Positions 1-64,000 of a stretch of DNA of 64,000 nucleotides are shown here, one piece after another. Positions within the stretch are counted from its first letter, which is position 1. Each line of letters opens with the position of its first letter. The translations under genes and the position numbers were made by a program. The stretch is taken from contig NZ_JAVFCB010000002.1 of the NCBI RefSeq assembly GCF_030865425.1, positions 465,487-529,486 on the forward strand. Direction: 5' to 3'. Source of the DNA: Microbacterium capsulatum. Lineage in GTDB: Bacteria; Actinomycetota; Actinomycetes; Actinomycetales; Microbacteriaceae. The notes below the pieces were generated by a model. That model had not been told where the DNA came from and did no database searches. It worked only from the letters and a program-made list of their open reading frames with translations.

Positions 1-1152
1 CAGGTCCTCTACGGCCTCGACCTCGCCAAGCGCGACATCTCCCGGGGGGACCCGAAGCGCGTGGTCGTCGTCGAGGGCTACACCGACGTCATGGCCTGCC
101 ACCTCGCCGGCGTCACCACCGCGATCGCCACCTGCGGCACGGCGTTCGGCGCCGAGCACATCAAGCTGCTGCGCCGGGTGATGGGCGACGACTCCGCCGC
201 CGGCGAGGTCGTCTTCACGTTCGACGGCGACGAGGCGGGGCAGAAGGCGGCTCTGCGCGCGTTCACCGAGGACGACCGGTTCAACGCCCAGACGTTCGTC
301 GCCGTGGCTCCGGACGGGCTGGATCCGTGCGACCTGCGCCTGCAGCGCGGCGATCAGGCGGTCCGCGGGCTGATGTCGACCAAGGTGCCGATGTTCGAGT
401 TCGTCATCGACCGCAAGATCTCCTCGTTCGACCTCGGCACGGCCGAGGGGCGGGTCGGCGCCCTGCGCGCCGCGGCGCCGATCGTCGCGGAGATCCGGGA
501 CGCCCTGCTGCGCCCGGAGTACGAGCGGATCCTCGCCCGTCGCCTGGGCATGGACCCGACCGACGTACACGCCGAGGTGCGCCGCCACGAAGGCCGCCGT
601 CGGCACGGCGAGTCCGAGCCGCGCGAACGCACGGCGGCCCCCGCAGCCGGCCCGGGCGCGCCTGCCGAGACGCCTGCCCTTCCGGCCGTCACCCTGGCGA
701 CGCTGCCCCGCTCGGGCGACGCCCCGCTCGAGCGCGACGCGCTGATGGGCGCCCTGCAGTACGGGCACCAGCTGGAGCCCGACCTGCTGCAGCGCGCCGT
801 AAGCGTGCCGTTCGCCGTCCCGGCGCTGGACGCCGTCCGCGAGTCCATCGCGCAGATCGCCGACCGGCAGCGCCCGGGCTGGGCTCTGCAGGCCGTGGAC
901 GCGGTCAGGGAGCCGTATCGCTCGCTGGCCGGCGAGCTGCTCATGGCGGCCTTCCCGGCGCGGGACGAGCAGAGCGCGATGGCCTCCGCGACCGATCTCT
1001 GCCGACGGCTCATCGGCCGGGCGCTGAGCCGGGAGAAGAGTGAGCTGCTGGGTGCGATCCAGCGGGTTCCGCCCGACTCCGACGGAGGCCGCGCCCTGCG
1101 GATCCGGCTGCGCGACATCGATGCGGAACGGCAGCAGTTCATCGAGTCCTGA
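1..1152 (+). CDS. dnaG: DNA primase DnaG, 3' part (5' end outside window)
   Basis: DnaG makes the RNA primers for chromosome replication and docks on the DnaB helicase. The reading frame is open from base 1, so the gene enters from the left; about 383 C-terminal residues are present and the zinc-binding domain and start of the polymerase domain are missing. The TOPRIM signature VVEGYTDVMA lies near fragment residue 25, and the metal-binding FDGDEAG follows at about 74-80. A Pro/Ala-rich linker (about 190-220) separates this from a helical C-terminal domain of the helicase-binding type. An ABC ATPase gene follows 36 bases downstream. Family assignment is secure; only the true start cannot be seen. 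Confidence 0.97.
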   Translation, partial: QVLYGLDLAKRDISRGDPKRVVVVEGYTDVMACHLAGVTTAIATCGTAFGAEHIKLLRRVMGDDSAAGEVVFTFDGDEAGQKAALRAFTEDDRFNAQTFVAVAPDGLDPCDLRLQRGDQAVRGLMSTKVPMFEFVIDRKISSFDLGTAEGRVGALRAAAPIVAEIRDALLRPEYERILARRLGMDPTDVHAEVRRHEGRRRHGESEPRERTAAPAAGPGAPAETPALPAVTLATLPRSGDAPLERDALMGALQYGHQLEPDLLQRAVSVPFAVPALDAVRESIAQIADRQRPGWALQAVDAVREPYRSLAGELLMAAFPARDEQSAMASATDLCRRLIGRALSREKSELLGAIQRVPPDSDGGRALRIRLRDIDAERQQFIES

Positions 1153-1188
1153 TGCCCGACCGCGCTCGCGCAGGGCAGGATGGAACGC

Positions 1189-1959
1189 ATGGCACGTGCA
1201 GCGGTTGAGGAGTCGGACGCGATCGTCTGCGAGGACATCGTGATCGACCGGATCGGACACTCCGGGCCGGTGCGGGCGATCGACGGCGTGACCTTCACGC
1301 TTCCGGCCGGCGAACTCATGTGCATCGCGGGCGCGACAGGGTCCGGCAAGTCGACGCTCGTCGGCGCCCTCGCCGGAGCCGCGGATCCGTCCATCCGGGT
1401 GGCCGGCGGCGCCGCCCGCGTATGCGGCATCCCGGTGCGCCACCCCGGCCGCCGGCTGCGCGAGCTCACCTACCGGACCGGCTACCTGCCGCAGAACGCC
1501 GGGGCGCTGCTCACGCCGCAGCTGACCGTGCAGGAGATCATCGCCGAGCCGATCCTGCAGCGCGAGCGGCGCGTGAACGTCAAGGCGCTGGCGATCCGGG
1601 TGGCGACGCTGCTCGACGAGCTGCACCTGCCGCTCGGTCTCGCCACGTCGTTCCCGTACGAGCTCAGCGCGGGGATGCGGCAGCGCGTCGCGATCGCGCG
1701 GTCGTTCGTGCTCGACCCGAACGTGCTCATCGCGGACGAGCCGCTCGCGAACCTCGACGTGGAGGTGCGCCCGGTCGTGTTCGACGCGATCACCCGGCGC
1801 CGTAAGGAGCGCGGTATGGCGGCGCTGCTGGTGAGCAACGACGCCGCCTTCGCCCGCGAGCTGGGTGCCGAGACCCTGATGATCCGCGCCGGCGCCGTCG
1901 TCGCCCGGGGTGCCGGCTCCGATCTGCTGTGGACCCCGGGCGCCCAGTCGGGGCGTTGA
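1189..1959 (+). CDS. ABC transporter ATP-binding protein
   Basis: A stand-alone nucleotide-binding subunit of the dipeptide/nickel-importer type. From the alternative upstream ATG at 1180 the Walker A (GATGSGKST) is at residues 51-59, a degenerate signature LSAGM at 162-166 and Walker B with catalytic Glu (LIADEP) near 183-188. The ATG at 1189 is preferred because a purine-rich GGCAGG sits at normal ribosome-binding distance from it, whereas it almost touches 1180. No permease or binding protein lies nearby, so the substrate cannot be inferred. The LSAGM variant in place of LSGGQ is unusual but appears in family members. It shares its direction with dnaG and may be co-transcribed. Confidence 0.85.
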   Translation: MARAAVEESDAIVCEDIVIDRIGHSGPVRAIDGVTFTLPAGELMCIAGATGSGKSTLVGALAGAADPSIRVAGGAARVCGIPVRHPGRRLRELTYRTGYLPQNAGALLTPQLTVQEIIAEPILQRERRVNVKALAIRVATLLDELHLPLGLATSFPYELSAGMRQRVAIARSFVLDPNVLIADEPLANLDVEVRPVVFDAITRRRKERGMAALLVSNDAAFARELGAETLMIRAGAVVARGAGSDLLWTPGAQSGR

Positions 1960-2091
1960 CGGGTGGCGCCCTGGTGCGGGCTGGTCGTGTTGCGTGCGTC
2001 ACGGCCGTCTCCGCCGATCGGGTGCTGCCTGCCGCAGCGCCGGGCGCCGTCTTCCGGGTGCTGCCCGCCGCTTCGGCACCCGGCGAACGAC

Positions 2092-2120
2092 GAAGGCCCC
2101 GTCGTGATGACGGGGCCTTC
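2092..2120 (-). terminator. Host terminator of tRNA-Asn, displaced by the prophage
   Basis: A 12-bp perfect stem (GAAGGCCCCGTC, loop GTGAT) with TC-rich flanks lies 8 bases beyond the left attachment repeat. In the unoccupied chromosome it would sit directly downstream of tRNA-Asn (minus strand). After integration it is 8 kb away and the prophage supplies a replacement hairpin at 10097-10133. It may also end the plus-strand ABC ATPase transcript. Confidence 0.75.
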
Positions 2121-2128
2121 GGGGGATC

Positions 2129-2165
2129 GCTCCCCGGCTTGGACTCGAACCAAGAACCTGCCGGT
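2129..2165. repeat. attL, left copy of 37-bp attachment core
   Basis: Identical over 37 bases to 10138-10174. It reproduces tRNA-Asn nucleotides 38-73 (antisense) plus one flanking base, so it is a 3' tRNA fragment, not a working tRNA. Identity stops at both ends (C/G at 2128/10137, A/T at 2166/10175). The host-side neighbour is the terminator at 2092-2120; the phage-side neighbour is the 12-codon tail of the circular-form repressor. Confidence 0.93.
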
Positions 2166-2204
2166 ATGCGCAATAGCACGCTCCGGTATCTGTACGCCGC
2201 ATAA
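2166..2204 (+). other. Detached 3' tail of the phage repressor gene (12 codons plus stop)
   Basis: Immediately after the attL core, in the frame the repressor has at attR, are codons for MRNSTLRYLYAA and a TAA stop at 2202-2204. In the circular phage the repressor would read through the core into this tail (114 residues in all). In the lysogen the tail is cut off from the gene and from its promoter. The C-terminal LYAA resembles the hydrophobic-Ala-Ala end of ssrA tags recognised by ClpXP. The frame continuity is read directly; the degradation role is inferred. Confidence 0.75.
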
Positions 2205-2244
2205 CACGCGTGCAACACCTGGCAATCTCCTGCAAAATACCGGA

Positions 2245-3042
2245 ATGAGCAACACCGCACTTCTCGCCGAGTACCGCGTGTACCTACTCGGTTCCGACCG
2301 CCGAGACGGCACCATCGCCCTCCGACTCCGCGAAATCGAGAAGCTGGCGATCACCCACGACCTCCGCACCGTCACCGAAGACGACCTGATCGCGATCCTC
2401 GCTCAGCGCCGCCACCAGGCGCCAGAAACCCGAAAGAGCATGCGCGCCTCATGGCGAGTGTTCTTCGAATGGGCGCACCGCAAGGGCCACCGCGCCGACG
2501 ACCCGACCATCGGCATACGCCCCATCCGGATACCCGCCCGAGTACCACGCATCGCAGACGACGCCGCGATCCTCGCCGCCCTCGGCACAGAGAACCCGCA
2601 CTACCGGGCCATGATCCTGCTCGGGAGAGGCGGATGGCTCCGCCTCTCGGAGATCGCATCCCTGCACACCAGCAGCCGGACAGGCCGCATGCTCACCATC
2701 CGCGGCAAGGGCGGGAAGGAGCGCAGTGTGTCGATCAACGACGAAGTAGCCGCGGCGCTCGACGTGCTCGAACCCCTGCAAGGCCCCGGCTACTACTTCC
2801 CAGGCTCTCGAGGCCGCGCCTACTTCCACCCGATCAGCGTCAACAAGATCATCACCCGACTCACCGGCTACAACCCGCACGCCCTCCGCCACGCCGGAGC
2901 AACAGCCGCGTGGCGAAAGACCCGCGACCTGCGCACCATCCAAGACATGCTCGGACACGCCTCGATCCGCACGACGCAGATCTACGTGCACACCGACGAC
3001 GAACAGCGGCGCGCGGTTGCCGATGCCTCGCTACTCCGCTGA
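2245..3042 (+). CDS. int: Phage tyrosine integrase
   Basis: A 265-residue site-specific recombinase that would insert the circular phage into the tRNA-Asn 3' end. Catalytic residues are all visible: Arg133 (WLRLSE), Lys155 (RGKGGK), His212 and Arg215 (HALRH), His238 (LGHAS) and nucleophile Tyr247 (QIYVHT). Residues 1-90 form the SAM-like core-binding domain. The ATG at 2245 starts the recognisable domain; the open frame upstream runs through the att repeat and is not coding here. In the circular phage the gene lies 40 bases downstream of the repressor stop, so both could share the repressor promoter; integration removes that promoter. No strong ribosome binding site is seen. Confidence 0.95.
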   Translation: MSNTALLAEYRVYLLGSDRRDGTIALRLREIEKLAITHDLRTVTEDDLIAILAQRRHQAPETRKSMRASWRVFFEWAHRKGHRADDPTIGIRPIRIPARVPRIADDAAILAALGTENPHYRAMILLGRGGWLRLSEIASLHTSSRTGRMLTIRGKGGKERSVSINDEVAAALDVLEPLQGPGYYFPGSRGRAYFHPISVNKIITRLTGYNPHALRHAGATAAWRKTRDLRTIQDMLGHASIRTTQIYVHTDDEQRRAVADASLLR

Positions 3043-3059
3043 GGACGACGGGATGCCCA

Positions 3060-3099
3060 GCGCAAAAAGTTGCGAGAGATCTCTCACGACTTTTTGTGC
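3060..3099. repeat. 40-bp imperfect palindrome in prophage intergenic region
   Basis: Two 20-base arms meet without a loop at 3079/3080. They match at 17 of 20 positions, two of the exceptions being G-T pairs, and the centre GAGAGATCTCTC is perfect. It lies between the 3' end of int and the terminator closing the morphogenesis operon. In Ff phages that position, after the last morphogenesis gene, holds the packaging hairpin and origins. The rest of 3043-3203 shows no gene. Packaging or origin function is inferred from position and shape only. Confidence 0.5.
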
Positions 3100-3203
3100 A
3101 TAGGTTCGCTAGCCGCGGGAGCCCCCAGCACTACCGGTTTCCGCCATGCCCCCGCCGTCACCATCGTGCGGCTCGAGACTCTGCGCCTGCAGTCACCGCA
3201 CTC

Positions 3204-3240
3204 ACGAAGAACGCCCCAGAGAACCCGGGGCGTTCTTCGT
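3204..3240. terminator. Bidirectional terminator between int and morphogenesis operon
   Basis: A 14-bp perfect stem (ACGAAGAACGCCCC, 9-base loop), one base from the stop of the last minus-strand prophage gene at 3242. The convergent gene is int. The arm ends in TTCTTCGT on either strand. Confidence 0.8.
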
Positions 3241-3241
3241 G

Positions 3242-3553
3242 TCACCAGTCCCGTGGACCTCGACCACGATCGCGGAACACCGGGAACGAGTCACGCGGAG
3301 GAGCCTTGTACCCCTTCGGCTTCTTGACCGTGCCGGTGGACTGCCAGCGGGCCGCATCCATCAGCGCGTGCCGGACCGCGAGGCGGATGAGCCAGTACAC
3401 GCCCCAGATCACGAGGAACGTCGCGCCGAGGTACAGCAGCAGCGCGAGGATCCCGAAGCCGAGCAGCCCCGCCGCGATCCCGCCAACCGCCCCCGGATCC
3501 GGCGACAGCGGCTCGACCGGGAAGGGCTGAACAGGTATCGGCGTCGGATCCAT
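3242..3553 (-). CDS. Prophage membrane protein, last gene of morphogenesis operon
   Basis: A 103-residue protein of unrecognised family. A Pro-rich N-terminal segment (about 1-20, with repeated P-x-P) precedes a long hydrophobic stretch at about 22-60, enough for one long or two short membrane helices, then a basic, Arg/Lys/Pro-rich tail ending GRGPRDW. The gene starts 9 bases after the preceding stop and ends at the operon terminator. With the 50-residue protein upstream it may supply the membrane part of the Zot-type assembly machine, whose ATPase here has no obvious membrane segment. That role is inference. Confidence 0.7.
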   Translation of the reverse strand: MDPTPIPVQPFPVEPLSPDPGAVGGIAAGLLGFGILALLLYLGATFLVIWGVYWLIRLAVRHALMDAARWQSTGTVKKPKGYKAPPRDSFPVFRDRGRGPRDW

Positions 3554-3562
3554 GCCCGAAAG

Positions 3563-3715
3563 CTACCGGTCAGCGCGACGCCGCCGCAACATCCACCAGC
3601 CGAGCAGTGCTCCCGCGGCGACGACGGCGACCCAGGGGAGGGGCAGCGCCCACATGCCGCGGAAGATCGCGGCGTGCACGATCCATCGGAGGATCAGGCC
3701 CGGGATGTCGTTCAC
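3563..3715 (-). CDS. Small prophage membrane protein (50 aa)
   Basis: Starts with GTG inside the stop of the Zot-like gene (GTGA overlap), so translation is probably coupled. It has a short amphipathic N-terminus (NDIPGLILRWIVHAAIFR), a hydrophobic segment at about 23-43 (PLPWVAVVAAGALLGWWML) and a basic tail RRRRADR, predicting one membrane helix with the tail in the cytoplasm. No family is recognised. Its place directly after the ATPase resembles small helper membrane proteins of inovirus assembly complexes, a positional guess only. Confidence 0.7.
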   Translation of the reverse strand: MNDIPGLILRWIVHAAIFRGMWALPLPWVAVVAAGALLGWWMLRRRRADR

Positions 3716-4638
3716 TTGTCGCACCGGCAGACGGGGACGGACCGACGGCCGCCGCAGTGCGCGCAGCGTCCGCCGTCGAGGACGTCACCGACGCGCGAAA
3801 CGGCGTCGTAGGTGTCGTACGAGGCGAAGACGCGGGAGCGGGGTCCCCACCACCACTGGACCACGGACGGGCGCAGGGGGCGGACGGCGCCCTTGTCCTG
3901 GGATGCCTTCGCGGCGGTCCACTCGTCGAAGTCGACGGCGGCGAACGAGCGAGCCTTGAAGAGCCGCTTGGGGAGCCAGGCCGGGGGAGCGTCGCCGCGC
4001 AGCAGTTTGCGATCGGGGAGCCACCCGCGGCAGTCGGTCACGAGTTGGGTGCAGGATCGGATGATGCTGTCGGCGCGGGACCAGGACGGCGCGGACCACG
4101 ACATCGGTGTGTCGGCGCGGCGAAGCTGGTTCAGCTTGTTCTGCACGACCACGGGCATGCCCATCGACTCGCGGGATCCGGCGATGCCGGTCACCTCGTC
4201 GAAAAGGATGTCGCAGTGCTCCGCCTCAAGGACCTGCGTCCACTCGGTGAGCCGGTCGCACAACGGGTGAGGGAGCCCGGTCCGCTCGTCGTACAGCTGC
4301 ACCGTGGACAGGACCCGCCGCCAGCCCTCGGTTTCCCCGCGCTGAGTGTGCAGGTGAGCCGGGTTCGAGCACCGCCAGTACTGCCCGTCCAGGACCGGGA
4401 GCACGTCCATCACCATCAGCGCGGTCTTGCCGGATCCGTTCGGGCCGATGTACGCGCGGATCGAGGATTGCCGTCGCCGGTGGACCTTCTTCTTCGCCTT
4501 CGCCTTGAGTGGGCGCGGCGGCGGGCCGGGGGGCGCCGGGACCTGCGGCCCCCCGGCGCCCCCCGGCCCGCCGTCCCCGCCCGCTCCGTCGAGATCGATG
4601 CCGAGCTCTGCGAGCGCGGTCGCCTGGAATTCGACCAT
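3712..4638 (-). CDS. Zot/pI-like phage assembly ATPase
   Basis: Inovirus pI (Zot family) is the ATPase that drives virion extrusion through the envelope. This 308-residue protein has a Gly/Pro-rich N-terminal segment (17-45), a basic stretch KAKAKKKVHRRR (about 45-56), Walker A GPNGSGKT at 65-72 and Walker B ILFDE at 144-148. The C-terminus carries four cysteines in C-x2-C and C-x-C pairs (CAHC, CRC), perhaps a metal site. Unlike most pI/Zot proteins, no membrane helix is evident. Its ATG overlaps the upstream stop (TAATG) and its TGA overlaps the next GTG. Assignment rests on the P-loop plus its position after the pVI-like gene. Confidence 0.88.
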   Translation of the reverse strand: MVEFQATALAELGIDLDGAGGDGGPGGAGGPQVPAPPGPPPRPLKAKAKKKVHRRRQSSIRAYIGPNGSGKTALMVMDVLPVLDGQYWRCSNPAHLHTQRGETEGWRRVLSTVQLYDERTGLPHPLCDRLTEWTQVLEAEHCDILFDEVTGIAGSRESMGMPVVVQNKLNQLRRADTPMSWSAPSWSRADSIIRSCTQLVTDCRGWLPDRKLLRGDAPPAWLPKRLFKARSFAAVDFDEWTAAKASQDKGAVRPLRPSVVQWWWGPRSRVFASYDTYDAVSRVGDVLDGGRCAHCGGRRSVPVCRCDK

Positions 4639-4913
4639 TAGCCGTTACCTCCGAACAGGGGGACATGCGAGAACAGGGCGCGGAACACCTTCACGACGAA
4701 CGCGCCGATGTAGAAGAGCATCACGATGGGGAACACGATCGCGAGGGTGTCCCACGGCATCCACGCGCCGATAGACGCGGCACCGGCCAGGATCGGGCCG
4801 AACGCGTTTTGCGCGGTCACGATCAGCCCGTGCGCGCTATCGGTGTTCGGGAGAAGACCGATAAACCAGGTCGCCAGGTTCTGTGCGAGGCTCATGAACC
4901 ATTCGGTGATCAC
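4638..4913 (-). CDS. pVI-like minor coat/membrane protein
   Basis: A 91-residue protein between the adhesin and the Zot ATPase, the slot of gene VI in filamentous phages. Hydrophobic segments are seen at about 10-22, 28-50 and 56-78 (LAIVFPIVMLFYIGAFVVKVF). Filamentous pVI caps the terminal end of the virion together with pIII. The start codon overlaps the upstream stop (ATGA at 4910-4913). Sequence alone does not prove orthology; the call uses size, hydrophobicity and gene order. Confidence 0.75.
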   Translation of the reverse strand: MITEWFMSLAQNLATWFIGLLPNTDSAHGLIVTAQNAFGPILAGAASIGAWMPWDTLAIVFPIVMLFYIGAFVVKVFRALFSHVPLFGGNG

Positions 4914-7003
4914 TTGAACCTCACCCCCGCCGGGCTCTGATCGTGGTCACCCAAGCCGAGGCCGAGGCCGACGAACCCGAACACGCCCGCCCCGTACCGG
5001 ATCACCGCGAGGAACCCGCCCAGGGCGATCACACCGGTCAGGATGCCGCGGACGACGGCGGCGACACCGGCCCACGGCTCGGAGCACGCCTCGAAGAGCC
5101 GCCCGTGGAAGGACACCCCGAACGCGTCGAACCCGAACGGGAGCCCCGAGCACCCGGACGAGGTGCTGAAGATCGCGCCCATCGATCCGACCGACGCGAG
5201 CAGTTGCCCCATGCTCGACGCCTCCCAGGCGCGGCTGATGTTGCCCTTGACGTTCTCGACCTGCGAGGCCCGCGGCACGAACGCCCATTCCAGGGCGCAC
5301 TTGATCGGCACGAACACCCAGTCCACCGGATTCCAGGAGATCGCGCCCGCCCAGCAATTCCGGTTCGCTTCCGGGTTCCCCGGTTGGGTGCCCGGTTCCA
5401 GCGTCATCTGCGGGGAGGTCGTCGCCGTCGGCGCCGATGCCGGGTTCGAGGCGCCCGGCTGCGGGTATGCCGTGCCGGTCGCGATCGCGTTCGGTTCGAA
5501 CAGCCGCGAGTAGTAATAGCACTCGGACAGGTCGAGCACCTGCCCCCCATAGGTGCATTGGTAGAGGGTGCTCTTGTTCGGGTCCGAGTACCAGCCCGCG
5601 CACGACAGCGGGTTGACCAGGCACGACCCCACGCCCTGCTTGATCAGGTCGAGTTTCAGCAGCGTGCCGTTGCCCGGCTGATAGGTGCGCTGCCAGTCGC
5701 GGATGACCTGCGGAACCTCGGAGGTGACTTGTGTGCGGGTCGGGTTCGATCCGGGGATGTATCCGGGCTCGTCGGCCGGGACGACCTCCACGATCCGTTT
5801 CGTCTCGATCTCGGACGGCGGCAGGGTCGGCGCGCACGGCTGCGGGACCAGAGCGTCCGTCTCCAGGAACGTGGAGGTGCGGCAGGAGAACGTGTGGCCC
5901 GACTCGGCGAAGACCGTCGTCATCAGCTGCACCGGCTTGACGCCGGGCGAGTAGGTCGGCGCGCCGAGGTCGGGGGAGTTGTACGGCATGGGGTTAAGCG
6001 TCGTCCACGACCCCGAGGAGTTCGGGCGGACGTGGTAGACGTACGCGTTCCAGTCGAGCCGGGCGCGCCACTGGTACTTCGTGCCCGACGGCATCGTGAA
6101 CCCGGCCACACTGTCGGAGGAGGCGAGCTTGTCGAGGATGACGCAGTTGACGCACCCGGGCCGCGCGGACTTGTAATCGACCTTCACGCTGGCCCGGTCC
6201 ACGTCCAGCGGCACGGACACGCTGATGTAGTTACCATCCGTGGTCGTGCCGTACGGCCCCGACGTGGACACGAGCCGCATCTCGAGCAGGATCGAACCGG
6301 TCCCGGTGGCGAGGGTGCCCGATACCGGGATCACCCACCCCTCTTTCCGGGCGACGTTCAACGGCGGCGTGGTCCCGCTCGCCGGAACCGTCGTGTCCGA
6401 CCACTGCGGCACGCCGAACGTGATCCCCGCGAACGTCAGCGGAAACTGCGCGATCCCGGCCGGAATGGTCACGTTCTGCGGCTGATAGCTCGGGTTCTTC
6501 GCCTGCTTCCAGCTCGCCCGGATCGCGTTGCAGTCCACCCCGGATCCGCCGATCGGTGCGAGCGACGACAGCCAATCGTGCACGCCCGTGAAGAACTCAT
6601 CGAACGGACCACCGACCCGGGCGCAGTTGTCCCAGTCCGACTGGGAGATGTACGACGGTTTCGGGGAGTCGTGACTGTAGTCCACAACCTGCTCGGTGCC
6701 CTGCCCGGCGCCGTACTGCACCAGCAGCGACAGGCCACCGAAGAGCCCGTTCGCCGCTCCGGTCGCGATCCGCGTCGGCGCGACGTTATAACTCCCCGGC
6801 GCGAGAACCCCGCTGCGCGTGTTCGAGACTTCCTTCGTGATCTGCTCCGGGCTCAGCCCCGACCCGTTCAGCACCGACGCCGGGAGCGTCTGCGCATAAT
6901 CACCCGGATCCGTGCCGATCGTCGCGTGCGCCCCGCTCGGAATTGCCACCGCGGCCGCGGTCACGAACGCGACCACCGCGAGAGCACTACCCAACCTGCG
7001 CAT
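4910..7003 (-). CDS. pIII-like adsorption protein with signal peptide and C-terminal anchor
   Basis: A 697-residue secreted protein, the largest of the prophage, in the position of gene III (between coat protein and pVI). A Sec signal peptide is clear: MRRL, hydrophobic core to about 22, then a likely cleavage after AHA near 27. The mature part contains many Cys, probably disulfide-bonded, and Thr/Pro-rich spacers (about 525-560). The C-terminus has a membrane segment (about 650-672, GILTGVIALGGFLAVI) followed by a Gly-rich stretch and a basic end. Filamentous pIII binds the host receptor and releases the virion by the same anchored topology. The receptor-binding part matches nothing I recognise, as expected for a host-specific tip protein. 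Confidence 0.85.
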   Translation of the reverse strand: MRRLGSALAVVAFVTAAAVAIPSGAHATIGTDPGDYAQTLPASVLNGSGLSPEQITKEVSNTRSGVLAPGSYNVAPTRIATGAANGLFGGLSLLVQYGAGQGTEQVVDYSHDSPKPSYISQSDWDNCARVGGPFDEFFTGVHDWLSSLAPIGGSGVDCNAIRASWKQAKNPSYQPQNVTIPAGIAQFPLTFAGITFGVPQWSDTTVPASGTTPPLNVARKEGWVIPVSGTLATGTGSILLEMRLVSTSGPYGTTTDGNYISVSVPLDVDRASVKVDYKSARPGCVNCVILDKLASSDSVAGFTMPSGTKYQWRARLDWNAYVYHVRPNSSGSWTTLNPMPYNSPDLGAPTYSPGVKPVQLMTTVFAESGHTFSCRTSTFLETDALVPQPCAPTLPPSEIETKRIVEVVPADEPGYIPGSNPTRTQVTSEVPQVIRDWQRTYQPGNGTLLKLDLIKQGVGSCLVNPLSCAGWYSDPNKSTLYQCTYGGQVLDLSECYYYSRLFEPNAIATGTAYPQPGASNPASAPTATTSPQMTLEPGTQPGNPEANRNCWAGAISWNPVDWVFVPIKCALEWAFVPRASQVENVKGNISRAWEASSMGQLLASVGSMGAIFSTSSGCSGLPFGFDAFGVSFHGRLFEACSEPWAGVAAVVRGILTGVIALGGFLAVIRYGAGVFGFVGLGLGLGDHDQSPAGVRFK

Positions 7004-7037
7004 GCTGACCCTCCAGGGACGAGCCCGTTAAGTGCGA

Positions 7038-7072
7038 CCATGCCCGCCCCAAGGTGCGTAGGGCGGGCATGG
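7038..7072 (-). terminator. Hairpin between coat protein gene and adhesin gene
   Basis: A 12-bp perfect stem (CCATGCCCGCCC, 11-base loop) in the 77-base gap after the coat gene. It lacks a T-run. Ff phages carry a rho-independent terminator at the same place after gene VIII, limiting expression of gene III relative to the coat protein. Confidence 0.65.
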
Positions 7073-7080
7073 CGGGGGCC

Positions 7081-7242
7081 TCAGGAAACGAGGCGCTTCG
7101 CCCAGCGGAAGACGAAAGGCACGCCGAACGCGATCAGGCCGATCGCGAGCAGCGCGGGGGCGTTCGTGGTCAGGTAGCCACCGAAGTCCGCGAACGCGGT
7201 GGCGACCAGCCCGCCCGGGTCGGTTGCAACGAGGGGGACCAT
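7081..7242 (-). CDS. Major coat protein (pVIII-like)
   Basis: A 53-residue protein with the layout of a filamentous major coat subunit: an acidic/polar N-terminal half (Asp8, Asp19), a hydrophobic helix at about 29-46 (PALLAIGLIAFGVPFVF) and a basic C-terminus (RWAKRLVS) that would face the DNA. It has the strongest ribosome binding site in the prophage, AAAGGAGGTG four bases before the ATG, as expected for a protein needed in thousands of copies. No cleavable signal peptide is apparent, as in the Pf3 coat protein, so it may insert directly through YidC. It is followed by a hairpin and then the adhesin gene. Confidence 0.82.
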   Translation of the reverse strand: MVPLVATDPGGLVATAFADFGGYLTTNAPALLAIGLIAFGVPFVFRWAKRLVS

Positions 7243-7274
7243 TTTTCACCTCCTTTCGGTCGTCGGCCCGCCGG

Positions 7275-7346
7275 TCAGCGGACGAGTCGGATAGCCACGC
7301 CGACGGCGAGGCCAAGCAGGAAGAAGCTCAAGATTTCCGCGATCAC
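7275..7346 (-). CDS. Prophage membrane micropeptide (23 aa)
   Basis: GTG start overlapping the upstream stop (GTGA). Sequence IAEILSFFLLGLAVGVAIRLVR is almost wholly hydrophobic with a basic end: a single membrane helix. It sits directly before the coat protein, where filamentous phages encode the tiny pVII and pIX tip proteins (about 32 residues). Evidence is overlap, composition and position. Confidence 0.55.
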   Translation of the reverse strand: MIAEILSFFLLGLAVGVAIRLVR

Positions 7347-7444
7347 CGCAGGAGCCGTTTCGCCCACGTCCACACCCACACGAACGCGTAGGCCAGGGCG
7401 ACGGAGCCGACCAGCGGGGCGGCGAGGAGATCGAACGTCGGCAT
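7343..7444 (-). CDS. Prophage membrane micropeptide (33 aa), pVII/pIX-like
   Basis: ATG one base after the upstream stop; its TGA overlaps the next GTG. The product has a hydrophobic centre (LVGSVALAYAFVWVWTW) and a basic end KRLLR, the same polarity as the coat protein. Size and position match the pVII/pIX proteins that start virion assembly at the packaging-signal end. Confidence 0.62.
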   Translation of the reverse strand: MPTFDLLAAPLVGSVALAYAFVWVWTWAKRLLR

Positions 7445-7445
7445 C

Positions 7446-7568
7446 TCATGCCTTCGCCGCGATCAGCACGCCCACCGCGAACGCCACGATGCACAGCCCC
7501 GACCAGATCGCGTCGAACCGGTCGCCGGTCAACCCGACGACCTCCGGGGGAACGTCCGCCCACCGCAT
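7446..7568 (-). CDS. Prophage membrane micropeptide (40 aa)
   Basis: Start and upstream stop overlap as TGATG at 7566-7570. An acidic N-terminal half (MRWADVPPEVVGLTGDRFD) precedes one hydrophobic helix (about 22-38) and a Lys near the end, again the coat-like layout. No family recognised; a minor virion or assembly protein is likely from position. Confidence 0.6.
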   Translation of the reverse strand: MRWADVPPEVVGLTGDRFDAIWSGLCIVAFAVGVLIAAKA

Positions 7569-7660
7569 CAGTACCGCCCATCGACGACCACCGCCGCGCC
7601 GACCACCACGAGCGCGAAAGCGCTCACGATGCCGACGAACCAGACGATCACATCGAACAC
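7568..7660 (-). CDS. Prophage membrane micropeptide (30 aa)
   Basis: GTG start 11 bases after the ssDNA-binding-like gene; TGA overlaps the next ATG. The product is one hydrophobic helix (VIVWFVGIVSAFALVVVGAA) ending VVVDGRY. It is the first of four consecutive tiny membrane proteins between the ssDNA-binding-like gene and the coat gene. A longer frame opens upstream but overlaps the preceding gene and is not preferred. Confidence 0.55.
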   Translation of the reverse strand: MFDVIVWFVGIVSAFALVVVGAAVVVDGRY

Positions 7661-7671
7661 GAGTCCGGCCC

Positions 7672-8004
7672 CTACTTCGTGGCCGGCTGCATCAGCGCGT
7701 GGAAGGCCTCCAGCTCGTCGCCGGTCACGTAGCCGACCACGGTCAGGCTGGAGCCCCACTCGCGCGACTCCCCGAGCTCGACCATGAGGCCGATGACCTC
7801 ACCCACACCCGGGACGGGCGGCGCGTCCGGCCGGTTCGGGAATCGCACGTCCGCGACCGAGAAGCCCTCCTGGAGCAGCTTCACGTCGCGGCGACCGACG
7901 TTGCCGGTCTTCTTGCCCTCGCGGTCGTACTCCGGCTGGTTCTCGATCCCGAGAACGGTCCCCCGGATCAGCATCGACGGGCGGACGGGCTTGCTCACTG
8001 CCAT
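7672..8004 (-). CDS. Probable phage single-stranded DNA-binding protein (gpV-like)
   Basis: A 110-residue, beta-rich soluble protein directly after the Rep gene. In filamentous phages this slot encodes gpV, which coats the new single strand before packaging. Basic N-terminal SKPVRPS and a central strand-rich part (RGTVLGIEN, GRRDVKLLQ, SVADVRF, VIGLMVELGES, SSLTVVGYV) fit an OB-type fold, but no signature is decisive. The ribosome binding site TAGGAG lies 7 bases before the ATG and can pair with a complementary copy about 35 bases upstream, which could allow translational control. Confidence 0.68.
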   Translation of the reverse strand: MAVSKPVRPSMLIRGTVLGIENQPEYDREGKKTGNVGRRDVKLLQEGFSVADVRFPNRPDAPPVPGVGEVIGLMVELGESREWGSSLTVVGYVTGDELEAFHALMQPATK

Positions 8005-8010
8005 GATCTC

Positions 8011-8061
8011 AACTCCTAAAATTGGTGCCCCGGTCCATCGCCGGAAGCTCTACTAGGAGTT
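8011..8061 (-). promoter_or_regulatory. Inverted repeat that can sequester the ssDNA-binding gene's ribosome binding site
   Basis: AACTCCTA (8061-8054 in mRNA order) is complementary to TAGGAGTT (8018-8011), which includes the ribosome binding site of the gene starting at 8004; flanking bases extend the match to 10 of 11. The surrounding 8040-8096 is notably AT-rich for this window. A hairpin here would hide the ribosome binding site. Ff gpV acts as a translational repressor, so autocontrol is conceivable. Confidence 0.45.
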
Positions 8062-8096
8062 TAGAAACCGCAGATCAGACTACTTAAATGGCAAAT

Positions 8097-8996
8097 TCAG
8101 GCCGCCGCGGGTTCACCCGCGTCACGCGCTTTCAGCACCCGGCGCAGCAGATCCGCGCCGAGCTTGTCCCAGTCCGGCCCGCGGCGATCCCCGAGATTCG
8201 CGGCCAACGTGGACAGGTGCTCGCCGTACTGCTTGACCATCCACGAGAGCGCCCGCTCGAGATCCGACTCGCGGCGTTCCCGAATGTGCACCCGCTCGAC
8301 GTTGGCCTCGGTCAGCCGGCGCAGCAGATCCCTCGACCAGTCGGCGTACCCGTACGCGTCCTCGGGTGTGCCCTTCGCGGCCACCCAGCGGGAATCCTTC
8401 TCCGGCCTCACCTGCACTTCGACGCGACACAGGTTCCGGTCATGCACCTCCGGCAACCCCTGCTTACGCGCGATCTCGTTCAGCTGCTTGCCCTTCTCGT
8501 ACAGGCGCGCGCGCACCGCCGACTTTTCCGAGCCGACATAGAACGTGCGACCCGTGTGCTCCGGATCCTCCGCATCCCGCATCCAGTCGCCAGCCTGCGA
8601 GATCTTCAGCCGACGCCGCGTCACACGCTCCGGGTCAAGGTCCGGATCCGACACCGCGCACATGATCTCGAGCAGCTTGTCCCAGGTGCCGACGCCCTCG
8701 CAGATGTCCTCCGCGGCATCGACACGCGTCGCGTAGTGATCTTCCGGCCACAGACCGCGGATCATCGGCACCACCTCATCGCAGTCGTCGGACGAGACGA
8801 TCAGGTGAGGATCCCCGTTCGCCCCGCCGAAAAGGATCGTGCAGAGCGTGGAGTCATCACGACGGATCAGCGCGCCGAACTCGTACCCGTTCCGGGGCCG
8901 GCCATTCTCGACCGTCGCGCGAAGCGCGGACGCGACCTGATGCAGCACGGCGTACGAGTCGTCCCGGATCGTGGCCGAGTACCAGTCGAAGCGCAC
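8097..8996 (-). CDS. Rolling-circle replication initiator, Rep_trans family
   Basis: A 299-residue protein of the replication-initiator family that includes RstA of the filamentous phage CTXphi and RepC-type plasmid proteins. It would nick the double-stranded phage circle and start single-strand synthesis. Family hallmarks are R-x-D-x-A-x-D (RVDAAED, 91-97), G-R-T-F-Y-V-G-S (149-156), R-L-Y-E-K-G-K-Q (164-171) and an R-V-E-V-Q-V-R strand (191-197). The start is GTG with AAGGGGG about 8 bases upstream. Palindromes just upstream (9014-9073) are the natural candidate for its origin. It is followed by the ssDNA-binding-like gene after a 92-base AT-rich gap. Confidence 0.9.
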   Translation of the reverse strand: MRFDWYSATIRDDSYAVLHQVASALRATVENGRPRNGYEFGALIRRDDSTLCTILFGGANGDPHLIVSSDDCDEVVPMIRGLWPEDHYATRVDAAEDICEGVGTWDKLLEIMCAVSDPDLDPERVTRRRLKISQAGDWMRDAEDPEHTGRTFYVGSEKSAVRARLYEKGKQLNEIARKQGLPEVHDRNLCRVEVQVRPEKDSRWVAAKGTPEDAYGYADWSRDLLRRLTEANVERVHIRERRESDLERALSWMVKQYGEHLSTLAANLGDRRGPDWDKLGADLLRRVLKARDAGEPAAA

Positions 8997-9013
8997 TTGC
9001 GGCCCCCTTCCCT

Positions 9014-9073
9014 CTCCCCAGCGGGGAGGCTATGGATTGGGGGTCTAGACCCCCGTGTTACAGAACGGGGGTC
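9014..9073. repeat. Cluster of three palindromes upstream of rep (candidate origin)
   Basis: The 75-base gap before rep holds: a hairpin at 9014-9028 (CTCCCC, 3-base loop, GGGGAG) next to the rep ribosome binding site; a perfect 16-bp palindrome GGGGGTCTAGACCCCC at 9039-9054; and an overlapping hairpin pairing GACCCCCGT (9048-9056) with ACGGGGGTC (9065-9073) around an 8-base loop. The last two cannot form together. Such structure beside a Rep_trans gene suggests a replication origin, an operator, or both. Confidence 0.5.
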
Positions 9074-9299
9074 AACCAGCCTGAGCCGACCCCAGGGCGC
9101 CCGTCAGGAGCCCTCGAGCGCACCCCTGACGGTGCGCCAGCAGATCACCGACACCGACCAGCGGGCTCCCGCAGCCGAGGCACCACACACGCCCGTCAGC
9201 ACGCCGGAAACCGTCGCGTACGCCCCTCTCCCAGCCGCACTCGAGACACATCACCGAACCGGCGTACTCGACCCGCGTCCCGTGCTCGCAGGCGCTCAC
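9072..9299 (-). CDS. Small zinc-ribbon-like prophage protein (75 aa)
   Basis: Start chosen at the GTG overlapping the upstream stop (GTGA at 9296-9299), following the pattern of its neighbours; a GTG 12 bases earlier is possible. Two clusters, C-E-H-G...C-L-E-C-G and C-L-G-C-G-S followed by H-R-Q-G-C, look like one or two zinc knuckles. Short proteins of this kind are common in actinobacterial mobile elements and probably bind nucleic acid or protein; no specific function is supported. Confidence 0.65.
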   Translation of the reverse strand: MSACEHGTRVEYAGSVMCLECGWERGVRDGFRRADGRVWCLGCGSPLVGVGDLLAHRQGCARGLLTGALGSAQAG

Positions 9300-9385
9300 A
9301 GCGACCGCCACATCAGATACGCGACACCCGCCAGAAACAGCAGCGGCAGCGCCAGAACCCCGACGATCGCAGCAGCCAGGCTCAC
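9296..9385 (-). CDS. Prophage membrane micropeptide (29 aa)
   Basis: A GTG start inside the upstream stop and a TGA inside the next start (GTGA on both sides) define it. The product is one hydrophobic helix (SLAAAIVGVLALPLLFLAGV) followed by AYLMWRSL. It lies among early genes, well away from the virion-protein block. Function unknown. Confidence 0.5.
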   Translation of the reverse strand: MSLAAAIVGVLALPLLFLAGVAYLMWRSL

Positions 9386-9567
9386 AGCACCAACCGCCGC
9401 ATCACGTCATCCCGACCAGCCCAGCCCTCCGGACGAACCGCCGCAATCCGCACATACGCAACCACGCACAGGACACCGTGCCGCTCCGCAGCCGCCAACG
9501 CGTCGCGCGCTGACTCCCAAGAGATCTCCCACCCGCACCGGCACGATGAGACGAACCGCGGGCTCAC
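9382..9567 (-). CDS. Small cysteine-containing prophage protein (61 aa)
   Basis: The preferred start is the GTG overlapping the stop of the excisionase-like gene (GTGA at 9564-9567), giving 61 residues; upstream in-frame starts at 9597 and 9591 would overlap that gene more. The N-terminus SSCRCGWEISW followed by a helix (ESARDALAAAERHGV) resembles short C-x-C-G-W proteins often found in actinophages, possibly metal-binding. No function can be named. Confidence 0.6.
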   Translation of the reverse strand: MSPRFVSSCRCGWEISWESARDALAAAERHGVLCVVAYVRIAAVRPEGWAGRDDVMRRLVL

Positions 9568-9779
9568 AGCGGCAGCCGATCGCCCGGGCATCGCCACGCG
9601 ATGACCGCCGCCTCCGTGAACAGACGCGCACCGAGCGGGCCTGGAAGCTGAGCCGCGACCTCAAGCCTGCCTTGCCGGGCGGCGAGGTTCACGCACTCAC
9701 GTGTCACCCCGAGTCGTCGCGCAACTTCGCGCGATGTCAGGAGTTCCCCAAAGTCCTGCACTTGCACAAGTCCGACCAT
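9564..9779 (-). CDS. Excisionase-like HTH protein, first gene of the prophage operon
   Basis: A 71-residue MerR/excisionase-type winged helix protein: LTSREVARRLGVTRECVNLAARQGRL (about 14-39) is the helix-turn-helix and LGARLFTEAAVIAW (48-62) the wing and last helix. It heads the minus-strand operon and is divergent from the repressor. It could be the directionality factor for the tyrosine integrase, or a Cro-like early regulator. A 15-base repeat shared with the intergenic region lies within its first codons (9762-9776). Confidence 0.72.
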   Translation of the reverse strand: MVGLVQVQDFGELLTSREVARRLGVTRECVNLAARQGRLEVAAQLPGPLGARLFTEAAVIAWRCPGDRLPL

Positions 9780-9836
9780 GGTCAGACTCTAGGGCTATAC
9801 CTTGCAATTGCACAACTCCGACACACATCGGATATC
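9762..9836. promoter_or_regulatory. Divergent control region with repeated operator-like sites
   Basis: TTGCACAAGTCCGAC (9762-9776) and TTGCACAACTCCGAC (9808-9822) are direct repeats matching 14 of 15, 46 bases apart. The second covers a possible -35 (TTGCAC, 9808-9813) spaced 17 bases from GATATC (9831-9836), a plausible repressor promoter; the first lies over the start of the divergent early gene. This is the arrangement expected for operators of a lysogeny switch. The promoter match is weak and the sites are unproven. Confidence 0.45.
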
Positions 9837-9868
9837 GACAACCGTCAGAACGGGTGCACACTTAACCC

Positions 9869-10177
9869 ATGTCCACCAACACCATGCATGATCAGCGCTT
9901 CGAGATGAACAAGGCCGACCGCCTGAACCTCGCGTTGCGCCGCTCCGGCCTCACCGCTCAGCAGCTCGCCGCGAAGATCGACATTTCGCGCGCGACGATC
10001 AGCGCATGGATCAACGGACGCAACGAGCCGCGCCGGAAGGAGTTGGCCGCGTTCGCCCTGGCGACGGGCTACCCGGTGCGCTGGCTGGAGACGGGAGAAG
10101 CCCCGATCCAGGGCGGACCTGGATCGGGGCTTCGTGGGCTCCCCGGCTTGGACTCGAACCAAGAACCTGCCGGTTAA
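9869..10177 (+). CDS. XRE-family phage repressor, prophage form; 3' end formed by attR
   Basis: A 102-residue DNA-binding protein divergent from the lytic operon and the likely immunity repressor. The helix-turn-helix covers about 18-73 (LALRRSGLTAQQLAAKIDIS, RATISAWINGR). Residues 90-102 (G-LPGLDSNQEPAG) are encoded by the 37-bp attachment core, antisense to tRNA-Asn, and the TAA stop comes from the host tRNA sequence just beyond it. In the circular phage the same frame continues for 12 codons (2166-2204), ending LYAA, then stops. Integration therefore shortens the protein from 114 to 102 residues. The start ATG at 9869 lacks a clear ribosome binding site; an ATG at 9905 is an alternative. 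The tRNA terminator hairpin (10097-10133) also lies within the gene. Confidence 0.85.
   Translation: MSTNTMHDQRFEMNKADRLNLALRRSGLTAQQLAAKIDISRATISAWINGRNEPRRKELAAFALATGYPVRWLETGEAPIQGGPGSGLRGLPGLDSNQEPAG
10097..10133 (-). terminator. Phage-borne terminator replacing that of tRNA-Asn
   Basis: A 15-bp perfect stem (GAAGCCCCGATCCAG, 7-base loop) four bases beyond the tRNA-side att core, in the position the host terminator held before integration. The phage thus restores both the tRNA 3' end and its terminator. The same bases encode repressor residues around 77-89. Confidence 0.7.
10138..10174. repeat. attR, right copy of 37-bp attachment core
   Basis: Identical to 2129-2165. It covers tRNA-Asn nucleotides 38 (just 3' of the anticodon) to 73, so crossover would occur between the anticodon loop and the 3' end, typical of tyrosine integrases. 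On the plus strand it encodes the last codons of the repressor. Confidence 0.93.
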
Positions 10178-10211
10178 CAGCCGGCTGCTCTGCCAATTGA
10201 GCTACCGAGGA
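10139..10211 (-). tRNA. tRNA-Asn (anticodon GTT)
   Basis: A 73-base cloverleaf: acceptor TCCTCGG/CCGGGGA with one G-T pair, D-arm, anticodon stem GCCGG/CCGGC around CTGTTAA (anticodon GTT at 34-36), T-arm CTTGG-TTCGAGT-CCAAG, discriminator G. CCA is not encoded. Nucleotides 38-73 coincide with the attachment core, so the prophage leaves the tRNA intact. Confidence 0.97.
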
Positions 10212-10237
10212 ATGCTTCCCGCTGCGCGGGCAACTCG

Positions 10238-10243
10238 TCAACT
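10238..10243 (-). promoter_or_regulatory. Possible -10 element of tRNA-Asn
   Basis: TATAGT on the minus strand, 26 bases before the tRNA 5' end, in an AT-richer pocket (10233-10257). No convincing -35 hexamer is visible. Confidence 0.35.
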
Positions 10244-10315
10244 ATAGCAAAGGTTGTGCGCTTCCCCCGTCATCGGCCGGGACCCCGGGCGCGTCGCGTC
10301 CGGGGCGCCGCGGGA

Positions 10316-10825
10316 CTACTTGGCGGAGCCCCTCAGAGAGCCTTTCGTCTGCCCTGCGGGGTCCGAGACGATGCACTGCACGAGGCGGTCGTTCATCTTC
10401 TCCCAGGTGTCGCGCGTCGGCGTGATCGAGTTGACGTCGAGGGCGGAGGAGTCGAACGCGACGCCGATGAAGTCCGTGAACGGGGCGCCGTCGCACGTCT
10501 CGGCGGCGGTCCCGATGGCGCTCTCGTCATAGGGGCCGTCGGGCAGTGCGAACTCGTAGAACACCTCCTCGTCGTGCGGCTGGTCGCACGGCACGACGTC
10601 GGTGCCGCTGATCTGCGCACCGGCATCCTTGAGTTTGCAGTCGCCCACCTTCAGGTTGAAGATGTCGATGTTCGAGCCCGCGGTGACCTGGCCGCTCGCG
10701 CTCGCGCGCGGCGCGTCACTGCTTCCGCCGAGCCCGCCGCTCAGCACGCTGCAGCCGCTCAGGCCCGTGGCGAGCAGCATCGCCGCGCCGATGACGGTCG
10801 CGCGCCCGAGAACCCTGCCATTCAT
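10316..10825 (-). CDS. Septum-formation-family lipoprotein
   Basis: A 169-residue secreted lipoprotein. The ATG at 10825 is preferred over upstream in-frame starts because GGAGGGGGG precedes it and a lipoprotein signal follows: MNGRVLGR, hydrophobic core, lipobox LSGC with Cys25. After a Ser/Gly-rich spacer the domain has the pattern of the actinobacterial Septum_form family: VGDCKL, VVPCDQPHDEEVFYEF, a further Cys and a C-terminal CIVSD. The four cysteines probably form two disulfides outside the cell. The family name comes from limited work and the precise role is uncertain. It lies alone between the tRNA and the deformylase gene. Confidence 0.8.
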   Translation of the reverse strand: MNGRVLGRATVIGAAMLLATGLSGCSVLSGGLGGSSDAPRASASGQVTAGSNIDIFNLKVGDCKLKDAGAQISGTDVVPCDQPHDEEVFYEFALPDGPYDESAIGTAAETCDGAPFTDFIGVAFDSSALDVNSITPTRDTWEKMNDRLVQCIVSDPAGQTKGSLRGSAK

Positions 10826-10929
10826 GCGATCCCCCCTCCGGAAGCACCGACCGCGCTCGTGGCGCGGCCACAGACGACGGTACCGGCGGGGGAGCGGCAT
10901 ACCCAAACCCGCGGGATCTCGAGACCCGG

Positions 10930-11496
10930 TCAGCCCTCGAGGTCGTCGACGCCGGGGAGCCAGCTCGCGCCGGGCCGGCCCCAGCCGCGCTTGCGGGCGA
11001 TCTTCTGCACGGTCTTCCAGTCGCCGTCGTCGAGACGGTCGACGTAGAGGATCCCGTCAAGGTGGTCGAACTCGTGCTGCATGATCCGCGCCCGCCAGCC
11101 GTCCACCTCGATCCGCACGTCGTTGCCCTCGAGGTCGATGCCGGTGACCAGCACCCGCTCCGACCGGCGCAGCGCGAACCGCTCGCCGGGGAACGACAGG
11201 CAGCCCTCGGACTCCAGATCGGGGTCCGGTGCGCCCGGTTCGAGCGGGGCCATCCAGAGCACCGGGTTGATGATCTCGCCGCGCCACGGGTTCTCGTCGT
11301 CGTCGACGTACGAGTAGACGTAGATCCGCAGTCCGACGCCCACCTGCGGGGCGGCGAGCCCGACCCCCGGGGCGAGGTCCATCGTCTCGAACATGTCGGC
11401 GACGAGCGTGCGGATCTCGTCGGTGATCTCGCCGACCGGGTCGGCGAGGGAATGCAGGACGGGATCGCCCATGATGCGAATCGGAAGCACTGCCAC
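10930..11496 (-). CDS. def: Peptide deformylase
   Basis: Removes the N-formyl group from nascent proteins on the ribosome. All three family motifs are present in the 188 residues: GVGLAAPQ (44-51), EGCLS (97-101, metal ligand Cys99) and QHEFDH (140-145, ligands His141 and His145, catalytic Glu142). The C-terminal extension (about 155-188) is typical of actinobacterial enzymes. Start ATG at 11496, with no better alternative. It stands alone, divergent from the DMT transporter gene. Confidence 0.96.
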   Translation of the reverse strand: MAVLPIRIMGDPVLHSLADPVGEITDEIRTLVADMFETMDLAPGVGLAAPQVGVGLRIYVYSYVDDDENPWRGEIINPVLWMAPLEPGAPDPDLESEGCLSFPGERFALRRSERVLVTGIDLEGNDVRIEVDGWRARIMQHEFDHLDGILYVDRLDDGDWKTVQKIARKRGWGRPGASWLPGVDDLEG

Positions 11497-11539
11497 GCGT
11501 CAACCCTAGTCGGCGCGCAGGGGCGGGTAAGGTCGAAGG

Positions 11540-12694
11540 GTGAACGGGGACCTGGCGCTGGGCGCCGCGGTGGACAACGTCGGCGAGCATCTCGCCGGCG
11601 TGTTCCAGAACCCCGGCCTGCTCCTCGGCATCCCGCTCGCCCTCGCCGGCGCGGTGTTCATGTCGCTCGGCGCCCAGTACCAGCACCGCGGCGTCGAGAA
11701 GGTCGAGCGGCTCAGCGGATCCGACGCGGCCACCGGTCTGACCTGGGCGCAGGTCAGGGGCCTGCTGACCCGGCCGTCCTGGATCGTCGGCACCCTGATG
11801 CTCGGCCTCGCGGTGATCTGCCAGCTCGCGGCCCTGACCAAGGCCCCGCTCATCGTGGTGCAGCCGCTCGGAGCGATCGCGCTCGTCATCACGACCCTGC
11901 TCAACGCCCGGGTCAGCGGGATCTCGCCGACGAGGCGCTCGCTCGTGTCGATCATCGCCTGCGTCGGCGGCATCTTCGTCTTCGTGCTGTTCGCCGCGCT
12001 GTTCGCGGCGGAGCACCAGATCAGCGAGAACCAGCTGTTCATCATCCTGACGATCCTGCTGCTCGTGATCATCCTGCTCGGCACCTGCTGGCTGATCCTG
12101 CGACACCGCATGCGCGCGCTCTTCTACGTCACCGGCGCGGGAATCCTGTACGGCTTCGTCGCGACCCTGGCGAAGGTGGTCATCACGCGGATCCAGTACG
12201 CCCAGTTCGACTGGGTGACGCTGGTGTGCGTGATCGCGCTCATCGCGGCCGCGGCCGCCGGCGCCTACTTCGTGCAGACCGCGTACGGCTCCGGCCCGCC
12301 GGATCTCGTGATCGCGGGACTCACCGTCATCGACCCGATGGTCGCGGTGCTGATCGGCCTGCTGGTGCTGGAGGAGGGCTCCGCCGCGCAGCCCTGGGTG
12401 TTCTTCGTGTTCGGCGTGGCGGGCGTCGTCGCCGGCTGGGGCGTCGTCACGCTGGCGCGCTACCACCCGCAGGTGATGAGTGAGAGCCAGGAGCTCCCGA
12501 TCACCCGCGGCTCGGACGACCACGTGACGCAGAACCCGTCCGAGCCGACCGCGCGCGGAGAGGGCTGGGGCGACCCGTGGCCGTCGAACGTCGCGCCGAT
12601 CCGGTGCCCGGAGGCGGAGGATCCGTCCACCGGGCAGCCGCCGAAGACGTCCGGAGACGACCGGCGGAACGGGTCGGACGGCCGCCCCGAGTAG
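11540..12694 (+). CDS. DMT-superfamily membrane transporter
   Basis: A 384-residue integral membrane protein with about nine or ten hydrophobic helices between residues 25 and 315 and a long polar tail (about 320-384, rich in Pro, Asp, Arg) that is probably cytoplasmic. The pair of EamA-like halves and PLIVVQPLGAIALVITTLLNAR, then VIDPMVAVLIGLLVLEE, are typical of the drug/metabolite transporter superfamily seen as single genes in Microbacteriaceae. The substrate is unknown. GTG start at 11540 with AAGG a few bases upstream. Confidence 0.8.
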   Translation: MNGDLALGAAVDNVGEHLAGVFQNPGLLLGIPLALAGAVFMSLGAQYQHRGVEKVERLSGSDAATGLTWAQVRGLLTRPSWIVGTLMLGLAVICQLAALTKAPLIVVQPLGAIALVITTLLNARVSGISPTRRSLVSIIACVGGIFVFVLFAALFAAEHQISENQLFIILTILLLVIILLGTCWLILRHRMRALFYVTGAGILYGFVATLAKVVITRIQYAQFDWVTLVCVIALIAAAAAGAYFVQTAYGSGPPDLVIAGLTVIDPMVAVLIGLLVLEEGSAAQPWVFFVFGVAGVVAGWGVVTLARYHPQVMSESQELPITRGSDDHVTQNPSEPTARGEGWGDPWPSNVAPIRCPEAEDPSTGQPPKTSGDDRRNGSDGRPE

Positions 12695-12702
12695 AGCCGG
12701 CG

Positions 12703-13482
12703 TCAGTAGTCGACGTCGATGAGATCCGGCGCGACCTCGGCGGCCGCGGCCTCGTCCACGAAGAACACCGTGCGCTTGCGGCCCTTGGCGCCCGCGGCCG
12801 GCACGTTCTCGTAGTTCGCCCCGGCGAGGGCGAGGCCCAGCGCGGAGGCCTTCTCCGCGCCGGTGAGCACCAGCCAGACCCGCTTCGACGCGTTGATCAC
12901 CGGACGGGTCAGCGTGATCCGCTCCGGCGGCGGCTTCGGCGACTCGCGCACCGGCAGCACGGCCGCATCGGTGACGCGGATCTCGTCGCGGTCCGGGAAC
13001 AGCGACGCGATGTGCCCGTCCGGTCCGACCCCGAGGAAGCAGACCGCGAAGGACGGCCAGGCGCGGCGCCCGTCGCCGTAGACGGCGAGTTCGTCGGCAT
13101 AGGCGCGGGCGGCGTCGTCGAGGCTCAGCCCGGCGTCGCTCGCCGCCATCTCGTGGATGTTCTCCGCCGGCACCGGGATCCGGTCCAGCAGGGCCTCACG
13201 GGCCTGCAGCGCGTTCCGGTCCGGATCCGCCGCGGGCACGAAGCGCTCGTCGCCCCACCAGAAGTGCACGAGCGACCAGTCCACCTCGTCCGCGCGGGGG
13301 TCCTCGGCGACGGCGCGGAGCACGGCGGAGCCCATGCTGCCGCCGGTCAGCGCGACGTGCGCGATCCGGCCGTCCGCGATCCGCGCCTTCACGCGGATGA
13401 GGAAGCGGTCCGCCACGGTGCGGGCGAGCGAGGACGGGTCCGCGCCGATCACGACGCGCTTGGCGGGGGAGTCGGACGCCAT
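12703..13482 (-). CDS. pgl: 6-phosphogluconolactonase
   Basis: Hydrolyses 6-phosphogluconolactone, the second step of the oxidative pentose phosphate pathway. The 259 residues carry the family motifs LTGGSMG (about 46-52), FWWGDERFVP (about 74-83) and GVGPDGHIASLFP (about 152-164, catalytic His). It is the last gene of a six-gene minus-strand operon and follows opcA by one base. Confidence 0.95.
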   Translation of the reverse strand: MASDSPAKRVVIGADPSSLARTVADRFLIRVKARIADGRIAHVALTGGSMGSAVLRAVAEDPRADEVDWSLVHFWWGDERFVPAADPDRNALQAREALLDRIPVPAENIHEMAASDAGLSLDDAARAYADELAVYGDGRRAWPSFAVCFLGVGPDGHIASLFPDRDEIRVTDAAVLPVRESPKPPPERITLTRPVINASKRVWLVLTGAEKASALGLALAGANYENVPAAGAKGRKRTVFFVDEAAAAEVAPDLIDVDY

Positions 13483-13483
13483 C

Positions 13484-14419
13484 TCAGACCGCCGGCTCGG
13501 GAGCGGCGAGCATCTCGAAGCCCTCGGTGATCACCCGGCCGTAGAGCACGTCGGGGTCGAGGCGGCGCAGCTCCTCCGCGAGGCACTCGCGCAGCGTCCG
13601 CCGCGGCAGGTGCAGCTCGTGATCCGGCTGTCCGGGCTGGGTGAGAACGGCGGATCCGGGCACCGGCCGCTCGAGCAGGATGTCGCCGCTCGCGCGGGTG
13701 AGCCGCACCGACTTGATGCCCTCCTGCCAGTGCTCCGGGTCCTCGTACGCCCAGCGCACCGGGACGTCGAGGGCGAGCCGCAGCCAGCCGGCGAGCAGCG
13801 CGGTCGACGGGGAGGCGGCGGCGCCGCGCACCTCGGCGGCGACGACCTCCTCGTACGGCGGCTGGTCGAGCACGGCGGCGAGCTGCTCCCGCCAGTGCGT
13901 GAGCCGGGTCCAGGCGAGGTCGGTGTCGCCCGGCACGTGCGTGTGGCCGAGCAGACCGAGCCGGGCGCGCACGTCGTAAGCCGTGGCGGCGTCGGTGATC
14001 CGGCGCTGAGCGATCCGGCCCAGCGGCGACTCCGCGGGCGCCTCCGGGGCCTCCTGCGGCCACCACACCACGACGGGGGCGTCCGGGAGGAGGAGACCGG
14101 TGATCAGGCTCTCCTCATTGCTCGCGGCCTCGCCGTAGGCGCGGAGGACGACGACCTCGCTGGCGCCCGCGTCGCCGCCGACCCGGATCTGCGCGTCCAG
14201 CCGGGAATCGCCGGGACCGGTGGTCAGCACGATCACGCGCATCGGATGCTCGCGGGACGCGTCGTTCGCCGCGTCGATCGCGGCCTCGGCGATGCCGTCC
14301 GTCGCCGCGATGACGAGCGTCAGCACGCGTCCGAGGGCGACCACGCCGCCCTCCTCGCGGGCCTTGACGAGGTTCTTCGCGACCTGTCCGGTCGTGGTGT
14401 CGGGGAGATCGATGATCAC
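13484..14419 (-). CDS. opcA: Glucose-6-phosphate dehydrogenase assembly protein OpcA
   Basis: A 311-residue actinobacterial/cyanobacterial protein needed for activity or assembly of glucose-6-phosphate dehydrogenase. Typical features are MIIDLPDTTTGQVAKNL at the N-terminus, VVVWWPQEAP mid-protein and ELRRLDPDVLYGRVI near the end. The ATG overlaps the zwf stop (ATGA at 14416-14419), so it is translated with its client enzyme. Confidence 0.95.
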   Translation of the reverse strand: MIIDLPDTTTGQVAKNLVKAREEGGVVALGRVLTLVIAATDGIAEAAIDAANDASREHPMRVIVLTTGPGDSRLDAQIRVGGDAGASEVVVLRAYGEAASNEESLITGLLLPDAPVVVWWPQEAPEAPAESPLGRIAQRRITDAATAYDVRARLGLLGHTHVPGDTDLAWTRLTHWREQLAAVLDQPPYEEVVAAEVRGAAASPSTALLAGWLRLALDVPVRWAYEDPEHWQEGIKSVRLTRASGDILLERPVPGSAVLTQPGQPDHELHLPRRTLRECLAEELRRLDPDVLYGRVITEGFEMLAAPEPAV

Positions 14420-15963
14420 GGGCGCCTCCAGACACGTCCGTCGCGGGCGAGCAGGGCGTCGGCGGAGGCCGGGCCCCAGGATCCGGGGGCGTACTGCTCC
14501 AGCGGGCCGCCCTCGTCGGCCCAGAAGCGCTCCACCGGGTCGAGGATCTTCCAGGAGAGTTCGACCTCCTCATGGCGCGGGAACAGCGGCGGGTCGCCCA
14601 GCAGCACGTCCAGGATGAGCCGCTCGTACGCCTCAGGGCTCGCCTCGGTGAAGGCGTGGCCGTAGCCGAAGTCCATCGTCACGTCGCGCACGTTCGAGCC
14701 GCTGCCGGGGACCTTGGATCCGAAACGGATCGTCACGCCCTCATCCGGCTGCACGCGGATCACGAGCGCGTTCTGGCCGAGCTCCGAGGTCTGCCCGCGG
14801 CCGAACAGATGCTCCGGCGCGCGCTTGAAGACGACGGCGATCTCGGTGACGCGACGGCCCAGGCGCTTGCCGGTGCGCAGGTAGAACGGCACCCCCGCCC
14901 AGCGGCGGGTGTTGATCTCGAGCTTGACCGCGGCGTACGTCTCGGTGGTGGAGTCGGGGTTCATCCCCTCCTCGGCGAGGAAGCCGGTGACCTTCTCGCC
15001 GCCCTGCCATCCGCCGTCGTACTGGCCGCGCGCGGTGGCGAGGGAGAGATCGGCGGGGAGCGAGACCGCGGCGAGCACCTTCTCCTTCTCGGCGCGAAGG
15101 TGGGCGGCGGAGAGGCTGATCGGCTCCTCCATCGCGGTCAGCGCGAGCAGCTGCAGCAGGTGGTTCTGGATGACGTCGCGCGCGGCGCCGATGCCGTCGT
15201 AGTAGCCGGCCCTGCCGCCCACGCCGATGTCCTCGGCCATCGTGATCTGCACGTGGTCGACGTAGTTGCGGTTCCAGATCGGCTCGTACAGCTCGTTCGC
15301 GAAGCGCAGCGCGAGGATGTTCTGCACCGTCTCCTTGCCGAGGTAATGGTCGATCCGGAAGATCGAGTCGGCCGGGAACGTGCCCTCAAGCGCGTCGTTC
15401 AACGCCCGCGCCGAGGCGAGGTCGTGGCCGAACGGCTTCTCGATGACGACGCGGCGCCAGTGGTCCGCGTCCTGTTCGCCGTCGACGAGGCCCGAGTCGC
15501 GCAGCTGCCGGGCGACGAGCGGGAACGCCTTCGGCGGGATGGACAGGTAGAAGGCGTGGTTGCCCATCGTGCCGCGCTCGACGTCCAGCGTCTCGACCGT
15601 CTCGCGTAGCCGGCGGAACGCGTCCGGATCGTCGAATTCGCCGGAGACGAAGCGGATCCCCTGGAGCAGCTGCGCCCAGGTCTCCTCGCGGAACGGGGTG
15701 CGGGCGTGCTGCTTCACGGCCTCGTAGACGACCTGCGCGAAGTCCTGGTCCTCCCAGTCCCGGCGGGCGAAACCCACCAGGCTGAACCCGGGAGGCAGCA
15801 GGCCGCGATTGGCCAGGTCGTAGACGGCCGGCATGAGCTTCTTGCGGGACAGATCGCCGGTGACGCCGAAGATCACCAGGGCGCTCGGGCCCGCGATCCG
15901 GCTCAGGCGACGATCGTCGGGGTCGCGCAGCGGGTTGTGTCCGCGGGAGACGGGAACGGTCAT
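14416..15963 (-). CDS. zwf: Glucose-6-phosphate dehydrogenase
   Basis: Oxidises glucose 6-phosphate to 6-phosphogluconolactone, making NADPH. A 515-residue protein of normal length: N-terminal nucleotide-binding FGVTGDLSRKKLMPA (about 34-48), VIEKPFGHD, and the substrate-binding RIDHYLGKE (about 203-211) with catalytic His. Start ATG at 15963, 36 bases after pgi. It is the fourth gene of tkt-tal-pgi-zwf-opcA-pgl. Confidence 0.97.
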   Translation of the reverse strand: MTVPVSRGHNPLRDPDDRRLSRIAGPSALVIFGVTGDLSRKKLMPAVYDLANRGLLPPGFSLVGFARRDWEDQDFAQVVYEAVKQHARTPFREETWAQLLQGIRFVSGEFDDPDAFRRLRETVETLDVERGTMGNHAFYLSIPPKAFPLVARQLRDSGLVDGEQDADHWRRVVIEKPFGHDLASARALNDALEGTFPADSIFRIDHYLGKETVQNILALRFANELYEPIWNRNYVDHVQITMAEDIGVGGRAGYYDGIGAARDVIQNHLLQLLALTAMEEPISLSAAHLRAEKEKVLAAVSLPADLSLATARGQYDGGWQGGEKVTGFLAEEGMNPDSTTETYAAVKLEINTRRWAGVPFYLRTGKRLGRRVTEIAVVFKRAPEHLFGRGQTSELGQNALVIRVQPDEGVTIRFGSKVPGSGSNVRDVTMDFGYGHAFTEASPEAYERLILDVLLGDPPLFPRHEEVELSWKILDPVERFWADEGGPLEQYAPGSWGPASADALLARDGRVWRRP

Positions 15964-15999
15964 CAGTGGGGGATTCTCCTGGATGTTAGGCGCCAGCGG

Positions 16000-17619
16000 T
16001 CACTGAGCGGCTTCGAACAGGTCGAGCACGTCGTCCTGCGGCTCGGTGATCGTGAGGGTCACCACAGGCCGGCCGTGCTCGGCGAGCACCGCCGCGTCGC
16101 CGGCGGCCTGGGCCTCGATGAGCTGGCCGAAGGTGAACGGCCGACCCGGGATCTCCAGATCCACGTCGGTGCGCTCGATGATCTGCAGGAACACGCCCTG
16201 CGCCGGGCCGCCCTTGTGGTACTGGCCCGTGGAGTGCAGGAAGCGCGGACCCCATCCGAACGTCGTCGGACGGCCGGAATCGGCGGCGACGAGCTCGCGC
16301 AGACCCTGCAGCTGCGGCATCTCCAGACGGTTCACGTACGCCTGGATGGCGACGTAGCCGTCCCCGGGGACCTGCGCCCACAGCGCGTCGAGCACGCCGG
16401 CGATCGTGCCGGAGGCGACCAGGGCGGGATCCGTCGCGCGGACCTCGACCCCGTCCGCGACGAACGCCGCCGGCGCGGGCTCCGGGCGCGCGTCCAGCAG
16501 GCCGCGGGCGGCGTGCTTGGCCGACTCGACGTCCGGCTGGTCGAACGGGTTGATCCCGAGCAGGTGCCCGGCGATCGCGGTCGCGTACTCCCACACGACG
16601 AACTGCGCGCCGAGCGTGCCGCTGACGAGGATCTCGCCGGGGTGGCGCTCATGCATGTGGAACTCGTTCGCGTCGTCGACGAGACGCACGAGCTGCAGGT
16701 CGGCCGGCACGGACTCCACCTCGGGGGAGACCGGGAGCAGCACGACGGGCAGGATGCCGGTGCCCTCCTTGCCGGTGGACTCCGCGATGAGCTGCTCGAT
16801 CCAGTCCGGCAGGCCCACGATGTGCGTGCCGTCGGTGATCAGGCCGAGCTTGTCGCGGCGCCGTGCGACGACGGCCTCGCCGTGCGCGGCGATGGCCGCG
16901 CCCAGGCGCAGGGCGGGGTTCTCCGCCGAGTCGACGGCGACCTGCAGCAGCGTCGCCTCCGCCTCGTCCAGGAGCTCGGCGATGTCGACGCCGGCGAGCC
17001 CGGCGGGGACCAGGCCGAACGCGGTGAGCGCGGAGTAGCGGCCGCCGACGTCCGGGTCGGCGGTGAAGACCCGGTACCCGGCGGCCCGGGCGGACTCCTC
17101 CAGGGGGGAGCCGGGGTCGGTCACCACGACGATGCGCCCGGCCGGGTCGATGCCGACGTCGCGGAACGCGGCCTCGAACGTGCGCCGCTGCGAGTCCGTC
17201 TCGACGGTGGATCCGGACTTCGACGAGACCACGAGCGCCACGTCCTCCAGGCCGGAGTCGAGCGCGGCGAGCACCTGTCCCGGCGAGGTGGAGTCGAGGA
17301 TCGTGAGGTCGACTCCGGCGGTCTGCGCGATGACCTCGGGCGCGAGCGAGGATCCGCCCATGCCTGCCAGCACGACGCGCGTCACGCCCCGGGCGCGCAG
17401 CTCGTCGCGCAGGGCGAGGATCTCCGGAACGAGCGGGCGGGAGATCGAGACCGCGTCCACCCAGCCGAGCCGCCGGGACGCCTCGTCCTCGGCCGCCTCG
17501 CCCCAGATCGTCGGATCGCCCGCGGTGATCCGCGACGCGATGAGGTCGCCGACGAGGCGGGGCACGATCGCGTCGATCGCGGCCCGCGGCGCCCCGGAGG
17601 TGTGGATCTCGAAGCTCAC
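16000..17619 (-). CDS. pgi: Glucose-6-phosphate isomerase
   Basis: Interconverts glucose 6-phosphate and fructose 6-phosphate, linking this operon to glycolysis. The 539-residue product begins at a GTG overlapping the tal stop (GTGA at 17616-17619). Motifs include [29 protein letters not shown] (phosphate-binding Ser/Thr loop), [14 protein letters not shown], and [13 protein letters not shown] with the catalytic-region His. It belongs to the Pgi variant common in Actinobacteria in transaldolase operons. The open frame continues upstream through tal in another frame, which is not coding for Pgi. Confidence 0.94.
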
Positions 17620-18728
17620 TTGTGGGCGTCCAGTCCCGCCCGGACCTGACCGAGCAGCCCGTGCCACGAGTCGATGAACTTGGCGACCCCCTCGTCCTCC
17701 AGGACCTGGGTGACGTCGTCGAAGTCGACGCCGACAGCCGCGAGGTCGGCGAACACGGCCCGCGACTGCTCGTAGGCGCCGGTGACGGTGTCGCCGGTGA
17801 CGACGCCGTGGTCGAAGGTGGCCTCGAGGGTCTTCTCCGGCATCGTGTTCACGACGTCCGGGGCGACGAGCTCGGTCACGTACAGGGTGTCCGGCAGGTT
17901 CGGGTCCTTCACCCCGGTGGACGCCCACAGCGGGCGCTGCTTGTTCGCACCGGCGGCGAGGAGCGCGGCGGCGCGGTCGCCCGCGAACACCTGCTCGTAC
18001 AGCTCGTACGCGAGGCGGGCGTTCGCGAGCCCGGCCTTGCTGCGCAGCGCGGTCGCCTCGGGGGTGCCGATCGCGTCCAGGCGCTTGTCGGTCTCGGTGT
18101 CGACACGCGACACGAAGAACGACGCGACCGAGCGGATCGTGGACAGGTCGATGCCGGCCGCCTTCGCCTGCTCCAGGCCCGCGAGGTAGGCGTCGATGAC
18201 CTCGGCGTACCGCTCCAGGCTGAAGATCAGGGTGACGTTGACGCTGATCCCGGCGGCGATCGATGCGGTGATCGCGGGAAGGCCCGCCTTCGTGGCGGGG
18301 ATCTTCACGAGCAGGTTCGGGCGGTCGACCTTCGCCCAGAGGTCGGCTGCCTGGGCGATCGTGCCCTCGGTGTCGTGAGCGAGGTCGGGGGAGACCTCGA
18401 TCGACACGCGGCCGTCCACGTGGCCGGACGCCTCCCAGACGGGGCGGAACACGTCGAGGGCGTCCCGGACGTCCCGCGTGGTCGCCTCCATGATCGCCTC
18501 CTCCGGGGTCGCGCCGCGCTTGGCGAGCTCCTCGGTCTCCGCGTCGTACGACGTGTCGTCGGGGTTGGTCATCGAGTTCGCGAAGATCGTCGGGTTCGTC
18601 GTGACGCCCACGACGTTGCGGGTGGCGATCAGTTCCGCGAGGTTGCCGGAGTGGATCCGGGTGCGGGACAGGTCGTCGAGCCAGATGCTGACGCCGGCGG
18701 CGGAGAGGGCTGCGGTGGGGGTGGTCAT
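17616..18728 (-). CDS. tal: Transaldolase
   Basis: Transfers a three-carbon unit between sugar phosphates in the non-oxidative pentose phosphate pathway. A 370-residue long-form (actinobacterial type) enzyme: [12 protein letters not shown] at the N-terminus, [21 protein letters not shown] with the Schiff-base Lys, and [14 protein letters not shown]. The ATG at 18728 is followed directly by the conserved N-terminus. It sits 23 bases after tkt, and its stop overlaps the pgi start. Confidence 0.96.
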
Positions 18729-18751
18729 GCGTGTCTCCAAACGTTCTGTGC

Positions 18752-20854
18752 TCAGGCGGCCGCGTTGGCGGCGAGGGTCTCGTGGGCCGCCGCGACGACG
18801 GCCTCGGCGGTGATGCCGAACTTCTCGAACAGCGTCTTGTAGTCCGCGGACGCACCGAAGTGGTCGATCCCGACCGTGCGTCCGGTGGATCCGACGATGC
18901 CCTGCCAGGTGAGCGGCGAGCCGGCCTCCACCGACACGCGCGCCTTCACCCCGGCCGGCAGCACCTGCTCGCGGTACTCCGGGCTCTGCTCGGCGAACCA
19001 CTCCAGCGACGGCGCCGACACGACACGGGCGTTCACGCCCTCGGCGGCGAGCGTCTCGCGGGCGGCGACCGCCAGCTGCACCTCGGATCCGGTCGCGATG
19101 AGGATCACGTCCGGGGTGCCGTTCGGCGCCTCGGCGAGGATGTACGCGCCCTTGACCGCGTTCTCGGCGGAGGCGAGCACCTCGCCCGCCGCCTCGCCCT
19201 GGCCGCGCTCGAACACCGGGATGTTCTGGCGGGTCAGCGCGATGCCGGCGGGGCCGGCGTGACGGCGCAGCATCTCCAGCCACACGACCGAGGTCTCGTT
19301 CGCGTCCGCCGGGCGGACCACCGTGAAGTTCGGGATCGCGCGGAGCGTCGCGAGCTGCTCGATGGGCTGGTGGGTCGGGCCGTCCTCGCCCAGCGCGATC
19401 GAGTCGTGCGTCCAGACGAAGATGCTGGGGATGTTCATCAGCGCGGCCAGACGCACCGAGGGGCGCATGTAGTCGCTGAAGATGAGGAACGTGCCGCCGA
19501 ACGGACGCGTCGGGCCGTGCAGCACGATGCCGTTGACGATCGCGCCCATCGCGTGCTCGCGGATGCCGAAGTGCAGGACCCGGCCGTAGGGGTTGCCGCT
19601 CCACTCGTGGGTCGACCACTGCTGCGGGATGAACGACGCGGCGCCCTTGATCGTGGTGAGGTTCGACTCGGCGAGGTCGGCGGATCCGCCCCAGAGCTCG
19701 GGCAGCTCGGCGGCGAGGGCGTTGATCACCTGTCCGGAGGCGGCGCGGGTGGACACGTCCTTGCCGGCCTCGAACACGGGCAGCGCGCCCGCGATGCCGT
19801 CCGGCAGCTCGCGCGCCTCGACGCGGTCCAGCAGCGCCTTGCGCTCCGGGTTCGCCGCAGCCCAGGCGTCGAACGACTCCTGCCAGGCGGCGCGGGCCGC
19901 GGCGGCACGGTCGCCGAGGCCGCGGGTGTGCGCGATCACGTCGTCCGCGACGACGAAGTGATGCTCCGGGTCGAAGCCGAGTACGCGCTTGGTCGCGGCG
20001 AGCTCGTCGGCGCCGAGCGCGGAGCCGTGGATCTTGCCGGTGTTCTGCTTGCCGGGGGACGGCCAGCCGATGATGGTCTTGAGGATGATGAGCGACGGCC
20101 GGTCGGTCTCGCCCTGAGCCGCCTCGATCGCCGCGTGGAGCTCGGCGACGTCCTCGACGTACTGGCCGGTCTGCTTCCAGTCGACCGTCTGCACGTGCCA
20201 GCCGTAGGCCTCGTAGCGGGCGGCGACGTCCTCGGTGAACGCCACGTCGGTGTCGTCCTCGATCGAGATCTGGTTGGAGTCGTAGATCGCGATGAGGTTG
20301 CCGAGCTGCTGGTGTCCGGCCAGGGAGCTCGCCTCGCTGGTGATCCCCTCCTCCAGGTCGCCGTCGCTCGCGATCACGTAGATGAAGTGGTCGAACGGGC
20401 TGGTCCCGGGCGCCGCATCCGGGTCGAACAGGCCACGCTCGTAGCGGGACGCGTAGGCGAAGCCGACGGAGGACGCGAGGCCCTGGCCGAGCGGGCCCGT
20501 GGTGATCTCGACGCCCTTCGTGTGCCCGTACTCGGGGTGTCCGGGCGTCAGCGAGCCCCACGTGCGCAGTGACTCGAGGTCGCCGAGCTCCAGGCCGAAT
20601 CCGCCCAGGTAGAGCTGCACGTACTGGGTGAGCGAGGAGTGTCCCGCCGAGAGGATGAACCGGTCGCGTCCGAGCCAGTGCGTGTCGGCGGGATCGTGCC
20701 GCATCACGTGCTGGTAGAGCAGGTAGGCCGCAGGGGCCAGGCTCATCGCGGTGCCGGGATGGCCGTTGCCGACCTTCTCGACGGCATCCGCCGCCAGGAC
20801 CCGCGCGGTGTCCACCGCACGCCGATCGATCTCATCCCACAGCAGTTCCGACAC
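18752..20854 (-). CDS. tkt: Transketolase
   Basis: Thiamine-diphosphate enzyme of the non-oxidative pentose phosphate pathway, and first gene of the six-gene operon. The 700 residues have the expected motifs: [20 protein letters not shown] (about 29-48), GHPEYG and GPLGQG, the ThDP/metal motif SDGDLEEG...YDSNQISIE, and the C-terminal GREHA-like [11 protein letters not shown] with catalytic Glu. The gap to ctaB (20855-21094) carries both divergent promoters; TATGCT at 20955-20960 on the minus strand is a possible -10. Confidence 0.97.
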
Positions 20855-21094
20855 TCCAGAGCCTTTCCAAGACGGTGAGAGCGGCCCGCAGTCTGCGCGC
20901 CGACCGCGAATTCACGGAAGGGCGGGGGACGTTGACGGGCGCGCGAGTGTTTTCAGCATAGTGCGGTCGCCGACGGCACGCCCGGGCGGGGCGAACTGTT
21001 GCGGACCCGGGGAGACGGGTCGAGGGGAGGGGTGCGTGAGGCGCCCCGAGAGGGATTCCGCGGTGGCATAAGATGGAGGTGTTCCCGTGTGCTC

Positions 21095-22027
21095 ATGAAG
21101 GAGGCGGTCAGCATCGCGACCACCATCGATCCCGTCTCCGCCGAGCGCTCCCTGAAGCGGACGCTGAAGGGCTATCTCGAGCTGACCAAGCCGCGCGTGC
21201 TCGAGCTGCTGCTCGTGTCGACGGTGCCCGTCATGTTCCTGGCGCAGCACGGGCTGCCGAACCTCTGGCTGGTCGCCGCCACCGTGATCGGCGGCGCGAT
21301 GAGCGCCGGATCCGCCGCGTCGTTCAACATGTACCTCGATCGCGACATCGACGCGCACATGCACCGCACGGAGAACCGGCCGCTGGTCACCGGCGACGTC
21401 TCGCCGCGCGGCGCGCTGATCTTCTCCTGGGCGCTCGCGGTCCTGTCCACGGCGTGGCTGTGGCTCACCACGAACGGGCTGGCCGCGGCGCTGTCCGCCG
21501 GAGCCATCTTCTTCTACGTCGTGATCTACACGATGATCCTGAAGCGGCGCACCGAGCAGAACATCATCTGGGGCGGGATCGCCGGATGCTTCCCGGTGCT
21601 GATCGGCTGGTCGGCCGTCACCGGCTCGCTCGACTGGCCCGCCTTCGTGCTGTTCGTGCTCGTGTTCCTGTGGACGCCGGCGCACTACTGGCCGCTCTCG
21701 ATGAAGTACAAGCACGACTACGAGGACGTCGATGTGCCCATGCTGGGCGTCACCCGCTCGGCTCCTCAGGTCGGCCTGCAGGTGATCCTGTACGCGTGGG
21801 CGACGCTGGCCTGCTCGCTGCTGCTGATCCCGGTCGCCGGGATGGGACTGGTCTACACGGTCTCCGCGCTGGTGTTCGGCGGCTGGTTCGTGTACGAGTC
21901 GCACCGGCTCTACACGCAGGCCGTCAAGGGCGCCGCGGCGAAGCCGATGCGCGTCTTCCACGCGTCGATCACCTATCTGACGCTGGTCTTCCTCGCCGTC
22001 GCGGTCGACCCGCTGCTGCCGTTCTGA
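21095..22027 (+). CDS. ctaB: Protoheme IX farnesyltransferase (heme O synthase)
   Basis: Adds a farnesyl group to heme b, giving heme o for cytochrome oxidase. A 310-residue UbiA-family membrane enzyme with about nine helices. Prenyl-diphosphate/metal motifs are visible: [19 protein letters not shown] and [13 protein letters not shown]. The start is not certain: the ATG at 21095 precedes an AAGGAGG that looks like a ribosome binding site for a slightly later start, yet no standard start codon follows at the right distance. TAAGAT at 21069-21074 is a possible -10. Divergent from tkt, a common actinobacterial arrangement, and near heme A synthase. Confidence 0.94.
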
Positions 22028-22076
22028 TCGCACGGCTCCGAGCCCCGGCGACGACGCGTCCGTCGGAGGGGGTAGG

Positions 22077-22099
22077 TCCCGGCATTTCGGGTACCGGGA
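22077..22099 (+). terminator. Weak hairpin after ctaB
   Basis: TCCCGG and CCGGGA, 11 bases apart, 50 bases after the ctaB stop. It is short and lacks a T-run, so it is only a possible terminator. The rest of 22028-22232 shows no gene. Confidence 0.3.
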
Positions 22100-22232
22100 C
22101 CCGCGTCCCCAGCGCTTGCAGACGGGGCTCTGTCCCCATCGCCGTCCTCCTGCTAGCGTCCATGATCATCAAACTGACCTGATCAGGACGACGCAAGGAC
22201 CGGTTCGTGCGTTGTCCGGAAGAGGACATGTT

Positions 22233-23204
22233 GTGACGGACGACGACCTGCTGGAGCTCCTGCATCGGGAGCGGCTGCACGACCTCGACGCCGTGTCCGC
22301 ACGGGCCGGGATCAGCGTCGCCGAGGCCCGCGCGCGGCTCGCTCGGCTCGCTCGCGACGGGCATCTGTCGCTGCAGGACAGCGTGATCCTGCTCAATGCG
22401 CCGGCCCATGCGGCCGCGCTCGCGATCGAACGGCTGCTGCAGACCGAACGGGCCGAGGCGGCGGAGCGCAGCGCCCGGCTCGCGGCGATCGTGGACGGGA
22501 TCGCCCGGCGCACGTCCGCATGGAGCTTCGGTGAGGCGATCGCTCAGGACCGGATCCCGTTGCAGACCGCGCATGGCCCGCATGCCGCGGAGGACCTCTG
22601 GTTCGCCGTGCAGTCGTCGCGGATCACCCCGGGCGGTTCGGTCTGCGCGGTCCTCACCGACATCGAACGCTACCGCGCGAGCGGCTCCGAGCGGATGCGC
22701 GCCTTCGCCGACGCCATGTCGGCCTACGACTCGGTGCGCGCGATCCTGCCCGCCGTCACGCTCGACGAGCGGCTGGAGGAGCTGCTGCGGATCTACGAGG
22801 ACTCCTCCGTGGAGTTCCGGATGCTGTCCAACCCGCCGAGCTGGTTCTGGGTGGACGACGACGACGTCACAGCCCTGCCCATGATGTGGGGGGATCAAGC
22901 GCCGCACAGCGTGATCGCGGTGTCCAGCCCGGTGATCGCCGGCCTCGCCCGGGACTGCTTCGCGCTCCTGTGGCAGCAGGCGCACCCGATCGAGTCCGAT
23001 CCGGGTGGCTATGGCGCGCTGCTGCAGCGGATGCGGCGCGGGATGACCCTCGACGCGGCGTCGCGCTCGCTCGGGATCACGCCGCGCACCGGTCGTCGGC
23101 GGATCTCCGCCGCGATGGAGCGCTACGGGGTGTCGACCCTATTCGCCCTCGGGGTGGCCTGGGCGCAGGACGGCAGCCCGGGGGCAGGGCCGGCGCGCGG
23201 CTGA
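22233..23204 (+). CDS. Helix-turn-helix transcriptional regulator
   Basis: A 323-residue regulator with two DNA-binding-like ends. Residues 1-45 (DDDLLELLHRERLHDLDAVSARAGISVAEARARLARLARDG in outline) look like a TrmB-type winged helix and the last 65 like a LuxR-type helix-turn-helix (RRGMTLDAASRSLGITPRTGRRRISAAMERYG). The middle, with LPMMWGDQ and VIAVSSPVIAG, resembles the effector-like domain of TrmB-type actinobacterial regulators. The start chosen is GTG 22233 after GGAAGAGGAC. It lies between ctaB and ctaA, but nothing in the sequence shows that it controls heme genes. Confidence 0.78.
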   Translation: MTDDDLLELLHRERLHDLDAVSARAGISVAEARARLARLARDGHLSLQDSVILLNAPAHAAALAIERLLQTERAEAAERSARLAAIVDGIARRTSAWSFGEAIAQDRIPLQTAHGPHAAEDLWFAVQSSRITPGGSVCAVLTDIERYRASGSERMRAFADAMSAYDSVRAILPAVTLDERLEELLRIYEDSSVEFRMLSNPPSWFWVDDDDVTALPMMWGDQAPHSVIAVSSPVIAGLARDCFALLWQQAHPIESDPGGYGALLQRMRRGMTLDAASRSLGITPRTGRRRISAAMERYGVSTLFALGVAWAQDGSPGAGPARG

Positions 23205-23222
23205 ACGCAGCGCCGGTATCGA

Positions 23223-24167
23223 TCAGGCGGCGGGGCGTTTCAGCGTCAGCACCAGGGCGCTGCAGGTCGCGACGAGGATCGCGGCGAGGACCATGTGCAC
23301 CCCGACCGCGAGCGGCGGCAGGGCGTTGCGGGCCTGGTAGAGGCCGACGGCGATCTGCACGAGCTCGATGCCGAAGAGCGCGATGAGCCAGCCGCGGACC
23401 GCGGTGAGCCTGCGCACGGCGGCGATCACGAGCAGGACGATCGTCAGCGCGAACAGCGTGTAGGCGGGCCAGGAGTGCACGTGCTCGAGCAGGGTGGCGT
23501 CGAAGCCGTTGCGCAGGGTGACCTCCGGGTCGCCCGAGTGCGGCCCCGCACCGGTGGTGAGCACGCCGACGAGGACCGTGAGGGCGAGGACGAAGGAGGT
23601 GATGTGCGTGAGGATCGCGAAGACCTTCGGCACCGCTCTCTCCCGCGCGCCGCGGGGCTGCCCCATCCGCTGCACGAACGCGGCGGAGATCCCGACGAGC
23701 ACGAGCGACACGATGTAGTGGAACGCGACCATGTTCGGGTGCAGCGCGAAGAGCACGAGGATGCCGCCGACGATGCCCTGCAGCAGCACGCCGCCGAACA
23801 CCAGCCACGCCATCGTCCACAGGTCCCGCCGCTCGGCGCGGATCCGCGAGACGAACACGATCACGACGATCGCCGCGAGTCCCACGAAGAAGCTCAGGCC
23901 GCGGTTGCTGAACTCGATGAGGGAGTGGTAGCTCTGCTGTGCGGTGGGGAACAGGGATCCCGGCGTGCACAGCGGCCACTCGCAGCCGAGGCCGGAGTCG
24001 GTGAGGCGCACGGCGCCGCCGGTGCCCACGATCGCGATCTCCAGGATGAACGACACCCAGGCCGCAATCCGCACGCGCGCGTCCACCCGGTCGGGCAGCC
24101 ATTCATGGACTCGGCCCATGAATCCGGGGCGGGTGCGGGCTGCCAGGGGGGTCTCGGTCTCGGGCAT
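23223..24167 (-). CDS. ctaA: Heme A synthase
   Basis: Oxidises heme o to heme a for aa3-type cytochrome oxidase. A 314-residue protein with eight predicted helices in two four-helix halves. Conserved features: GTGGAVRLTDSGLGCEWPLC with the paired Cys of the first extracellular loop, LIEFSNR with a conserved Glu-Phe-x-Asn-Arg, HPNMVAFHYIVS and HVHSWPAY with heme-ligand His residues. Convergent with the regulator at 22233 and divergent from the suf operon. Confidence 0.95.
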   Translation of the reverse strand: MPETETPLAARTRPGFMGRVHEWLPDRVDARVRIAAWVSFILEIAIVGTGGAVRLTDSGLGCEWPLCTPGSLFPTAQQSYHSLIEFSNRGLSFFVGLAAIVVIVFVSRIRAERRDLWTMAWLVFGGVLLQGIVGGILVLFALHPNMVAFHYIVSLVLVGISAAFVQRMGQPRGARERAVPKVFAILTHITSFVLALTVLVGVLTTGAGPHSGDPEVTLRNGFDATLLEHVHSWPAYTLFALTIVLLVIAAVRRLTAVRGWLIALFGIELVQIAVGLYQARNALPPLAVGVHMVLAAILVATCSALVLTLKRPAA

Positions 24168-24225
24168 GGCTCCTCCGGCGCCCTCCGGGCGCGGGCACGG
24201 CGGCCCGGATGTCGGAGGGAACCTG

Positions 24226-24300
24226 TAGAATCAGGGGTGTTGGCGATGGTGGACACGAGCGCGGCTTGCAAGCCGCCTGTGGCTCCGCCATCGACAACAC
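24226..24300 (+). promoter_or_regulatory. suf operon promoter region with a nested inverted repeat
   Basis: TAGAAT (24226-24231) is a good -10. From the expected start site onward lies a nested palindrome: a 17-base outer arm at 24237-24253 matches the complement of 24284-24300 at 15 of 17 positions and encloses a perfect 16-bp palindrome GCGGCTTGCAAGCCGC (24261-24276). The suf transcript would start with a large stem-loop about 125 bases before sufB. It may be an operator or a leader structure. The rest of 24168-24425 shows no gene. Confidence 0.4.
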
Positions 24301-24425
24301 AGTTTAGGCGCGAACGCTATGCGTCAAAGATGAGGGCCCAGAGCGGCACCCGTCTCCCTGCAGACTCGACGGGAGCGACGGTGTGCCGGGGCGGCTGAAC
24401 CGTTACGGCCCAAGAGGAGAGTGTG

Positions 24426-25844
24426 ATGTCGGATGTGCTGATCGACCGCCCGGAGCTGGAAGGTCTGGGGGTGTACGAGTTCGGCTGGCACGACCCGGAT
24501 GCTGCCGGTGCCAGCGCCCGCCGTGGCCTTTCCGAGGCCGTGGTGCGGGACATCTCGGCTCTCAAGAGCGAGCCCGAGTGGATGCTGAAGAACCGTCTGA
24601 AGGGTCTGTCGCTCTTCGGCCGCAAGCCGATGCCGACCTGGGGCGCCGACCTCAGCGAGATCGACTTCGACAACATCAAGTACTTCGTCCGCTCCACCGA
24701 GAAGCAGGCGCAGAGCTGGGAGGACCTCCCGGAGGACATCCGGGCGACCTACGAGCGCCTCGGGATCCCCGAGGCCGAGCGCCAGCGCCTCGTCGCCGGC
24801 GTCGCCGCGCAGTACGAGTCCGAGGTCGTTTACCACCAGATCCGTGAGGACCTGGAGCAGCAGGGCGTCATCTTCATGGACACCGACACCGCCCTGCGCG
24901 AGCACCCCGAGTTCTTCGAGGAGTACTTCGGCACCGTGATCCCGGCCGGCGACAACAAGTTCGCCGCGCTGAACACCGCGGTGTGGTCCGGCGGATCGTT
25001 CGTGTACGTGCCCAAGGGCGTGCACGTCGAGATCCCGCTGCAGGCCTACTTCCGGATCAACACCGAGAACATGGGCCAGTTCGAGCGCACGCTGATCATC
25101 GCCGACGAGGACAGCTACGTGCACTACATCGAGGGTTGCACGGCGCCGATCTACAAGAGCGACTCGCTGCACTCGGCCGTCGTCGAGATCATCGTGAAGA
25201 AGAACGCCCGCGTGCGGTACACGACGATCCAGAACTGGTCGAACAACGTCTACAACCTGGTCACCAAGCGCGCCGTGGCGCACGAGGGCGCGACCATGGA
25301 GTGGGTCGACGGCAACATCGGCTCCAAGGTGACGATGAAGTACCCGTCGATCTACCTGATGGGCGAGCGCGCCAAGGGCGAGACCCTGTCGGTCGCCTTC
25401 GCCGGTCCCGGCCAGCACCAGGACGCCGGCGCGAAGATGATCCACATGGCGCCGTACACGCAGTCGTCGATCGTCTCCAAGTCGATCGCCCGCGGCGGAG
25501 GCCGTGCCGGCTACCGCGGTGAGGTCCGCGTGGACGCGAACGCGCACCACTCCGCGAACACCGTGCGCTGCGACGCCCTGCTCGTGGACACCCAGTCCCG
25601 CTCCGACACGTACCCCGCGATCGACATCCGCGTGGACGACGTCCAGCTCGGCCACGAGGCCACGGTCTCGAAGGTGAGCGAGGAGCAGCTCTTCTACCTG
25701 CAGTCCCGTGGCATGCCCGAGGACGAGGCGATGGCGATGATCGTGCGCGGCTTCATCGAGCCGATCGCGCGCGAGCTGCCCATGGAATACGCGATGGAAC
25801 TGAACAAGCTCATCGAGATGGGCATGGAAGGATCGGTCGGCTAG
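24426..25844 (+). CDS. sufB: Fe-S cluster assembly protein SufB
   Basis: Scaffold subunit of the SufBCD complex that builds Fe-S clusters. A 472-residue protein of normal length with [29 protein letters not shown] (a conserved Cys of the scaffold), [15 protein letters not shown] and the C-terminal [12 protein letters not shown] shared with SufD. Start ATG 24426 rather than the adjoining GTG, because GAGGAG lies 7 bases before it. First gene of sufB-sufD-Rieske-sufC-DUF59. A SufR-type repressor gene, often present upstream, is missing. Confidence 0.97.
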
Positions 25845-27050
25845 ATGACCGCCGCTACGACCGCGCCCGCCGAGGCGCAGGACACGCACGCCCACGTCGA
25901 CCCGGCCGCGCAGCTCGCGGACGCCGGCAAGACCGTCCCGGTGCAGACCCGCTCCGAGCGCCCGCACTCGTTCGACCCGGCCGACTTCGGCGCCCCCACG
26001 GGCCGCGAGGTCAACTGGAAGCACACCCCCGTCGCGCAGCTGAAGGGGCTCTTCCAGCCCGCCGGTTCCGTCGACGGCGTCTCGTTCGAGATCAGCGACG
26101 AGGCGTTCGTGCGTCCCGCGCTGGGCTTCGGCGACGCCCCCCGCGGCGAGGTCTTCCGCCCGGAGGACATCGTCTCCGCCGTCGCCTGGCAGGGCAGCGC
26201 CGAGGCGCGCCACATCGCCATCCCCGCGAACGAGGAGGTCGCCGAGCCGATCTTCGTGCAGCTCACGGGTCGCGGCGCCGACCTCCGCGCCGACGAGCAC
26301 TTCGTGATCGAGGCCGGGGTGAACAGCTCCGCGACCGTGGTGCTGCGCCACGCCGGCTCCGCCCAGCTCGCGCAGAACGTCGAGATCCTCGTCCGCGACG
26401 GCGCCCGGCTCACGCTCGTGACCGTGCAGCAGTGGCAGGACGACGCGATCCACGCGGCCTCGCACCAGGCGAGGATCGGCCGCGACGCGCACCTCACGCA
26501 CATCGTCGTCAGCTTCGGCGGCAACGTGGTCCGGGTGAACCCGAACGTCGAGCTCGACGGCGCCGGCGCCGAGGCGCGCCTCTACGGCCTGTCCTACGCC
26601 GACGCCGGACAGCACCTGGAGAGCCAGGTGTACCTGCACCACAAGGGCCCGCACACCACGGGCGACGTGCTCTACAAGGGTGCGCTGCAGGGCGAGAGCG
26701 CGCACAGTGTGTGGGTCGGCGACGTGCTGATCGGCCCGGGCGCGGTGGGCACCGACTCGTACGAGGCGAACCGCAACCTGGTCCTCACCGAGGGGGCGCG
26801 CGCCGACTCGATCCCGAATCTGGAGATCGAGACGGGCGACATCCTCGGCGCGGGCCACGCCAGCGCCACCGGTCGCTTCGACGACGAGCAGCTGTTCTAC
26901 CTGCAGGCCCGCGGGATCGGCGAGGAGGAGGCGCGACGACTCGTCGTGCTGGGCTTCCTCAGCGACATCGTCCAGCGTCTCGGCATCCCGTCCCTCGAGG
27001 CGGAACTCCTCCAGGAGATCGAGGCCGAGCTCGCGGCGGTCAGCGCGTGA
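25845..27050 (+). CDS. sufD: Fe-S cluster assembly protein SufD
   Basis: Second scaffold subunit, homologous to SufB, forming the SufB-SufD dimer on the SufC ATPases. A 401-residue protein with HHKGPHTTGDVLYKG (His implicated at the SufB-SufD interface) and DDEQLFYLQARGIGEEEARRL near the C-terminus. Its ATG directly follows the sufB stop and its own stop overlaps the Rieske gene start. Confidence 0.95.
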   Translation: MTAATTAPAEAQDTHAHVDPAAQLADAGKTVPVQTRSERPHSFDPADFGAPTGREVNWKHTPVAQLKGLFQPAGSVDGVSFEISDEAFVRPALGFGDAPRGEVFRPEDIVSAVAWQGSAEARHIAIPANEEVAEPIFVQLTGRGADLRADEHFVIEAGVNSSATVVLRHAGSAQLAQNVEILVRDGARLTLVTVQQWQDDAIHAASHQARIGRDAHLTHIVVSFGGNVVRVNPNVELDGAGAEARLYGLSYADAGQHLESQVYLHHKGPHTTGDVLYKGALQGESAHSVWVGDVLIGPGAVGTDSYEANRNLVLTEGARADSIPNLEIETGDILGAGHASATGRFDDEQLFYLQARGIGEEEARRLVVLGFLSDIVQRLGIPSLEAELLQEIEAELAAVSA

Positions 27051-27382
27051 CCGCCCAGCGTGCCTGCGCGGTCGCCGACCTGCAGGAGGACACTCCGCTG
27101 CGCGTGGAGCTCGACGGCGTGCCGATGGCGGTCGTCCTCGACTCCGAGGGAACGATCCATGCGATCGGCGACACCTGCACGCACGGCGACATCTCTCTGT
27201 CGGAGGGGTTCGTCGAGGGCACCACGCTGGAGTGCTGGGCGCACGGCTCGGCGTTCTCGCTGTGCTCGGGCAAGCCGCTGAACCTGCCGGCCTACGAGCC
27301 GGTCCCGGTGTACACGGTCGAGATCGTCGGCGACGACGTCATGATCGACCCCACCGTCACGAAGGACGTGTCGGGCCTCTGA
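27047..27382 (+). CDS. Rieske [2Fe-2S] ferredoxin-like protein in suf operon
   Basis: A 111-residue non-heme-oxygenase-type ferredoxin. Cluster ligands are visible as C-T-H (GDTCTHGD) and C-W-A-H (LECWAHGS). The GTG start overlaps the sufD stop (GTGA). Actinobacterial suf operons often carry this gene between sufD and sufC; it may carry electrons during cluster assembly, which is an inference from location. Confidence 0.9.
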   Translation: MTAQRACAVADLQEDTPLRVELDGVPMAVVLDSEGTIHAIGDTCTHGDISLSEGFVEGTTLECWAHGSAFSLCSGKPLNLPAYEPVPVYTVEIVGDDVMIDPTVTKDVSGL

Positions 27383-27429
27383 GCCCCCGTCCGCACACGA
27401 AGCTTCACGAAACCACGAAGGAATCATCC

Positions 27430-28200
27430 ATGTCTGTCCTCGAGATCCGCGACCTGCACGTGACGGTCGAGACCGAAGCCGGCACCACGCCGATCCTGAA
27501 CGGGATCACGCTCACCATGCGCACCGGTGAGACCCACGCCATCATGGGCCCGAACGGGTCCGGCAAGTCCACCCTGGCGTACACGATCGCCGGTCACCCG
27601 AAGTACACCGTCACCGGCGGCACCATCACGCTCGACGGCGAGGACGTCCTCGCGATGACCGTCGACGAGCGCGCCCGCGCTGGCCTCTTCCTCGCGATGC
27701 AGTACCCGGTGGAGATCCCCGGCGTCACCGTCACCAACTTCCTGCGCACCGCCAAGACCGCGCTCGACGGCGAGGCCCCCTCGATCCGGCAGTGGACGAA
27801 GGACGTCAAGGAGGCCATGTCGAACCTGCGCATGGACCCGAAGTTCGCGCAGCGCAACGTCAACGAGGGCTTCTCCGGCGGCGAGAAGAAGCGTCACGAG
27901 ATCCTCCAGCTCGAGGTGCTCAAGCCGAAGATCGCCGTGCTCGACGAGACCGACTCCGGGCTCGACGTCGACGCGCTGAAGATCGTCTCCGAGGGTGTGA
28001 ACCGCGCCAAGGAGCACACCGACCTCGGCGTGCTGCTCATCACGCACTACACGCGCATCCTGCGCTACATCCACCCCGACTTCGTGCACGTGGTCGTCGG
28101 CGGCCGGATCGTGGAGGAGGGCGGCCCCGAGCTCGCCGAGCGTCTCGAGGACGAGGGCTACGACCGCTTCCTCGACCCCAGCGCCCCCATCGAAGCGTAG
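27430..28200 (+). CDS. sufC: Fe-S cluster assembly ATPase SufC
   Basis: ABC-type ATPase that powers the SufBD scaffold. A 256-residue protein with Walker A GPNGSGKST, the SufC-specific signature FSGGEKKRHEILQ, Walker B IAVLDETDSGLDVDALK (Asp-Glu-Thr-Asp-Ser-Gly-Leu-Asp is diagnostic) and LITHYTRIL with the switch His. ATG 27430 follows AAGGAATC at about the right distance. Confidence 0.96.
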   Translation: MSVLEIRDLHVTVETEAGTTPILNGITLTMRTGETHAIMGPNGSGKSTLAYTIAGHPKYTVTGGTITLDGEDVLAMTVDERARAGLFLAMQYPVEIPGVTVTNFLRTAKTALDGEAPSIRQWTKDVKEAMSNLRMDPKFAQRNVNEGFSGGEKKRHEILQLEVLKPKIAVLDETDSGLDVDALKIVSEGVNRAKEHTDLGVLLITHYTRILRYIHPDFVHVVVGGRIVEEGGPELAERLEDEGYDRFLDPSAPIEA

Positions 28201-28209
28201 GCTGAAGTC

Positions 28210-28539
28210 ATGACCGCAACGCTGACCGGAGAGAAGTACGACGAGGTCACCGAGGCGCTCAAGGACGTGGTGGATCCCGAGCTCGGGATCAACGTCGTCG
28301 ACCTCGGTCTCATCTACGATCTCTCCTGGGACGAGGAGAACGACGCCCTCGTCATCCACATGACGCTGACGAGCGCCGGCTGCCCGCTCACCGACGTGCT
28401 CGAGGAGCAGACCGGACAGGCGCTGGACAACGTCGTCGACCGGTTCCGCATCAACTGGGTCTGGATGCCGCCGTGGGGCCCCGAGCGGATCACCGACGAC
28501 GGGCGCGACCAGATGCGCGCCCTCGGCTTCGCGATTTGA
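28210..28539 (+). CDS. DUF59 metal-sulfur cluster assembly factor (SufT-like)
   Basis: A 109-residue MIP18/DUF59 protein with VVDPELGINVVDLGLIY and the conserved TSAGCPLTD cysteine loop. Members help deliver or mature Fe-S clusters. Last gene of the suf operon, 9 bases after sufC. No sufS (cysteine desulfurase) or sufU gene lies next to it; those must be elsewhere in the genome. Downstream are a hairpin near 28551-28573 and a strong terminator. Confidence 0.92.
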   Translation: MTATLTGEKYDEVTEALKDVVDPELGINVVDLGLIYDLSWDEENDALVIHMTLTSAGCPLTDVLEEQTGQALDNVVDRFRINWVWMPPWGPERITDDGRDQMRALGFAI

Positions 28540-28642
28540 CACGGCTCGGATCAATGCCGCGCAGCGGCGTTGATGCGAGATCGTGTCAAGGGTGAGCGAG
28601 CACGCCGGAGGCGAGCGAGCCGAAACCTTCGCAAGCCTCCTC

Positions 28643-28679
28643 CGAAGGCCTGACGCCGTATGACGGCGCCAGGCCTTCG
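28643..28679 (+). terminator. Terminator after suf operon
   Basis: A 17-base arm at 28643-28659 (starting CGAAGGCCTG) pairs with 28663-28679 across a 3-base loop with a single mismatch, followed by TCGTCCTCC. It lies 100 bases after the last suf gene and just before the aminotransferase gene. An extra hairpin at 28551-28573 stands closer to the suf stop. Confidence 0.75.
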
Positions 28680-28707
28680 TCGTCCTCCGGCTCGATAGGC
28701 TCGTCCG

Positions 28708-29868
28708 GTGACGATCGCTCCGCTCCAGGCCCTCCCGCTCGAACAGCTCCGCCGCCGGTCCAGCACCAAATGGCGCACGTACCCCGAGGACGTGCTGCCC
28801 CTGTTCGTGGCGGAGACGGACTTCCCGCTCGCGGACGCCATCACCGAGCGCCTGCGCACCGCGGTCGAACTCGGCGACACCGGCTACACCCCGCCGGACC
28901 CCGGGATCCGCGACGCGTTCGCGGCGTACGCCCGCCGCCGGTTCGGGTGGGAGGTGCAGCCGAGCCGGATCCGGTCCACCTGCGACGTCATGATGGGCGT
29001 CGTCGAGATCCTGCGCGCGGTGCTGAAGCCCGGGGACCGGGTGATCGTCGCCCCGCCCGTGTACCCGCCGTTCTTCGACTGCGTCGAGGAGGCCGGCGGC
29101 GTCGTGGAGCGCGTGCCACTCATCGACATCGACGGATCATGGCTGCTCGACCTGAACGGCATCGAGCAGGCGCTGGCCGGCGGGGCGAGGGCCGTGCTGC
29201 TGTGCAACCCGCACAACCCCACCGGCACCGTCCACTCGCGGGCCGTGCTCGCCCGCCTGGCCGAGATCGCCGCCGCGCACGGCGCCGTGGTCGTGAGCGA
29301 CGAGATCCACGCCCCGCTCGTGCAGCCGGGCATGCACTACACCCCCTTCCTCACCGCCTCGCCGGTCGCGGCGGAGATCGGCTACGCCGTCACCAGCGCG
29401 AGCAAGGCGTACAACCTGGCCGGGCTCAAGTGCGCGGTCATGGTCACCGCCAGCGAGAAGACCGACGCCGTCGTGCGCGCCCTCCCGGAGGAGGTGGAGT
29501 GGCGCACCGGGCTGTTCGGAGCCCTCGCCGCCGTCGCCGCCTGGAGCCCGGAGAGTGATGCCTGGCTCGACTCCCTGCTCGCCGCCCTCGACCACAACAG
29601 GCGGCTGCTCGCCGAGCTCCTCGCAGAGCACCTGCCCGACGCGGACTACCGGATTCCGGACGCGGGTTACCTGGCCTGGGTGGACCTCCGGGGCCTCGGC
29701 TGGGGCGACGACCCTGCGGGCCGGATCCTGCGGGACGCCCGTGTCGCCCTGAACCGCGGCCCGACGTTCGGCGCGGAGGGGCGCGGGCACGTCCGGTTCA
29801 ATCTCGGCTGCGCCCCCGAGGTGCTCACCGAGGCGGTGCACCGGATCGCGGCCCTGCTGCGGGGATGA
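28708..29868 (+). CDS. MalY/PatB-type PLP enzyme (aminotransferase or C-S lyase)
   Basis: A 386-residue fold-type I PLP enzyme. The pattern PLFVAETDFPLADAI, CNPHNPTGTVHSR, VVSDEIHAPL and SASKAYNLAGLKCA (Schiff-base Lys in SASKAYN) matches the MalY/PatB family, whose members are cystathionine beta-lyases or related C-S lyases. The GTG start follows a TCCGG stretch with no strong ribosome binding site. Its stop overlaps the MFS gene start (ATGA), so the two form a unit. The exact substrate is not visible. Confidence 0.88.
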   Translation: MTIAPLQALPLEQLRRRSSTKWRTYPEDVLPLFVAETDFPLADAITERLRTAVELGDTGYTPPDPGIRDAFAAYARRRFGWEVQPSRIRSTCDVMMGVVEILRAVLKPGDRVIVAPPVYPPFFDCVEEAGGVVERVPLIDIDGSWLLDLNGIEQALAGGARAVLLCNPHNPTGTVHSRAVLARLAEIAAAHGAVVVSDEIHAPLVQPGMHYTPFLTASPVAAEIGYAVTSASKAYNLAGLKCAVMVTASEKTDAVVRALPEEVEWRTGLFGALAAVAAWSPESDAWLDSLLAALDHNRRLLAELLAEHLPDADYRIPDAGYLAWVDLRGLGWGDDPAGRILRDARVALNRGPTFGAEGRGHVRFNLGCAPEVLTEAVHRIAALLRG

Positions 29869-31226
29869 GCGCGGTCGAGTCGATCTGGCGGGGGCGCCGC
29901 GGAGGCGTCACGATCGGCGCTTTCGCACTGATCTTCCTCGCGGCCGTCGAGTCCTTGGCGGTCACGACGGTCATGCCGATCGTCAGCCGCGACCTGCACG
30001 GCGAGGAGCTGTACGCCGTCGCCTTCGCGGGCACTCTCGCGACCGGCGTGATCGGGATGGTCGCGGCCGGCGCGTGGTGCGACAGGGCGGGGCCGCGCGG
30101 CGCGCTGTACGCGGCGACCGGGCTCTTCCTCGCGGGCCTCGTGATCGCCGGCGCCGCCACGACGATGCCGGTGCTTCTCGTCGGGCGGCTCGTGCAGGGG
30201 CTCGGCGCAGGCGCGCAGACGGTCGCGCTGTACGTGGTCGTGGCGCGGTTCTACCCGCCGGCGGTGCACGGACGGGTGTTCGCCGCGTTCGCCGCCGCCT
30301 GGGTGGTGCCGTCGATGGTGGGGCCGTTCCTCGCCGGCGCGGTCACGGAGTACCTGCACTGGCGATGGACGTTCCTCGGCGTCGCGGTGCTCGTGGCGGC
30401 CGCGTTCGTGCTCGTCGTGCTCCTGCTGCGCGACGTCGACCTGGGCGGCGGCGAGCACGAGGGGGCGGGCAGGGGTATCGGGCGGCGCCTGCTGTTCGCC
30501 GTGATGGTCGCCGTCGGTGCCGTGGCGATCGGTTTCGCGGTCGACGCCCCGGAAGCGTGGCGCTGGCCTCTCGCCGTGCTCGTGGTGCTCGTGATCGCCG
30601 TGTCGATCCGACCGCTGCTCCCCGTCGGGGCGCTGCGCGCGGTCCGCGGCCTGCCCAGCGTCGTGCTGATGCGCGGGGTGGTCTCGGGGAGCTTCTTCGC
30701 CGCCGAGGCGTACATCCCGTATCTGCTCATCGCCCGGTTCGACGTGCCGCCCACGGTGGCGGGGCTCGCCCTCACCCTCGCGGCGATCGCCTGGTCGACG
30801 GCGTCCTGGCTGCAGGGGCGGTTCGGCGACATCTGGGGGAGCACCCGGATCGCGGCGAGCAGCCTCGTCCTCCTCGGGATCGGGATGGCCGCGGAGCTGC
30901 TCGTCGCGCTCGGCGTGCTGCCGCCGGCGGCCGCGATGATCGGCTGGGGGTTCGCCGGCGGGGGGATGGGCCTGCTGTATCCCCGTCTCACGGTGCTGAC
31001 CCTCGCCGACTCCACGCCGACGGATCAGGGCTTCAACTCGTCCGCGCTGTCGATCTCCGACTCCACCGGTTCCGCCGTGGCGATCGCTGTCGCCGGCATC
31101 GCCTTCGGCTCCGCGCTCATCGCGGGATCCGGCTTCCCGATCGTGTTCCTCATCGCGGGAGGGCTGGTGCTGCTCGCGGTCATCCCCGGGCTGCGATTGG
31201 ATCCGCGGCACCCGCACCGCGGGTGA
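29865..31226 (+). CDS. MFS transporter
   Basis: A 453-residue major facilitator protein with 12 to 14 helices, of the drug/metabolite exporter type. The loop 2-3 signature is AGAWCDRAGPRG and the motif-C-like AAWVVPSMVGPFLAG follows helix 5. Translationally coupled to the MalY/PatB-type gene, so it may export a product of that enzyme or act as a multidrug pump. Its 3' end overlaps the convergent TetR gene by 47 bases. Confidence 0.88.
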   Translation: MSAVESIWRGRRGGVTIGAFALIFLAAVESLAVTTVMPIVSRDLHGEELYAVAFAGTLATGVIGMVAAGAWCDRAGPRGALYAATGLFLAGLVIAGAATTMPVLLVGRLVQGLGAGAQTVALYVVVARFYPPAVHGRVFAAFAAAWVVPSMVGPFLAGAVTEYLHWRWTFLGVAVLVAAAFVLVVLLLRDVDLGGGEHEGAGRGIGRRLLFAVMVAVGAVAIGFAVDAPEAWRWPLAVLVVLVIAVSIRPLLPVGALRAVRGLPSVVLMRGVVSGSFFAAEAYIPYLLIARFDVPPTVAGLALTLAAIAWSTASWLQGRFGDIWGSTRIAASSLVLLGIGMAAELLVALGVLPPAAAMIGWGFAGGGMGLLYPRLTVLTLADSTPTDQGFNSSALSISDSTGSAVAIAVAGIAFGSALIAGSGFPIVFLIAGGLVLLAVIPGLRLDPRHPHRG

Positions 31227-31743
31227 GCATCAGGATCCCCGCGTCGAACACCGCGGCGTCCTGATCCGGCGCATCCGCCGCGGCGCCGTGGCTCTCGCCG
31301 TGCATGCGCTGCTGAACGAGCGACGTGTGCCCCAGGATGAACTGCAGCACGGCCGTCGCCGCGATGTCGGCTCCGCCCGGCGCGCTCTCGCCCAGTGCGG
31401 CGCGGAGAGCCTCGTGCGCGCGGGAGGGGCCGGGGCGCAGCGCGGCGGAGCTCAGTACGACCTCCGCGCCGTCCCGGTACGCGAGCAGGGCGTCGCGCAC
31501 CCGCCGTGCGGTGGCGAGCAGATCGCCCTGCGGGGCGGGGATCCGCTCCAGGATCCGGTCCGCGACCGCCGCGAGGAGGTCCTGCTTGCTCGCGAAGTGC
31601 CAGTACAGCGCGCTGGGCTGGACCTCGAGCTCGGCGGCGAGGCGGCGCATGGTGAGATCCGGGAGCCCGTATCGGTCGAGGAGATCGAGTGCGACGCCGA
31701 CGATGTGCTCGCGGTCGTGTCGTCCATTCCGGGCTGGGGTCAT
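31180..31743 (-). CDS. TetR-family regulator, probable BioQ
   Basis: A 187-residue TetR regulator: helix-turn-helix at about 10-57 (VALDLLDRYGLPDLTMRRLA, LEVQPSALYWHFASKQDLL) and a TetR_C ligand domain. It is divergent from the biotin transporter operon, and two TGAAC-N3-GTTCA palindromes lie between. BioQ of Corynebacterium and Mycobacterium is a TetR repressor of biotin genes that binds a very similar motif, so the same role is likely here. Start ATG 31743. The 3' end overlaps the convergent MFS gene. Confidence 0.87.
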   Translation of the reverse strand: MTPARNGRHDREHIVGVALDLLDRYGLPDLTMRRLAAELEVQPSALYWHFASKQDLLAAVADRILERIPAPQGDLLATARRVRDALLAYRDGAEVVLSSAALRPGPSRAHEALRAALGESAPGGADIAATAVLQFILGHTSLVQQRMHGESHGAAADAPDQDAAVFDAGILMLTRGAGAADPIAARG

Positions 31744-31751
31744 GGTCTGAG

Positions 31752-31784
31752 TATACTGAACGCCGTTCAGGTGAACACTGTTCA
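31752..31784. promoter_or_regulatory. Divergent bio promoter with two tandem BioQ-like operators
   Basis: TGAACGCCGTTCA (31757-31769) and TGAACACTGTTCA (31772-31784) are perfect-arm palindromes with centres 15 bases apart. A symmetric AGTATACT (31750-31757) offers a TATACT -10 on both strands. Repressor bound here would cover both the TetR and bioY promoters, so autoregulation is likely. Confidence 0.75.
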
Positions 31785-31822
31785 GGAAGACCTGCGCAGA
31801 ACCCGCGAAGACGAGGAACCCG

Positions 31823-32434
31823 ATGACCCCGCAGACCCCCCGATCCGTTTCGTCCGGCGCCCGCCTCGGCGCCGCCGACCTCGCCCGCATCGCGGTGTTC
31901 GCCGCGCTCATCATCGTGCTCGGCACGATCATCGTGCCGATCGCCGGGGGAGTGCCGGTGACCGGACAGACTCTCGGCGTCATGCTCGCGGGCACCGTGC
32001 TCGGATGGCGCCGCGCGCCCTGGGCGGTGCTGCTGGTGCTCGTGCTCACGGCGGTCGGCCTTCCGGTTCTCGCCGGAGGACGAGGGGGGCTCGGCGTGTT
32101 CGTCGGCCCGTCGGCGGGGTATCTGGTCGGCTGGGTGGCCGGCGTCCTCGTGATCGGTGCGATCGCCCGCTCCGGCCGGCTCTCCTGGTGGCGCGTCGCA
32201 CTGGCGAGCGTGGCCGGCGGCATCGGCGTCGTCTACCTGTTCGGCGTGCCGGTGCAGGCGCTCGTGCTGGGCACCCCGCTCGGCGCGACCGCGCTGTCCA
32301 GCCTCGTGTTCCTGCCCGGCGACCTGCTCAAGGCCGCCCTCGCCACGGCGCTGACGCTGGCGCTCGCGCGGGCGTACCCGCCGGCGTTCGGCACCCGTTC
32401 CGCGGGTGCGCCCGCGCGGGCCGTCTCGCAGTGA
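31823..32434 (+). CDS. bioY: Biotin ECF transporter substrate-binding subunit BioY
   Basis: The 203-residue membrane component that binds biotin, with six predicted helices. Family features: PVTGQTLGVMLAGTVLG, GGRGGLGVFVGPSAGYLVGW and FLPGDLLKAALATAL near the C-terminus. First gene of bioYMN, with its stop overlapping the bioM start. Confidence 0.95.
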   Translation: MTPQTPRSVSSGARLGAADLARIAVFAALIIVLGTIIVPIAGGVPVTGQTLGVMLAGTVLGWRRAPWAVLLVLVLTAVGLPVLAGGRGGLGVFVGPSAGYLVGWVAGVLVIGAIARSGRLSWWRVALASVAGGIGVVYLFGVPVQALVLGTPLGATALSSLVFLPGDLLKAALATALTLALARAYPPAFGTRSAGAPARAVSQ

Positions 32435-33111
32435 CGGAAGCACGGATCCGGCTCGACGCGGTCGACGTCGTCCGCGACGACCGTCGGATCCTCGAGGGGA
32501 TCGACCTCGACCTGTCCGCCCGCCGGATCGCGGTGATCGGGGCGAACGGGTCGGGGAAGTCCACCTTCGCGCGCCTGCTGAACGGGCTCGTCGAGCCGAC
32601 AGCGGGTGCGGTGTCGGTGCACGGGCTGGATCCGCAGAGGGACCGGCACGAGGTGCGCCGCCGTGTGGGCTTCGTGTTCACGGATCCGCAGGCGCAGATC
32701 CTCATGCCGACCCCCGCTGAGGACCTTGCGCTGTCACTGCGCGGCATCGATCGCGGGGAGCGGGAGCGGCGGGTCGCCGAGACCCTGGCCGAACACGGCC
32801 TCGCCGGGCACGCGGATGCCCCGGCGTCCGCGCTGTCCGGCGGGCAGAAGCAACTGCTGGCGCTCGCGTCCGTGCTCATCACCGCGCCCGCGCTGCTCGT
32901 CGCGGACGAGCCCACCACGCTCCTCGACCTGCGCAACGCCCGGCGGATCGGCGATCTGCTGCTCGCCCAGGCCGCGCAGCTCGTCGTCGTGACGCACGAC
33001 CTCGAGCTCGCGACGCGCTGCGATGCCGCCGTGCTCTTCGAGGACGGCGGCGTCGCGGCGGTGGGGGAGCCGGCCGAAGTGGTCGCCGACTACCGGAGGC
33101 GATGCGCGTGA
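32431..33111 (+). CDS. bioM: Biotin ECF transporter ATPase BioM
   Basis: Energy-coupling ATPase of the biotin importer, 226 residues. Walker A GANGSGKST (about 38-46), Q-loop FTDPQAQILMPT (typical for ECF ATPases), signature LSGGQKQ and Walker B LLVADEPTTLLD. GTG start overlaps the bioY stop (GTGA at 32431-32434); its 3' end overlaps bioN by 10 bases. The open frame that extends far upstream is not coding. Confidence 0.94.
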   Translation: MTEARIRLDAVDVVRDDRRILEGIDLDLSARRIAVIGANGSGKSTFARLLNGLVEPTAGAVSVHGLDPQRDRHEVRRRVGFVFTDPQAQILMPTPAEDLALSLRGIDRGERERRVAETLAEHGLAGHADAPASALSGGQKQLLALASVLITAPALLVADEPTTLLDLRNARRIGDLLLAQAAQLVVVTHDLELATRCDAAVLFEDGGVAAVGEPAEVVADYRRRCA

Positions 33112-33701
33112 TCCAGCTGTACCGCCCGGGATCGAGCCTGGTGCACCGCCTGCCCGCGGGAGCGAAGCTCGCGATCGTCGCGGTGACGGCGCTCGTCGTC
33201 TCCGCGGTGCCGCTCGGTGCGGTCGGTGTCGGAGCCGCGCTGGCCGTCGTCCTCCTCCTGTACGGGCTCGCGCGGCTGCCAGCGGCGGTCCTCGGTGCGG
33301 AGATCTGGCGGCTGCGCTGGCTCGTGCTGGTGCTCGCGGCGGCCCTGTGGATCTTCGCCTCGCCGCTCGCCGCCTGGATCAGCACGGGCCGGGTGGTCGC
33401 GCTCGTGCTGCTCGCGAGCCTGCTGACGATCACGACGCGGATGGGTGACCTGCTCGCCGTGCTGCAGCGGATCCTGGAGCCGCTGCGCCGGTTCGGCGCG
33501 GATCCCGACGCCGTCGCCCTGGCCCTGTCGCTCACGATCACGATGATCCCGGTGGTCGCCGGGTTCGCCGCCGAGGTGCGGGAGGCGCAGCGCGCCCGCG
33601 GCGTGCGCCTCGGCGTGCGCGGCGTGGTGCCGCTGCTGGTGCGCACGCTCCGGCACGCGGACGACGTCGGCGACGCCCTGTCCGCGCGCGGCCTCGGCTG
33701 A
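33102..33701 (+). CDS. bioN: Biotin ECF transporter transmembrane protein BioN
   Basis: The 199-residue T-component that connects BioY to the BioM ATPase. Hydrophobic helices span about 25-120; the C-terminal cytoplasmic half has EVREAQRARGVRLG, the Ala-Arg-Gly coupling motif that contacts the ATPase, and a second DALSARGLG at the end. Confidence 0.93.
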   Translation: MRVIQLYRPGSSLVHRLPAGAKLAIVAVTALVVSAVPLGAVGVGAALAVVLLLYGLARLPAAVLGAEIWRLRWLVLVLAAALWIFASPLAAWISTGRVVALVLLASLLTITTRMGDLLAVLQRILEPLRRFGADPDAVALALSLTITMIPVVAGFAAEVREAQRARGVRLGVRGVVPLLVRTLRHADDVGDALSARGLG

Positions 33702-33709
33702 CTGTGAGG

Positions 33710-35119
33710 TCAGCCGGTCGTACGCAGCACGAGTTCGGCGACGAGGACGGACAGCACGAACGACGCGGTGATGGCCACGAAGCCGACGGGCAGGATCTTC
33801 CAGCCGATGCTGCGCAGCATCGGCAGGTCCTTGCCCAGGCTGAGACCCGCGAACGTCAGCACGAACGTCGTGATCGAGAGGAAGTCGACCGCGTGCGCCA
33901 TCTCGAGCACCCATCGCCCGACCGGCGAGAACGGTGATGTGGAGAGGATCCCGACCGTCATGACCGTCACGATGGCGGGGACGCGGCCCCGGGTGAGCCG
34001 GGACAGGCCCAGGGCGGCCAGCACGATGACCGCGATCACGCCGTACCCGACCAGGATCGTCCAGGAGAACGCCTTCGTCGCGACGATGCTGAGGACGACG
34101 CCGACACCGAGCACGACGGTCAGCGAGGTCCACAGCGGGAGCGACACGGGCGACTTCCCGATCAGCTTCTGCACCTTGATCTGGGTGGTGCTGGGCGCGG
34201 GTGGGGTCGCGGCGGGGACATCCGCGGGGCCGATGTCCGATCCGCCGAACTCCGCACCCGCGAGCGCCGCCGCCGGGATCCGGCGCGCGAGGGCGTCGTC
34301 GCGGCCTCGGGTGAGCACGCGGTAGAACCGTTCCGCGAGCGGGAGCGCCACCCACACGCCGACGTACAGGCCGAGCACGCTCGTGATGAGGTTCGAGGTC
34401 GCCGCGAGCGCCAGCACCTGCTGGGAGAGCTCGGGGTGGTTCGCGACGACGGCCGCCGCGGCCGCCGCCATCATCGATCCGGATCCCACGCCCGCGCCCA
34501 TCGCGAGGGCGCGCGGGTCGAAGATGCCCAGCGACGAGGTGACCGAGGCGATGAGGCTCACCAGCAGTGCGCCGAACACCGTGCCGAACACGTACATCGA
34601 CAGCACGCCGCGGTACTGCGGCGAGTCGGCGCCGTAGCGCTCGCTCACCATCGCGAACGAGGTCTCGCGGTCGATCGAGAAGGTGGCGCCGATCGTGGCG
34701 GGGCCCATCTTCAGCAGCACCGCGAGCGGCAGGGCGAGCGCGATCGTGCCGAGCATGTGCCCGAGCTCCTGCAGCAGCAGCGCGGGCCCCGCCTTCACGA
34801 CGAGTGGCAGCTGCGGGCCGATCTCGAACGACAGCCGGACGGCGAGCACGAGCACGCCGATCCCCATCAAGGTCGTCGCGGCGTGCTGCAGGTCGACGGG
34901 GAACGCCTTGACGCGCTGCCCCGACACCACGGCGCCGGCGACGAGACCCCAGATCATCGGGAGCAGCGTCACCGACGCGATGCCGATCGGGATGACGAGC
35001 GGACCGATCAGCTGGGCGCCGGAGGCGAGCAGGACGGCGAACGCGATCAGGATCCACAGCTGCGGGGATCGGAGGGTCAGGCGCAGCTGCGTCGCGACGC
35101 CGGGGGAGGGAGCGGTCAT
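33710..35119 (-). CDS. DUF3100-family membrane protein
   Basis: A 469-residue protein with about eleven helices in two halves separated by a soluble linker at about 245-290 (Ala/Pro/Thr-rich, PPAPSTTQIKVQ). The overall look (GPLVIPIGIASVTLLPMIWGLVAG, GATFSIDRETSFAM, LAMGAGVGSGSMMAAA) matches DUF3100 transporter-like proteins. Start ATG at 35119 after GGAGGGAG. The M20 hydrolase gene ends 46 bases upstream in the same direction, so this may import a substrate for that enzyme. Confidence 0.82.
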   Translation of the reverse strand: MTAPSPGVATQLRLTLRSPQLWILIAFAVLLASGAQLIGPLVIPIGIASVTLLPMIWGLVAGAVVSGQRVKAFPVDLQHAATTLMGIGVLVLAVRLSFEIGPQLPLVVKAGPALLLQELGHMLGTIALALPLAVLLKMGPATIGATFSIDRETSFAMVSERYGADSPQYRGVLSMYVFGTVFGALLVSLIASVTSSLGIFDPRALAMGAGVGSGSMMAAAAAAVVANHPELSQQVLALAATSNLITSVLGLYVGVWVALPLAERFYRVLTRGRDDALARRIPAAALAGAEFGGSDIGPADVPAATPPAPSTTQIKVQKLIGKSPVSLPLWTSLTVVLGVGVVLSIVATKAFSWTILVGYGVIAVIVLAALGLSRLTRGRVPAIVTVMTVGILSTSPFSPVGRWVLEMAHAVDFLSITTFVLTFAGLSLGKDLPMLRSIGWKILPVGFVAITASFVLSVLVAELVLRTTG

Positions 35120-35165
35120 GAGGTCTCCGAGGAGGTCGGGAAGGAGAGGGCGGGGAGGAGGCGGA

Positions 35166-36386
35166 TCAGGTCTCGATCGTGACCCGGGTCGCGCCGGCGG
35201 GGCGTTCTGCGCGACGGCGCTGCAGGTCCGCCCGCAGCGACGGATCGACGGCGGCGTCGAGCGCGGTCCACGCGAGCAGCAGCGCACCGTCGATCGCGGC
35301 GTCGTCGCCTCCCTGCGTGACCGCGGAGGCGGCGAAGTCCGGGTTGTGCGGCACGGCCGTCTCGCCGAGGAATGCGATCATCGGGTGGATCCCGGGCACG
35401 ACCTGCGTGACGTTGCCCATGTCCGTGGATCCGCCGCCGAGGCCGCGCTCGGTCGAGGGGGTGCGCCCGAGGGCGGGCATGTTGGCGTCCCAGAGCCGGG
35501 CCAGGTCGGGGTCGCTCTTCACGGGCGCGTACGGGTACTCCGTGGACCGCCAGCTCCAGTCGCAGCCCGTGGCGATCGCGGCGCCCTCGAAGCAGGACAG
35601 CACGCGCTTCTTCGTGCGGCGCCAGACGTCGACGTCGGCTGCGCGCACCTCGGCCTGCACGACCGTGCGGTCGGGGATGATGTTCGTGGCATCGCCGCCG
35701 TGGCTGATGAACGCGTTGATGTTGACCTCGGGCCCCATGTGCTGGCGGAACAGCGCGATCGCGGTCAGGGCGAGGGTCGCGGCGGCGCCGGCGTTGACGC
35801 CCTTCTCCGGAGCCGCGGCGGCGTGCGCGGTCAGGCCGGTGAACTCGACTTCGAAGCGCTCCACCGCGGTCGAGCGGAACGCGTCCGCGGAGAAATCGAC
35901 CCCGGTGTAGCCGTGCACCATCATCGAGAAGTCGCTGTCCTCCCAGGCCCCCGCCTCGAGAAGAGCGACCTTGCCGCCGCCGTGCTCCTCGGCCGGCGTG
36001 CCGAGCAGCTTCACCCGCAGGCCCGCGGCCTCGGCCACCGGCACCAGTGCCAGCGCGGCGCCGACGCCCGCGGTCGCGATCACGTTGTGGCCGCACGCGT
36101 GGCCGACGCCCGGCAGCGCGTCGTACTCGGCGCACAGCGTGACGGTCAGGTCGCCGTCGCCGTAGACGGCCTCGAACGCGGTGGGGACGCCGTACGCGCC
36201 GACCTCGACGGCGAAGCCCGCCCCCTCCAGGATCTCGGCGATGCGCGCGACCGCGCGGTGCTCCTGCCAGGACAGCTCGGGGTCGGCGTGGATGGCGTGA
36301 CTGAGGGCGAGCAGCTGCTCGCGCCGGGCGCCGATCTCGGCCTCGGCCCTCGCCTTGAGAGCGACGTCGGTCGTGGATGCGGTCAT
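35166..36386 (-). CDS. M20-family metallo-amidohydrolase
   Basis: A 406-residue zinc peptidase/amidohydrolase. Metal-binding and catalytic motifs: LCAEYDALPGVGHACGHN (His and Cys in the M20D pattern), GTPAEEHGGGK (catalytic Glu-Glu and His) and a dimerisation domain around VEFTGLTAHAAAAPEKGVNA. It resembles aminobenzoyl-glutamate or indole-acyl amino acid hydrolases of the AbgB type. It precedes the DUF3100 gene and is divergent from an AsnC-type regulator, so the three look like one import-and-hydrolysis module. The substrate is not known. Confidence 0.88.
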   Translation of the reverse strand: MTASTTDVALKARAEAEIGARREQLLALSHAIHADPELSWQEHRAVARIAEILEGAGFAVEVGAYGVPTAFEAVYGDGDLTVTLCAEYDALPGVGHACGHNVIATAGVGAALALVPVAEAAGLRVKLLGTPAEEHGGGKVALLEAGAWEDSDFSMMVHGYTGVDFSADAFRSTAVERFEVEFTGLTAHAAAAPEKGVNAGAAATLALTAIALFRQHMGPEVNINAFISHGGDATNIIPDRTVVQAEVRAADVDVWRRTKKRVLSCFEGAAIATGCDWSWRSTEYPYAPVKSDPDLARLWDANMPALGRTPSTERGLGGGSTDMGNVTQVVPGIHPMIAFLGETAVPHNPDFAASAVTQGGDDAAIDGALLLAWTALDAAVDPSLRADLQRRRAERPAGATRVTIET

Positions 36387-36493
36387 CGCGGCTCCTTCGC
36401 GTCGGATGCCGCGGTGCGCGGCCGGTCCCTTCCAGTGTGAGGAAGCCGGATCTCGATGGGTGATATCGCACGGAATCTGCGGGAAGATGGATC

Positions 36494-37537
36494 ATGCCGC
36501 ACGAAACCGTGCTCGATCCTCTCGATCGCCGACTCCTCAACGCGCTCCAGGTCGAGCCGAGGGCGACCTGGACGGCGCTCGCGCCGGTCGTGGGCGCCGA
36601 CCCGGCCACCCTGTCCCGGCGCTGGCAGCGGCTGCACGAGGACGGCATCGCCTGGATCACGGGGCGGTTCGGCGGGGCCACGCTCCCCGGCGCCGCGATG
36701 ATCGAGGTCGAATGCGCGCCGCGCCGTGTCGAGGAGACCGCGGCGGCCCTCGCCGAGGACGCCGAGGTCCTGGTGCTGGATCAGACCGCCGGCTCCCGCG
36801 ATCTCCTCGTCACGGCGTCGTGCGGCAGCATCGATGCGCTGGGCGAGTATGTGACCGGGCGGATCGCGGCTCTGCCGGGGGTGCGGTCGCTGCGCACGCA
36901 CCCCTGGATCGACCTGCTGCTCGAGGGCGGCGACTGGCGCCTGCGGGCGCTGAGCGATCAGGAGCGCCTGGCGCTGCCGGCCGTCCCGCCGCCGAGGCCG
37001 CGGGCGGCCGCGACGGTCTCGGCGCCGCTGCGGGAGATCCTCCGGTACGAGCTCGCCGTCGACGGGCGTGCGACGGCGGCGGCGATCGGGGAGCGCTGGT
37101 CGGTGAGCCCGCAGCGGGTCGTCGACGCCATCGCGACGCTGCGGCGGTCCGGCGAGCTGCGGCTGCGGACCGACATCGCGCGACGGTGGTCGGACTGGCC
37201 GGTGTACGCCTGGTATTTCATCGAGGCGCCGGCGAGCATCGTCGAGCAGCTGCGCACCGAGCTCGGCAGGGTTCCGCAGATCCGGCTCGCCGCGCTCACG
37301 GCGAGCCGGTACAACCTGATGCTCGCCGTGTGGGTGCGCGACCTCGCGGCGATCCACACGTTCGAGGTGGCCTTCGAGCGGGCGGCTCCCGGTGCGCGCA
37401 TCCAGGATCGCTCGCTGGTGATGCGCATCGTGAAGCACATGGGGCGGATCCTGGACGAGAACGGTCAGGCGACGGGGAGGATCGTCCCGTACGAGCCTTA
37501 CCCGGGGCAGGCGCCGCGCGCGCCGCACTCCGCCTGA
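36494..37537 (+). CDS. Lrp/AsnC-type regulator with two AsnC units
   Basis: A 347-residue regulator holding two consecutive AsnC modules: helix-turn-helix LDRRLLNALQVEPRATWTAL then a first RAM-like domain (about 60-140), and a second helix-turn-helix (about 178-222, RATAAAIGERWSVSPQRVVD) with a second RAM domain to about 310. Such double-unit proteins may act as pseudo-tetramers. Divergent from the M20/DUF3100 operon, which it probably controls. Confidence 0.87.
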   Translation: MPHETVLDPLDRRLLNALQVEPRATWTALAPVVGADPATLSRRWQRLHEDGIAWITGRFGGATLPGAAMIEVECAPRRVEETAAALAEDAEVLVLDQTAGSRDLLVTASCGSIDALGEYVTGRIAALPGVRSLRTHPWIDLLLEGGDWRLRALSDQERLALPAVPPPRPRAAATVSAPLREILRYELAVDGRATAAAIGERWSVSPQRVVDAIATLRRSGELRLRTDIARRWSDWPVYAWYFIEAPASIVEQLRTELGRVPQIRLAALTASRYNLMLAVWVRDLAAIHTFEVAFERAAPGARIQDRSLVMRIVKHMGRILDENGQATGRIVPYEPYPGQAPRAPHSA

Positions 37538-37630
37538 GCGCCCGCGCAGGATCGGCCCCGGCGCGGCCGCCTATACTGGGAGGCTGGCCATCCGGCCGCT
37601 CACCCCCCTGCGAAAGAACGGACGTCCGCT

Positions 37631-39229
37631 GTGCTCGCCGTGCACGACCTCGAGATCCGCGTCGGAGCGCGTCTGCTCATGGAGAACGTCTCCTTCCGTG
37701 TCGCCGACGGCGACAAGATCGGTCTCGTCGGCCGCAACGGCGCCGGCAAGACCACGCTGACGAAGGTCCTCGCAGGGGACCTGATCTCGTCCGACGGCTC
37801 CGTGACGCGCTCCGGCGAGCTGGGCTACCTGCCGCAGGACCCGCGCACGGGCGACCCGGAGATGCTCGCGCGCACGCGGATCCTGGATGCGCGCGGCCTC
37901 GGCTCGCTGCAGCTCGGCATCTCGCAGGCGTCGCACGACATGGCATCGGACGATCCCAAGATCGCCGAGCGGGCGATGCGCAAGTTCGGCAATCTCACCG
38001 AGCGCTTCGAAGCCCTCGGCGGCTACGCGGCCGAGGCCGAGGCCGCCTCGATCGCGCACAACCTGTCGCTGCCGGACCGGATCCTCGACCAGCCGCTGAA
38101 GACCCTCTCCGGCGGTCAGCGCCGGCGCATCGAGCTCGCCCGCATCCTCTTCTCCGACGCCGACACGATGATCCTCGACGAGCCGACCAACCACCTCGAT
38201 GCGGACAGCGTGGTGTGGCTGCGCGAGTTCCTCAAGAGCTACCGGGGCGGGCTGATCGTCATCAGCCACGACGTCGAGCTCGTCGGCGAGACCGTCAACC
38301 GGGTGTTCTACCTCGACGCGAACCGCCAGGTCATCGACATCTACAACATGAACTGGAAGAACTACCTGCGCCAGCGGGTGGCCGACGAGGAGCGCCGGAA
38401 GAAGGAGCGCGCCAACGCCGAGAAGAAGGCCACCTCGCTGCAGCAGCAGGCCGCCCGGTTCGGCGCGAAGGCCTCCAAGGCCGCCGCCGCGCACCAGATG
38501 GTCGCCCGTGCGGAGAAGCTGCTGAGCGGGCTGGAGGAGATCCGCCAGGTCGACCGGGTTGCGAAGCTGCGCTTCCCGAAGCCGGCGCCCTGCGGCAAGA
38601 CGCCGCTCATGGCGTCGGGACTGTCCAAGTCCTACGGATCGCTGGAGATCTTCACCGACGTCGACCTCGCGATCGACCGCGGATCGAAGGTCGTCGTGCT
38701 GGGCCTGAACGGCGCCGGCAAGACGACCCTGCTGCGGATCCTCGCGGGCGTCGACGCGCCCGACACCGGGCAGCTCGAGCCCGGCCACGGCCTGAAGGTC
38801 GGCTACTACGCGCAGGAGCACGAGAACCTCGACGTGCACCGGTCGGTGCTCGAGAACATGATGTCGGCCGCGCCGGACATCAACGAGACCGAGGCTCGGA
38901 AGGTGCTCGGATCGTTCCTGTTCACCGGCGACGACGTGCTCAAGCCCGCGGGTGTGCTGTCCGGCGGTGAGAAGACCCGTCTGTCGCTCGCGACGCTCGT
39001 GGTGTCCTCGGCGAACATGCTGCTGCTCGACGAGCCGACCAACAACCTCGACCCGGCCTCGCGCGAGGAGATCCTCGGCGCGCTCGCGCACTACGAGGGC
39101 GCGGTCGTGCTCGTCTCGCACGATCCGGGCGCCGTCGAGTCGCTGAACCCCGAGCGGGTGCTGATCCTGCCGGACGGCGTCGAGGACATCTGGTCGAAGG
39201 AGTACCAGGAGCTCATCGAGCTCGCCTGA
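37631..39229 (+). CDS. ABC-F family ATPase
   Basis: A 532-residue soluble protein with two ABC domains and no membrane part. First half: Walker A GRNGAGKTT, signature TLSGGQRRR and DEPTNHLD; the second half has GLNGAGKTT, VLSGGEKTR and DEPTNNLD. Between them is a charged linker helix (ERRKKERANAEKKATSL), the P-site-tRNA interaction motif of ribosome-acting ABC-F factors. Translation-factor or antibiotic-protection roles are known for the family, but this housekeeping-like form cannot be placed further. GTG start at 37631. Confidence 0.93.
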   Translation: MLAVHDLEIRVGARLLMENVSFRVADGDKIGLVGRNGAGKTTLTKVLAGDLISSDGSVTRSGELGYLPQDPRTGDPEMLARTRILDARGLGSLQLGISQASHDMASDDPKIAERAMRKFGNLTERFEALGGYAAEAEAASIAHNLSLPDRILDQPLKTLSGGQRRRIELARILFSDADTMILDEPTNHLDADSVVWLREFLKSYRGGLIVISHDVELVGETVNRVFYLDANRQVIDIYNMNWKNYLRQRVADEERRKKERANAEKKATSLQQQAARFGAKASKAAAAHQMVARAEKLLSGLEEIRQVDRVAKLRFPKPAPCGKTPLMASGLSKSYGSLEIFTDVDLAIDRGSKVVVLGLNGAGKTTLLRILAGVDAPDTGQLEPGHGLKVGYYAQEHENLDVHRSVLENMMSAAPDINETEARKVLGSFLFTGDDVLKPAGVLSGGEKTRLSLATLVVSSANMLLLDEPTNNLDPASREEILGALAHYEGAVVLVSHDPGAVESLNPERVLILPDGVEDIWSKEYQELIELA

Positions 39230-39248
39230 GGCTCGTCAGGGTCGGCGA

Positions 39249-39273
39249 GGTCCCTTCGACGGGCTCACGGACC
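39249..39273. repeat. Dispersed intergenic palindrome, copy 1
   Basis: A 25-base imperfect palindrome beginning GGTCCCTTCGACGGGC and ending GGACC, in the gap between the ABC-F and SURF1 genes. Its reverse complement matches 61248-61272 at 22 of 25 positions. The two copies lie in unrelated gaps, so this is a dispersed repeat. Confidence 0.7.
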
Positions 39274-39341
39274 GATCGGGCGAGCCGCCTCCGGCGGACC
39301 GTCCCGGCCGTCGAACGAGCCGCCGGCGAGTCGGAACGCCG

Positions 39342-40169
39342 TCAGCGCGGCTCGACGGCGTCCAGCAGGGCGTCCTCGTCGTCCATGTCCCGGTCGCGGC
39401 GCCGGCGCGGCTCGCGCGGCGGACGGCCGGCCGCCTCGTCGCGGTGCTTGACGACCTCGGTGCGGATCACGTAACCGATGAACACGAAGCCCATCACCGC
39501 GAACAGGATCCACTGGATCGCGTAGGAGAGGAACGGGCCGGGGTCGTTCGAGGGGGCGTCGAACGCATACGGACGGGTCGCGGGCGCGGGGGACTCCTTG
39601 ACGAGCTCGCCGTACGCCCCGGTGGCCACGGGCACGGATCCGCCGATGTCGTCCGCGACCAGCGGCAGGTTGATGCTGGGCACCTGGCCGTTCGGCGCCC
39701 CCCGTCCGGACGGCGGCAGCGGTTCGCCGGGTCGCAGCCGCGCGGTCACCGTGACCTCGCCGCGGGGCGGTGCGGGCACGGAGGTCGGCACGTCCTTGTC
39801 GCCCGGCGGCACCCAGCCGCGGTTGACGATGAAGATCCGGCCGTCGTCGGTCCTGAGGGGCACGAGCACCTCGAACGCGCTCGTCCCGCCGTGCGGACGG
39901 TTGCGCACGAGGAGCTGATCCTGTGGCTGGTACTCGCCGCGGATCTGCACCGGGTGCCACTCGTCGCCCGCGCGCATCGTCGCGCCGGGGGCGAGCAGAC
40001 TCGCCAGCGGGACCGCCTTCGCGTCGTAGTTCTCCTGCACGAGGTCGAGCTGGGTCTGCCGCCCCTCGTTGCGGGAGAACTGCCAGTTCGAGAGGTACGC
40101 GCACACGAGCGCGAACACGATCGCGACGCCGAGGTAGCCGGCCCAGCGGAGCAGACGCTGACGCATCAT
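39342..40169 (-). CDS. SURF1-family cytochrome oxidase biogenesis protein
   Basis: A 275-residue protein with one helix at each end (about 11-27 and 215-235) and an extracytoplasmic domain between, the normal SURF1 topology. NWQFSRNEGR and IVNRGWVPPG are family motifs. SURF1 helps insert heme a into cytochrome oxidase, which fits ctaA and ctaB elsewhere in the window. Start ATG 40169 overlaps the upstream stop (ATGA); a second ATG follows at 40166. The basic, acidic tail is Arg/Asp-rich. Confidence 0.9.
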   Translation of the reverse strand: MMRQRLLRWAGYLGVAIVFALVCAYLSNWQFSRNEGRQTQLDLVQENYDAKAVPLASLLAPGATMRAGDEWHPVQIRGEYQPQDQLLVRNRPHGGTSAFEVLVPLRTDDGRIFIVNRGWVPPGDKDVPTSVPAPPRGEVTVTARLRPGEPLPPSGRGAPNGQVPSINLPLVADDIGGSVPVATGAYGELVKESPAPATRPYAFDAPSNDPGPFLSYAIQWILFAVMGFVFIGYVIRTEVVKHRDEAAGRPPREPRRRRDRDMDDEDALLDAVEPR

Positions 40170-40384
40170 CCGAGCTCGCCCTCTCCGATCGCGGTGTCCA
40201 CCCGCACCGGGAAGTCCCGGGCGCGGAGGTAATCCTGCAGGAACGCGAGGTGCTCGTCGCAGGCGAGCCAGACCTTCTCCCGCTCGGGTCCGTGGATGCG
40301 CGGGTTGCGCCAGACGATGCGGTGCGTGGCGCGGGCACGGCAGCCCGCGCGCGAGCACTTCACCTCGGGACGAGCGGCGTTCAC
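40166..40384 (-). CDS. Small cysteine/histidine protein between DUF3099 and SURF1 genes
   Basis: A 72-residue protein with EVKCSRAGCRARATHRIVWRN and KVWLACDEHLAFLQDYL. Three Cys and two or three His (C-x4-C-x5-H, C-x2-H) suggest a single zinc site. The GTG start overlaps the DUF3099 stop and its stop overlaps the SURF1 start, so all three are co-translated. Conserved position beside an oxidase assembly factor suggests a linked role, but the function is unknown. Confidence 0.78.
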   Translation of the reverse strand: MNAARPEVKCSRAGCRARATHRIVWRNPRIHGPEREKVWLACDEHLAFLQDYLRARDFPVRVDTAIGEGELG

Positions 40385-40743
40385 GGGTGCGACTCGGTGC
40401 CGTGCGCCGAGACCGCGCTCTCGTTCAGCGTGATGATCCGGGGCGTCGCCGGCGCGGTCGGCGGGGTGGTCGGCGCCGCTCCGATGCCCTGCTGCGGCGA
40501 TTCCAGCGCGGTCTCGACCGAGTCGCCGCCGGCGTTCGCCGTCACGACGGCGATGTACGGGAGGACCGCGGCGGCGATCCCGAACACCCAGGTCCACCAG
40601 CCGAACGGCTGAACGAGGAACATCAGGAGGAAGCAGACGACGCGGATCCCCATCGTGATGACGTAATGGCGCACACGTCCGCGCTCCTCGTCGCGCGGTG
40701 CGCGCGGCAGGGAGGTCACAGCGGCGTCTGGAGTCCTCTTCAC
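40381..40743 (-). CDS. DUF3099-family small membrane protein
   Basis: A 120-residue protein with two helices in the conserved block RHYVITMGIRVVCFLL then GWWTWVFGIAAAVLPYIAVV, followed by a Pro/Thr-rich tail. The block identifies DUF3099, found throughout Actinobacteria. First of three coupled genes ending in SURF1. Function unknown. Confidence 0.88.
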   Translation of the reverse strand: MKRTPDAAVTSLPRAPRDEERGRVRHYVITMGIRVVCFLLMFLVQPFGWWTWVFGIAAAVLPYIAVVTANAGGDSVETALESPQQGIGAAPTTPPTAPATPRIITLNESAVSAHGTESHP

Positions 40744-40788
40744 GATGACTCCAGCCTACGCCGCCGTGACCTGCCCGGCGTCCGTCCG

Positions 40789-41460
40789 TCAGTAGCCGTA
40801 GGTGTTGCTCAGCGACACCGCATAGAAGATCGCGACGATGATGAACGCCCCGACGATGACGCCCAGGCCGATGCCGGCATAACCGGTGATGAGACCGGTG
40901 ATGGCGAGCGGCCTGCCGCCCAGTTGGGGATCGTTCTTGATCCTCTTGAGGGAGATGTGCCCCATGATGACGGCGGGGATGCCGAGCAGCAGAGGCAGGA
41001 TCAGGTACGCCCAGCAGAACACCGCACTGGCGATCCCGCAGATCATCGAGGCGACCGCCAGCCCGTTGCTCTTCTTGGGCACGGCGTACGGCTGACCGTA
41101 CGGCTGACCGTATTGCTGGCCGTACTGCTGGCCGTAGACGGGCGCGCCCGGGGCGCCCGCGCCGGGATAGACCGGGGCCTGCGGAGCGGCTCCCGGGTAG
41201 GCGGGGGCGGGGTAGGCGGGAGCCGGATAGGTCGGCGCGGAGGGCTGCGTCGCACCCGGGTAGGCCGGAGCTCCCTGCGGGGGCGCCGGCTGCGGCGGTG
41301 CGGCGGGCTGGGCCGGGGCCGGATAGACGGGGTACGCGGGCTGCTGCGGCGCGGGGGCCGCGCCCGGGTACGCGGGCTGCTGCGGGGGCCCGGGGACGCC
41401 CGGATCTGCCGGCGGCTCCTGCCCGGGTTGCTGCGGATATCCGCCCTGGTCGTTGCTCAT
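40789..41460 (-). CDS. DUF4190-family membrane protein with Pro/Gln/Tyr-rich N-terminus
   Basis: A 223-residue protein. The first 125 residues are low-complexity, with many repeats of the type P-A-Y-P and Q-Y-G-Q. The C-terminal part has two helices joined by GHISLKRIKND, the DUF4190 hallmark. Function unknown; the disordered arm may contact the cell wall or other proteins. Separate from the SURF1 group by 45 bases and divergent from fabG. Confidence 0.87.
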   Translation of the reverse strand: MSNDQGGYPQQPGQEPPADPGVPGPPQQPAYPGAAPAPQQPAYPVYPAPAQPAAPPQPAPPQGAPAYPGATQPSAPTYPAPAYPAPAYPGAAPQAPVYPGAGAPGAPVYGQQYGQQYGQPYGQPYAVPKKSNGLAVASMICGIASAVFCWAYLILPLLLGIPAVIMGHISLKRIKNDPQLGGRPLAITGLITGYAGIGLGVIVGAFIIVAIFYAVSLSNTYGY

Positions 41461-41579
41461 CGGATCGCTCCTCGTCGTTCATGAGAAACATTTCCGCTCC
41501 GCCCGGGCCGTGTCAATTCCCGGGGGCGGATCCGGTCGCTAGGCTTGCGTGCCGTACACCTCACCCCTTGGGAGCCTGC

Positions 41580-42290
41580 ATGAGCACTGACCGCGTCGTC
41601 CTCGTCACCGGTGGGAACCGCGGCATCGGCCGCGCGATCGCCGAGCGCTTCGTCAGGGACGGCTACCGCGTCGCGGTGACCGCCCGCAGCGGCGAGGGCC
41701 CGGAGGGGACGCTGACCGTGCGCGCCGATGTGACCGACGCCGCGGCGATCGACGCGGCCTTCACCGAGGTCGAGCAGAAGCTCGGCCCCGTCGAGATCGT
41801 CGTCGCGAACGCCGGGATCACCAAGGACACGCTCCTGCTCCGGATGACGGAGGAAGACTTCGACAGCGTCGTGTCGACCAACCTGGGCGGTTCGTTCCGC
41901 GTGGTCAAGCGCGCCTCGAAGGGCATGCTGAAGGCGCGGTTAGGCCGCGTCATCCTCATCTCCAGCGTCGTCGGGCTCTACGGATCCGCGGGCCAGATCA
42001 ACTACGCCGCCTCGAAGAGCGCGCTCGTGGGCTTCGCCCGCTCGCTCACCCGTGAGCTCGGTGCGCGCGGCATCACCGCGAACGTCGTCGCCCCGGGCTT
42101 CATCGAGACCGACATGACGGCGGAGCTGACCGAGGAGACGCAGAAGCAGTACAAGGCCAGCATCCCGGCCGGCCGGTTCGCCTCGCCGGACGAGGTCGCC
42201 GGCGTCGTCACCTGGCTCGCCTCGGACGACGCGGCGTACATCTCCGGCGCGGTCATCCCGGTGGACGGCGGCCTCGGCATGGGGCACTGA
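41580..42290 (+). CDS. fabG: 3-oxoacyl-ACP reductase
   Basis: A 236-residue short-chain dehydrogenase that reduces 3-oxoacyl-ACP in fatty acid synthesis. NADPH-binding TGGNRGIG (10-17), VANAG, catalytic Ser in LISSVVG, YAASKSA (catalytic Tyr and Lys) and NVVAPGFIETDMT are all present. The sequence closely follows the actinobacterial FabG/MabA type. Single gene, divergent from the DUF4190 gene. Confidence 0.92.
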   Translation: MSTDRVVLVTGGNRGIGRAIAERFVRDGYRVAVTARSGEGPEGTLTVRADVTDAAAIDAAFTEVEQKLGPVEIVVANAGITKDTLLLRMTEEDFDSVVSTNLGGSFRVVKRASKGMLKARLGRVILISSVVGLYGSAGQINYAASKSALVGFARSLTRELGARGITANVVAPGFIETDMTAELTEETQKQYKASIPAGRFASPDEVAGVVTWLASDDAAYISGAVIPVDGGLGMGH

Positions 42291-42336
42291 CACGCCGCAA
42301 CGGACGTCATCGCCAGGTGCCCGGCTCCCGGCATGC

Positions 42337-43029
42337 TCAGCGGATCGCGGCGACGAGCAGCTCGGCGAGCCGGTCCGGCACGGAGTACTGCGGCCAGTGC
42401 CCGGAGCCGATCCGCACGACCTCCGCGTCGCGGATCCGCCGGTACTCGTCGCCGTAGGCGCCCCACTGCGCCAGGTATCCCTCCAGCTCCTCCTGGGTCA
42501 GTGCGCCCATCAGCAGCGTCGCCGGGACGTCGTAGCGGCGCTCGTCGCCGAGGGCGATCGGATCCGTCGGCACGCGTGCCGGCACGCTGAGCGCCTCGGG
42601 CGCGGTGCGGGCGCGGGTCTGCGCGTCCAGGTCGCGCACGTCCTCGTCGGGGAAGAAGTCCCACCCGGGGAACGGGATCACCCCGTCCACGACCTCGAAC
42701 TCGCTGATTCCGGATCCGTCCGGCGGAGGCACTGTGTCCACGAACACCGCACGGGCGACGCGATCGGGGCGGGCGTCCACGGCTCCCCAGACGACGTTCC
42801 CGCCGCCGGAGTGCCCCACGAGGACCACGTCGCCGGCCGTCTCGTCGATGGCCGTGACGACGGCGTCGACCCAGTCGGCGATGCCCACATCGGCCGACGA
42901 GGCGGCCGGTTCGCCGACGCCGGGCATGGTCAGGGGATGGGGTGCGTGTCCTGCGGCGCGGAGAGGGCCGAGCACGGGATCCCAGGAGGACGCGTCGAGC
43001 CAGAGACCGGGAACGAGGATGATGTCCAT
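42337..43029 (-). CDS. Alpha/beta hydrolase
   Basis: A 230-residue hydrolase with GHSGGG as nucleophile elbow (Ser) and GSGHWPQYS carrying the catalytic His near the C-terminus. The second in-frame ATG (43029) is taken as start because GGGGAC precedes it; an ATG at 43059 lacks a ribosome binding site. Similar to salicylate- or epoxide-type esterases; the substrate is unknown. Same direction as serB, starting 33 bases after it. Confidence 0.82.
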   Translation of the reverse strand: MDIILVPGLWLDASSWDPVLGPLRAAGHAPHPLTMPGVGEPAASSADVGIADWVDAVVTAIDETAGDVVLVGHSGGGNVVWGAVDARPDRVARAVFVDTVPPPDGSGISEFEVVDGVIPFPGWDFFPDEDVRDLDAQTRARTAPEALSVPARVPTDPIALGDERRYDVPATLLMGALTQEELEGYLAQWGAYGDEYRRIRDAEVVRIGSGHWPQYSVPDRLAELLVAAIR

Positions 43030-43062
43030 GTCCCCGACGCTAGGCGGCGCCTCCGACATCCG

Positions 43063-43698
43063 CTACGGCAGCAGCGGGATGACCTCGGAGAGATCCTGCG
43101 GTCCGACCACGAGCGCGGCTGCGGCGCGCACGGCCGGCTTGGCGTTGAACGCCAGCCCGAGGCCGGCGACCGCCATCATCCGCAGGTCGTTCGCGCCGTC
43201 GCCGATCGCGATCGTCGCGCGGGCGGCGACGCCGTGGTCCCCGGCCCACTCCTGCAGGGCCGCCGCCTTGGCGTCCGCGTCCACGATCGCACCGTCGACC
43301 CGTCCGGAGAGGGCGCCGTCGACGACCTCGAGCCGGTTCGCCCGCCACAGATCCACGCCGAGAGCGGGCGCCACCTCGTCGAGGATCTCGTGGAAACCGC
43401 CGGAGACGACCCCGACGATGCCGCCGCGGGCGTGCACGGCGTCGATCAGCTCGCGCACCCCGGGGGTCGGCTCGATGCGCGACAGCACGCGCGGGAACGC
43501 CGAGACCGGGACTCCGGCCAGCGCGGAGACGCGCGAGCGCAGGCTCGTCGCGAAGTCGACCTCGCCGCGCATCGCTGCCTCGGTCGCGGCCTGCACCTCG
43601 TCGCGGCGGCCGGCCTCCTCGGCGAGGAGCTCGATCACCTCGTTCCGGATCAGCGTGGAATCGGCATCGAGGACGACGAGGAGGCGCGCGGAGGTCAC
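43063..43698 (-). CDS. serB: Phosphoserine phosphatase
   Basis: Last step of serine synthesis. A 211-residue HAD-superfamily protein: motif I DADSTLI (Asp nucleophile at about 11), motif II VVSGGFHE, and motif III GDGANDLRMM. It lacks the N-terminal ACT domain found in some longer SerB proteins. Confidence 0.93.
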   Translation of the reverse strand: MTSARLLVVLDADSTLIRNEVIELLAEEAGRRDEVQAATEAAMRGEVDFATSLRSRVSALAGVPVSAFPRVLSRIEPTPGVRELIDAVHARGGIVGVVSGGFHEILDEVAPALGVDLWRANRLEVVDGALSGRVDGAIVDADAKAAALQEWAGDHGVAARATIAIGDGANDLRMMAVAGLGLAFNAKPAVRAAAALVVGPQDLSEVIPLLP

Positions 43699-43719
43699 CC
43701 GACGAGCGTAGCGGGCGGT

Positions 43720-43753
43720 CCGGGCGGCATCCGGTCGTGTGTCGGCCGCCCGG
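43720..43753 (-). terminator. Possible terminator after glgC
   Basis: CCGGGCGGC (43720-43728) pairs with GCCGCCCGG (43745-43753) over a 16-base loop, between the glgC stop and serB. No T-run follows. Confidence 0.45.
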
Positions 43754-43764
43754 GTCCTGGTGGG

Positions 43765-45009
43765 TCAGCGCTCCAGGCGCACGCCTTTGCCGACCACCGT
43801 GAGTCCGGAGTCGGTCACGGTGAAGCCCCGGGCGAGGTCGCGCTCCCGGTCCACGCCGACGGTGGCCCCGTCCGCCAGCACCACGTTCTTGTCCAGGATC
43901 GCGCGGTGCACACGGGCACCCTGGCCGATGCGCACGCCGTCGAACAGTACGGAGTCGGTGATCGTCGACCCGCCTCCCGCGAGCGTCCACGGGCCGACCA
44001 CGCTGCGCTCCAGGTGGGTGCCGGAGAGCACGGAGCCGAGGGACACGATCGAGTCGATCGCGTTGCCGATGCGTCCCACCGAGTCGCGCACGAACTTGGC
44101 CGGCGGGGAGTTCACCGCCTGGGCGTGGATCGGCCATTCCATGTTGTACAGGTTGAACACCGGCAGCGTGGAGATGAGGTCCATGTGGGCGTCGAAGAAC
44201 GACTCGATCGTGCCCACGTCGCGCCAGTACGCGCGGTCGCGCGGGGACGACCCCGGCACCTCGTTCTGCTTCATGTCGTAGAAGCCGGCCTCGCCGCGGT
44301 CCACGAAGTACGGGACGATGTCGCCGCCCATGTCGTGGTTCGAGGTGGCCAGCTCGCCGTCGGCCTCGACCGCCTCGATGAGGGCGTCGGCGTCGAAGAT
44401 GTAGTTGCCCATCGACGCGAGCACCTCGTGCGGCGAGTCCGGCAGACCGGTCGGGTCGGACGGCTTCTCCAGGAACTGGTGGATCCGCCCGGATCCGTCC
44501 GCCGCGACGTCGATGACGCCGAACTGCGATGCGAGCGCGAGGGGCTGGCGGATCCCGGCCACCGTGGCCCTCGCCCCGGAGGCGATGTGCGCGTCGATCA
44601 TCTGCTGGAAGTCCATGCGGTACACGTGGTCGGCGCCGATGACGACGACGATGTCCGGCTTCTCGTCCAGGATCAGGTTCAGGCTCTGCAGGATCGCGTC
44701 GGCGGAGCCGGAGAACCAGCGCTTGCCGAGGCGCTGCTGCGCGGGCACCGAGGCGACGTACGCGTTGAGCAGGGCGGACATCCGCCAGGTCTGCGAGACG
44801 TGCCTGTCCAGGCTGTGCGACTTGTACTGCGTGAGCACCACGACCTGTCTCAACCCGGAGTTGATCAGATTCGAGATCGCGAAGTCGATCAATCGATACT
44901 GACCGCCGAACGGCACCGCGGGCTTGGCCCGGTCCGCCGTCAGGGGCATCAGTCGCTTGCCCTCGCCACCAGCGAGGATGATCCCGAATACCTTCTTTGG
45001 TGCCGACAT
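43765..45009 (-). CDS. glgC: Glucose-1-phosphate adenylyltransferase
   Basis: Makes ADP-glucose for glycogen (and alpha-glucan) synthesis. A 414-residue protein of normal length with [30 protein letters not shown] at the N-terminus in outline, and [14 protein letters not shown] and QFLEKPSDP in the middle. C-terminal hexapeptide-like repeats (about 300-400) give the beta-helix. Divergent from glgA, 47 bases apart, sharing a control region. Confidence 0.96.
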
Positions 45010-45056
45010 GCGTCCACCATAGAGGTACGCCGCGACGATGTACTACCGTTCACGTC

Positions 45057-46241
45057 ATGCGCGTCGACATCATCACCAAGGAGTACCCGCCGGAGATCTA
45101 CGGGGGCGCGGGTGTGCACGTCGCAGAGCTCGTGAAGGCCCTGAGATCCGGGGTCGACGTGCGGGTCAGGGCGTTCGGCGCGGACCGGGATGAACAGGGG
45201 ACGACGGCTTATCGAACGCCCGGAGAACTCGCCTCCGCGAACGCCGCGCTGCAGACGCTGGGCACGGATCTGCTGATCGTCCCGGACGTCGCGGGGGCCG
45301 ACGTGGTGCACAGCCACACCTGGTACGCGAACTTCGCGGGGCACCTCGCATCCCAGCTGCACGGCATCCCGCACGTGCTCACGGCGCACAGCCTGGAGCC
45401 GCTGCGCCCGTGGAAGGCCGAGCAGCTGGGCGGCGGGTACGCCGTGTCCGGCGGCATCGAGCGCCTCGCGTACGAGAACGCCGCGGCGATCATCGCCGTG
45501 AGCGCCGGCATGCGCGCCGACATCCTGCGCAGCTACCCGCAGGTGGATCCGGCCCGAGTGCGGGTGATCCACAACGGCATCGACGTCGAGGCGTGGCACC
45601 CGGTGCACGACCCGGACTTCGTCCGCGCGCAGGGCATCGACCCGGATCGCCCCTCGGTCGTCTTCGTGGGGCGGATCACGCGGCAGAAGGGCCTGCCGTA
45701 CCTGCTCCGTGCCGCCGCGCAGCTGCCGCCGGAGGTGCAGCTCGTACTGTGCGCCGGCGCGCCCGACACGCCGGAGATCATGGCAGAGGTGCAGGAGCTC
45801 GTGCGCGGGCTGCAGAGCACCCGCGACGGCGTGGTCTGGATCGAGCGGATGCTGCCCCGCAACGAGCTCTCCGCGATCCTCACCGCCGCCACGAGCTTCG
45901 TCTGCCCGTCGGTCTACGAGCCGCTGGGCATCGTGAACCTCGAGGCCATGGCCTGCGGCGCGGCCGTGGTCGGCACGGCGACGGGCGGGATCCCGGAGGT
46001 CGTCGCCGACGGCGTCACCGGCCGCCTCGTCCCGATCGAGCAGGTGCAGGACGGCACCGGCACGCCCGTGGACCCGGACCGTTACGTCGCGGATCTCGCC
46101 GCCGTGCTCACCGAGGTCGTCGCGGATCCGGACCGCGCGAGGGCGTACGGAGAGGCCGGCCGGGCGCGTGCCGCGGAGGAATTCAGCTGGGCCTCGATCG
46201 CCGACACGACGCGGGCCCTGTACGCGGAGCTGACCGCCTGA
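45057..46241 (+). CDS. glgA: Glycogen synthase GlgA (actinobacterial GT4 type)
   Basis: A 394-residue glucosyltransferase using ADP-glucose. N-terminal ITKEYPPEIYGGAGVHVAEL, C-terminal VFVGRITRQKGLPYLLRA and PSVYEPLGIVNLEAMACG (retaining GT4 signature with conserved Glu). It is of the actinobacterial type whose mycobacterial relative can make maltose 1-phosphate, so either glycogen or maltosyl-phosphate is a possible product. Start ATG 45057; there is little space for a leader, and the upstream frame is not coding. Confidence 0.92.
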   Translation: MRVDIITKEYPPEIYGGAGVHVAELVKALRSGVDVRVRAFGADRDEQGTTAYRTPGELASANAALQTLGTDLLIVPDVAGADVVHSHTWYANFAGHLASQLHGIPHVLTAHSLEPLRPWKAEQLGGGYAVSGGIERLAYENAAAIIAVSAGMRADILRSYPQVDPARVRVIHNGIDVEAWHPVHDPDFVRAQGIDPDRPSVVFVGRITRQKGLPYLLRAAAQLPPEVQLVLCAGAPDTPEIMAEVQELVRGLQSTRDGVVWIERMLPRNELSAILTAATSFVCPSVYEPLGIVNLEAMACGAAVVGTATGGIPEVVADGVTGRLVPIEQVQDGTGTPVDPDRYVADLAAVLTEVVADPDRARAYGEAGRARAAEEFSWASIADTTRALYAELTA

Positions 46242-46258
46242 CCGGATAGGCTGGCGGC

Positions 46259-47044
46259 ATGCCTGCCGTCCTCGAATTCTCGGATGTCGTGGTCCGCCGC
46301 GACGGCCGCAACATCGTCGATAACCTCAGCTGGACCGTCGAGGACGACCAGCGCTGGGTGGTCCTCGGACCCAACGGCGCGGGGAAGACGACGCTGCTGC
46401 AGCTCGCCGACACCCTGATGCACCCGACGGCCGGGCGCGTAGACATCCTGGGGGAGACCCTCGGCCGCGCGGACGTGTTCGAGATCCGCCCGCGGATCGG
46501 CTTCGCGTCGTCCGCGATGGCGCGCCGGATCCCCGGCGACGAGACCGTGCTGAACACGGTGATGACCGCCGCGTACTCGGTCATGGGCCGCTGGAACGAG
46601 TCGTACGAGACGATCGACGAGCGCCGTGCGATGCGGGTCCTGGAGCAGTGGCATCTGGAGCACCTCGCGGAGCGCTACTTCGGCACGCTCAGCGACGGCG
46701 AGCAGAAGCGCGTGCAGATCGCCCGCGCCGTGATGACGGACCCCGAGCTGCTGCTGCTCGACGAGCCCTCCGCGAGCCTCGACCTCGGCTCCCGCGAGGA
46801 GCTGCTGAGCCTGCTCGGCGGGTTCGCGCAGTCGCCGACGACGCCGGCGATGATCATGGTCACCCACCATGTGGAAGAGATCCCCGTCGGGTTCACCCAT
46901 GTGATGCTGCTCCGTGACGGCCGGATCGTCGCCGCAGGGCTGCTCGACGAGGCCCTCACCGCGGAGAACCTCAGTGCCGCGTTCGGCATGCCGATCACGC
47001 TCGATCGCGCCGAGGGCCGCTACGCGGCGCGCGCCGCGTCCTGA
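46259..47044 (+). CDS. ABC transporter ATP-binding protein
   Basis: A 261-residue single ABC ATPase. Walker [10 protein letters not shown] (about 39-47), signature [14 protein letters not shown], Walker [20 protein letters not shown] and VTHHVEEIP. The sequence resembles the ATPase group related to iron-complex or molybdate import (ModF/FecE-like), but no partner genes are nearby. Starts 17 bases after glgA. The ligand is unknown. Confidence 0.83.
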
Positions 47045-47056
47045 CGGCCCGTCTGC

Positions 47057-47118
47057 TAGAATCGATCCTTGGTGCTCTCTGCACCGCAGACTTCCCTCGC
47101 CCCTGGCACAATCCAGGG
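47057..47118 (+). promoter_or_regulatory. Promoter and leader hairpin of the L31 type B gene
   Basis: TAGAAT (47057-47062) is a good -10 for a roughly 68-base leader. CCCTGG and CCAGGG (47101-47106 and 47113-47118) form a small hairpin 18 bases before the start codon, where it might sense ribosomal protein. No clear Zur box is seen, although Zur often controls such genes. Confidence 0.4.
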
Positions 47119-47136
47119 CACCACGTAAGGAATCCC

Positions 47137-47394
47137 ATGAAGACTGACATCCACCCCGCGTACCAGGCCGTCGTGTTCCGCGACCTCGGCTCGGGCGACA
47201 CCTTCCTCACCCGTTCGACCGTCACGAGCGACAAGACGATCGAGCTGGACGGCGTGGAGTACCCCGTCATCGATGTCGAGATCTCCTCGGCCTCGCACCC
47301 GTTCTACACGGGCAAGCAGCGCATCATGGACTCGGCCGGCCGCGTCGAGAAGTTCAACCAGCGCTTCAAGAACTTCGGCGGTTCCGCCAAGTAA
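47137..47394 (+). CDS. rpmE2: 50S ribosomal protein L31 type B
   Basis: An 85-residue ribosomal protein. The motif [13 protein letters not shown] and [18 protein letters not shown] identify type B L31, and the zinc-binding C-x2-C pair of type A is absent. Such zinc-free copies commonly replace the zinc form when zinc is scarce. Single gene with its own promoter and terminator. Confidence 0.96.
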
Positions 47395-47403
47395 TCGCTT
47401 CCT

Positions 47404-47431
47404 CGAAGGCCCCGCTCCGGCGGGGCCTTCG
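47404..47431 (+). terminator. Terminator of the L31 gene
   Basis: CGAAGGCCCCGC and GCGGGGCCTTCG, 12 bp with a 4-base loop, ten bases after the stop and followed by TCGTC. Confidence 0.85.
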
Positions 47432-47475
47432 TCGTCCCCGGGGAGAGATCCGTGCGGAGGCGCTCGCCCGTCCCT

Positions 47476-47536
47476 GTTCGCTGGTCGCGACACGCCGCTC
47501 TCAGCCCGCGCGGACGGCGTGTCGCGACCAGCGAAC
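47476..47536. repeat. Perfect 22-bp inverted repeat in an intergenic gap
   Basis: The 22-base arm at 47476-47497 (GTTCGCTGGTCGCGACACG...) is exactly complementary to 47515-47536 over a 17-base spacer. It stands between the L31 terminator and the exonuclease gene. A stem this long and perfect is more than a terminator needs and no T-run follows, so it may be a mobile or dispersed palindromic element. Confidence 0.6.
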
Positions 47537-47559
47537 GAGGAGAGGTCCGGCGGGCAGGC

Positions 47560-48297
47560 TCAGGCGTCGACCCGGATCGGATCCTGCTCCGATTCGCGGA
47601 CCGGCCAGCGGCCGTCCAGGCGCTCCTGCGGGTCGATCCGCCCGATCCGCACGAAGTAGTCGGTCAGGCTCGCGGCCTGCGCCCGTGCCCAGCCGATCTG
47701 GCGGGTGTGCAGCTCGACCGCGGTCTCCGGCATCGGGAAGCGCTGCGCGAGCGCCTGCGCGACCCGTCCCGCGGCGACCGCATCGGCCAAGGCGTCGTGC
47801 GCTCCGGTGAGCCCCACCCGGTAGTGCGCGGCCACGATCTCCAGCGTGCGCTTGCCGGGCCGGTACCGGTCGTACGCCTTGTCGATCACGAGCGGATCGA
47901 TCACCGGCGACGGATCCTGCAGCGGTGCGATGCCGTGCCGCCGGGCCTCGTGCGCGAGCAGCGAGAAGTCGTAGGAGGCGTTGTAGGCGACGACCGGCAC
48001 GCCCTGGTCCAGCAGCGACCGCAGCGCGGCGACGACGCCGGCGACGACCTGCGCGGCGGGGGAGCCGTTGCGGCGGGCGCGCTCCGAGGTGATCCCGTGG
48101 ATCGCGGTGGCCGCCTCCGGGATCGGGATGCCGGGATCGGCGAGCCAGGTGCGCGCCGCGATCTCGGCGCCGTGATGGTCGAGCACGCCCACGTGCGCGG
48201 TGACGATCCGGTCGCGCGTGACGTCCACTCCCGTGGTCTCGAGGTCGAAGACGCCGACGCGGGTCAGCCACGACGGGAGGCTCGGGGAGGAGGTCAT
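47560..48297 (-). CDS. DEDDh 3'-5' exonuclease (DnaQ-like)
   Basis: A 245-residue exonuclease. DLETTG (motif I), YNASYDFSLL (motif II) and AHDALADA (motif III with the His of DEDDh) place it with the proofreading-type family. As a separate protein it may act in replication, repair or RNA turnover. Start ATG 48297 after GGGGAGGAGG; the longer upstream frame is not supported. Confidence 0.9.
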   Translation of the reverse strand: MTSSPSLPSWLTRVGVFDLETTGVDVTRDRIVTAHVGVLDHHGAEIAARTWLADPGIPIPEAATAIHGITSERARRNGSPAAQVVAGVVAALRSLLDQGVPVVAYNASYDFSLLAHEARRHGIAPLQDPSPVIDPLVIDKAYDRYRPGKRTLEIVAAHYRVGLTGAHDALADAVAAGRVAQALAQRFPMPETAVELHTRQIGWARAQAASLTDYFVRIGRIDPQERLDGRWPVRESEQDPIRVDA

Positions 48298-48388
48298 GCC
48301 GCCACCGTATGGGGAGCCGCGGACATCGTCGCCCCGGCGCGCGGCGGACGCGCAGAAGCATGGGGGCACCCGCCCGTAGACTCGGGGC

Positions 48389-49288
48389 ATGTCCGTGCCC
48401 TCGCCCTACGCCGCACGCCTGGACCGCGTCCCCGTCGAGCGCCGCGAGGTCGAGGTCCTCGGCGGCACGACCGCGTACTGGGTCTACGGCCCGGAGGACG
48501 CGGAGGTCACCGTCGTCGCCGTGCACGGCTTCCGCGGCGAGCACCACGGGCTGGAGCCCGTCGTGGCCTACCTTCCCGAGGTCCGGATGATCATGCCGGA
48601 TCTCCCCGGGTTCGGCGAGACCGCCCCGCTTCCGGGCCGGGAGCACGATGTCGAGGTGTACGCGCAGTGGCTGACCGCCTTCGCCGCCGCGGTCGCACCC
48701 GGCGCGGTGATCCTCGGGCATTCCTTCGGCTCGATCGTCGCCTCCGCCGCGGTCGCCCAAGGCCTGGAGACGCCGCGGCTGATCCTGGTGAACCCGATCG
48801 GCGCCCCCGCGCTCGAGGGCCCGAAGGCGCTGCTCACCCGGCTCGCCATCCTGTACTACGCGCTCGGCGCGCGCCTGCCGCAGGGCGTCGGAACGGAGCT
48901 CCTGCGCAATCCGATCATCGTGCGGATCATGAGCGGCGCGATGGCCAAGACCACGGATCCGCGCCTGCGCCGCTTCGTGCACGACCAGCACGACACGTAC
49001 TTCTCCCGATTCGCGGACCGCGAGGTGCTGCGCGAGGCGTTCGTCACGAGCGTGTCGCACGACGTCCGCGAGTTCGCCCCGCGGATCGCGGTGCCGACCC
49101 TGCTCGTCGCCGCCCAGCGCGACGACATCACCCCGATCGAGGCGGAGCGGGAGCTCGTGACGCTGTTCCCGGATGCGGAGCTCGTCGAGATCGCCCACGT
49201 CGGGCACCTGATCCACTACGAGACCCCGGCCGAGGCCGCCGGTGCGATCAGGCGGTTCCTCCGGCCTCCCGCCGCGCCAGCCCCATGA
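48389..49288 (+). CDS. Alpha/beta hydrolase
   Basis: A 299-residue hydrolase with HGFRGEHHGLEP (oxyanion loop), nucleophile elbow GHSFGS and catalytic His in HVGHLIHYETP. Family members include esterases and 2-hydroxymuconate-type hydrolases. Its 3' end overlaps the convergent Lrp gene by 41 bases. Substrate unknown. Confidence 0.87.
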   Translation: MSVPSPYAARLDRVPVERREVEVLGGTTAYWVYGPEDAEVTVVAVHGFRGEHHGLEPVVAYLPEVRMIMPDLPGFGETAPLPGREHDVEVYAQWLTAFAAAVAPGAVILGHSFGSIVASAAVAQGLETPRLILVNPIGAPALEGPKALLTRLAILYYALGARLPQGVGTELLRNPIIVRIMSGAMAKTTDPRLRRFVHDQHDTYFSRFADREVLREAFVTSVSHDVREFAPRIAVPTLLVAAQRDDITPIEAERELVTLFPDAELVEIAHVGHLIHYETPAEAAGAIRRFLRPPAAPAP

Positions 49289-49733
49289 GCCCGGCCACGC
49301 GGAACGGGATCACCTCGCCCATCGCGAGCGAGGTCTCGGTCCGCTCCACGCCGTCGATCGAGAGGATCCGCGCGTCCGTGTCGAACAGGTGACGCGCGTC
49401 CCGGCATGCCACCCGGGCGAGGAGGTCGACGGATCCGCTGAGTCCGTGCGCCTGCACGATCTCGGGCACGCGGGCGAGCTCGGTGATGATCCGGGGGAGC
49501 TCGGTCTGGCGCACGCCGATGTTGATGAAGGCCTGCAGCGGGAAGCCCAGCACCGCGGGGGAGAAGGATCTCTCGTAGGCGAGGAACACCCCCGTCTGGT
49601 CGAGACGCGCCATGCGCGCCTGGATCGTGTTGCGTGACAGGCGCAGCTTCTCGGCGAGCGCGACGACGGTGGTGCGCGGATCGGCGGAGAGGAGCTCGAG
49701 GATGTCGAGATCGGTGCGGTCGAGGGTTGGCAT
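49248..49733 (-). CDS. Lrp/AsnC-family regulator of the branched-chain dehydrogenase operon
   Basis: A 161-residue Lrp-type protein: helix-turn-helix LDRTDLDILELLSADPRTT (1-20) with VALAEKLRLSRNTIQARMARL, then a RAM ligand domain. It is divergent from genes for E1 and E2 of a branched-chain 2-oxoacid dehydrogenase, and two palindromes in the gap share a core with the site over its own start codon. Start ATG 49733. BkdR-type Lrp regulators control this pathway in other bacteria. Confidence 0.88.
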   Translation of the reverse strand: MPTLDRTDLDILELLSADPRTTVVALAEKLRLSRNTIQARMARLDQTGVFLAYERSFSPAVLGFPLQAFINIGVRQTELPRIITELARVPEIVQAHGLSGSVDLLARVACRDARHLFDTDARILSIDGVERTETSLAMGEVIPFRVAGLMGLARREAGGTA

Positions 49734-49785
49734 GTTGCCAAAGGGTAGCACCCGCGGTTCCGGGCGAAATTGGCAACATGCTCAA
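49727..49785. promoter_or_regulatory. Lrp-type operator pair between regulator and dehydrogenase genes
   Basis: TTGGCATGTTGCCAA (49727-49741) is a palindrome overlapping the regulator's start codon. TTGGCAACATGCTCAA (49770-49785) holds the core TTGGCAACATGC, the exact complement of GCATGTTGCCAA in the first site, in the opposite orientation 40 bases away. The pair would let the regulator control itself and the dehydrogenase operon. Confidence 0.6.
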
Positions 49786-49894
49786 GTCGTCTGGGAATGC
49801 TTGAGCGAGGTGCTGAGCAGACGTACGCTCAGGGCAAGAGCGAAGACGCACGGAGACCGCCCTACGAAGGCGGGATCCACTGAGGAGGACGACG

Positions 49895-51004
49895 ATGTCT
49901 ACCCATCTTGACCCCATCACCGTGACGGCCACCGGCCTCGATCAGCCGGCGAGCCTGATCGACCCGCAGGGACGACGCGTGTCCGACCCGCATCTCGCCC
50001 CGTACGCCGCCGCCGTCACGTTCGAGCAGCTGCTCGGCCTGCTGCGCGACATGGTCGTGCTGCGGCGGCTCGACGCCGAGGGCGTCGCGCTGCAGCGCCA
50101 GGGCCAGCTCGGCCTGTGGGCGCCCTGCCAGGGGCAGGAGGCCGCCCAGATCGGATCCGCCCGGGCGCTCCGCGACGACGACGTGGTGTTCCCGAGCTAC
50201 CGGGAGACCGGCGTGATGCTCGCCCGAGGCGCGAAGCCCGGCGACTACGTGCGGATGTGGCGCGGCGAGGAGGGGGCGTCCTACGACCCCGCCGTGATGC
50301 ACATGGCGCCGCTGCAGATCATCATCGGCGCGCAGACCCTGCACGCCGTCGGCTACGCGCTCGGCATCGTGCACGACGGATCCGACCAGGTCGCGATCAC
50401 CTACTTCGGCGACGGCGCCACCAGCCAGGGCGATGTGAACGAGGCCATGGTCTTCGCCTCCTCCTACCGTGCGCCGGTCGTCTTCATCTGCCAGAACAAC
50501 CACTGGGCCATCTCCGAGCCCGTGGCCGTGCAGTCTCAGTACCCGATCGCCGGGCGCGCCCCGGGCTTCGGCATCCCCTGCATGCGCGTGGACGGCAACG
50601 ACGTGCTCGCGTGCTTCGCGGCGACGCGCTGGGCGCTCGAGCAGGCCCGCAACGGCTCGCCGGCGTTCCTCGAGCTGGTCACCTACCGGATGGGCCCGCA
50701 CACCACCGCCGACGACCCCACCCGCTACCGCGACCCGGCCGAGCTGGAGTACTGGCGCGGCAAGGATCCGCTCGCGCGGCTCGAGACGCTGCTGCGCGCC
50801 GAGGGCGTGCTCACGGACGAGATCGCCGCCGGCTTCGCCGCCGAGGCGGAGGAGTCGGCGATGCAGATGCGCGCCGCATGCCTCAGCATGAGCACGCGCG
50901 AGCCGCTCGCGGTGTTCGACGGCGTCTACGCGGAGCCGCACACCGGCATCGCGGAGGAGCGCGAGGCGTTCGCACGCTACCTCGCGTCGTTCGAGGAGGT
51001 CTGA
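49895..51004 (+). CDS. Branched-chain 2-oxoacid dehydrogenase E1 alpha
   Basis: A 369-residue thiamine-diphosphate subunit that decarboxylates 2-oxoacids from valine, leucine and isoleucine. The ThDP motif is GDGATSQGDVNEA (about 171-183) with NN at about 200, and VTYRMGPHTTADDPTRYRD is the BCKDH-like phosphorylation-loop region. First gene of E1alpha-E1beta-E2. A pyruvate dehydrogenase alpha remains possible, but the regulator type and GPHTTADDPTRY favour branched-chain substrates. Confidence 0.9.
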   Translation: MSTHLDPITVTATGLDQPASLIDPQGRRVSDPHLAPYAAAVTFEQLLGLLRDMVVLRRLDAEGVALQRQGQLGLWAPCQGQEAAQIGSARALRDDDVVFPSYRETGVMLARGAKPGDYVRMWRGEEGASYDPAVMHMAPLQIIIGAQTLHAVGYALGIVHDGSDQVAITYFGDGATSQGDVNEAMVFASSYRAPVVFICQNNHWAISEPVAVQSQYPIAGRAPGFGIPCMRVDGNDVLACFAATRWALEQARNGSPAFLELVTYRMGPHTTADDPTRYRDPAELEYWRGKDPLARLETLLRAEGVLTDEIAAGFAAEAEESAMQMRAACLSMSTREPLAVFDGVYAEPHTGIAEEREAFARYLASFEEV

Positions 51005-51005
51005 G

Positions 51006-52016
51006 ATGGTGCAGATGACGATGGGCAAGGCGCTCGGCGCCGCCCTGAAGCAGTCGCTGCAGGACGACCCGAAGGTCGTGCTGCTCGGCGAGGACATCGG
51101 CAAGCTGGGCGGCGTCTTCCGGATCACCGACGGACTGCTCGCGGAGTTCGGCGCGGAGCGGATCATCGACACCCCGCTCGCCGAGTCCGGGATCGTCGGC
51201 ACCGCGGTCGGACTCGCGATGCGCGGCTACCGTCCGGTCGTGGAGATCCAGTTCGACGGCTTCGTCTATCCGGCGTTCGATCAGATCGTGTCGCAGGTCG
51301 CGAAGCTGCACTACCGCACCCAGGGCACCGTCCCGATGCCGATCACGATCCGGATCCCGTGGGCCGGCGGCATCGGCGCCGCCGAGCACCACTCCGAGTC
51401 GCCGGAGGCGTACTTCGTGCACACGGCGGGGCTGCGCGTCGTGGCCGTGTCGAACCCGCAGGACGCCTACGCGTGCCTCCGCCAGGCCATCGCGAGCGAC
51501 GACCCGGTGATCTTCTTCGAGCCGAAGCGGCTCTACCACGCCAAGGGCGAGGTGGATCTGGACACCCTGCTGGCGGACACGGCGCCGATGGGTCTCGCCA
51601 AGGTCGTGCGCGAGGGGACCGACGCGACGATCATCACCTACGGCGCCATGGTGCGCACCGCCCTGGACGCCGCCGAGGCCGCCGCCACCGAGGGCCGTTC
51701 GCTCGAGGTCATCGACCTGCGCTCCCTGTCGCCGGTGGACTACTCCACGGTGTGCGCCTCGGTGCGCCGCACCGGACGGGTCGTCGTCGTGCATGAGGCC
51801 GCCCGGGAGGCCGGGCTGGGCGCGGAGGTCATCGCCAGCATCACGGAGAAGTGCTTCACCTGGCTCGAGGCCGCCCCGCTGCGCGTGACCGGCCACGACA
51901 TCCCCTACCCGCCGGCGAAGCTGGAGAAGTTCCATCTGCCGGATCTCGACCGGATCCTCGATGCCGTCGACCGCGTGATGGACGACGCCCAGCTGCTGGA
52001 GGGGGCCGACCGATGA
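51006..52016 (+). CDS. Branched-chain 2-oxoacid dehydrogenase E1 beta
   Basis: A 336-residue partner of E1 alpha. VVLLGEDIGKLGGVFRIT, DTPLAESGIVGTAVGLAMRG, EIQFDGFVYPAFDQIV and the transketolase C-terminal domain (SLSPVDYSTV, VVVHEAAREAG) are typical. One base after the E1 alpha stop and overlapping the E2 start. Confidence 0.94.
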   Translation: MVQMTMGKALGAALKQSLQDDPKVVLLGEDIGKLGGVFRITDGLLAEFGAERIIDTPLAESGIVGTAVGLAMRGYRPVVEIQFDGFVYPAFDQIVSQVAKLHYRTQGTVPMPITIRIPWAGGIGAAEHHSESPEAYFVHTAGLRVVAVSNPQDAYACLRQAIASDDPVIFFEPKRLYHAKGEVDLDTLLADTAPMGLAKVVREGTDATIITYGAMVRTALDAAEAAATEGRSLEVIDLRSLSPVDYSTVCASVRRTGRVVVVHEAAREAGLGAEVIASITEKCFTWLEAAPLRVTGHDIPYPPAKLEKFHLPDLDRILDAVDRVMDDAQLLEGADR

Positions 52017-53398
52017 AGCAGGAGTTCCTCCTTCCCGACCTCGGTGAGGGCCTCACGGAGGCGGAGATCGTGCAGTGGCTCGTCGCCGAGGGCGACACCG
52101 TCACGCTGAACCAGACCCTCGCCGAGGTGGAGACCGCCAAGGCCGTCGTCGAACTGCCGTCGCCGCATGCCGGTGTCATCACGACGCTGCACGCTGCGGC
52201 CGGGGACGTGGTCCTGGTCGGCTCGCCGCTCGTCGCCTTCGAGATCGAGGGCGCCGAGGAGTCGGCGCCGTCCGCTGCCCCCGCCGCAGCCGCGCCCGCC
52301 GCAGAGCACGCCGAGGAGGGATCCGGTCCGAACCTCGTCGGGTACGGCGCCGCGCCCAGCGCCGGTCGGCCGATGCGCCGTGCGCGCCGGTCGGCCACCG
52401 TGGTCGCCTCGGCCGAGACCGACGTCCGGATCGCCGCCCCGCACGACGCGATCGACGAGGCGCCGCCCGTGCGCGAGCACCGGGAGCGCCCGCGCTCCAC
52501 GCCGCCCGTGCGCGCCTACGCCAAGGCGCAGGGCGTCGACCTGACCCTCGTCGCCGCCGAGCTCGGCGACCGGGTGATCACCCGCGCCGACGTCGACGCC
52601 TACCGCGAGCGGATCGCCGAGCGCACCGCCGGCTTCGGCGCGCGCCCCGCGGCCGAGCCCGCCGCCCCGGCGCCGCGCTCCGTCGCGACGGGGGAGCGGC
52701 GCACGACCCGGGTCCCGATCCGCGGGGTCCGCAAGGCGACCGCCGAGGCGATGGTGCAGAGCGCGTTCACCGCCCCGCACGTGACGACGTTCCACACCGT
52801 CGACGTCACCGCCACGACCGAGCTGATCGCATCCCTGCGCGCAGGCGCGGCGGCCGACGCGCCCCGGATCGGCGTGCTCACCGTCGTCGCGAAGGCCGTG
52901 TGCCTGGCCCTGGGCCGCTATCCGGGCCTGAACTCCCACTGGGACGCCGAGGCCGGGGAGATCGTGCAGCAGCACTTCGTCGACCTGGGCATCGCCGCGG
53001 CGACCGAGCGCGGTCTCATCGTGCCGATCATCCGCGACGCCGAGCGCATGCCGCTGGGCGAGCTGGCCGGGGCGATCGCGGAGCTCACCCGTACCGCGCG
53101 CAGCGGCAAGACCCCGCCGGCGGACCTCACCGGCGGCACGTTCTCGCTCACGAACATCGGCGTCTTCGGGATCGACGCCGGCACCCCGATCCTGCCTCCG
53201 GGGCAGACCGGGATCCTCGCGCTCGGCGCGGTGCGCAGGATGCCGTGGGAGCACCACGGGGAGATCGCCCTGCGCGACGTGATGACGCTCAGCCTGTCGT
53301 TCGACCATCGCGTCGTCGACGGCGCGGAGGGGTCGCAGTTCCTCAAGGCCGTCGCGGACGTGCTGCAGGAGCCGGGCCGGGCGATGCTGCTGGCCTGA
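52013..53398 (+). CDS. Dihydrolipoamide acyltransferase (E2)
   Basis: A 461-residue E2 core: one lipoyl domain at 1-80 (ETAKAVVELPSP, lipoyl Lys in ETAK), an Ala/Pro linker, a peripheral-subunit-binding domain near 160-200 (PPVRAYAKAQGVDL) and the catalytic 2-oxoacid acyltransferase domain ending with SFDHRVVDGAEGSQFL (catalytic His and Asp). ATG overlaps the E1 beta stop (ATGA). No E3 gene follows; a lipoamide dehydrogenase must be supplied from elsewhere. Confidence 0.95.
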   Translation: MKQEFLLPDLGEGLTEAEIVQWLVAEGDTVTLNQTLAEVETAKAVVELPSPHAGVITTLHAAAGDVVLVGSPLVAFEIEGAEESAPSAAPAAAAPAAEHAEEGSGPNLVGYGAAPSAGRPMRRARRSATVVASAETDVRIAAPHDAIDEAPPVREHRERPRSTPPVRAYAKAQGVDLTLVAAELGDRVITRADVDAYRERIAERTAGFGARPAAEPAAPAPRSVATGERRTTRVPIRGVRKATAEAMVQSAFTAPHVTTFHTVDVTATTELIASLRAGAAADAPRIGVLTVVAKAVCLALGRYPGLNSHWDAEAGEIVQQHFVDLGIAAATERGLIVPIIRDAERMPLGELAGAIAELTRTARSGKTPPADLTGGTFSLTNIGVFGIDAGTPILPPGQTGILALGAVRRMPWEHHGEIALRDVMTLSLSFDHRVVDGAEGSQFLKAVADVLQEPGRAMLLA

Positions 53399-53424
53399 GC
53401 CGGCCCCGCGCTTCGGGCCGGCTC
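53397..53424. terminator. Bidirectional terminator between E2 and MFS genes
   Basis: GAGCCGGCCC and GGGCCGGCTC form a 10-bp stem with an 8-base loop between convergent genes, starting inside the E2 stop codon and ending within the last codon of the MFS gene. Confidence 0.65.
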
Positions 53425-54736
53425 AGCTCCTCCGGGGGCGGCGTTCCAGACCCAGCACGCGCCGGGTCAGGCGCCGCTCCCGGATCAGGAAGCCCGTGCC
53501 GATCAGCCAGAGCGGGATCTGCGTGAGGAACGCCCAGCGGAACGCGTCGAGCGTGTAGGTGTCCGGTGTGCCTGCCCCCTGCAGATCGAGGGCGAGTCCG
53601 ATCAGGAAGATCGCGAGGAGTCCGGCGAGGAAGCCGCCGCCGTTGACGACTCCGGTCGCGGTGCTCAGCCGGTGCTGCGGGTTGTGCGTGCGGGCGTGGT
53701 CGAACGCGACCATCGAGGCGGGTCCGCCGGTCGCGAGCGCGACGGCCAGCAGGAGCAGCAGCCACAGCGGCGCGGTGCCCGGCCACAGGAGCACGGCGAG
53801 CCAGACGAGCACCTGCACCCCGATCGTGGGGAGCACGATCATCAGCGAACGGCTGGTGGGGTGGCGGGAGGACAGCGCGCCCATGACCGGCCCGAAGAGG
53901 ATGCCGAACACGACGTACACCGTCGTCACGAGCGATGCGGCGCCGATCGAGAGGTGCTCGCCGTTCGTGAGGAAGGGAATGCCCCACAGCATCATGAACG
54001 CGGTGCCGGCGAAGGGCGTCGTGAAGTGCGTCCAGAAGCCGAGACGGGTCCCGGGATGGGCGAGGGCCTCGCGCAGCGACACCCGCAGGTCGATCTGCGA
54101 GGTGACCACCCGGATCACGCCGGTGTCGGTGTTCACGGAGACGTCCTCGGCGAGGTCGGCGGGGCGGTTGCGGATCAGCGCGAACATCAGCACGCTGAAC
54201 AGCACGCCGAGCCCGGCGAGGCTGCCGAACGCCACCGACCAGGTGGTGGAGTGCAGCAGCACGGGGAACGGCAGCAGCGCGACCAGCTGACCGAGCTGGC
54301 CGACGATGCCGGTCAGCTGCGCCATCAGGGGTCCGCGCTGCGCGGGGAACCAGGTCGCGACGAGGCGGAGCACGCCCGGGAAGATCGCGGCGTCCCCCGC
54401 GCCGAGGATCATCCGCGCGACGATCGCGACGCCCACGTTCGGGGCGAACGCCATCACCAGCTGCCCGACCATCATCAGGATCATGCCTGCGACCATGATC
54501 GGCCGGGATCCGAAACGGTCCAGCAGCACGCCCACCGGGATCTGCATGAGCCCGTACACGGCGAGCTGCAGCACCGCGAAGAGCGACAGCGTCGACGCGT
54601 CGGCCTGGAACAGGTGCGCCGCGTCCACGCCGACGGCGGAGAGCGAGGTGCGGTTCGTGATCGACAGCACGTAGCCGGCGACCCCGACGCTCCAGATCAG
54701 CCACATCCGCCAGGCCGGAACGGGCGCAGGATTCAC
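53423..54736 (-). CDS. MFS transporter
   Basis: A 437-residue transporter with 12 helices. The signature GVLLDRFGSRP lies between helices 2 and 3 (about 70-80); AAIFPGVLRLVATWFPAQRGP is typical of the phthalate/anion-symporter-like branch of MFS. Convergent with the dehydrogenase operon. Substrate unknown. Confidence 0.88.
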   Translation of the reverse strand: MNPAPVPAWRMWLIWSVGVAGYVLSITNRTSLSAVGVDAAHLFQADASTLSLFAVLQLAVYGLMQIPVGVLLDRFGSRPIMVAGMILMMVGQLVMAFAPNVGVAIVARMILGAGDAAIFPGVLRLVATWFPAQRGPLMAQLTGIVGQLGQLVALLPFPVLLHSTTWSVAFGSLAGLGVLFSVLMFALIRNRPADLAEDVSVNTDTGVIRVVTSQIDLRVSLREALAHPGTRLGFWTHFTTPFAGTAFMMLWGIPFLTNGEHLSIGAASLVTTVYVVFGILFGPVMGALSSRHPTSRSLMIVLPTIGVQVLVWLAVLLWPGTAPLWLLLLLAVALATGGPASMVAFDHARTHNPQHRLSTATGVVNGGGFLAGLLAIFLIGLALDLQGAGTPDTYTLDAFRWAFLTQIPLWLIGTGFLIRERRLTRRVLGLERRPRRS

Positions 54737-54817
54737 AGTTCTCCTCGGGGTGCGGCGGTCGTGGCGACGCGGATCATCGTACGCCCGGGACGCATGCGCG
54801 CCCGGGTCCGACGCGGC

Positions 54818-55402
54818 TCAGACCGCGGCGGCCTCGACGAGGCGGATCCCCGCGCGGTCGACGGCGAAGCGGTGCACGGACCCGTTGGCCAGCACATCAC
54901 CGTCGCCGGGCAGCGTGCCGCCCGAGGCGTGCATGAGCAGCGCGCGGATCACACCGCCGTGGGTGGCGACCAGGATCGTCTCCGCACGGGGCGCCGAACG
55001 GCGGCGGGCGGCGAGGTCGATGCGGCCGATCGAGTCCAGCGCCCGCTCGGTGACGCGGTCGAGCGTCTCGCCGCCGGGGACCTCGGCCTGCCAGTCGCCG
55101 TAGCGCTCGAGGTAGTCCCCGACGAGCATGCCCTCCGCCTCGCCGAACTCGCGCTCGCGCATGCCGACGGCGGTGAGCGGAGCAGGTCGCCCGAGCGCAT
55201 CGGCGATGATCTCCGCGGTCTGGAAGGCGCGGCGCAGCGGGCTCGCGTAGACGTGGTGGATCGTCTCACCGGCGAGCTCGGCGGCTGCCGCCCGCGCCTG
55301 TGCGCGGCCGGTCTCGTTGAGCGGGATGTCGGTGGACCCCTGGATGCGGCGCTCCAGGTTCCAGTCGGTCTGGCCGTGGCGGACGAGGGTGATGAGGGTC
55401 AC
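54818..55402 (-). CDS. Histidine phosphatase family protein
   Basis: A 194-residue phosphoglycerate-mutase-like phosphatase. LVRHGQTDWN (catalytic His at about 9), EREFGEAEG and ATHGGVIRAL (second His) are the family motifs. GTG start overlaps the sirtuin stop (GTGA), so the two are translated together. Substrate unknown. Confidence 0.9.
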   Translation of the reverse strand: MTLITLVRHGQTDWNLERRIQGSTDIPLNETGRAQARAAAAELAGETIHHVYASPLRRAFQTAEIIADALGRPAPLTAVGMREREFGEAEGMLVGDYLERYGDWQAEVPGGETLDRVTERALDSIGRIDLAARRRSAPRAETILVATHGGVIRALLMHASGGTLPGDGDVLANGSVHRFAVDRAGIRLVEAAAV

Positions 55403-56238
55403 GTGAGCAGCTCCTGGAGGGCGGGGAGGACGTCGCTCGTGGAAGCGGCGACCGTGGCCGACGCCCAGGCGTCGGCGCGGGTGGGTTCGAGGTTGACGAT
55501 GACGAGCGGGATCTCCCGGCGGCGGGCGCGCTCGACGATGCGCAGGCCGGAGTTCACGACGAGCGAGGACCCGGCCACGACGAGCGCGTCGCCGGAGCGC
55601 AGCAGCGACTCCGCGGTCGCGAACCGCTCGGAGGGGATGAACTCGCCGAAGAAGACGACGTCCGGCTTGAGCCGGCCCTCGCACACGGTGCACACCGGGA
55701 GGGCGAAGCCGTCGGTGGTCTCGGGGCGAACGTCACCGTCGGGGCCGAGCAGCACCTCGTCCGGCACGTCGAGCCAGGGGTTGCGGGCGTCGATCTGCGC
55801 GGCGACCGCGTCGCGGGAGAAGCTCTGCCCGCAGCGCAGGCACCCCACGACGCGCATCGTGCCGTGCAGCTCGACGACGCGCGCGGATCCGGCGCCGAGG
55901 TGCAGTCCGTCGACGTTCTGCGTGATCACGCCGGCGGACCGGCCCGCCCGCTCGAGGTCCGCGATGGCCCGGTGGCCGGGGTTGGGCGCGGCCGTGCGGA
56001 AGGAGCGCCAGCCGAGGTGGCCGCCGAGCCAGTACCGCCGCTGCGCCTGCTCCGAGCCGAGGAAGGTCTGCACGGTCATCGGCGCGCGGCGCGGTGCGGA
56101 TCCGGTTCCGCGGTACGCGGGGATCCCGGAATCGGTGGACAGGCCCGCCCCGGTGAGGAAGGCGATCGTGCGTCCGGCGAGGTGTTCGGCCGCCGCCTCG
56201 ATCTGCGCGCGCAACGGCGGCGTGATGCTGCTGTTCAA
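55399..56238 (-). CDS. NAD-dependent protein deacylase, Sir2 family
   Basis: A 279-residue sirtuin: GAGLSTDSGIPAYRG (NAD site), TQNVDGLHLGAG, catalytic His in ELHG, zinc cysteines C-L-R-C and C-T-V-C, and FGEFIPSERF. It is of the larger bacterial type (SIR2-2-like), not CobB itself. Coupled to a histidine phosphatase. Could act on acetylated or other acyl-lysine proteins. Confidence 0.93.
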   Translation of the reverse strand: MNSSITPPLRAQIEAAAEHLAGRTIAFLTGAGLSTDSGIPAYRGTGSAPRRAPMTVQTFLGSEQAQRRYWLGGHLGWRSFRTAAPNPGHRAIADLERAGRSAGVITQNVDGLHLGAGSARVVELHGTMRVVGCLRCGQSFSRDAVAAQIDARNPWLDVPDEVLLGPDGDVRPETTDGFALPVCTVCEGRLKPDVVFFGEFIPSERFATAESLLRSGDALVVAGSSLVVNSGLRIVERARRREIPLVIVNLEPTRADAWASATVAASTSDVLPALQELLT

Positions 56239-56326
56239 CCGGACCTCCCGGCCTTCGAGTCTACGGGCGCCGGATGGGGCGGGGCTGGGTGCGGGACGGG
56301 CCGCGCAGGCCTGGAAGAGTGGATCC

Positions 56327-57142
56327 GTGCACGAGATCCCCCTCCACGATCCGAGCGATCCCCGCCTCGACGACTACAGCGACCTCACCGACACCGCGCT
56401 GCGCACCCGGCGCGAGGTCGCGGGCGGCCTGTACATCGCCGAGTCGCTCAAGGTGATCGAACGCGCGGTCGGCGCCGGTCACCGTCCGCGCTCGGTGCTC
56501 ACGCAGGAGCGCTGGCTGCCCGGGATCCGCGCCCTCCTCGCCGGGACCGGCACACCCGTGTATGTCGCGCCCGACACCGTGGTCGAGGCCGTCGCGGGCT
56601 TCCCCGTGCACCGCGGCGCGATGGCCGCCATGCACCGCCCGGCGGAGCCGTCCGTCGCCGAGGTGGTCGCGGGTGCGCGGACCGTGCTGATCCTGGAGGG
56701 GCTGATCGAGCACGCGAACGTCGGATCCGGGTTCCGGGCGGCCGCCGCTCTGGGGGCGGACGCCGTGCTCGTGTCGGCGCGGTGCGCGGATCCGCTCTAC
56801 CGCCGCAGCGTCCGCGTGAGCATGGGAACGGTGTTCCAGGTGCCGTGGACCCGGTTCGCCGACTGGACGACGCTGAGCGCGGCCTTGCGAGACGAGCGGA
56901 TCACGGTGGCGGCGCTCGCTCTGCGCGACGACGCGACGACCCTGGACGCGTTCGCCGCCACCCGTCCCGACCGTGTGGCGCTGGCCTTCGGATCCGAGGG
57001 GCCGGGGCTGACCGCCGAGGCGCTCGACGCGGCGGACGCCGTCGTCACGATCCCGATGGCGGGCGGCGTCGACTCGCTGAACGTCGGATCGACGGTGGCC
57101 GTCGCGCTGTGGGCGCTGCAGCACCCGCCCGCCTCGGCCTGA
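56327..57142 (+). CDS. SpoU/TrmH-family RNA 2'-O-methyltransferase
   Basis: A 271-residue SPOUT-fold methyltransferase. N-terminal substrate-binding domain (YIAESLKVIERAV, VYVAPDTVVEAVAGFPVHRG) and the trefoil-knot motifs EGLIEHANVGSGFRAA, LAFGSEGPGL and IPMAGGVDSLNVGSTVAVAL. Target (rRNA or tRNA) not visible. GTG start at 56327; only one of several in-frame upstream starts marks the domain. Convergent with the SGNH gene, three bases apart. Confidence 0.9.
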   Translation: MHEIPLHDPSDPRLDDYSDLTDTALRTRREVAGGLYIAESLKVIERAVGAGHRPRSVLTQERWLPGIRALLAGTGTPVYVAPDTVVEAVAGFPVHRGAMAAMHRPAEPSVAEVVAGARTVLILEGLIEHANVGSGFRAAAALGADAVLVSARCADPLYRRSVRVSMGTVFQVPWTRFADWTTLSAALRDERITVAALALRDDATTLDAFAATRPDRVALAFGSEGPGLTAEALDAADAVVTIPMAGGVDSLNVGSTVAVALWALQHPPASA

Positions 57143-57145
57143 ACA

Positions 57146-57967
57146 TCAGTCCTCGGGCAGGATCACCGGCAGCGGCTCGGGGCGCTTCGCCTCGACGTCG
57201 TCGCCGGACGACTGGTGCCGCAACCGGCGGAGCACCCACGGCACGAGGTGGGCGCGCGCCCACACCAGATCCTCGTTGCGTGCCTCGCGCCAGGTGCGCG
57301 GCGGGAGCGGATCCGGCTGCATCTCCTGCAGGTCGTTCGGGACGTTCAGCGCGCGCAGCACCATCCGGGCGACCTCGTGGTGGCCGAGCGGGTTCATGTG
57401 CAGGCGGTCGTCCGCGAAGAACCGGGTGTCCTGGATGACCTTGAGCCCCCACTGGTCCGCGACGATGCAGTCGTGCCGCTCGGCGATCGACCGCACGTTC
57501 TCGTTGTAGATGGCCACCTTGCCGCGGAACGGGCGGAACACCGGCGTGAAGTTCGTGTCGATGCCGGTGATGAGCACGATCGCCGCCCCGGTGCGGTCCA
57601 GACGCGTGACCATGTCGTCGAGCTGCGCCGCGATCTCGTCCGGGTCGGTGCCCGGCCGGATGACGTCGTTGCCGCCCGCGCACAGCGTGATCAGGTCGGG
57701 GTTCAGCGCGATCGCCGGTGCGATCTGCTCGTCGGCGATCTGCGCGATGAGCTTGCCCCGCACGGCGAGGTTCGCGTAGGCGAAGTCGTCGCTCTGCGCC
57801 GCGAGGACCTCGGCCACCCGGTCGGCCCAGCCGCGGTGCCCGCCTGGCGCGGACGGCTCGGGATCCCCGATCCCCTCGGTGAACGAGTCGCCCAGGGCGA
57901 CGTAGCGGCGCCACGGGTGCGGCGTGTCGTTGGGGACGTACGGCGTGCGCGGTTCGCGACCGGTCAT
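57146..57967 (-). CDS. SGNH/GDSL-family hydrolase
   Basis: A 273-residue esterase or lipase. GDSFTEGIGD (catalytic Ser in block I), NLAVRGK (block II Gly), AGGNDV (block III Asn) and DRLHMNPLGHH (catalytic Asp and His) are all present. No signal peptide is seen, so it is probably cytoplasmic. Start ATG 57967 after GGAGGAGGG. Confidence 0.92.
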   Translation of the reverse strand: MTGREPRTPYVPNDTPHPWRRYVALGDSFTEGIGDPEPSAPGGHRGWADRVAEVLAAQSDDFAYANLAVRGKLIAQIADEQIAPAIALNPDLITLCAGGNDVIRPGTDPDEIAAQLDDMVTRLDRTGAAIVLITGIDTNFTPVFRPFRGKVAIYNENVRSIAERHDCIVADQWGLKVIQDTRFFADDRLHMNPLGHHEVARMVLRALNVPNDLQEMQPDPLPPRTWREARNEDLVWARAHLVPWVLRRLRHQSSGDDVEAKRPEPLPVILPED

Positions 57968-58055
57968 GACCCTCCTCCGTGGGTGCGGGAGCGTGCGATG
58001 CCGGCCGGGTCGGCGCGGCACCGGATCCGACACTACTCGCGCCGGGCGACAGTGC

Positions 58056-59318
58056 TCAGCGGGCGTCCCCGTTCGAGCAGGTCTGCTGCGCCGCGGTGCT
58101 CCCGCGGACGTTCTGGGAGAGCGGGACGGCCGACTCGGTCGGCGCGGGCGTGGCGGACGGAGCCGCGGACGCGGCCGCCGCGGACGGGTCGGGCGTCGTG
58201 GCCGGCGTCGACGGCTGCACGGTGACCCCGTCGTTCACCGTGTTCTTATGCGTGATCTGCACGGGCTGGTTGGCGGCGAGCGCGTCCCACAGCGTCTTCG
58301 AGGAGGAGACGTCCGGGATGACCCTGTTCGGGTTGTCCGGGTCGGTGAGGTTCGGGTACTGGATGAACGTGATGTCGGCGGGCTTCACGTCCTTGACGGC
58401 GAGGGCGAGCTGCACGATCGTCATCGGGTCGGCGAGCGTGGTGCTCGCCTCCAGGTTGCTCAACGCGATGTTCGCGATCTTCAGCACGGTCGGCACGTTC
58501 GAGAGCACCTTGCCGCTGGAGAGCTGGCGGGCGAGGCTGCCCAGGTACTGCTGCTGGTTGCCGATCCGCGCGAGGTCGCTGCCGCTGACCAGGCCGTGCC
58601 GGGTGCGGAGGAACTGCAGCGCCTGCAGGCCCTGGATCGTGTGGGTGCCGGCGCTCATGTCGAGCCCGGTGTACGGATCCTTGATGGGCGTGGCCAGGCA
58701 CACCTGGACCCCGCCGATCGCGTTCGTGATGTCGATGACGGTGCCGAAGTTCACCGCGGCGGCGAAGTCGATCTGCTGGCCCCCGGAGAGGGCGCTCACG
58801 GTCTTCGCGACGCAGGAGAGCCCGCCCTCGTCGTAGGTGGTGTTGATCTGCACCCCGCGCTGCGCGGAGACCTGGTGACCGCTCTTCGACGTGCATGACG
58901 GGACCGGGACGATCATGTCGCGCGGGTAGCTGATGACGGTGATCCGCCGCGGGTTGGTCGAGACGTGCATGAGCACCGTGACGTCGTTGTTGACGCTCTC
59001 CGCGTCCGGGCCGTCGCAGCGCCCGGGGAACAGGTACGAGTACTTCGGCTCGCACGCGTCGATGCCGACGACGAGCAGGTTGAACCCGTTCTTGTACGCC
59101 GCGATGTCCGGGGCCTTGGCCGGCGCGCCCTCGAGCTGCACGGCGTTGTGCGCGACGGCGGAGGACAGGTCGGTGAGCACGTAGCCGACCACGCCGATCC
59201 CGCTCACCAGCACCACAGCGAGGCCGATGCCGATCATGCGGAGCAGCTGCGTCCAGGCCCTCGGACCGCGCACGCGGCTGTGCTGCGCGATCGGGCGTGC
59301 GGCGGATTCTCGGCTCAC
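58056..59318 (-). CDS. LytR-CpsA-Psr (LCP) family protein
   Basis: A 420-residue wall-polymer ligase. A cytoplasmic N-terminus (1-28), one membrane helix (about 29-50) and an extracytoplasmic LCP domain (about 75-340) with NNDVTVLMHVSTNPRRITVISYPRD (Arg and Asp residues of the polyprenyl-phosphate site), QALQFLRTRHGL and DLARIGNQQQYL. The C-terminal tail (about 370-420) is Ala/Pro/Thr-rich and ends with a Cys. LCP proteins attach wall polymers to peptidoglycan. Confidence 0.93.
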   Translation of the reverse strand: MSRESAARPIAQHSRVRGPRAWTQLLRMIGIGLAVVLVSGIGVVGYVLTDLSSAVAHNAVQLEGAPAKAPDIAAYKNGFNLLVVGIDACEPKYSYLFPGRCDGPDAESVNNDVTVLMHVSTNPRRITVISYPRDMIVPVPSCTSKSGHQVSAQRGVQINTTYDEGGLSCVAKTVSALSGGQQIDFAAAVNFGTVIDITNAIGGVQVCLATPIKDPYTGLDMSAGTHTIQGLQALQFLRTRHGLVSGSDLARIGNQQQYLGSLARQLSSGKVLSNVPTVLKIANIALSNLEASTTLADPMTIVQLALAVKDVKPADITFIQYPNLTDPDNPNRVIPDVSSSKTLWDALAANQPVQITHKNTVNDGVTVQPSTPATTPDPSAAAASAAPSATPAPTESAVPLSQNVRGSTAAQQTCSNGDAR

Positions 59319-59477
59319 GGGACTTCCTTCGGGGCGGGGCGCTCCCCGACGGAAGGCCTTCCCGACTTTAGCCCGATCCGCCTTGCATAAGCTGTGTCGA
59401 ATCCGTATGCCGACTGTGACCGGATCCGGATCCGACGCGCGCGGGAATGTCCCCGGCCTCGTCTATCGTGGAATCCC

Positions 59478-61220
59478 ATGCTCTCCCCGTCCTTCCCCCA
59501 ACGTGCCCCGTGGGGAACCGCGGACCGGCTGAGGGCGTGGCAGCGCGAGGCGCTGGAGGAGTACTTCCGGATCCCGGATCGCCGGGACTTCCTCGTCGCG
59601 GCGACGCCGGGGGCCGGCAAGACGACCTTCGCGCTCACCCTCGCGGTCGAACTGCTGCGCACGAACGAGATCGACCGGGTCATCGTCGTCGCGCCCACCG
59701 AGCACCTGAAGACGCAGTGGGCCGACGCGGCCGCACGGGTGCACATCCGACTCGATCCGCGGTTCCGGAACAGCCACTGGGCGCCGTCCCGGCAGTACCA
59801 CGGGGTCGTCGTGACCTACGCGCAGGTGGCGGCGAAGTCCTCCGTGCACCGGCACCTCACCGAGGGTGCGCGCACGCTGGTGATCCTGGACGAGGTCCAC
59901 CATGGCGGCGATGCGCTGAGCTGGGGCGACGCGATCCGCGACGCCTACGGGCCGGCGAAGCGACGTCTGCTGCTGTCGGGTACGCCGTTCCGCAGCGATA
60001 CCGCGCCGATCCCGTTCGTGGAGTACCTGCCGGACGAGTCGGGCGCCCGGGTGTCCAGCACCGACTACGCATACGGCTACGGCCGGGCGCTGCAGGACGG
60101 CGTGGTCCGTCCGGTGCTGTTCCACATGTACGCGGGCAAGATGCGCTGGCGCACGAGTGCCGGCGACGAGCTCGAGGCGCACCTCGGTCAGGACAACACG
60201 AAGGACGTCACCTCGCAGGCCTGGCGCACGGCGCTGGATCCGGAGGGGGAGTGGATGCCGGCGGTCCTCTCCGCGGCCGAACGCAGGCTCACCGAGATCC
60301 GCCATCACGTGCCGGACGCGGGAGGGCTCGTTCTCGCGACGGACCAGACCGTGGCGCGCGCGTACGCGAAGATCCTGCACTCGCTGACCGGGCAGCGGCC
60401 CACGGTCGTGCTCTCCGACGACGCGACGGCGTCGGAGCGGATCGAGAAGTTTAGCGCATCGAACGACCGCTGGATGGTCGCGGTGCGCATGGTGTCCGAA
60501 GGCGTCGACGTGCCACGGCTCGCGGTCGGCGTCTACGCCACCTCCTCGTCGACGCCGCTCTTCTTCGCGCAGGCGATCGGCCGTTTCGTGCGGGCCCGGC
60601 GGCGCGGCGAGGCGGCGAGCGTGTTCGTCCCCAATGTGCCGGTGCTGATGAAGCTCGCCAACGAGCTCGAGAAGCAGCGCGACCACGCGCTGGACCGCCA
60701 GTCCAAGGACGATGACGGCCTCGACGACTCGCTCCTGGAGAGCGCGAACCGCGAGGAGGAGGCGTCCGACGCGCTCACCCAGGAGTTCAGCTATCAGGCG
60801 ATCTCGTCGCTGGCGCACTTCGACCGCGTCGTGTTCGACGGCAAGGAGTTCGGCCAGCTCGCCGAGCCCGGCACGCCCGAGGAGGAGGAGTTCATCGGAT
60901 TGCCGGGCCTGCTCGAGCCGGAGCACGTGCACGAGCTGCTCATGCAGCGCCAGTCCCGGCAGTCGCGGCTGCGGGAAGCCCGTGAGGCGGCGACCCCGGC
61001 GCAGACGACGACCCTGCCCGAGCCGCTGCACCGCACCCTCCGCGAGCAGCGGCAGCTGCTGAACAGCCTCGTCGGGCTGTACGCGCGGCAGACCGGGGAG
61101 CAGCACGGGGCCGTGCACGCCGAGCTACGCCGGCTGTGCGGCGGTCCCGCCGTGGCGCAGGCCACGGTGACGCAGCTGCAGTCGCGGATCGACCTGCTCC
61201 GCCGCCGCGTGCGGTCCTGA
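59478..61220 (+). CDS. DEAD/DEAH-box helicase
   Basis: A 580-residue superfamily 2 helicase of the type often found near LCP genes in Actinobacteria. Walker A ATPGAGKTTF (about 43-52), Walker B DEVHHGG (DEVH), motif III SGTPFRSD, motif V-like RMVSEGVDVPRL and motif VI QAIGRFVRARR. The C-terminal 150 residues are charged, with a coiled-coil look. ATG 59478 follows TATCGT closely, so the mRNA may be leaderless. Target nucleic acid unknown. Confidence 0.9.
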   Translation: MLSPSFPQRAPWGTADRLRAWQREALEEYFRIPDRRDFLVAATPGAGKTTFALTLAVELLRTNEIDRVIVVAPTEHLKTQWADAAARVHIRLDPRFRNSHWAPSRQYHGVVVTYAQVAAKSSVHRHLTEGARTLVILDEVHHGGDALSWGDAIRDAYGPAKRRLLLSGTPFRSDTAPIPFVEYLPDESGARVSSTDYAYGYGRALQDGVVRPVLFHMYAGKMRWRTSAGDELEAHLGQDNTKDVTSQAWRTALDPEGEWMPAVLSAAERRLTEIRHHVPDAGGLVLATDQTVARAYAKILHSLTGQRPTVVLSDDATASERIEKFSASNDRWMVAVRMVSEGVDVPRLAVGVYATSSSTPLFFAQAIGRFVRARRRGEAASVFVPNVPVLMKLANELEKQRDHALDRQSKDDDGLDDSLLESANREEEASDALTQEFSYQAISSLAHFDRVVFDGKEFGQLAEPGTPEEEEFIGLPGLLEPEHVHELLMQRQSRQSRLREAREAATPAQTTTLPEPLHRTLREQRQLLNSLVGLYARQTGEQHGAVHAELRRLCGGPAVAQATVTQLQSRIDLLRRRVRS

Positions 61221-61247
61221 CGGCCCTCCTCGGCCCCCGAGCCTCTC

Positions 61248-61272
61248 GGTCCCTGAGCCTGTCGAAGGGACG
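61248..61272. repeat. Dispersed intergenic palindrome, copy 2
   Basis: A 25-base sequence beginning GGTCCCTGAGCCTG and ending GGGACG, matching the reverse complement of 39249-39273 at 22 of 25 positions. It lies in the 189-base gap after the helicase gene, which otherwise holds no feature. Confidence 0.7.
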
Positions 61273-61409
61273 CCGTGCTCCGCGCGCGCCGACGCGCCCG
61301 GCATCGGGTGCTTCGGATCCCCGAAATGCTGTCAATCCCCGTCCTGACGCGGGTCCGAGCGGCGGGCGTGGGTAGCGTTGAACGGTTGCCCCGACTCAGA
61401 AGGACACCG

Positions 61410-62516
61410 ATGCACACCCCCGATCCCGTCCCTGCCGCGCCCACCGCCGCCGACCGCAAGCGATGGACCCGCTACCTCGTCGAGGAGCGCGCCGAGGCGC
61501 ACGTCTACCAGCAGCTCGCCGAGCGCAAGAACGGCGAGGAGCGCGAGATCCTCCTCGAGCTCGCCGCCGCCGAGGGGCGCCACGAGGCGCACTGGCTGGA
61601 GCTGCTCGGCGGGGAGCCCGCACACCTGCCCCGTCCGGGGTTCCGCACCCGCATGCTGGGCTGGATGGCCGGCCGGTTCGGCTCGATCTTCGTGCTCGCG
61701 CTCGCCCAGAACGCGGAGGCGCGCTCCCCGTACGACGAGGAGGTGTACGCCACGCCGGCGATGCGGGCCGACGAGAAGGTGCATTTCGAGGTCGTCCGCG
61801 GCCTCGCCGCGCGCGGCAGGCGCCGACTGTCCGGATCGTTCCGCGCGGCGGTCTTCGGCGCGAACGACGGCCTTGTCAGCAACCTCGCCCTGATCCTCGG
61901 CATCGGCGCGACGGGCGTGGGCAGCGGTGTGGTGCTGTTCAGCGGTTTCGCGGGCCTGCTCGCCGGAGCGCTCTCGATGGGCGCGGGCGAGTTCGTCTCG
62001 GTCCGCTCGCAGCGGGAGCTTCTCCAGGCCACGGAGGACAACGGACCGGGCGACGCCGCCGCGAGCGACCTCGACATCGACGAGAACGAGCTGGCGCTGG
62101 TCTACCGTGCCCGCGGCATGGACTCGGACGAGTCCCTGGATCGCGCGCGCCGTGTCGTGAGCGCGGCGAAGGCCGGCATGGCCATGCAGACCGGCCCGCT
62201 TCGCGTCCCCGCGTCGGACGACGACGAGCACGAGATCGTCGGCAGCGCGTGGTCCGCCGCGATCTCGAGCTTCCTGCTGTTCGCGTCCGGCGCGATCGTG
62301 CCGGTGCTGCCGTGGATCTTCGGCATGCAGGGCAACGCCGCGGTGCTCGTGGCGCTGCTGCTCGTCGGCATCGCGCTGCTCAGCACCGGAGCGACCGTGG
62401 GGGTGCTGTCCGGCGGCCCGCCCCTGCGCCGCGGCCTCCGCCAGCTCGTGATCGGCTTCGGCGCGGCCGCCGTCACCTATCTGCTCGGGCTCCTGTTCCA
62501 CGTCGGCGTCGGCTGA
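61410..62516 (+). CDS. VIT1/CCC1-family transporter with ferritin-like N-terminus
   Basis: A 368-residue iron/manganese transporter. Residues 10-120 form a ferritin-like (rubrerythrin) domain with Glu and His in E-x-x-H-patterns (EEREILLELAAAEGRHEAHW). The membrane part has FGANDGLVSNLALILGI (VIT1 hallmark), GALSMGAGEFVSVRSQRELL and four or five helices to the C-terminus. It probably stores or exports Fe2+ or Mn2+. ATG 61410 follows AAGGACACC. Confidence 0.92.
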   Translation: MHTPDPVPAAPTAADRKRWTRYLVEERAEAHVYQQLAERKNGEEREILLELAAAEGRHEAHWLELLGGEPAHLPRPGFRTRMLGWMAGRFGSIFVLALAQNAEARSPYDEEVYATPAMRADEKVHFEVVRGLAARGRRRLSGSFRAAVFGANDGLVSNLALILGIGATGVGSGVVLFSGFAGLLAGALSMGAGEFVSVRSQRELLQATEDNGPGDAAASDLDIDENELALVYRARGMDSDESLDRARRVVSAAKAGMAMQTGPLRVPASDDDEHEIVGSAWSAAISSFLLFASGAIVPVLPWIFGMQGNAAVLVALLLVGIALLSTGATVGVLSGGPPLRRGLRQLVIGFGAAAVTYLLGLLFHVGVG

Positions 62517-62639
62517 CCGTCGGGTCCGGCGGGCCGGGCTCACGGCTGCGCCGGCCCGCCGGACGACGCCGGCTCCGGCGTCGACGGGACTCTGCGCTGA
62601 CGGTCCGGTCCGCACCGGAGTCGTGACCGCCGCGAAACG

Positions 62640-62673
62640 GAGAAGGCCCGGATCTTCCGATCCGGGCCTTCTC
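62640..62673 (+). terminator. Terminator after the VIT1-type gene
   Basis: GAGAAGGCCCGGATC and its complement, 15 bp with a 4-base loop, followed by GTTACC. It lies 123 bases after the stop and 20 bases before the IS element. The rest of 62517-62692 has no gene. Confidence 0.75.
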
Positions 62674-62701
62674 GTTACCGTGCGCGAGGGGGTGTCTGGG
62701 T

Positions 62702-62784
62702 TCAGGACATCGTGAACGGCTGTCTCGGGACATCGTGAACGGCCCGCGCGTGTGGCGGCGGATGTCTCAGGACATCGTGAACGG
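62702..62784 (+). repeat. Triple direct repeat at the left end of the IS
   Basis: GGACATCGTGAACGG occurs at 62705-62719, 62728-62742 and 62770-62784, all on the plus strand, and once inverted (63973-63987) at the right end. The transposase start codon lies within the third copy's last base. The repeats are probable transposase-binding sites, and the left end carries three against one on the right. Confidence 0.75.
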
Positions 62785-63950
62785 TGGCCAAGTACGAAGT
62801 GCTGATCAAAGCCGTCACCGTCCAGAAGCTGTCCTACGGCGAGGTCGCCCGCCGTTACGGGGTCTCCAAGACCCTCGTGCATAAGCTGCACCACCGGTGG
62901 CTCGAGGAAGGAGACGGCGCGTTCGAGCCGAGATCGCGGCGCCCGCACGCCAGCCCGAACCGCACCGCCCCCACCGTGCGGGAGCGGATCCTCGCCCTGC
63001 GCGATCAGCTCGCCGCCGCTGGACTGGACAACGGCGCGGACACGATCGCGGAACTGCTCGCCCGGGAACGGGTCACCGTCTCCCGGGCAACGGTCTGGCG
63101 GATCCTCACCGCGGCCGGCCGGGTCAGCCCGCAGCCGCAGAAGCGGCCCCGCTCGTCCTGGCGCCGGTTCACCGCGGACCGCCCCAACGAGCTCTGGCAA
63201 TCCGACTTCACCCACGTGACCCTCACCACCGGGCAAGAGGTCGAGGTCATCGGCTGGCTCGATGACCACTCCCGCTACCTGCTGCACCTGACCGCGCACC
63301 GCCGCGTCACCGGCCGCACCGTGACCGACACGTTCACCACCACCGCGACCGAACACGGCTACCCGGCCGCCACACTGACCGACAACGGCATGGTCTACAC
63401 CACCCGCCTCGCCCGCGGCGGCCGAGGCCGCGGCGACGGCGGCGGGAACGGATTCGAGACCCTGCTCGCCACCCTGGGCATCACCCAGAAGAACGGGAAG
63501 CCGTTCAAACCCACCACGCAAGGCAAGATCGAAAGGTTCTGGCAGACGCTGAAGAAGCACCTCGCCACCCGACCAGCTCGGTCCCTGCTCGAGCTGCAGG
63601 CCACCCTCGACGCGTTCCGCGACCACTACAACCACGCCCGCCCACACCGCGCCATCGGCCGTCACACCCCCGCGTTCGCCTACCAGCTGATCCCGAAAGC
63701 GACCCCGACCGCGCCCGAGGACCCCGGCATCTGGCGCGTCCGCTACGACACCATCGACAACGACGGGAAGATCACCCTCCGCCACACCGGCCGCCTCTTG
63801 CACCTCGGCATCGGCAGAGCACACACCCGCGTCGAGATCATCTGCCTCGTCCACAACGACAACGCCACGATCATCGCCACGGCCACCGGCGAAATCCTCG
63901 CCGACTTCACCCTCGACCCCACCCGCAGCTACCAACGCAAAAACGGATGA
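62784..63950 (+). CDS. IS481-family transposase
   Basis: A 388-residue DDE transposase. N-terminal helix-turn-helix regions (LSYGEVARRYGVSKTLVHKL, about 17-36, and a second around 86-110) and the rve catalytic core: WQSDFTHVT (first Asp), TLTDNGMVYT (second Asp) and QGKIERFWQTLKKHL (Glu). GTG start at 62784 overlaps the last left repeat. A Gly/Arg-rich insert (GGRGRGDGGG) lies between the second Asp and Glu. All catalytic residues are present, so it looks active. Confidence 0.94.
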   Translation: MAKYEVLIKAVTVQKLSYGEVARRYGVSKTLVHKLHHRWLEEGDGAFEPRSRRPHASPNRTAPTVRERILALRDQLAAAGLDNGADTIAELLARERVTVSRATVWRILTAAGRVSPQPQKRPRSSWRRFTADRPNELWQSDFTHVTLTTGQEVEVIGWLDDHSRYLLHLTAHRRVTGRTVTDTFTTTATEHGYPAATLTDNGMVYTTRLARGGRGRGDGGGNGFETLLATLGITQKNGKPFKPTTQGKIERFWQTLKKHLATRPARSLLELQATLDAFRDHYNHARPHRAIGRHTPAFAYQLIPKATPTAPEDPGIWRVRYDTIDNDGKITLRHTGRLLHLGIGRAHTRVEIICLVHNDNATIIATATGEILADFTLDPTRSYQRKNG

Positions 63951-63974
63951 ACCCCCGAAACCGGGGGTTCATCC
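63946..63974 (+). terminator. Terminator hairpin at the right end of the IS
   Basis: GGATGAACCCCC pairs with GGGGGTTCATCC (12 bp, short loop). It overlaps the transposase stop codon and enters the right terminal repeat, so it may block readthrough into or out of the element. Confidence 0.7.
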
Positions 63975-64000
63975 GTTCACGATGTCCTGAGACATCACAA

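What the first reader, a model, noticed from the sequence alone, without database searches (positions are those of the whole stretch)
9869..10177. Phage immunity repressor is shortened by integration: attP lies in the 3' end of its gene
Seen directly: the 37-bp core at 10138-10174 is inside the repressor's frame and the prophage form stops at a host-supplied TAA (102 residues). Joining 10174 to 2166, as in the excised circle, keeps the frame open for MRNSTLRYLYAA and a stop (114 residues). Known: in mycobacteriophages of the BPs/Brujita/Charlie type, attP is within the repressor gene and the longer viral form carries an ssrA-like tag and is degraded, so only integration gives stable immunity. 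The LYAA end fits a ClpXP-type tag. I do not know of this switch being described for a filamentous phage.
Basis: partly seen in the sequence, partly recalled or inferred. Interest (0 to 1): 0.95.

Follow-up and report, generated by a model that had tools for sequence, protein, structure and literature searches.

The report
Filamentous phage immunity gated by integration
A phage of filamentous type (judged by its genes) sitting in a Microbacterium chromosome has its attachment site inside its repressor gene, so that a stop codon in a host tRNA gene cuts the protein to 102 residues, whereas the excised circle would encode 114 residues ending in a likely destruction tag, which would make integration itself the event that switches immunity on.

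Summary
An 8,009-bp prophage of filamentous type (Rep_trans, B5/Zot-type ATPase, structural genes) lies in tRNA-Asn. Its 37-bp core is inside a CI/XRE repressor ORF; the prophage form (102 aa) stops at TAA 10175-10177, which overlaps the tRNA anticodon. Joining 10174 to 2166 gives 114 aa ending RYLYAA. The repressor's relatives include those of tailed actinophages with integration-dependent immunity. Of 9 elements read at both ends, circle forms end AA (5), AS (2), VA (1), AK (1); prophage forms never AA. In IMG/VR loci, 18 of 27 attP-form repressors end in AA, against 0 of 37 without integrase downstream and 15 of 443 other ORFs. Two further filamentous-type prophages share the layout (tRNA-Thr, GAAA; tRNA-Ala, ALAK, an exception). 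The integrase tree puts this Int with those of prophages in tRNA-Asn, two of them shown to be tailed, so the cassette crossed between the two phage kinds at least twice. Proteolysis, immunity and the circle itself are untested. attP inside a filamentous-phage regulator is known (phiRSS0, XacF1); the tag-plus-own-integrase cassette I did not find in print. New variant of a known kind.

The parts
9869..10177 (+). repressor gene, prophage form, 102 aa, CI/XRE HTH; TAA 10175-10177 supplied by the tRNA-Asn gene
   Evidence: HTH_3 5.8e-12, Phage_CI_repr 2e-07; phrog_2328 1.3e-23
10138..10174 (.). att core, right copy (inside the repressor frame; 3' part of tRNA-Asn)
2129..2165 (.). att core, left copy
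2166..2204 (+). 3' end of the viral-form repressor gene (MRNSTLRYLYAA, stop 2202-2204), separated from the gene in the prophage
   Evidence: the circle is inferred
10135..10212 (-). tRNA-Asn(GTT), target gene kept intact
2245..3042 (+). tyrosine integrase, 265 aa, ends ASLLR (no tag)
   Evidence: (PF00589 2e-19)
9564..9779 (-). 71-aa HTH_17-like protein, divergent from the repressor (Cro/excisionase position); Pfam score 25.7, just under the curated cut-off of 27
   Evidence: relatives divergent to the repressor in the G024 tailed prophage and in 12 of 64 IMG/VR loci
9762..9822 (.). two direct copies of TTGCACAASTCCGAC (9762-9776, 9808-9822), candidate operators; the only two TTGCACAA in the element
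   Evidence: function inferred
10097..10133 (-). perfect 16-bp-stem hairpin within the repressor 3' coding region, directly behind the tRNA 3' end; candidate replacement terminator of the tRNA
   Evidence: no canonical T run
2091..2121 (-). hairpin left on the host side of the element (probable original tRNA terminator)
8097..8996 (-). rolling-circle replication initiator
   Evidence: PF02486 1e-12
7672..8004 (-). 110-aa protein with relatives in three other filamentous-type loci (L130, L132, L154)
7081..7242 (-). 53-aa candidate major coat protein (one hydrophobic segment, basic end)
   Evidence: sequence; inference
4910..7003 (-). 697-aa adsorption/structural-type protein, conserved beside the Zot-like gene
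4638..4913 (-). 91-aa small structural-type protein, conserved beside the Zot-like gene
3712..4638 (-). Zot-like assembly ATPase, relative of phage B5 Orf8
   Evidence: (phrog_20922 8.6e-33)

Best explanation
This is an integrated phage, filamentous by its genes, whose repressor gene spans its own attachment site, so that the prophage encodes a 102-residue repressor while the excised circle would encode a 114-residue form whose Ala-Ala end is predicted to send it to a ClpXP-type protease. In the circular, virion-producing state the repressor would be made but destroyed, leaving the leftward genes (HTH_17, Rep, coat, adsorption, Zot) on. When the integrase recombines attP with the tRNA-Asn gene, the tag codons are cut away and a stop codon from the tRNA anticodon loop ends the protein, which would then be stable, bind the divergent control region (candidate operators 9762-9776 and 9808-9822) and shut these genes off on the chromosome and on any remaining circles. 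Shown: anatomy, frames, homology, recurrence of the layout and of the Ala-Ala type ends in relatives. Inferred: that the circle forms, that the tag is read by ClpX, that the short form gives immunity.
For: Exact core in tRNA-Asn and open frame across the junction. Repressor in phrog_2328; tblastn finds relatives in 167 phage records, the best listed being Gordonia and Mycobacterium repressors. Of these, Wizard and McGonagall are named as integration-dependent in PMC5559632 (passages) and cluster P mycobacteriophages in PMC9262239 (section 9). The repressors of SallySpecial, McGonagall, Wizard and Phayonce end AA, AA, AA and VA. Host tmRNA tag ends FALAA. Of 9 elements with both ends, circle forms end AA in 5, AS in 2, VA in 1, AK in 1; prophage forms end AA in 0 of 9. 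In IMG/VR loci AA in 18 of 27 attP-form repressors, 0 of 37 without integrase downstream, 15 of 443 other ORFs. Second filamentous-type prophage with tRNA-Thr and a different tail...ARYGAAA. The recognised phage production genes lie on the minus strand behind the HTH_17 gene, repressor and Int on the plus strand.
Against: No read joins the element's ends; no protein measured. The third filamentous-type case ends ALAK, not AA. Residue -3 here is Y (LYAA), while E. coli-type tags have LAA (recalled). The Int here lacks a tag (SLLR). No sigma-70-like promoter was found by the scan in 9700-10260. In G212 a related filamentous-type element has the integrase and a core but no repressor could be found, and no frame there ends in AA. 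One metagenomic long form (P0009) ends ATG, not AA, and one of the 27 attP forms (L112) ends RS.
Confidence: 0.8

Rival explanations
1. attP overlaps the repressor's end only because the tRNA half-site was captured there; both forms are active and the tail has no function.
For: The HTH core (residues about 18-77) is far from the junction; integration by itself need not change activity; one filamentous-type case ends ALAK; P0009 ends ATG.
Against: Tails of different lengths and sequences converge on Ala-Ala type ends: 18 of 27, and 26 of 27 by the relaxed rule, against 3.4% and 12.9% of 443 other ORFs in the same contigs; forms without integrase downstream show AA in 0 of 37.
Confidence: 0.1
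2. The tail changes activity rather than stability: the viral form is a different regulator (for example an activator or weaker binder), as proposed for phiRSS0 ORF13.
For: phiRSS0 ORF13 is cut from 156 to 130 aa by integration and a functional difference was hypothesised (PMC3816273, passages); the XRE proteins of XacF1, phiXv2 and phiLf end TGQ, RTG and GQCS, not AA.
Against: The actinophage family here shows the Ala-Ala end; in BPs the two forms bind DNA similarly and differ by degradation (PMC4557955, abstract and passages).
Confidence: 0.08
3. The element is a decayed prophage that never excises, so the circle form is only theoretical.
For: No reads or circular contig found: the junction pattern has 0 matches in viral contigs; no near relative among phage records.
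Against: The recognised main genes are open over their length, the core copies are identical, and the same layout stands in other genera.
Confidence: 0.12

Closest known systems
Integration-dependent immunity of tailed actinophages (BPs, cluster P mycobacteriophages, Gordonia phages)
   Same: attP inside the repressor ORF, tyrosine Int downstream on the same strand, tRNA attB with a core of about 35 bp, host-supplied stop, Ala-Ala type end only in the viral form, homologous repressor (PMC9262239 section 9, PMC4557955 passages)
   Different: carrier has filamentous-type genes, with rolling-circle replication and presumably no lysis; Int here has no tag; smaller genome (8.0 kb)
phiRSS0 of Ralstonia and XacF1/Cf of Xanthomonas (filamentous)
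   Same: attP inside an HTH regulator gene, reading frame cut on integration, suspected role in immunity or prophage stability (PMC3816273, PMC5666396, passages)
   Different: host XerC/D and dif instead of a phage integrase and tRNA; Gram-negative hosts; XacF1, phiXv2 and phiLf proteins do not end in Ala-Ala; no degradation tag proposed in the passages read; the phiRSS0 record was not in the collection, so its end was not read
Pf4 of Pseudomonas (filamentous)
   Same: tRNA target, phage tyrosine integrase, divergent repressor and 71-aa excisionase/regulator of the HTH_17 kind (PMC7379572, PMC7549136, passages)
   Different: no report in those passages of the repressor spanning attP or being cut by integration
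Propionibacterium phage B5 (Tubulavirales, Paulinoviridae)
   Same: homologous Zot-like protein and similar order coat - large structural - small structural - Zot-like
   Different: 5.8 kb; no gene among its 10 annotated CDS is named integrase or repressor

Membership tests
Integration-dependent immunity system | attP within the repressor ORF, frame open across attP in the viral form | tested here: met
   circle inferred from the two ends
Integration-dependent immunity system | tRNA attB with a common core that restores the tRNA | tested here: met
   37-bp core, intact tRNA-Asn
Integration-dependent immunity system | int directly downstream of rep on the same strand in the viral form | tested here: met
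   viral rep stop ends 2204, int starts 2245
Integration-dependent immunity system | rep and int co-transcribed | not testable with these tools
   no transcription data
Integration-dependent immunity system | viral repressor ends in an ssrA-like tag, prophage form does not | tested here: met
   sequence only: RYLYAA against EPAG
Integration-dependent immunity system | viral form degraded, short form gives immunity | not testable with these tools
   needs protein half-lives and superinfection assays
[quoted passage not shown]
   window Int ends SLLR; L127 Int ends TLAA, L141 Int ends AMA, L010 Int ends SGQP; AA in 12 of 27 viral-contig Ints (19 of 27 by the relaxed rule), so not universal
Integration-dependent immunity system | no recombination directionality factor | tested here: inconclusive
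   the divergent 71-aa HTH_17-like gene could be Cro-like or an excisionase
Integration-dependent immunity system | homology of the repressor | tested here: met
Filamentous phage (Tubulavirales, B5-like) | Zot/pI-type assembly ATPase | tested here: met
   phrog_20922 8.6e-33; 40.5% to B5 Orf8; Pfam Zot matches 3 of 4 alignment members, not the window's own
Filamentous phage (Tubulavirales, B5-like) | rolling-circle initiator and genome of about 5-12 kb | tested here: met
   PF02486; 8,009 bp
Filamentous phage (Tubulavirales, B5-like) | filamentous virions released without lysis | not testable with these tools
   no virion data
phiRSS0/XacF1-type regulator | dif attP used by host XerC/D | tested here: not met
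   tRNA-Asn core and own tyrosine integrase

The most novel reading that the evidence does not exclude
Integration-dependent immunity is a portable cassette (Cro/Xis-like gene, operator, tag-ended repressor over attP, integrase) that has crossed between tailed double-stranded DNA phages and filamentous single-stranded DNA phages at least twice, giving filamentous phages a lysis-free memory switch in which only chromosomal insertion makes a cell immune and silences the remaining replicating circles.
Probability: 0.65. Interest if true: 0.85.

Novelty: new variant of a known kind. Interest (0 to 1): 0.7.

Why it matters
Filamentous phages do not kill their hosts, so an infected cell can switch at any later generation; a repressor that becomes stable only after insertion would couple immunity and silencing to a single DNA event. 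It would also show that a decision cassette moves between two unrelated kinds of virus, and gives a small, testable switch in filamentous phages of Gram-positive bacteria.

Tried and rejected
Chance tail: rejected by the census. Annotation artefact (repressor really ending before the core): rejected because the frame into the core is shared by relatives with other tRNAs and other reading frames of the T-loop. Direct evidence of the circle: junction pattern not found in viral contigs, no near phage record. First viral-contig scans with the window's own Zot and Rep gave no relatives; alignments of Zot-like proteins did. In the first family scans of the G024 element I picked open frames that gave no structural match; other frames gave major head and weak portal matches, and in G021 terminase, major head and minor tail. 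Sigma-70 promoter and T-run terminator scan empty. Elements left out of the both-ends count of 9: L041, L043, L044 (repressor found, no core pair in the DNA read), L047 (tail only), L048 and L050 (no repressor hit by tblastn), L010 (no repressor end). L135, L136 and L137 were fetched to extend some of these but not analysed. G589 and G456 (weak Zot hits) were not fetched; L014 (weak, with stops) showed no relatives. Of the nine, L046 has only a 15-bp exact core with mismatches around it, and the L128 row was read from a wrong start and is replaced. The 27 attP-form rows include near-copies (L109/L110) and four with 0.9-1.4 kb between repressor and Int; 4 of the 37 others are cut off by the contig end. 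P0016 and L062 have the same tail and contig length and are probably one record.

Full report
WHAT IS THERE. The exact 37-bp repeat 2129-2165 / 10138-10174 is the 3' part of tRNA-Asn(GTT), 10135-10212 on the minus strand. It bounds an 8,009-bp element with a tyrosine integrase (2245-3042 +, PF00589), a PF02486 replication initiator (8097-8996 -), a Zot-like protein (3712-4638 -) related to Orf8 of Propionibacterium phage B5, whose record is filed under Tubulavirales, Paulinoviridae, and two structural-type genes that recur beside Zot-like genes in other loci. The repressor (9869-10177 +) is a CI/XRE HTH protein. I take the 53-aa ORF 7081-7242 for the coat protein from its sequence only.

THE JUNCTION. 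Prophage form: 102 aa, stop TAA 10175-10177. Circle form: 114 aa, ending RYLYAA, stop 2202-2204, with 40 nt between it and the integrase ATG at 2245. The stop codon overlaps the anticodon of the tRNA gene. In 9 of 9 elements read at both ends the prophage stop lies inside the tRNA gene, and in 6 of 9 it overlaps the anticodon triplet (for eight, for L128). A host can hardly mutate such a stop away (inference).

RELATIVES. A search of 290 genomes of the host's genus with the repressor found 22 with a match at 1e-5, own genome included. I fetched 12 regions. Six of the 13 sequences read (window included) gave a core pair and a circle form at once, G112 a seventh after more DNA was fetched, and two filamentous-type elements found through Zot complete the nine. 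Circle tails: window LYAA, G021 REAA, G112 PLAA, G024 RRAA, G426 GAAA, G195 RIAS, G272 TVAS, G277 ARVA, G356 ALAK. Prophage tails, in the same order: EPAG, EPAG, EPIG, EPIG, LHYE, TSTV, LPTF, TSTV, RSTN. Among 18 database proteins (P0001 is the window's own), nine run past the core or its equivalent; by my reading eight of these end in AA or VA and one (P0009) in ATG.

CENSUS. A scan of IMG/VR with the repressor alignment gave 64 loci. None of them showed relatives of the window's Zot, Rep or 697-aa protein at 1e-4. 27 have a complete repressor with an integrase within 1.6 kb downstream on the same strand, 37 do not. AA ends: 18 of 27, 0 of 37; other ORFs of at least 100 aa in the same contigs 15 of 443. 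By a relaxed rule (small or hydrophobic residue plus A, or AS): 26 of 27, 2 of 37 and 57 of 443 (Fisher p 1.3e-9 for AA between the first two). 25 of the 37 end within two bases of the contig end, most with a tRNA-type sequence, as trimmed prophages would. The rows are related sequences, so the p-values are only a guide. Positive controls: SallySpecial, McGonagall, Wizard and Phayonce repressors end AA, AA, AA and VA.

FILAMENTOUS-TYPE CASES. Zot relatives are rare: 5 of 295 genomes of the genus (one weak, with stops), 10 of 398 of the family, 5 of 396 of the order and 2 of 394 of the class, own genome counted each time. I read 26 loci with filamentous-type genes, window included; L147 and L150 look like one element, and L142-L145 repeat L126, its second copy, L128 and L127. 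Three have the repressor: the window; G426 (Pseudoclavibacter sp. 13-3, through the matching named record L145) in tRNA-Thr(CGT), element 8,155 bp; and G356 (an Actinomycetales MAG, record L144) in tRNA-Ala(CGC), on two contigs. A fourth, G212, has an integrase and a tRNA-like core, but only one core copy is in the assembly, no repressor was found, and none of its three frames ends in AA. Many of the other loci are fragments or may be episomal, so absence there means little.

CASSETTE EXCHANGE. In a 41-row integrase tree the window's Int groups with the Ints of three Microbacterium prophages that use tRNA-Asn (support 100/97; best match 55.5% to G024), while the other three filamentous-type Ints lie elsewhere (three changes of label, two forced by well-supported branches); holding the four together is rejected (p-AU 7e-87; a rough figure, with long branches in play). 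G021 carries terminase, major head and minor tail genes and G024 major head and, weakly, portal, so these two are tailed; G112 was not tested. An HTH_17 relative stands divergent to the repressor in G024 and in 12 of the 64 IMG/VR loci. I infer that the cassette, or parts of it, crossed between the two kinds of phage at least twice; the direction is not shown.

MECHANISM. Shown: anatomy, frames, homology, recurrence. Inferred: in the circle the tagged repressor is degraded; after integration the short form accumulates and shuts the leftward genes needed for production. The published model for BPs is that both forms bind DNA similarly and the long form is degraded through its tag (PMC4557955, abstract and passages; PMC9262239, section 9 read whole). 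The host's own tmRNA tag ends FALAA. Differences from that model: no tag on this Int, and a possible excisionase in the Cro position.

PRIOR ART. For filamentous phages, attP inside a regulator and its truncation on integration were reported for phiRSS0 (PMC3816273, passages: 156 to 130 aa, with a hypothesis that the truncated form stabilises the prophage and gives immunity) and XacF1 (PMC5666396, abstract and passages). The Xanthomonas proteins read here end TGQ, RTG and GQCS, so they do not show this tag. I also saw passages of PMC7379572, PMC7549136, PMC4471427, PMC5608472, PMC5559632 and PMC4490671. I found no report of a tag-based integration-dependent switch in a filamentous phage in searches; several of these listed only the top 10-20 papers of a longer set, and the library lacks most subscription journals. 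Broussard et al. 2013 was not read, only cited through the papers above.

A SECOND LAYER. In 7 of 9 elements the repressor's last codons before the core form a strong hairpin directly behind the tRNA 3' end, probably a replacement for the tRNA terminator that integration displaces. If so, the same stretch encodes a protein tail on one strand and a terminator on the other. The automatic scan, which needs a T run, does not list the window's hairpin.

Noticed in passing
window 10097-10133: Perfect 16-bp-stem hairpin in the repressor's 3' coding region, behind the tRNA 3' end; hairpins at the same place in 7 of 9 elements, absent in L042 and L128. Candidate phage-borne tRNA terminator.
   Followed up: partly
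window 9762-9776 and 9808-9822: Direct repeat TTGCACAASTCCGAC on both sides of the HTH_17 gene start; TTGCACAA occurs nowhere else in the element. Candidate operators.
   Followed up: partly
L047 17535-18264: In G076 a relative (52%) of the window's 103-aa ORF (3242-3553) lies beside tRNA-Asn and a similar hairpin, without HTH, Zot or Int relatives found in the 20 kb read: remnant of a related prophage or a host gene.
   Followed up: partly
L010 3199-4165: G212: filamentous-type element with integrase and a tRNA-Thr-like core, only one core copy in the assembly, repressor end not found.
   Followed up: partly
L041 1571-1948, L043 18065-18379: Repressors ending ..VTHR / ..VTRH with no tRNA found in the fetched DNA; P0011 and L106 run on from VTHR to AA or SA ends, so another kind of attachment site may be used.
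   Followed up: no
L126 11867-13018: Pseudolysinimonas kribbensis filamentous-type locus, present near both ends of one contig, with a more distant integrase and no repressor of this family found.
   Followed up: no
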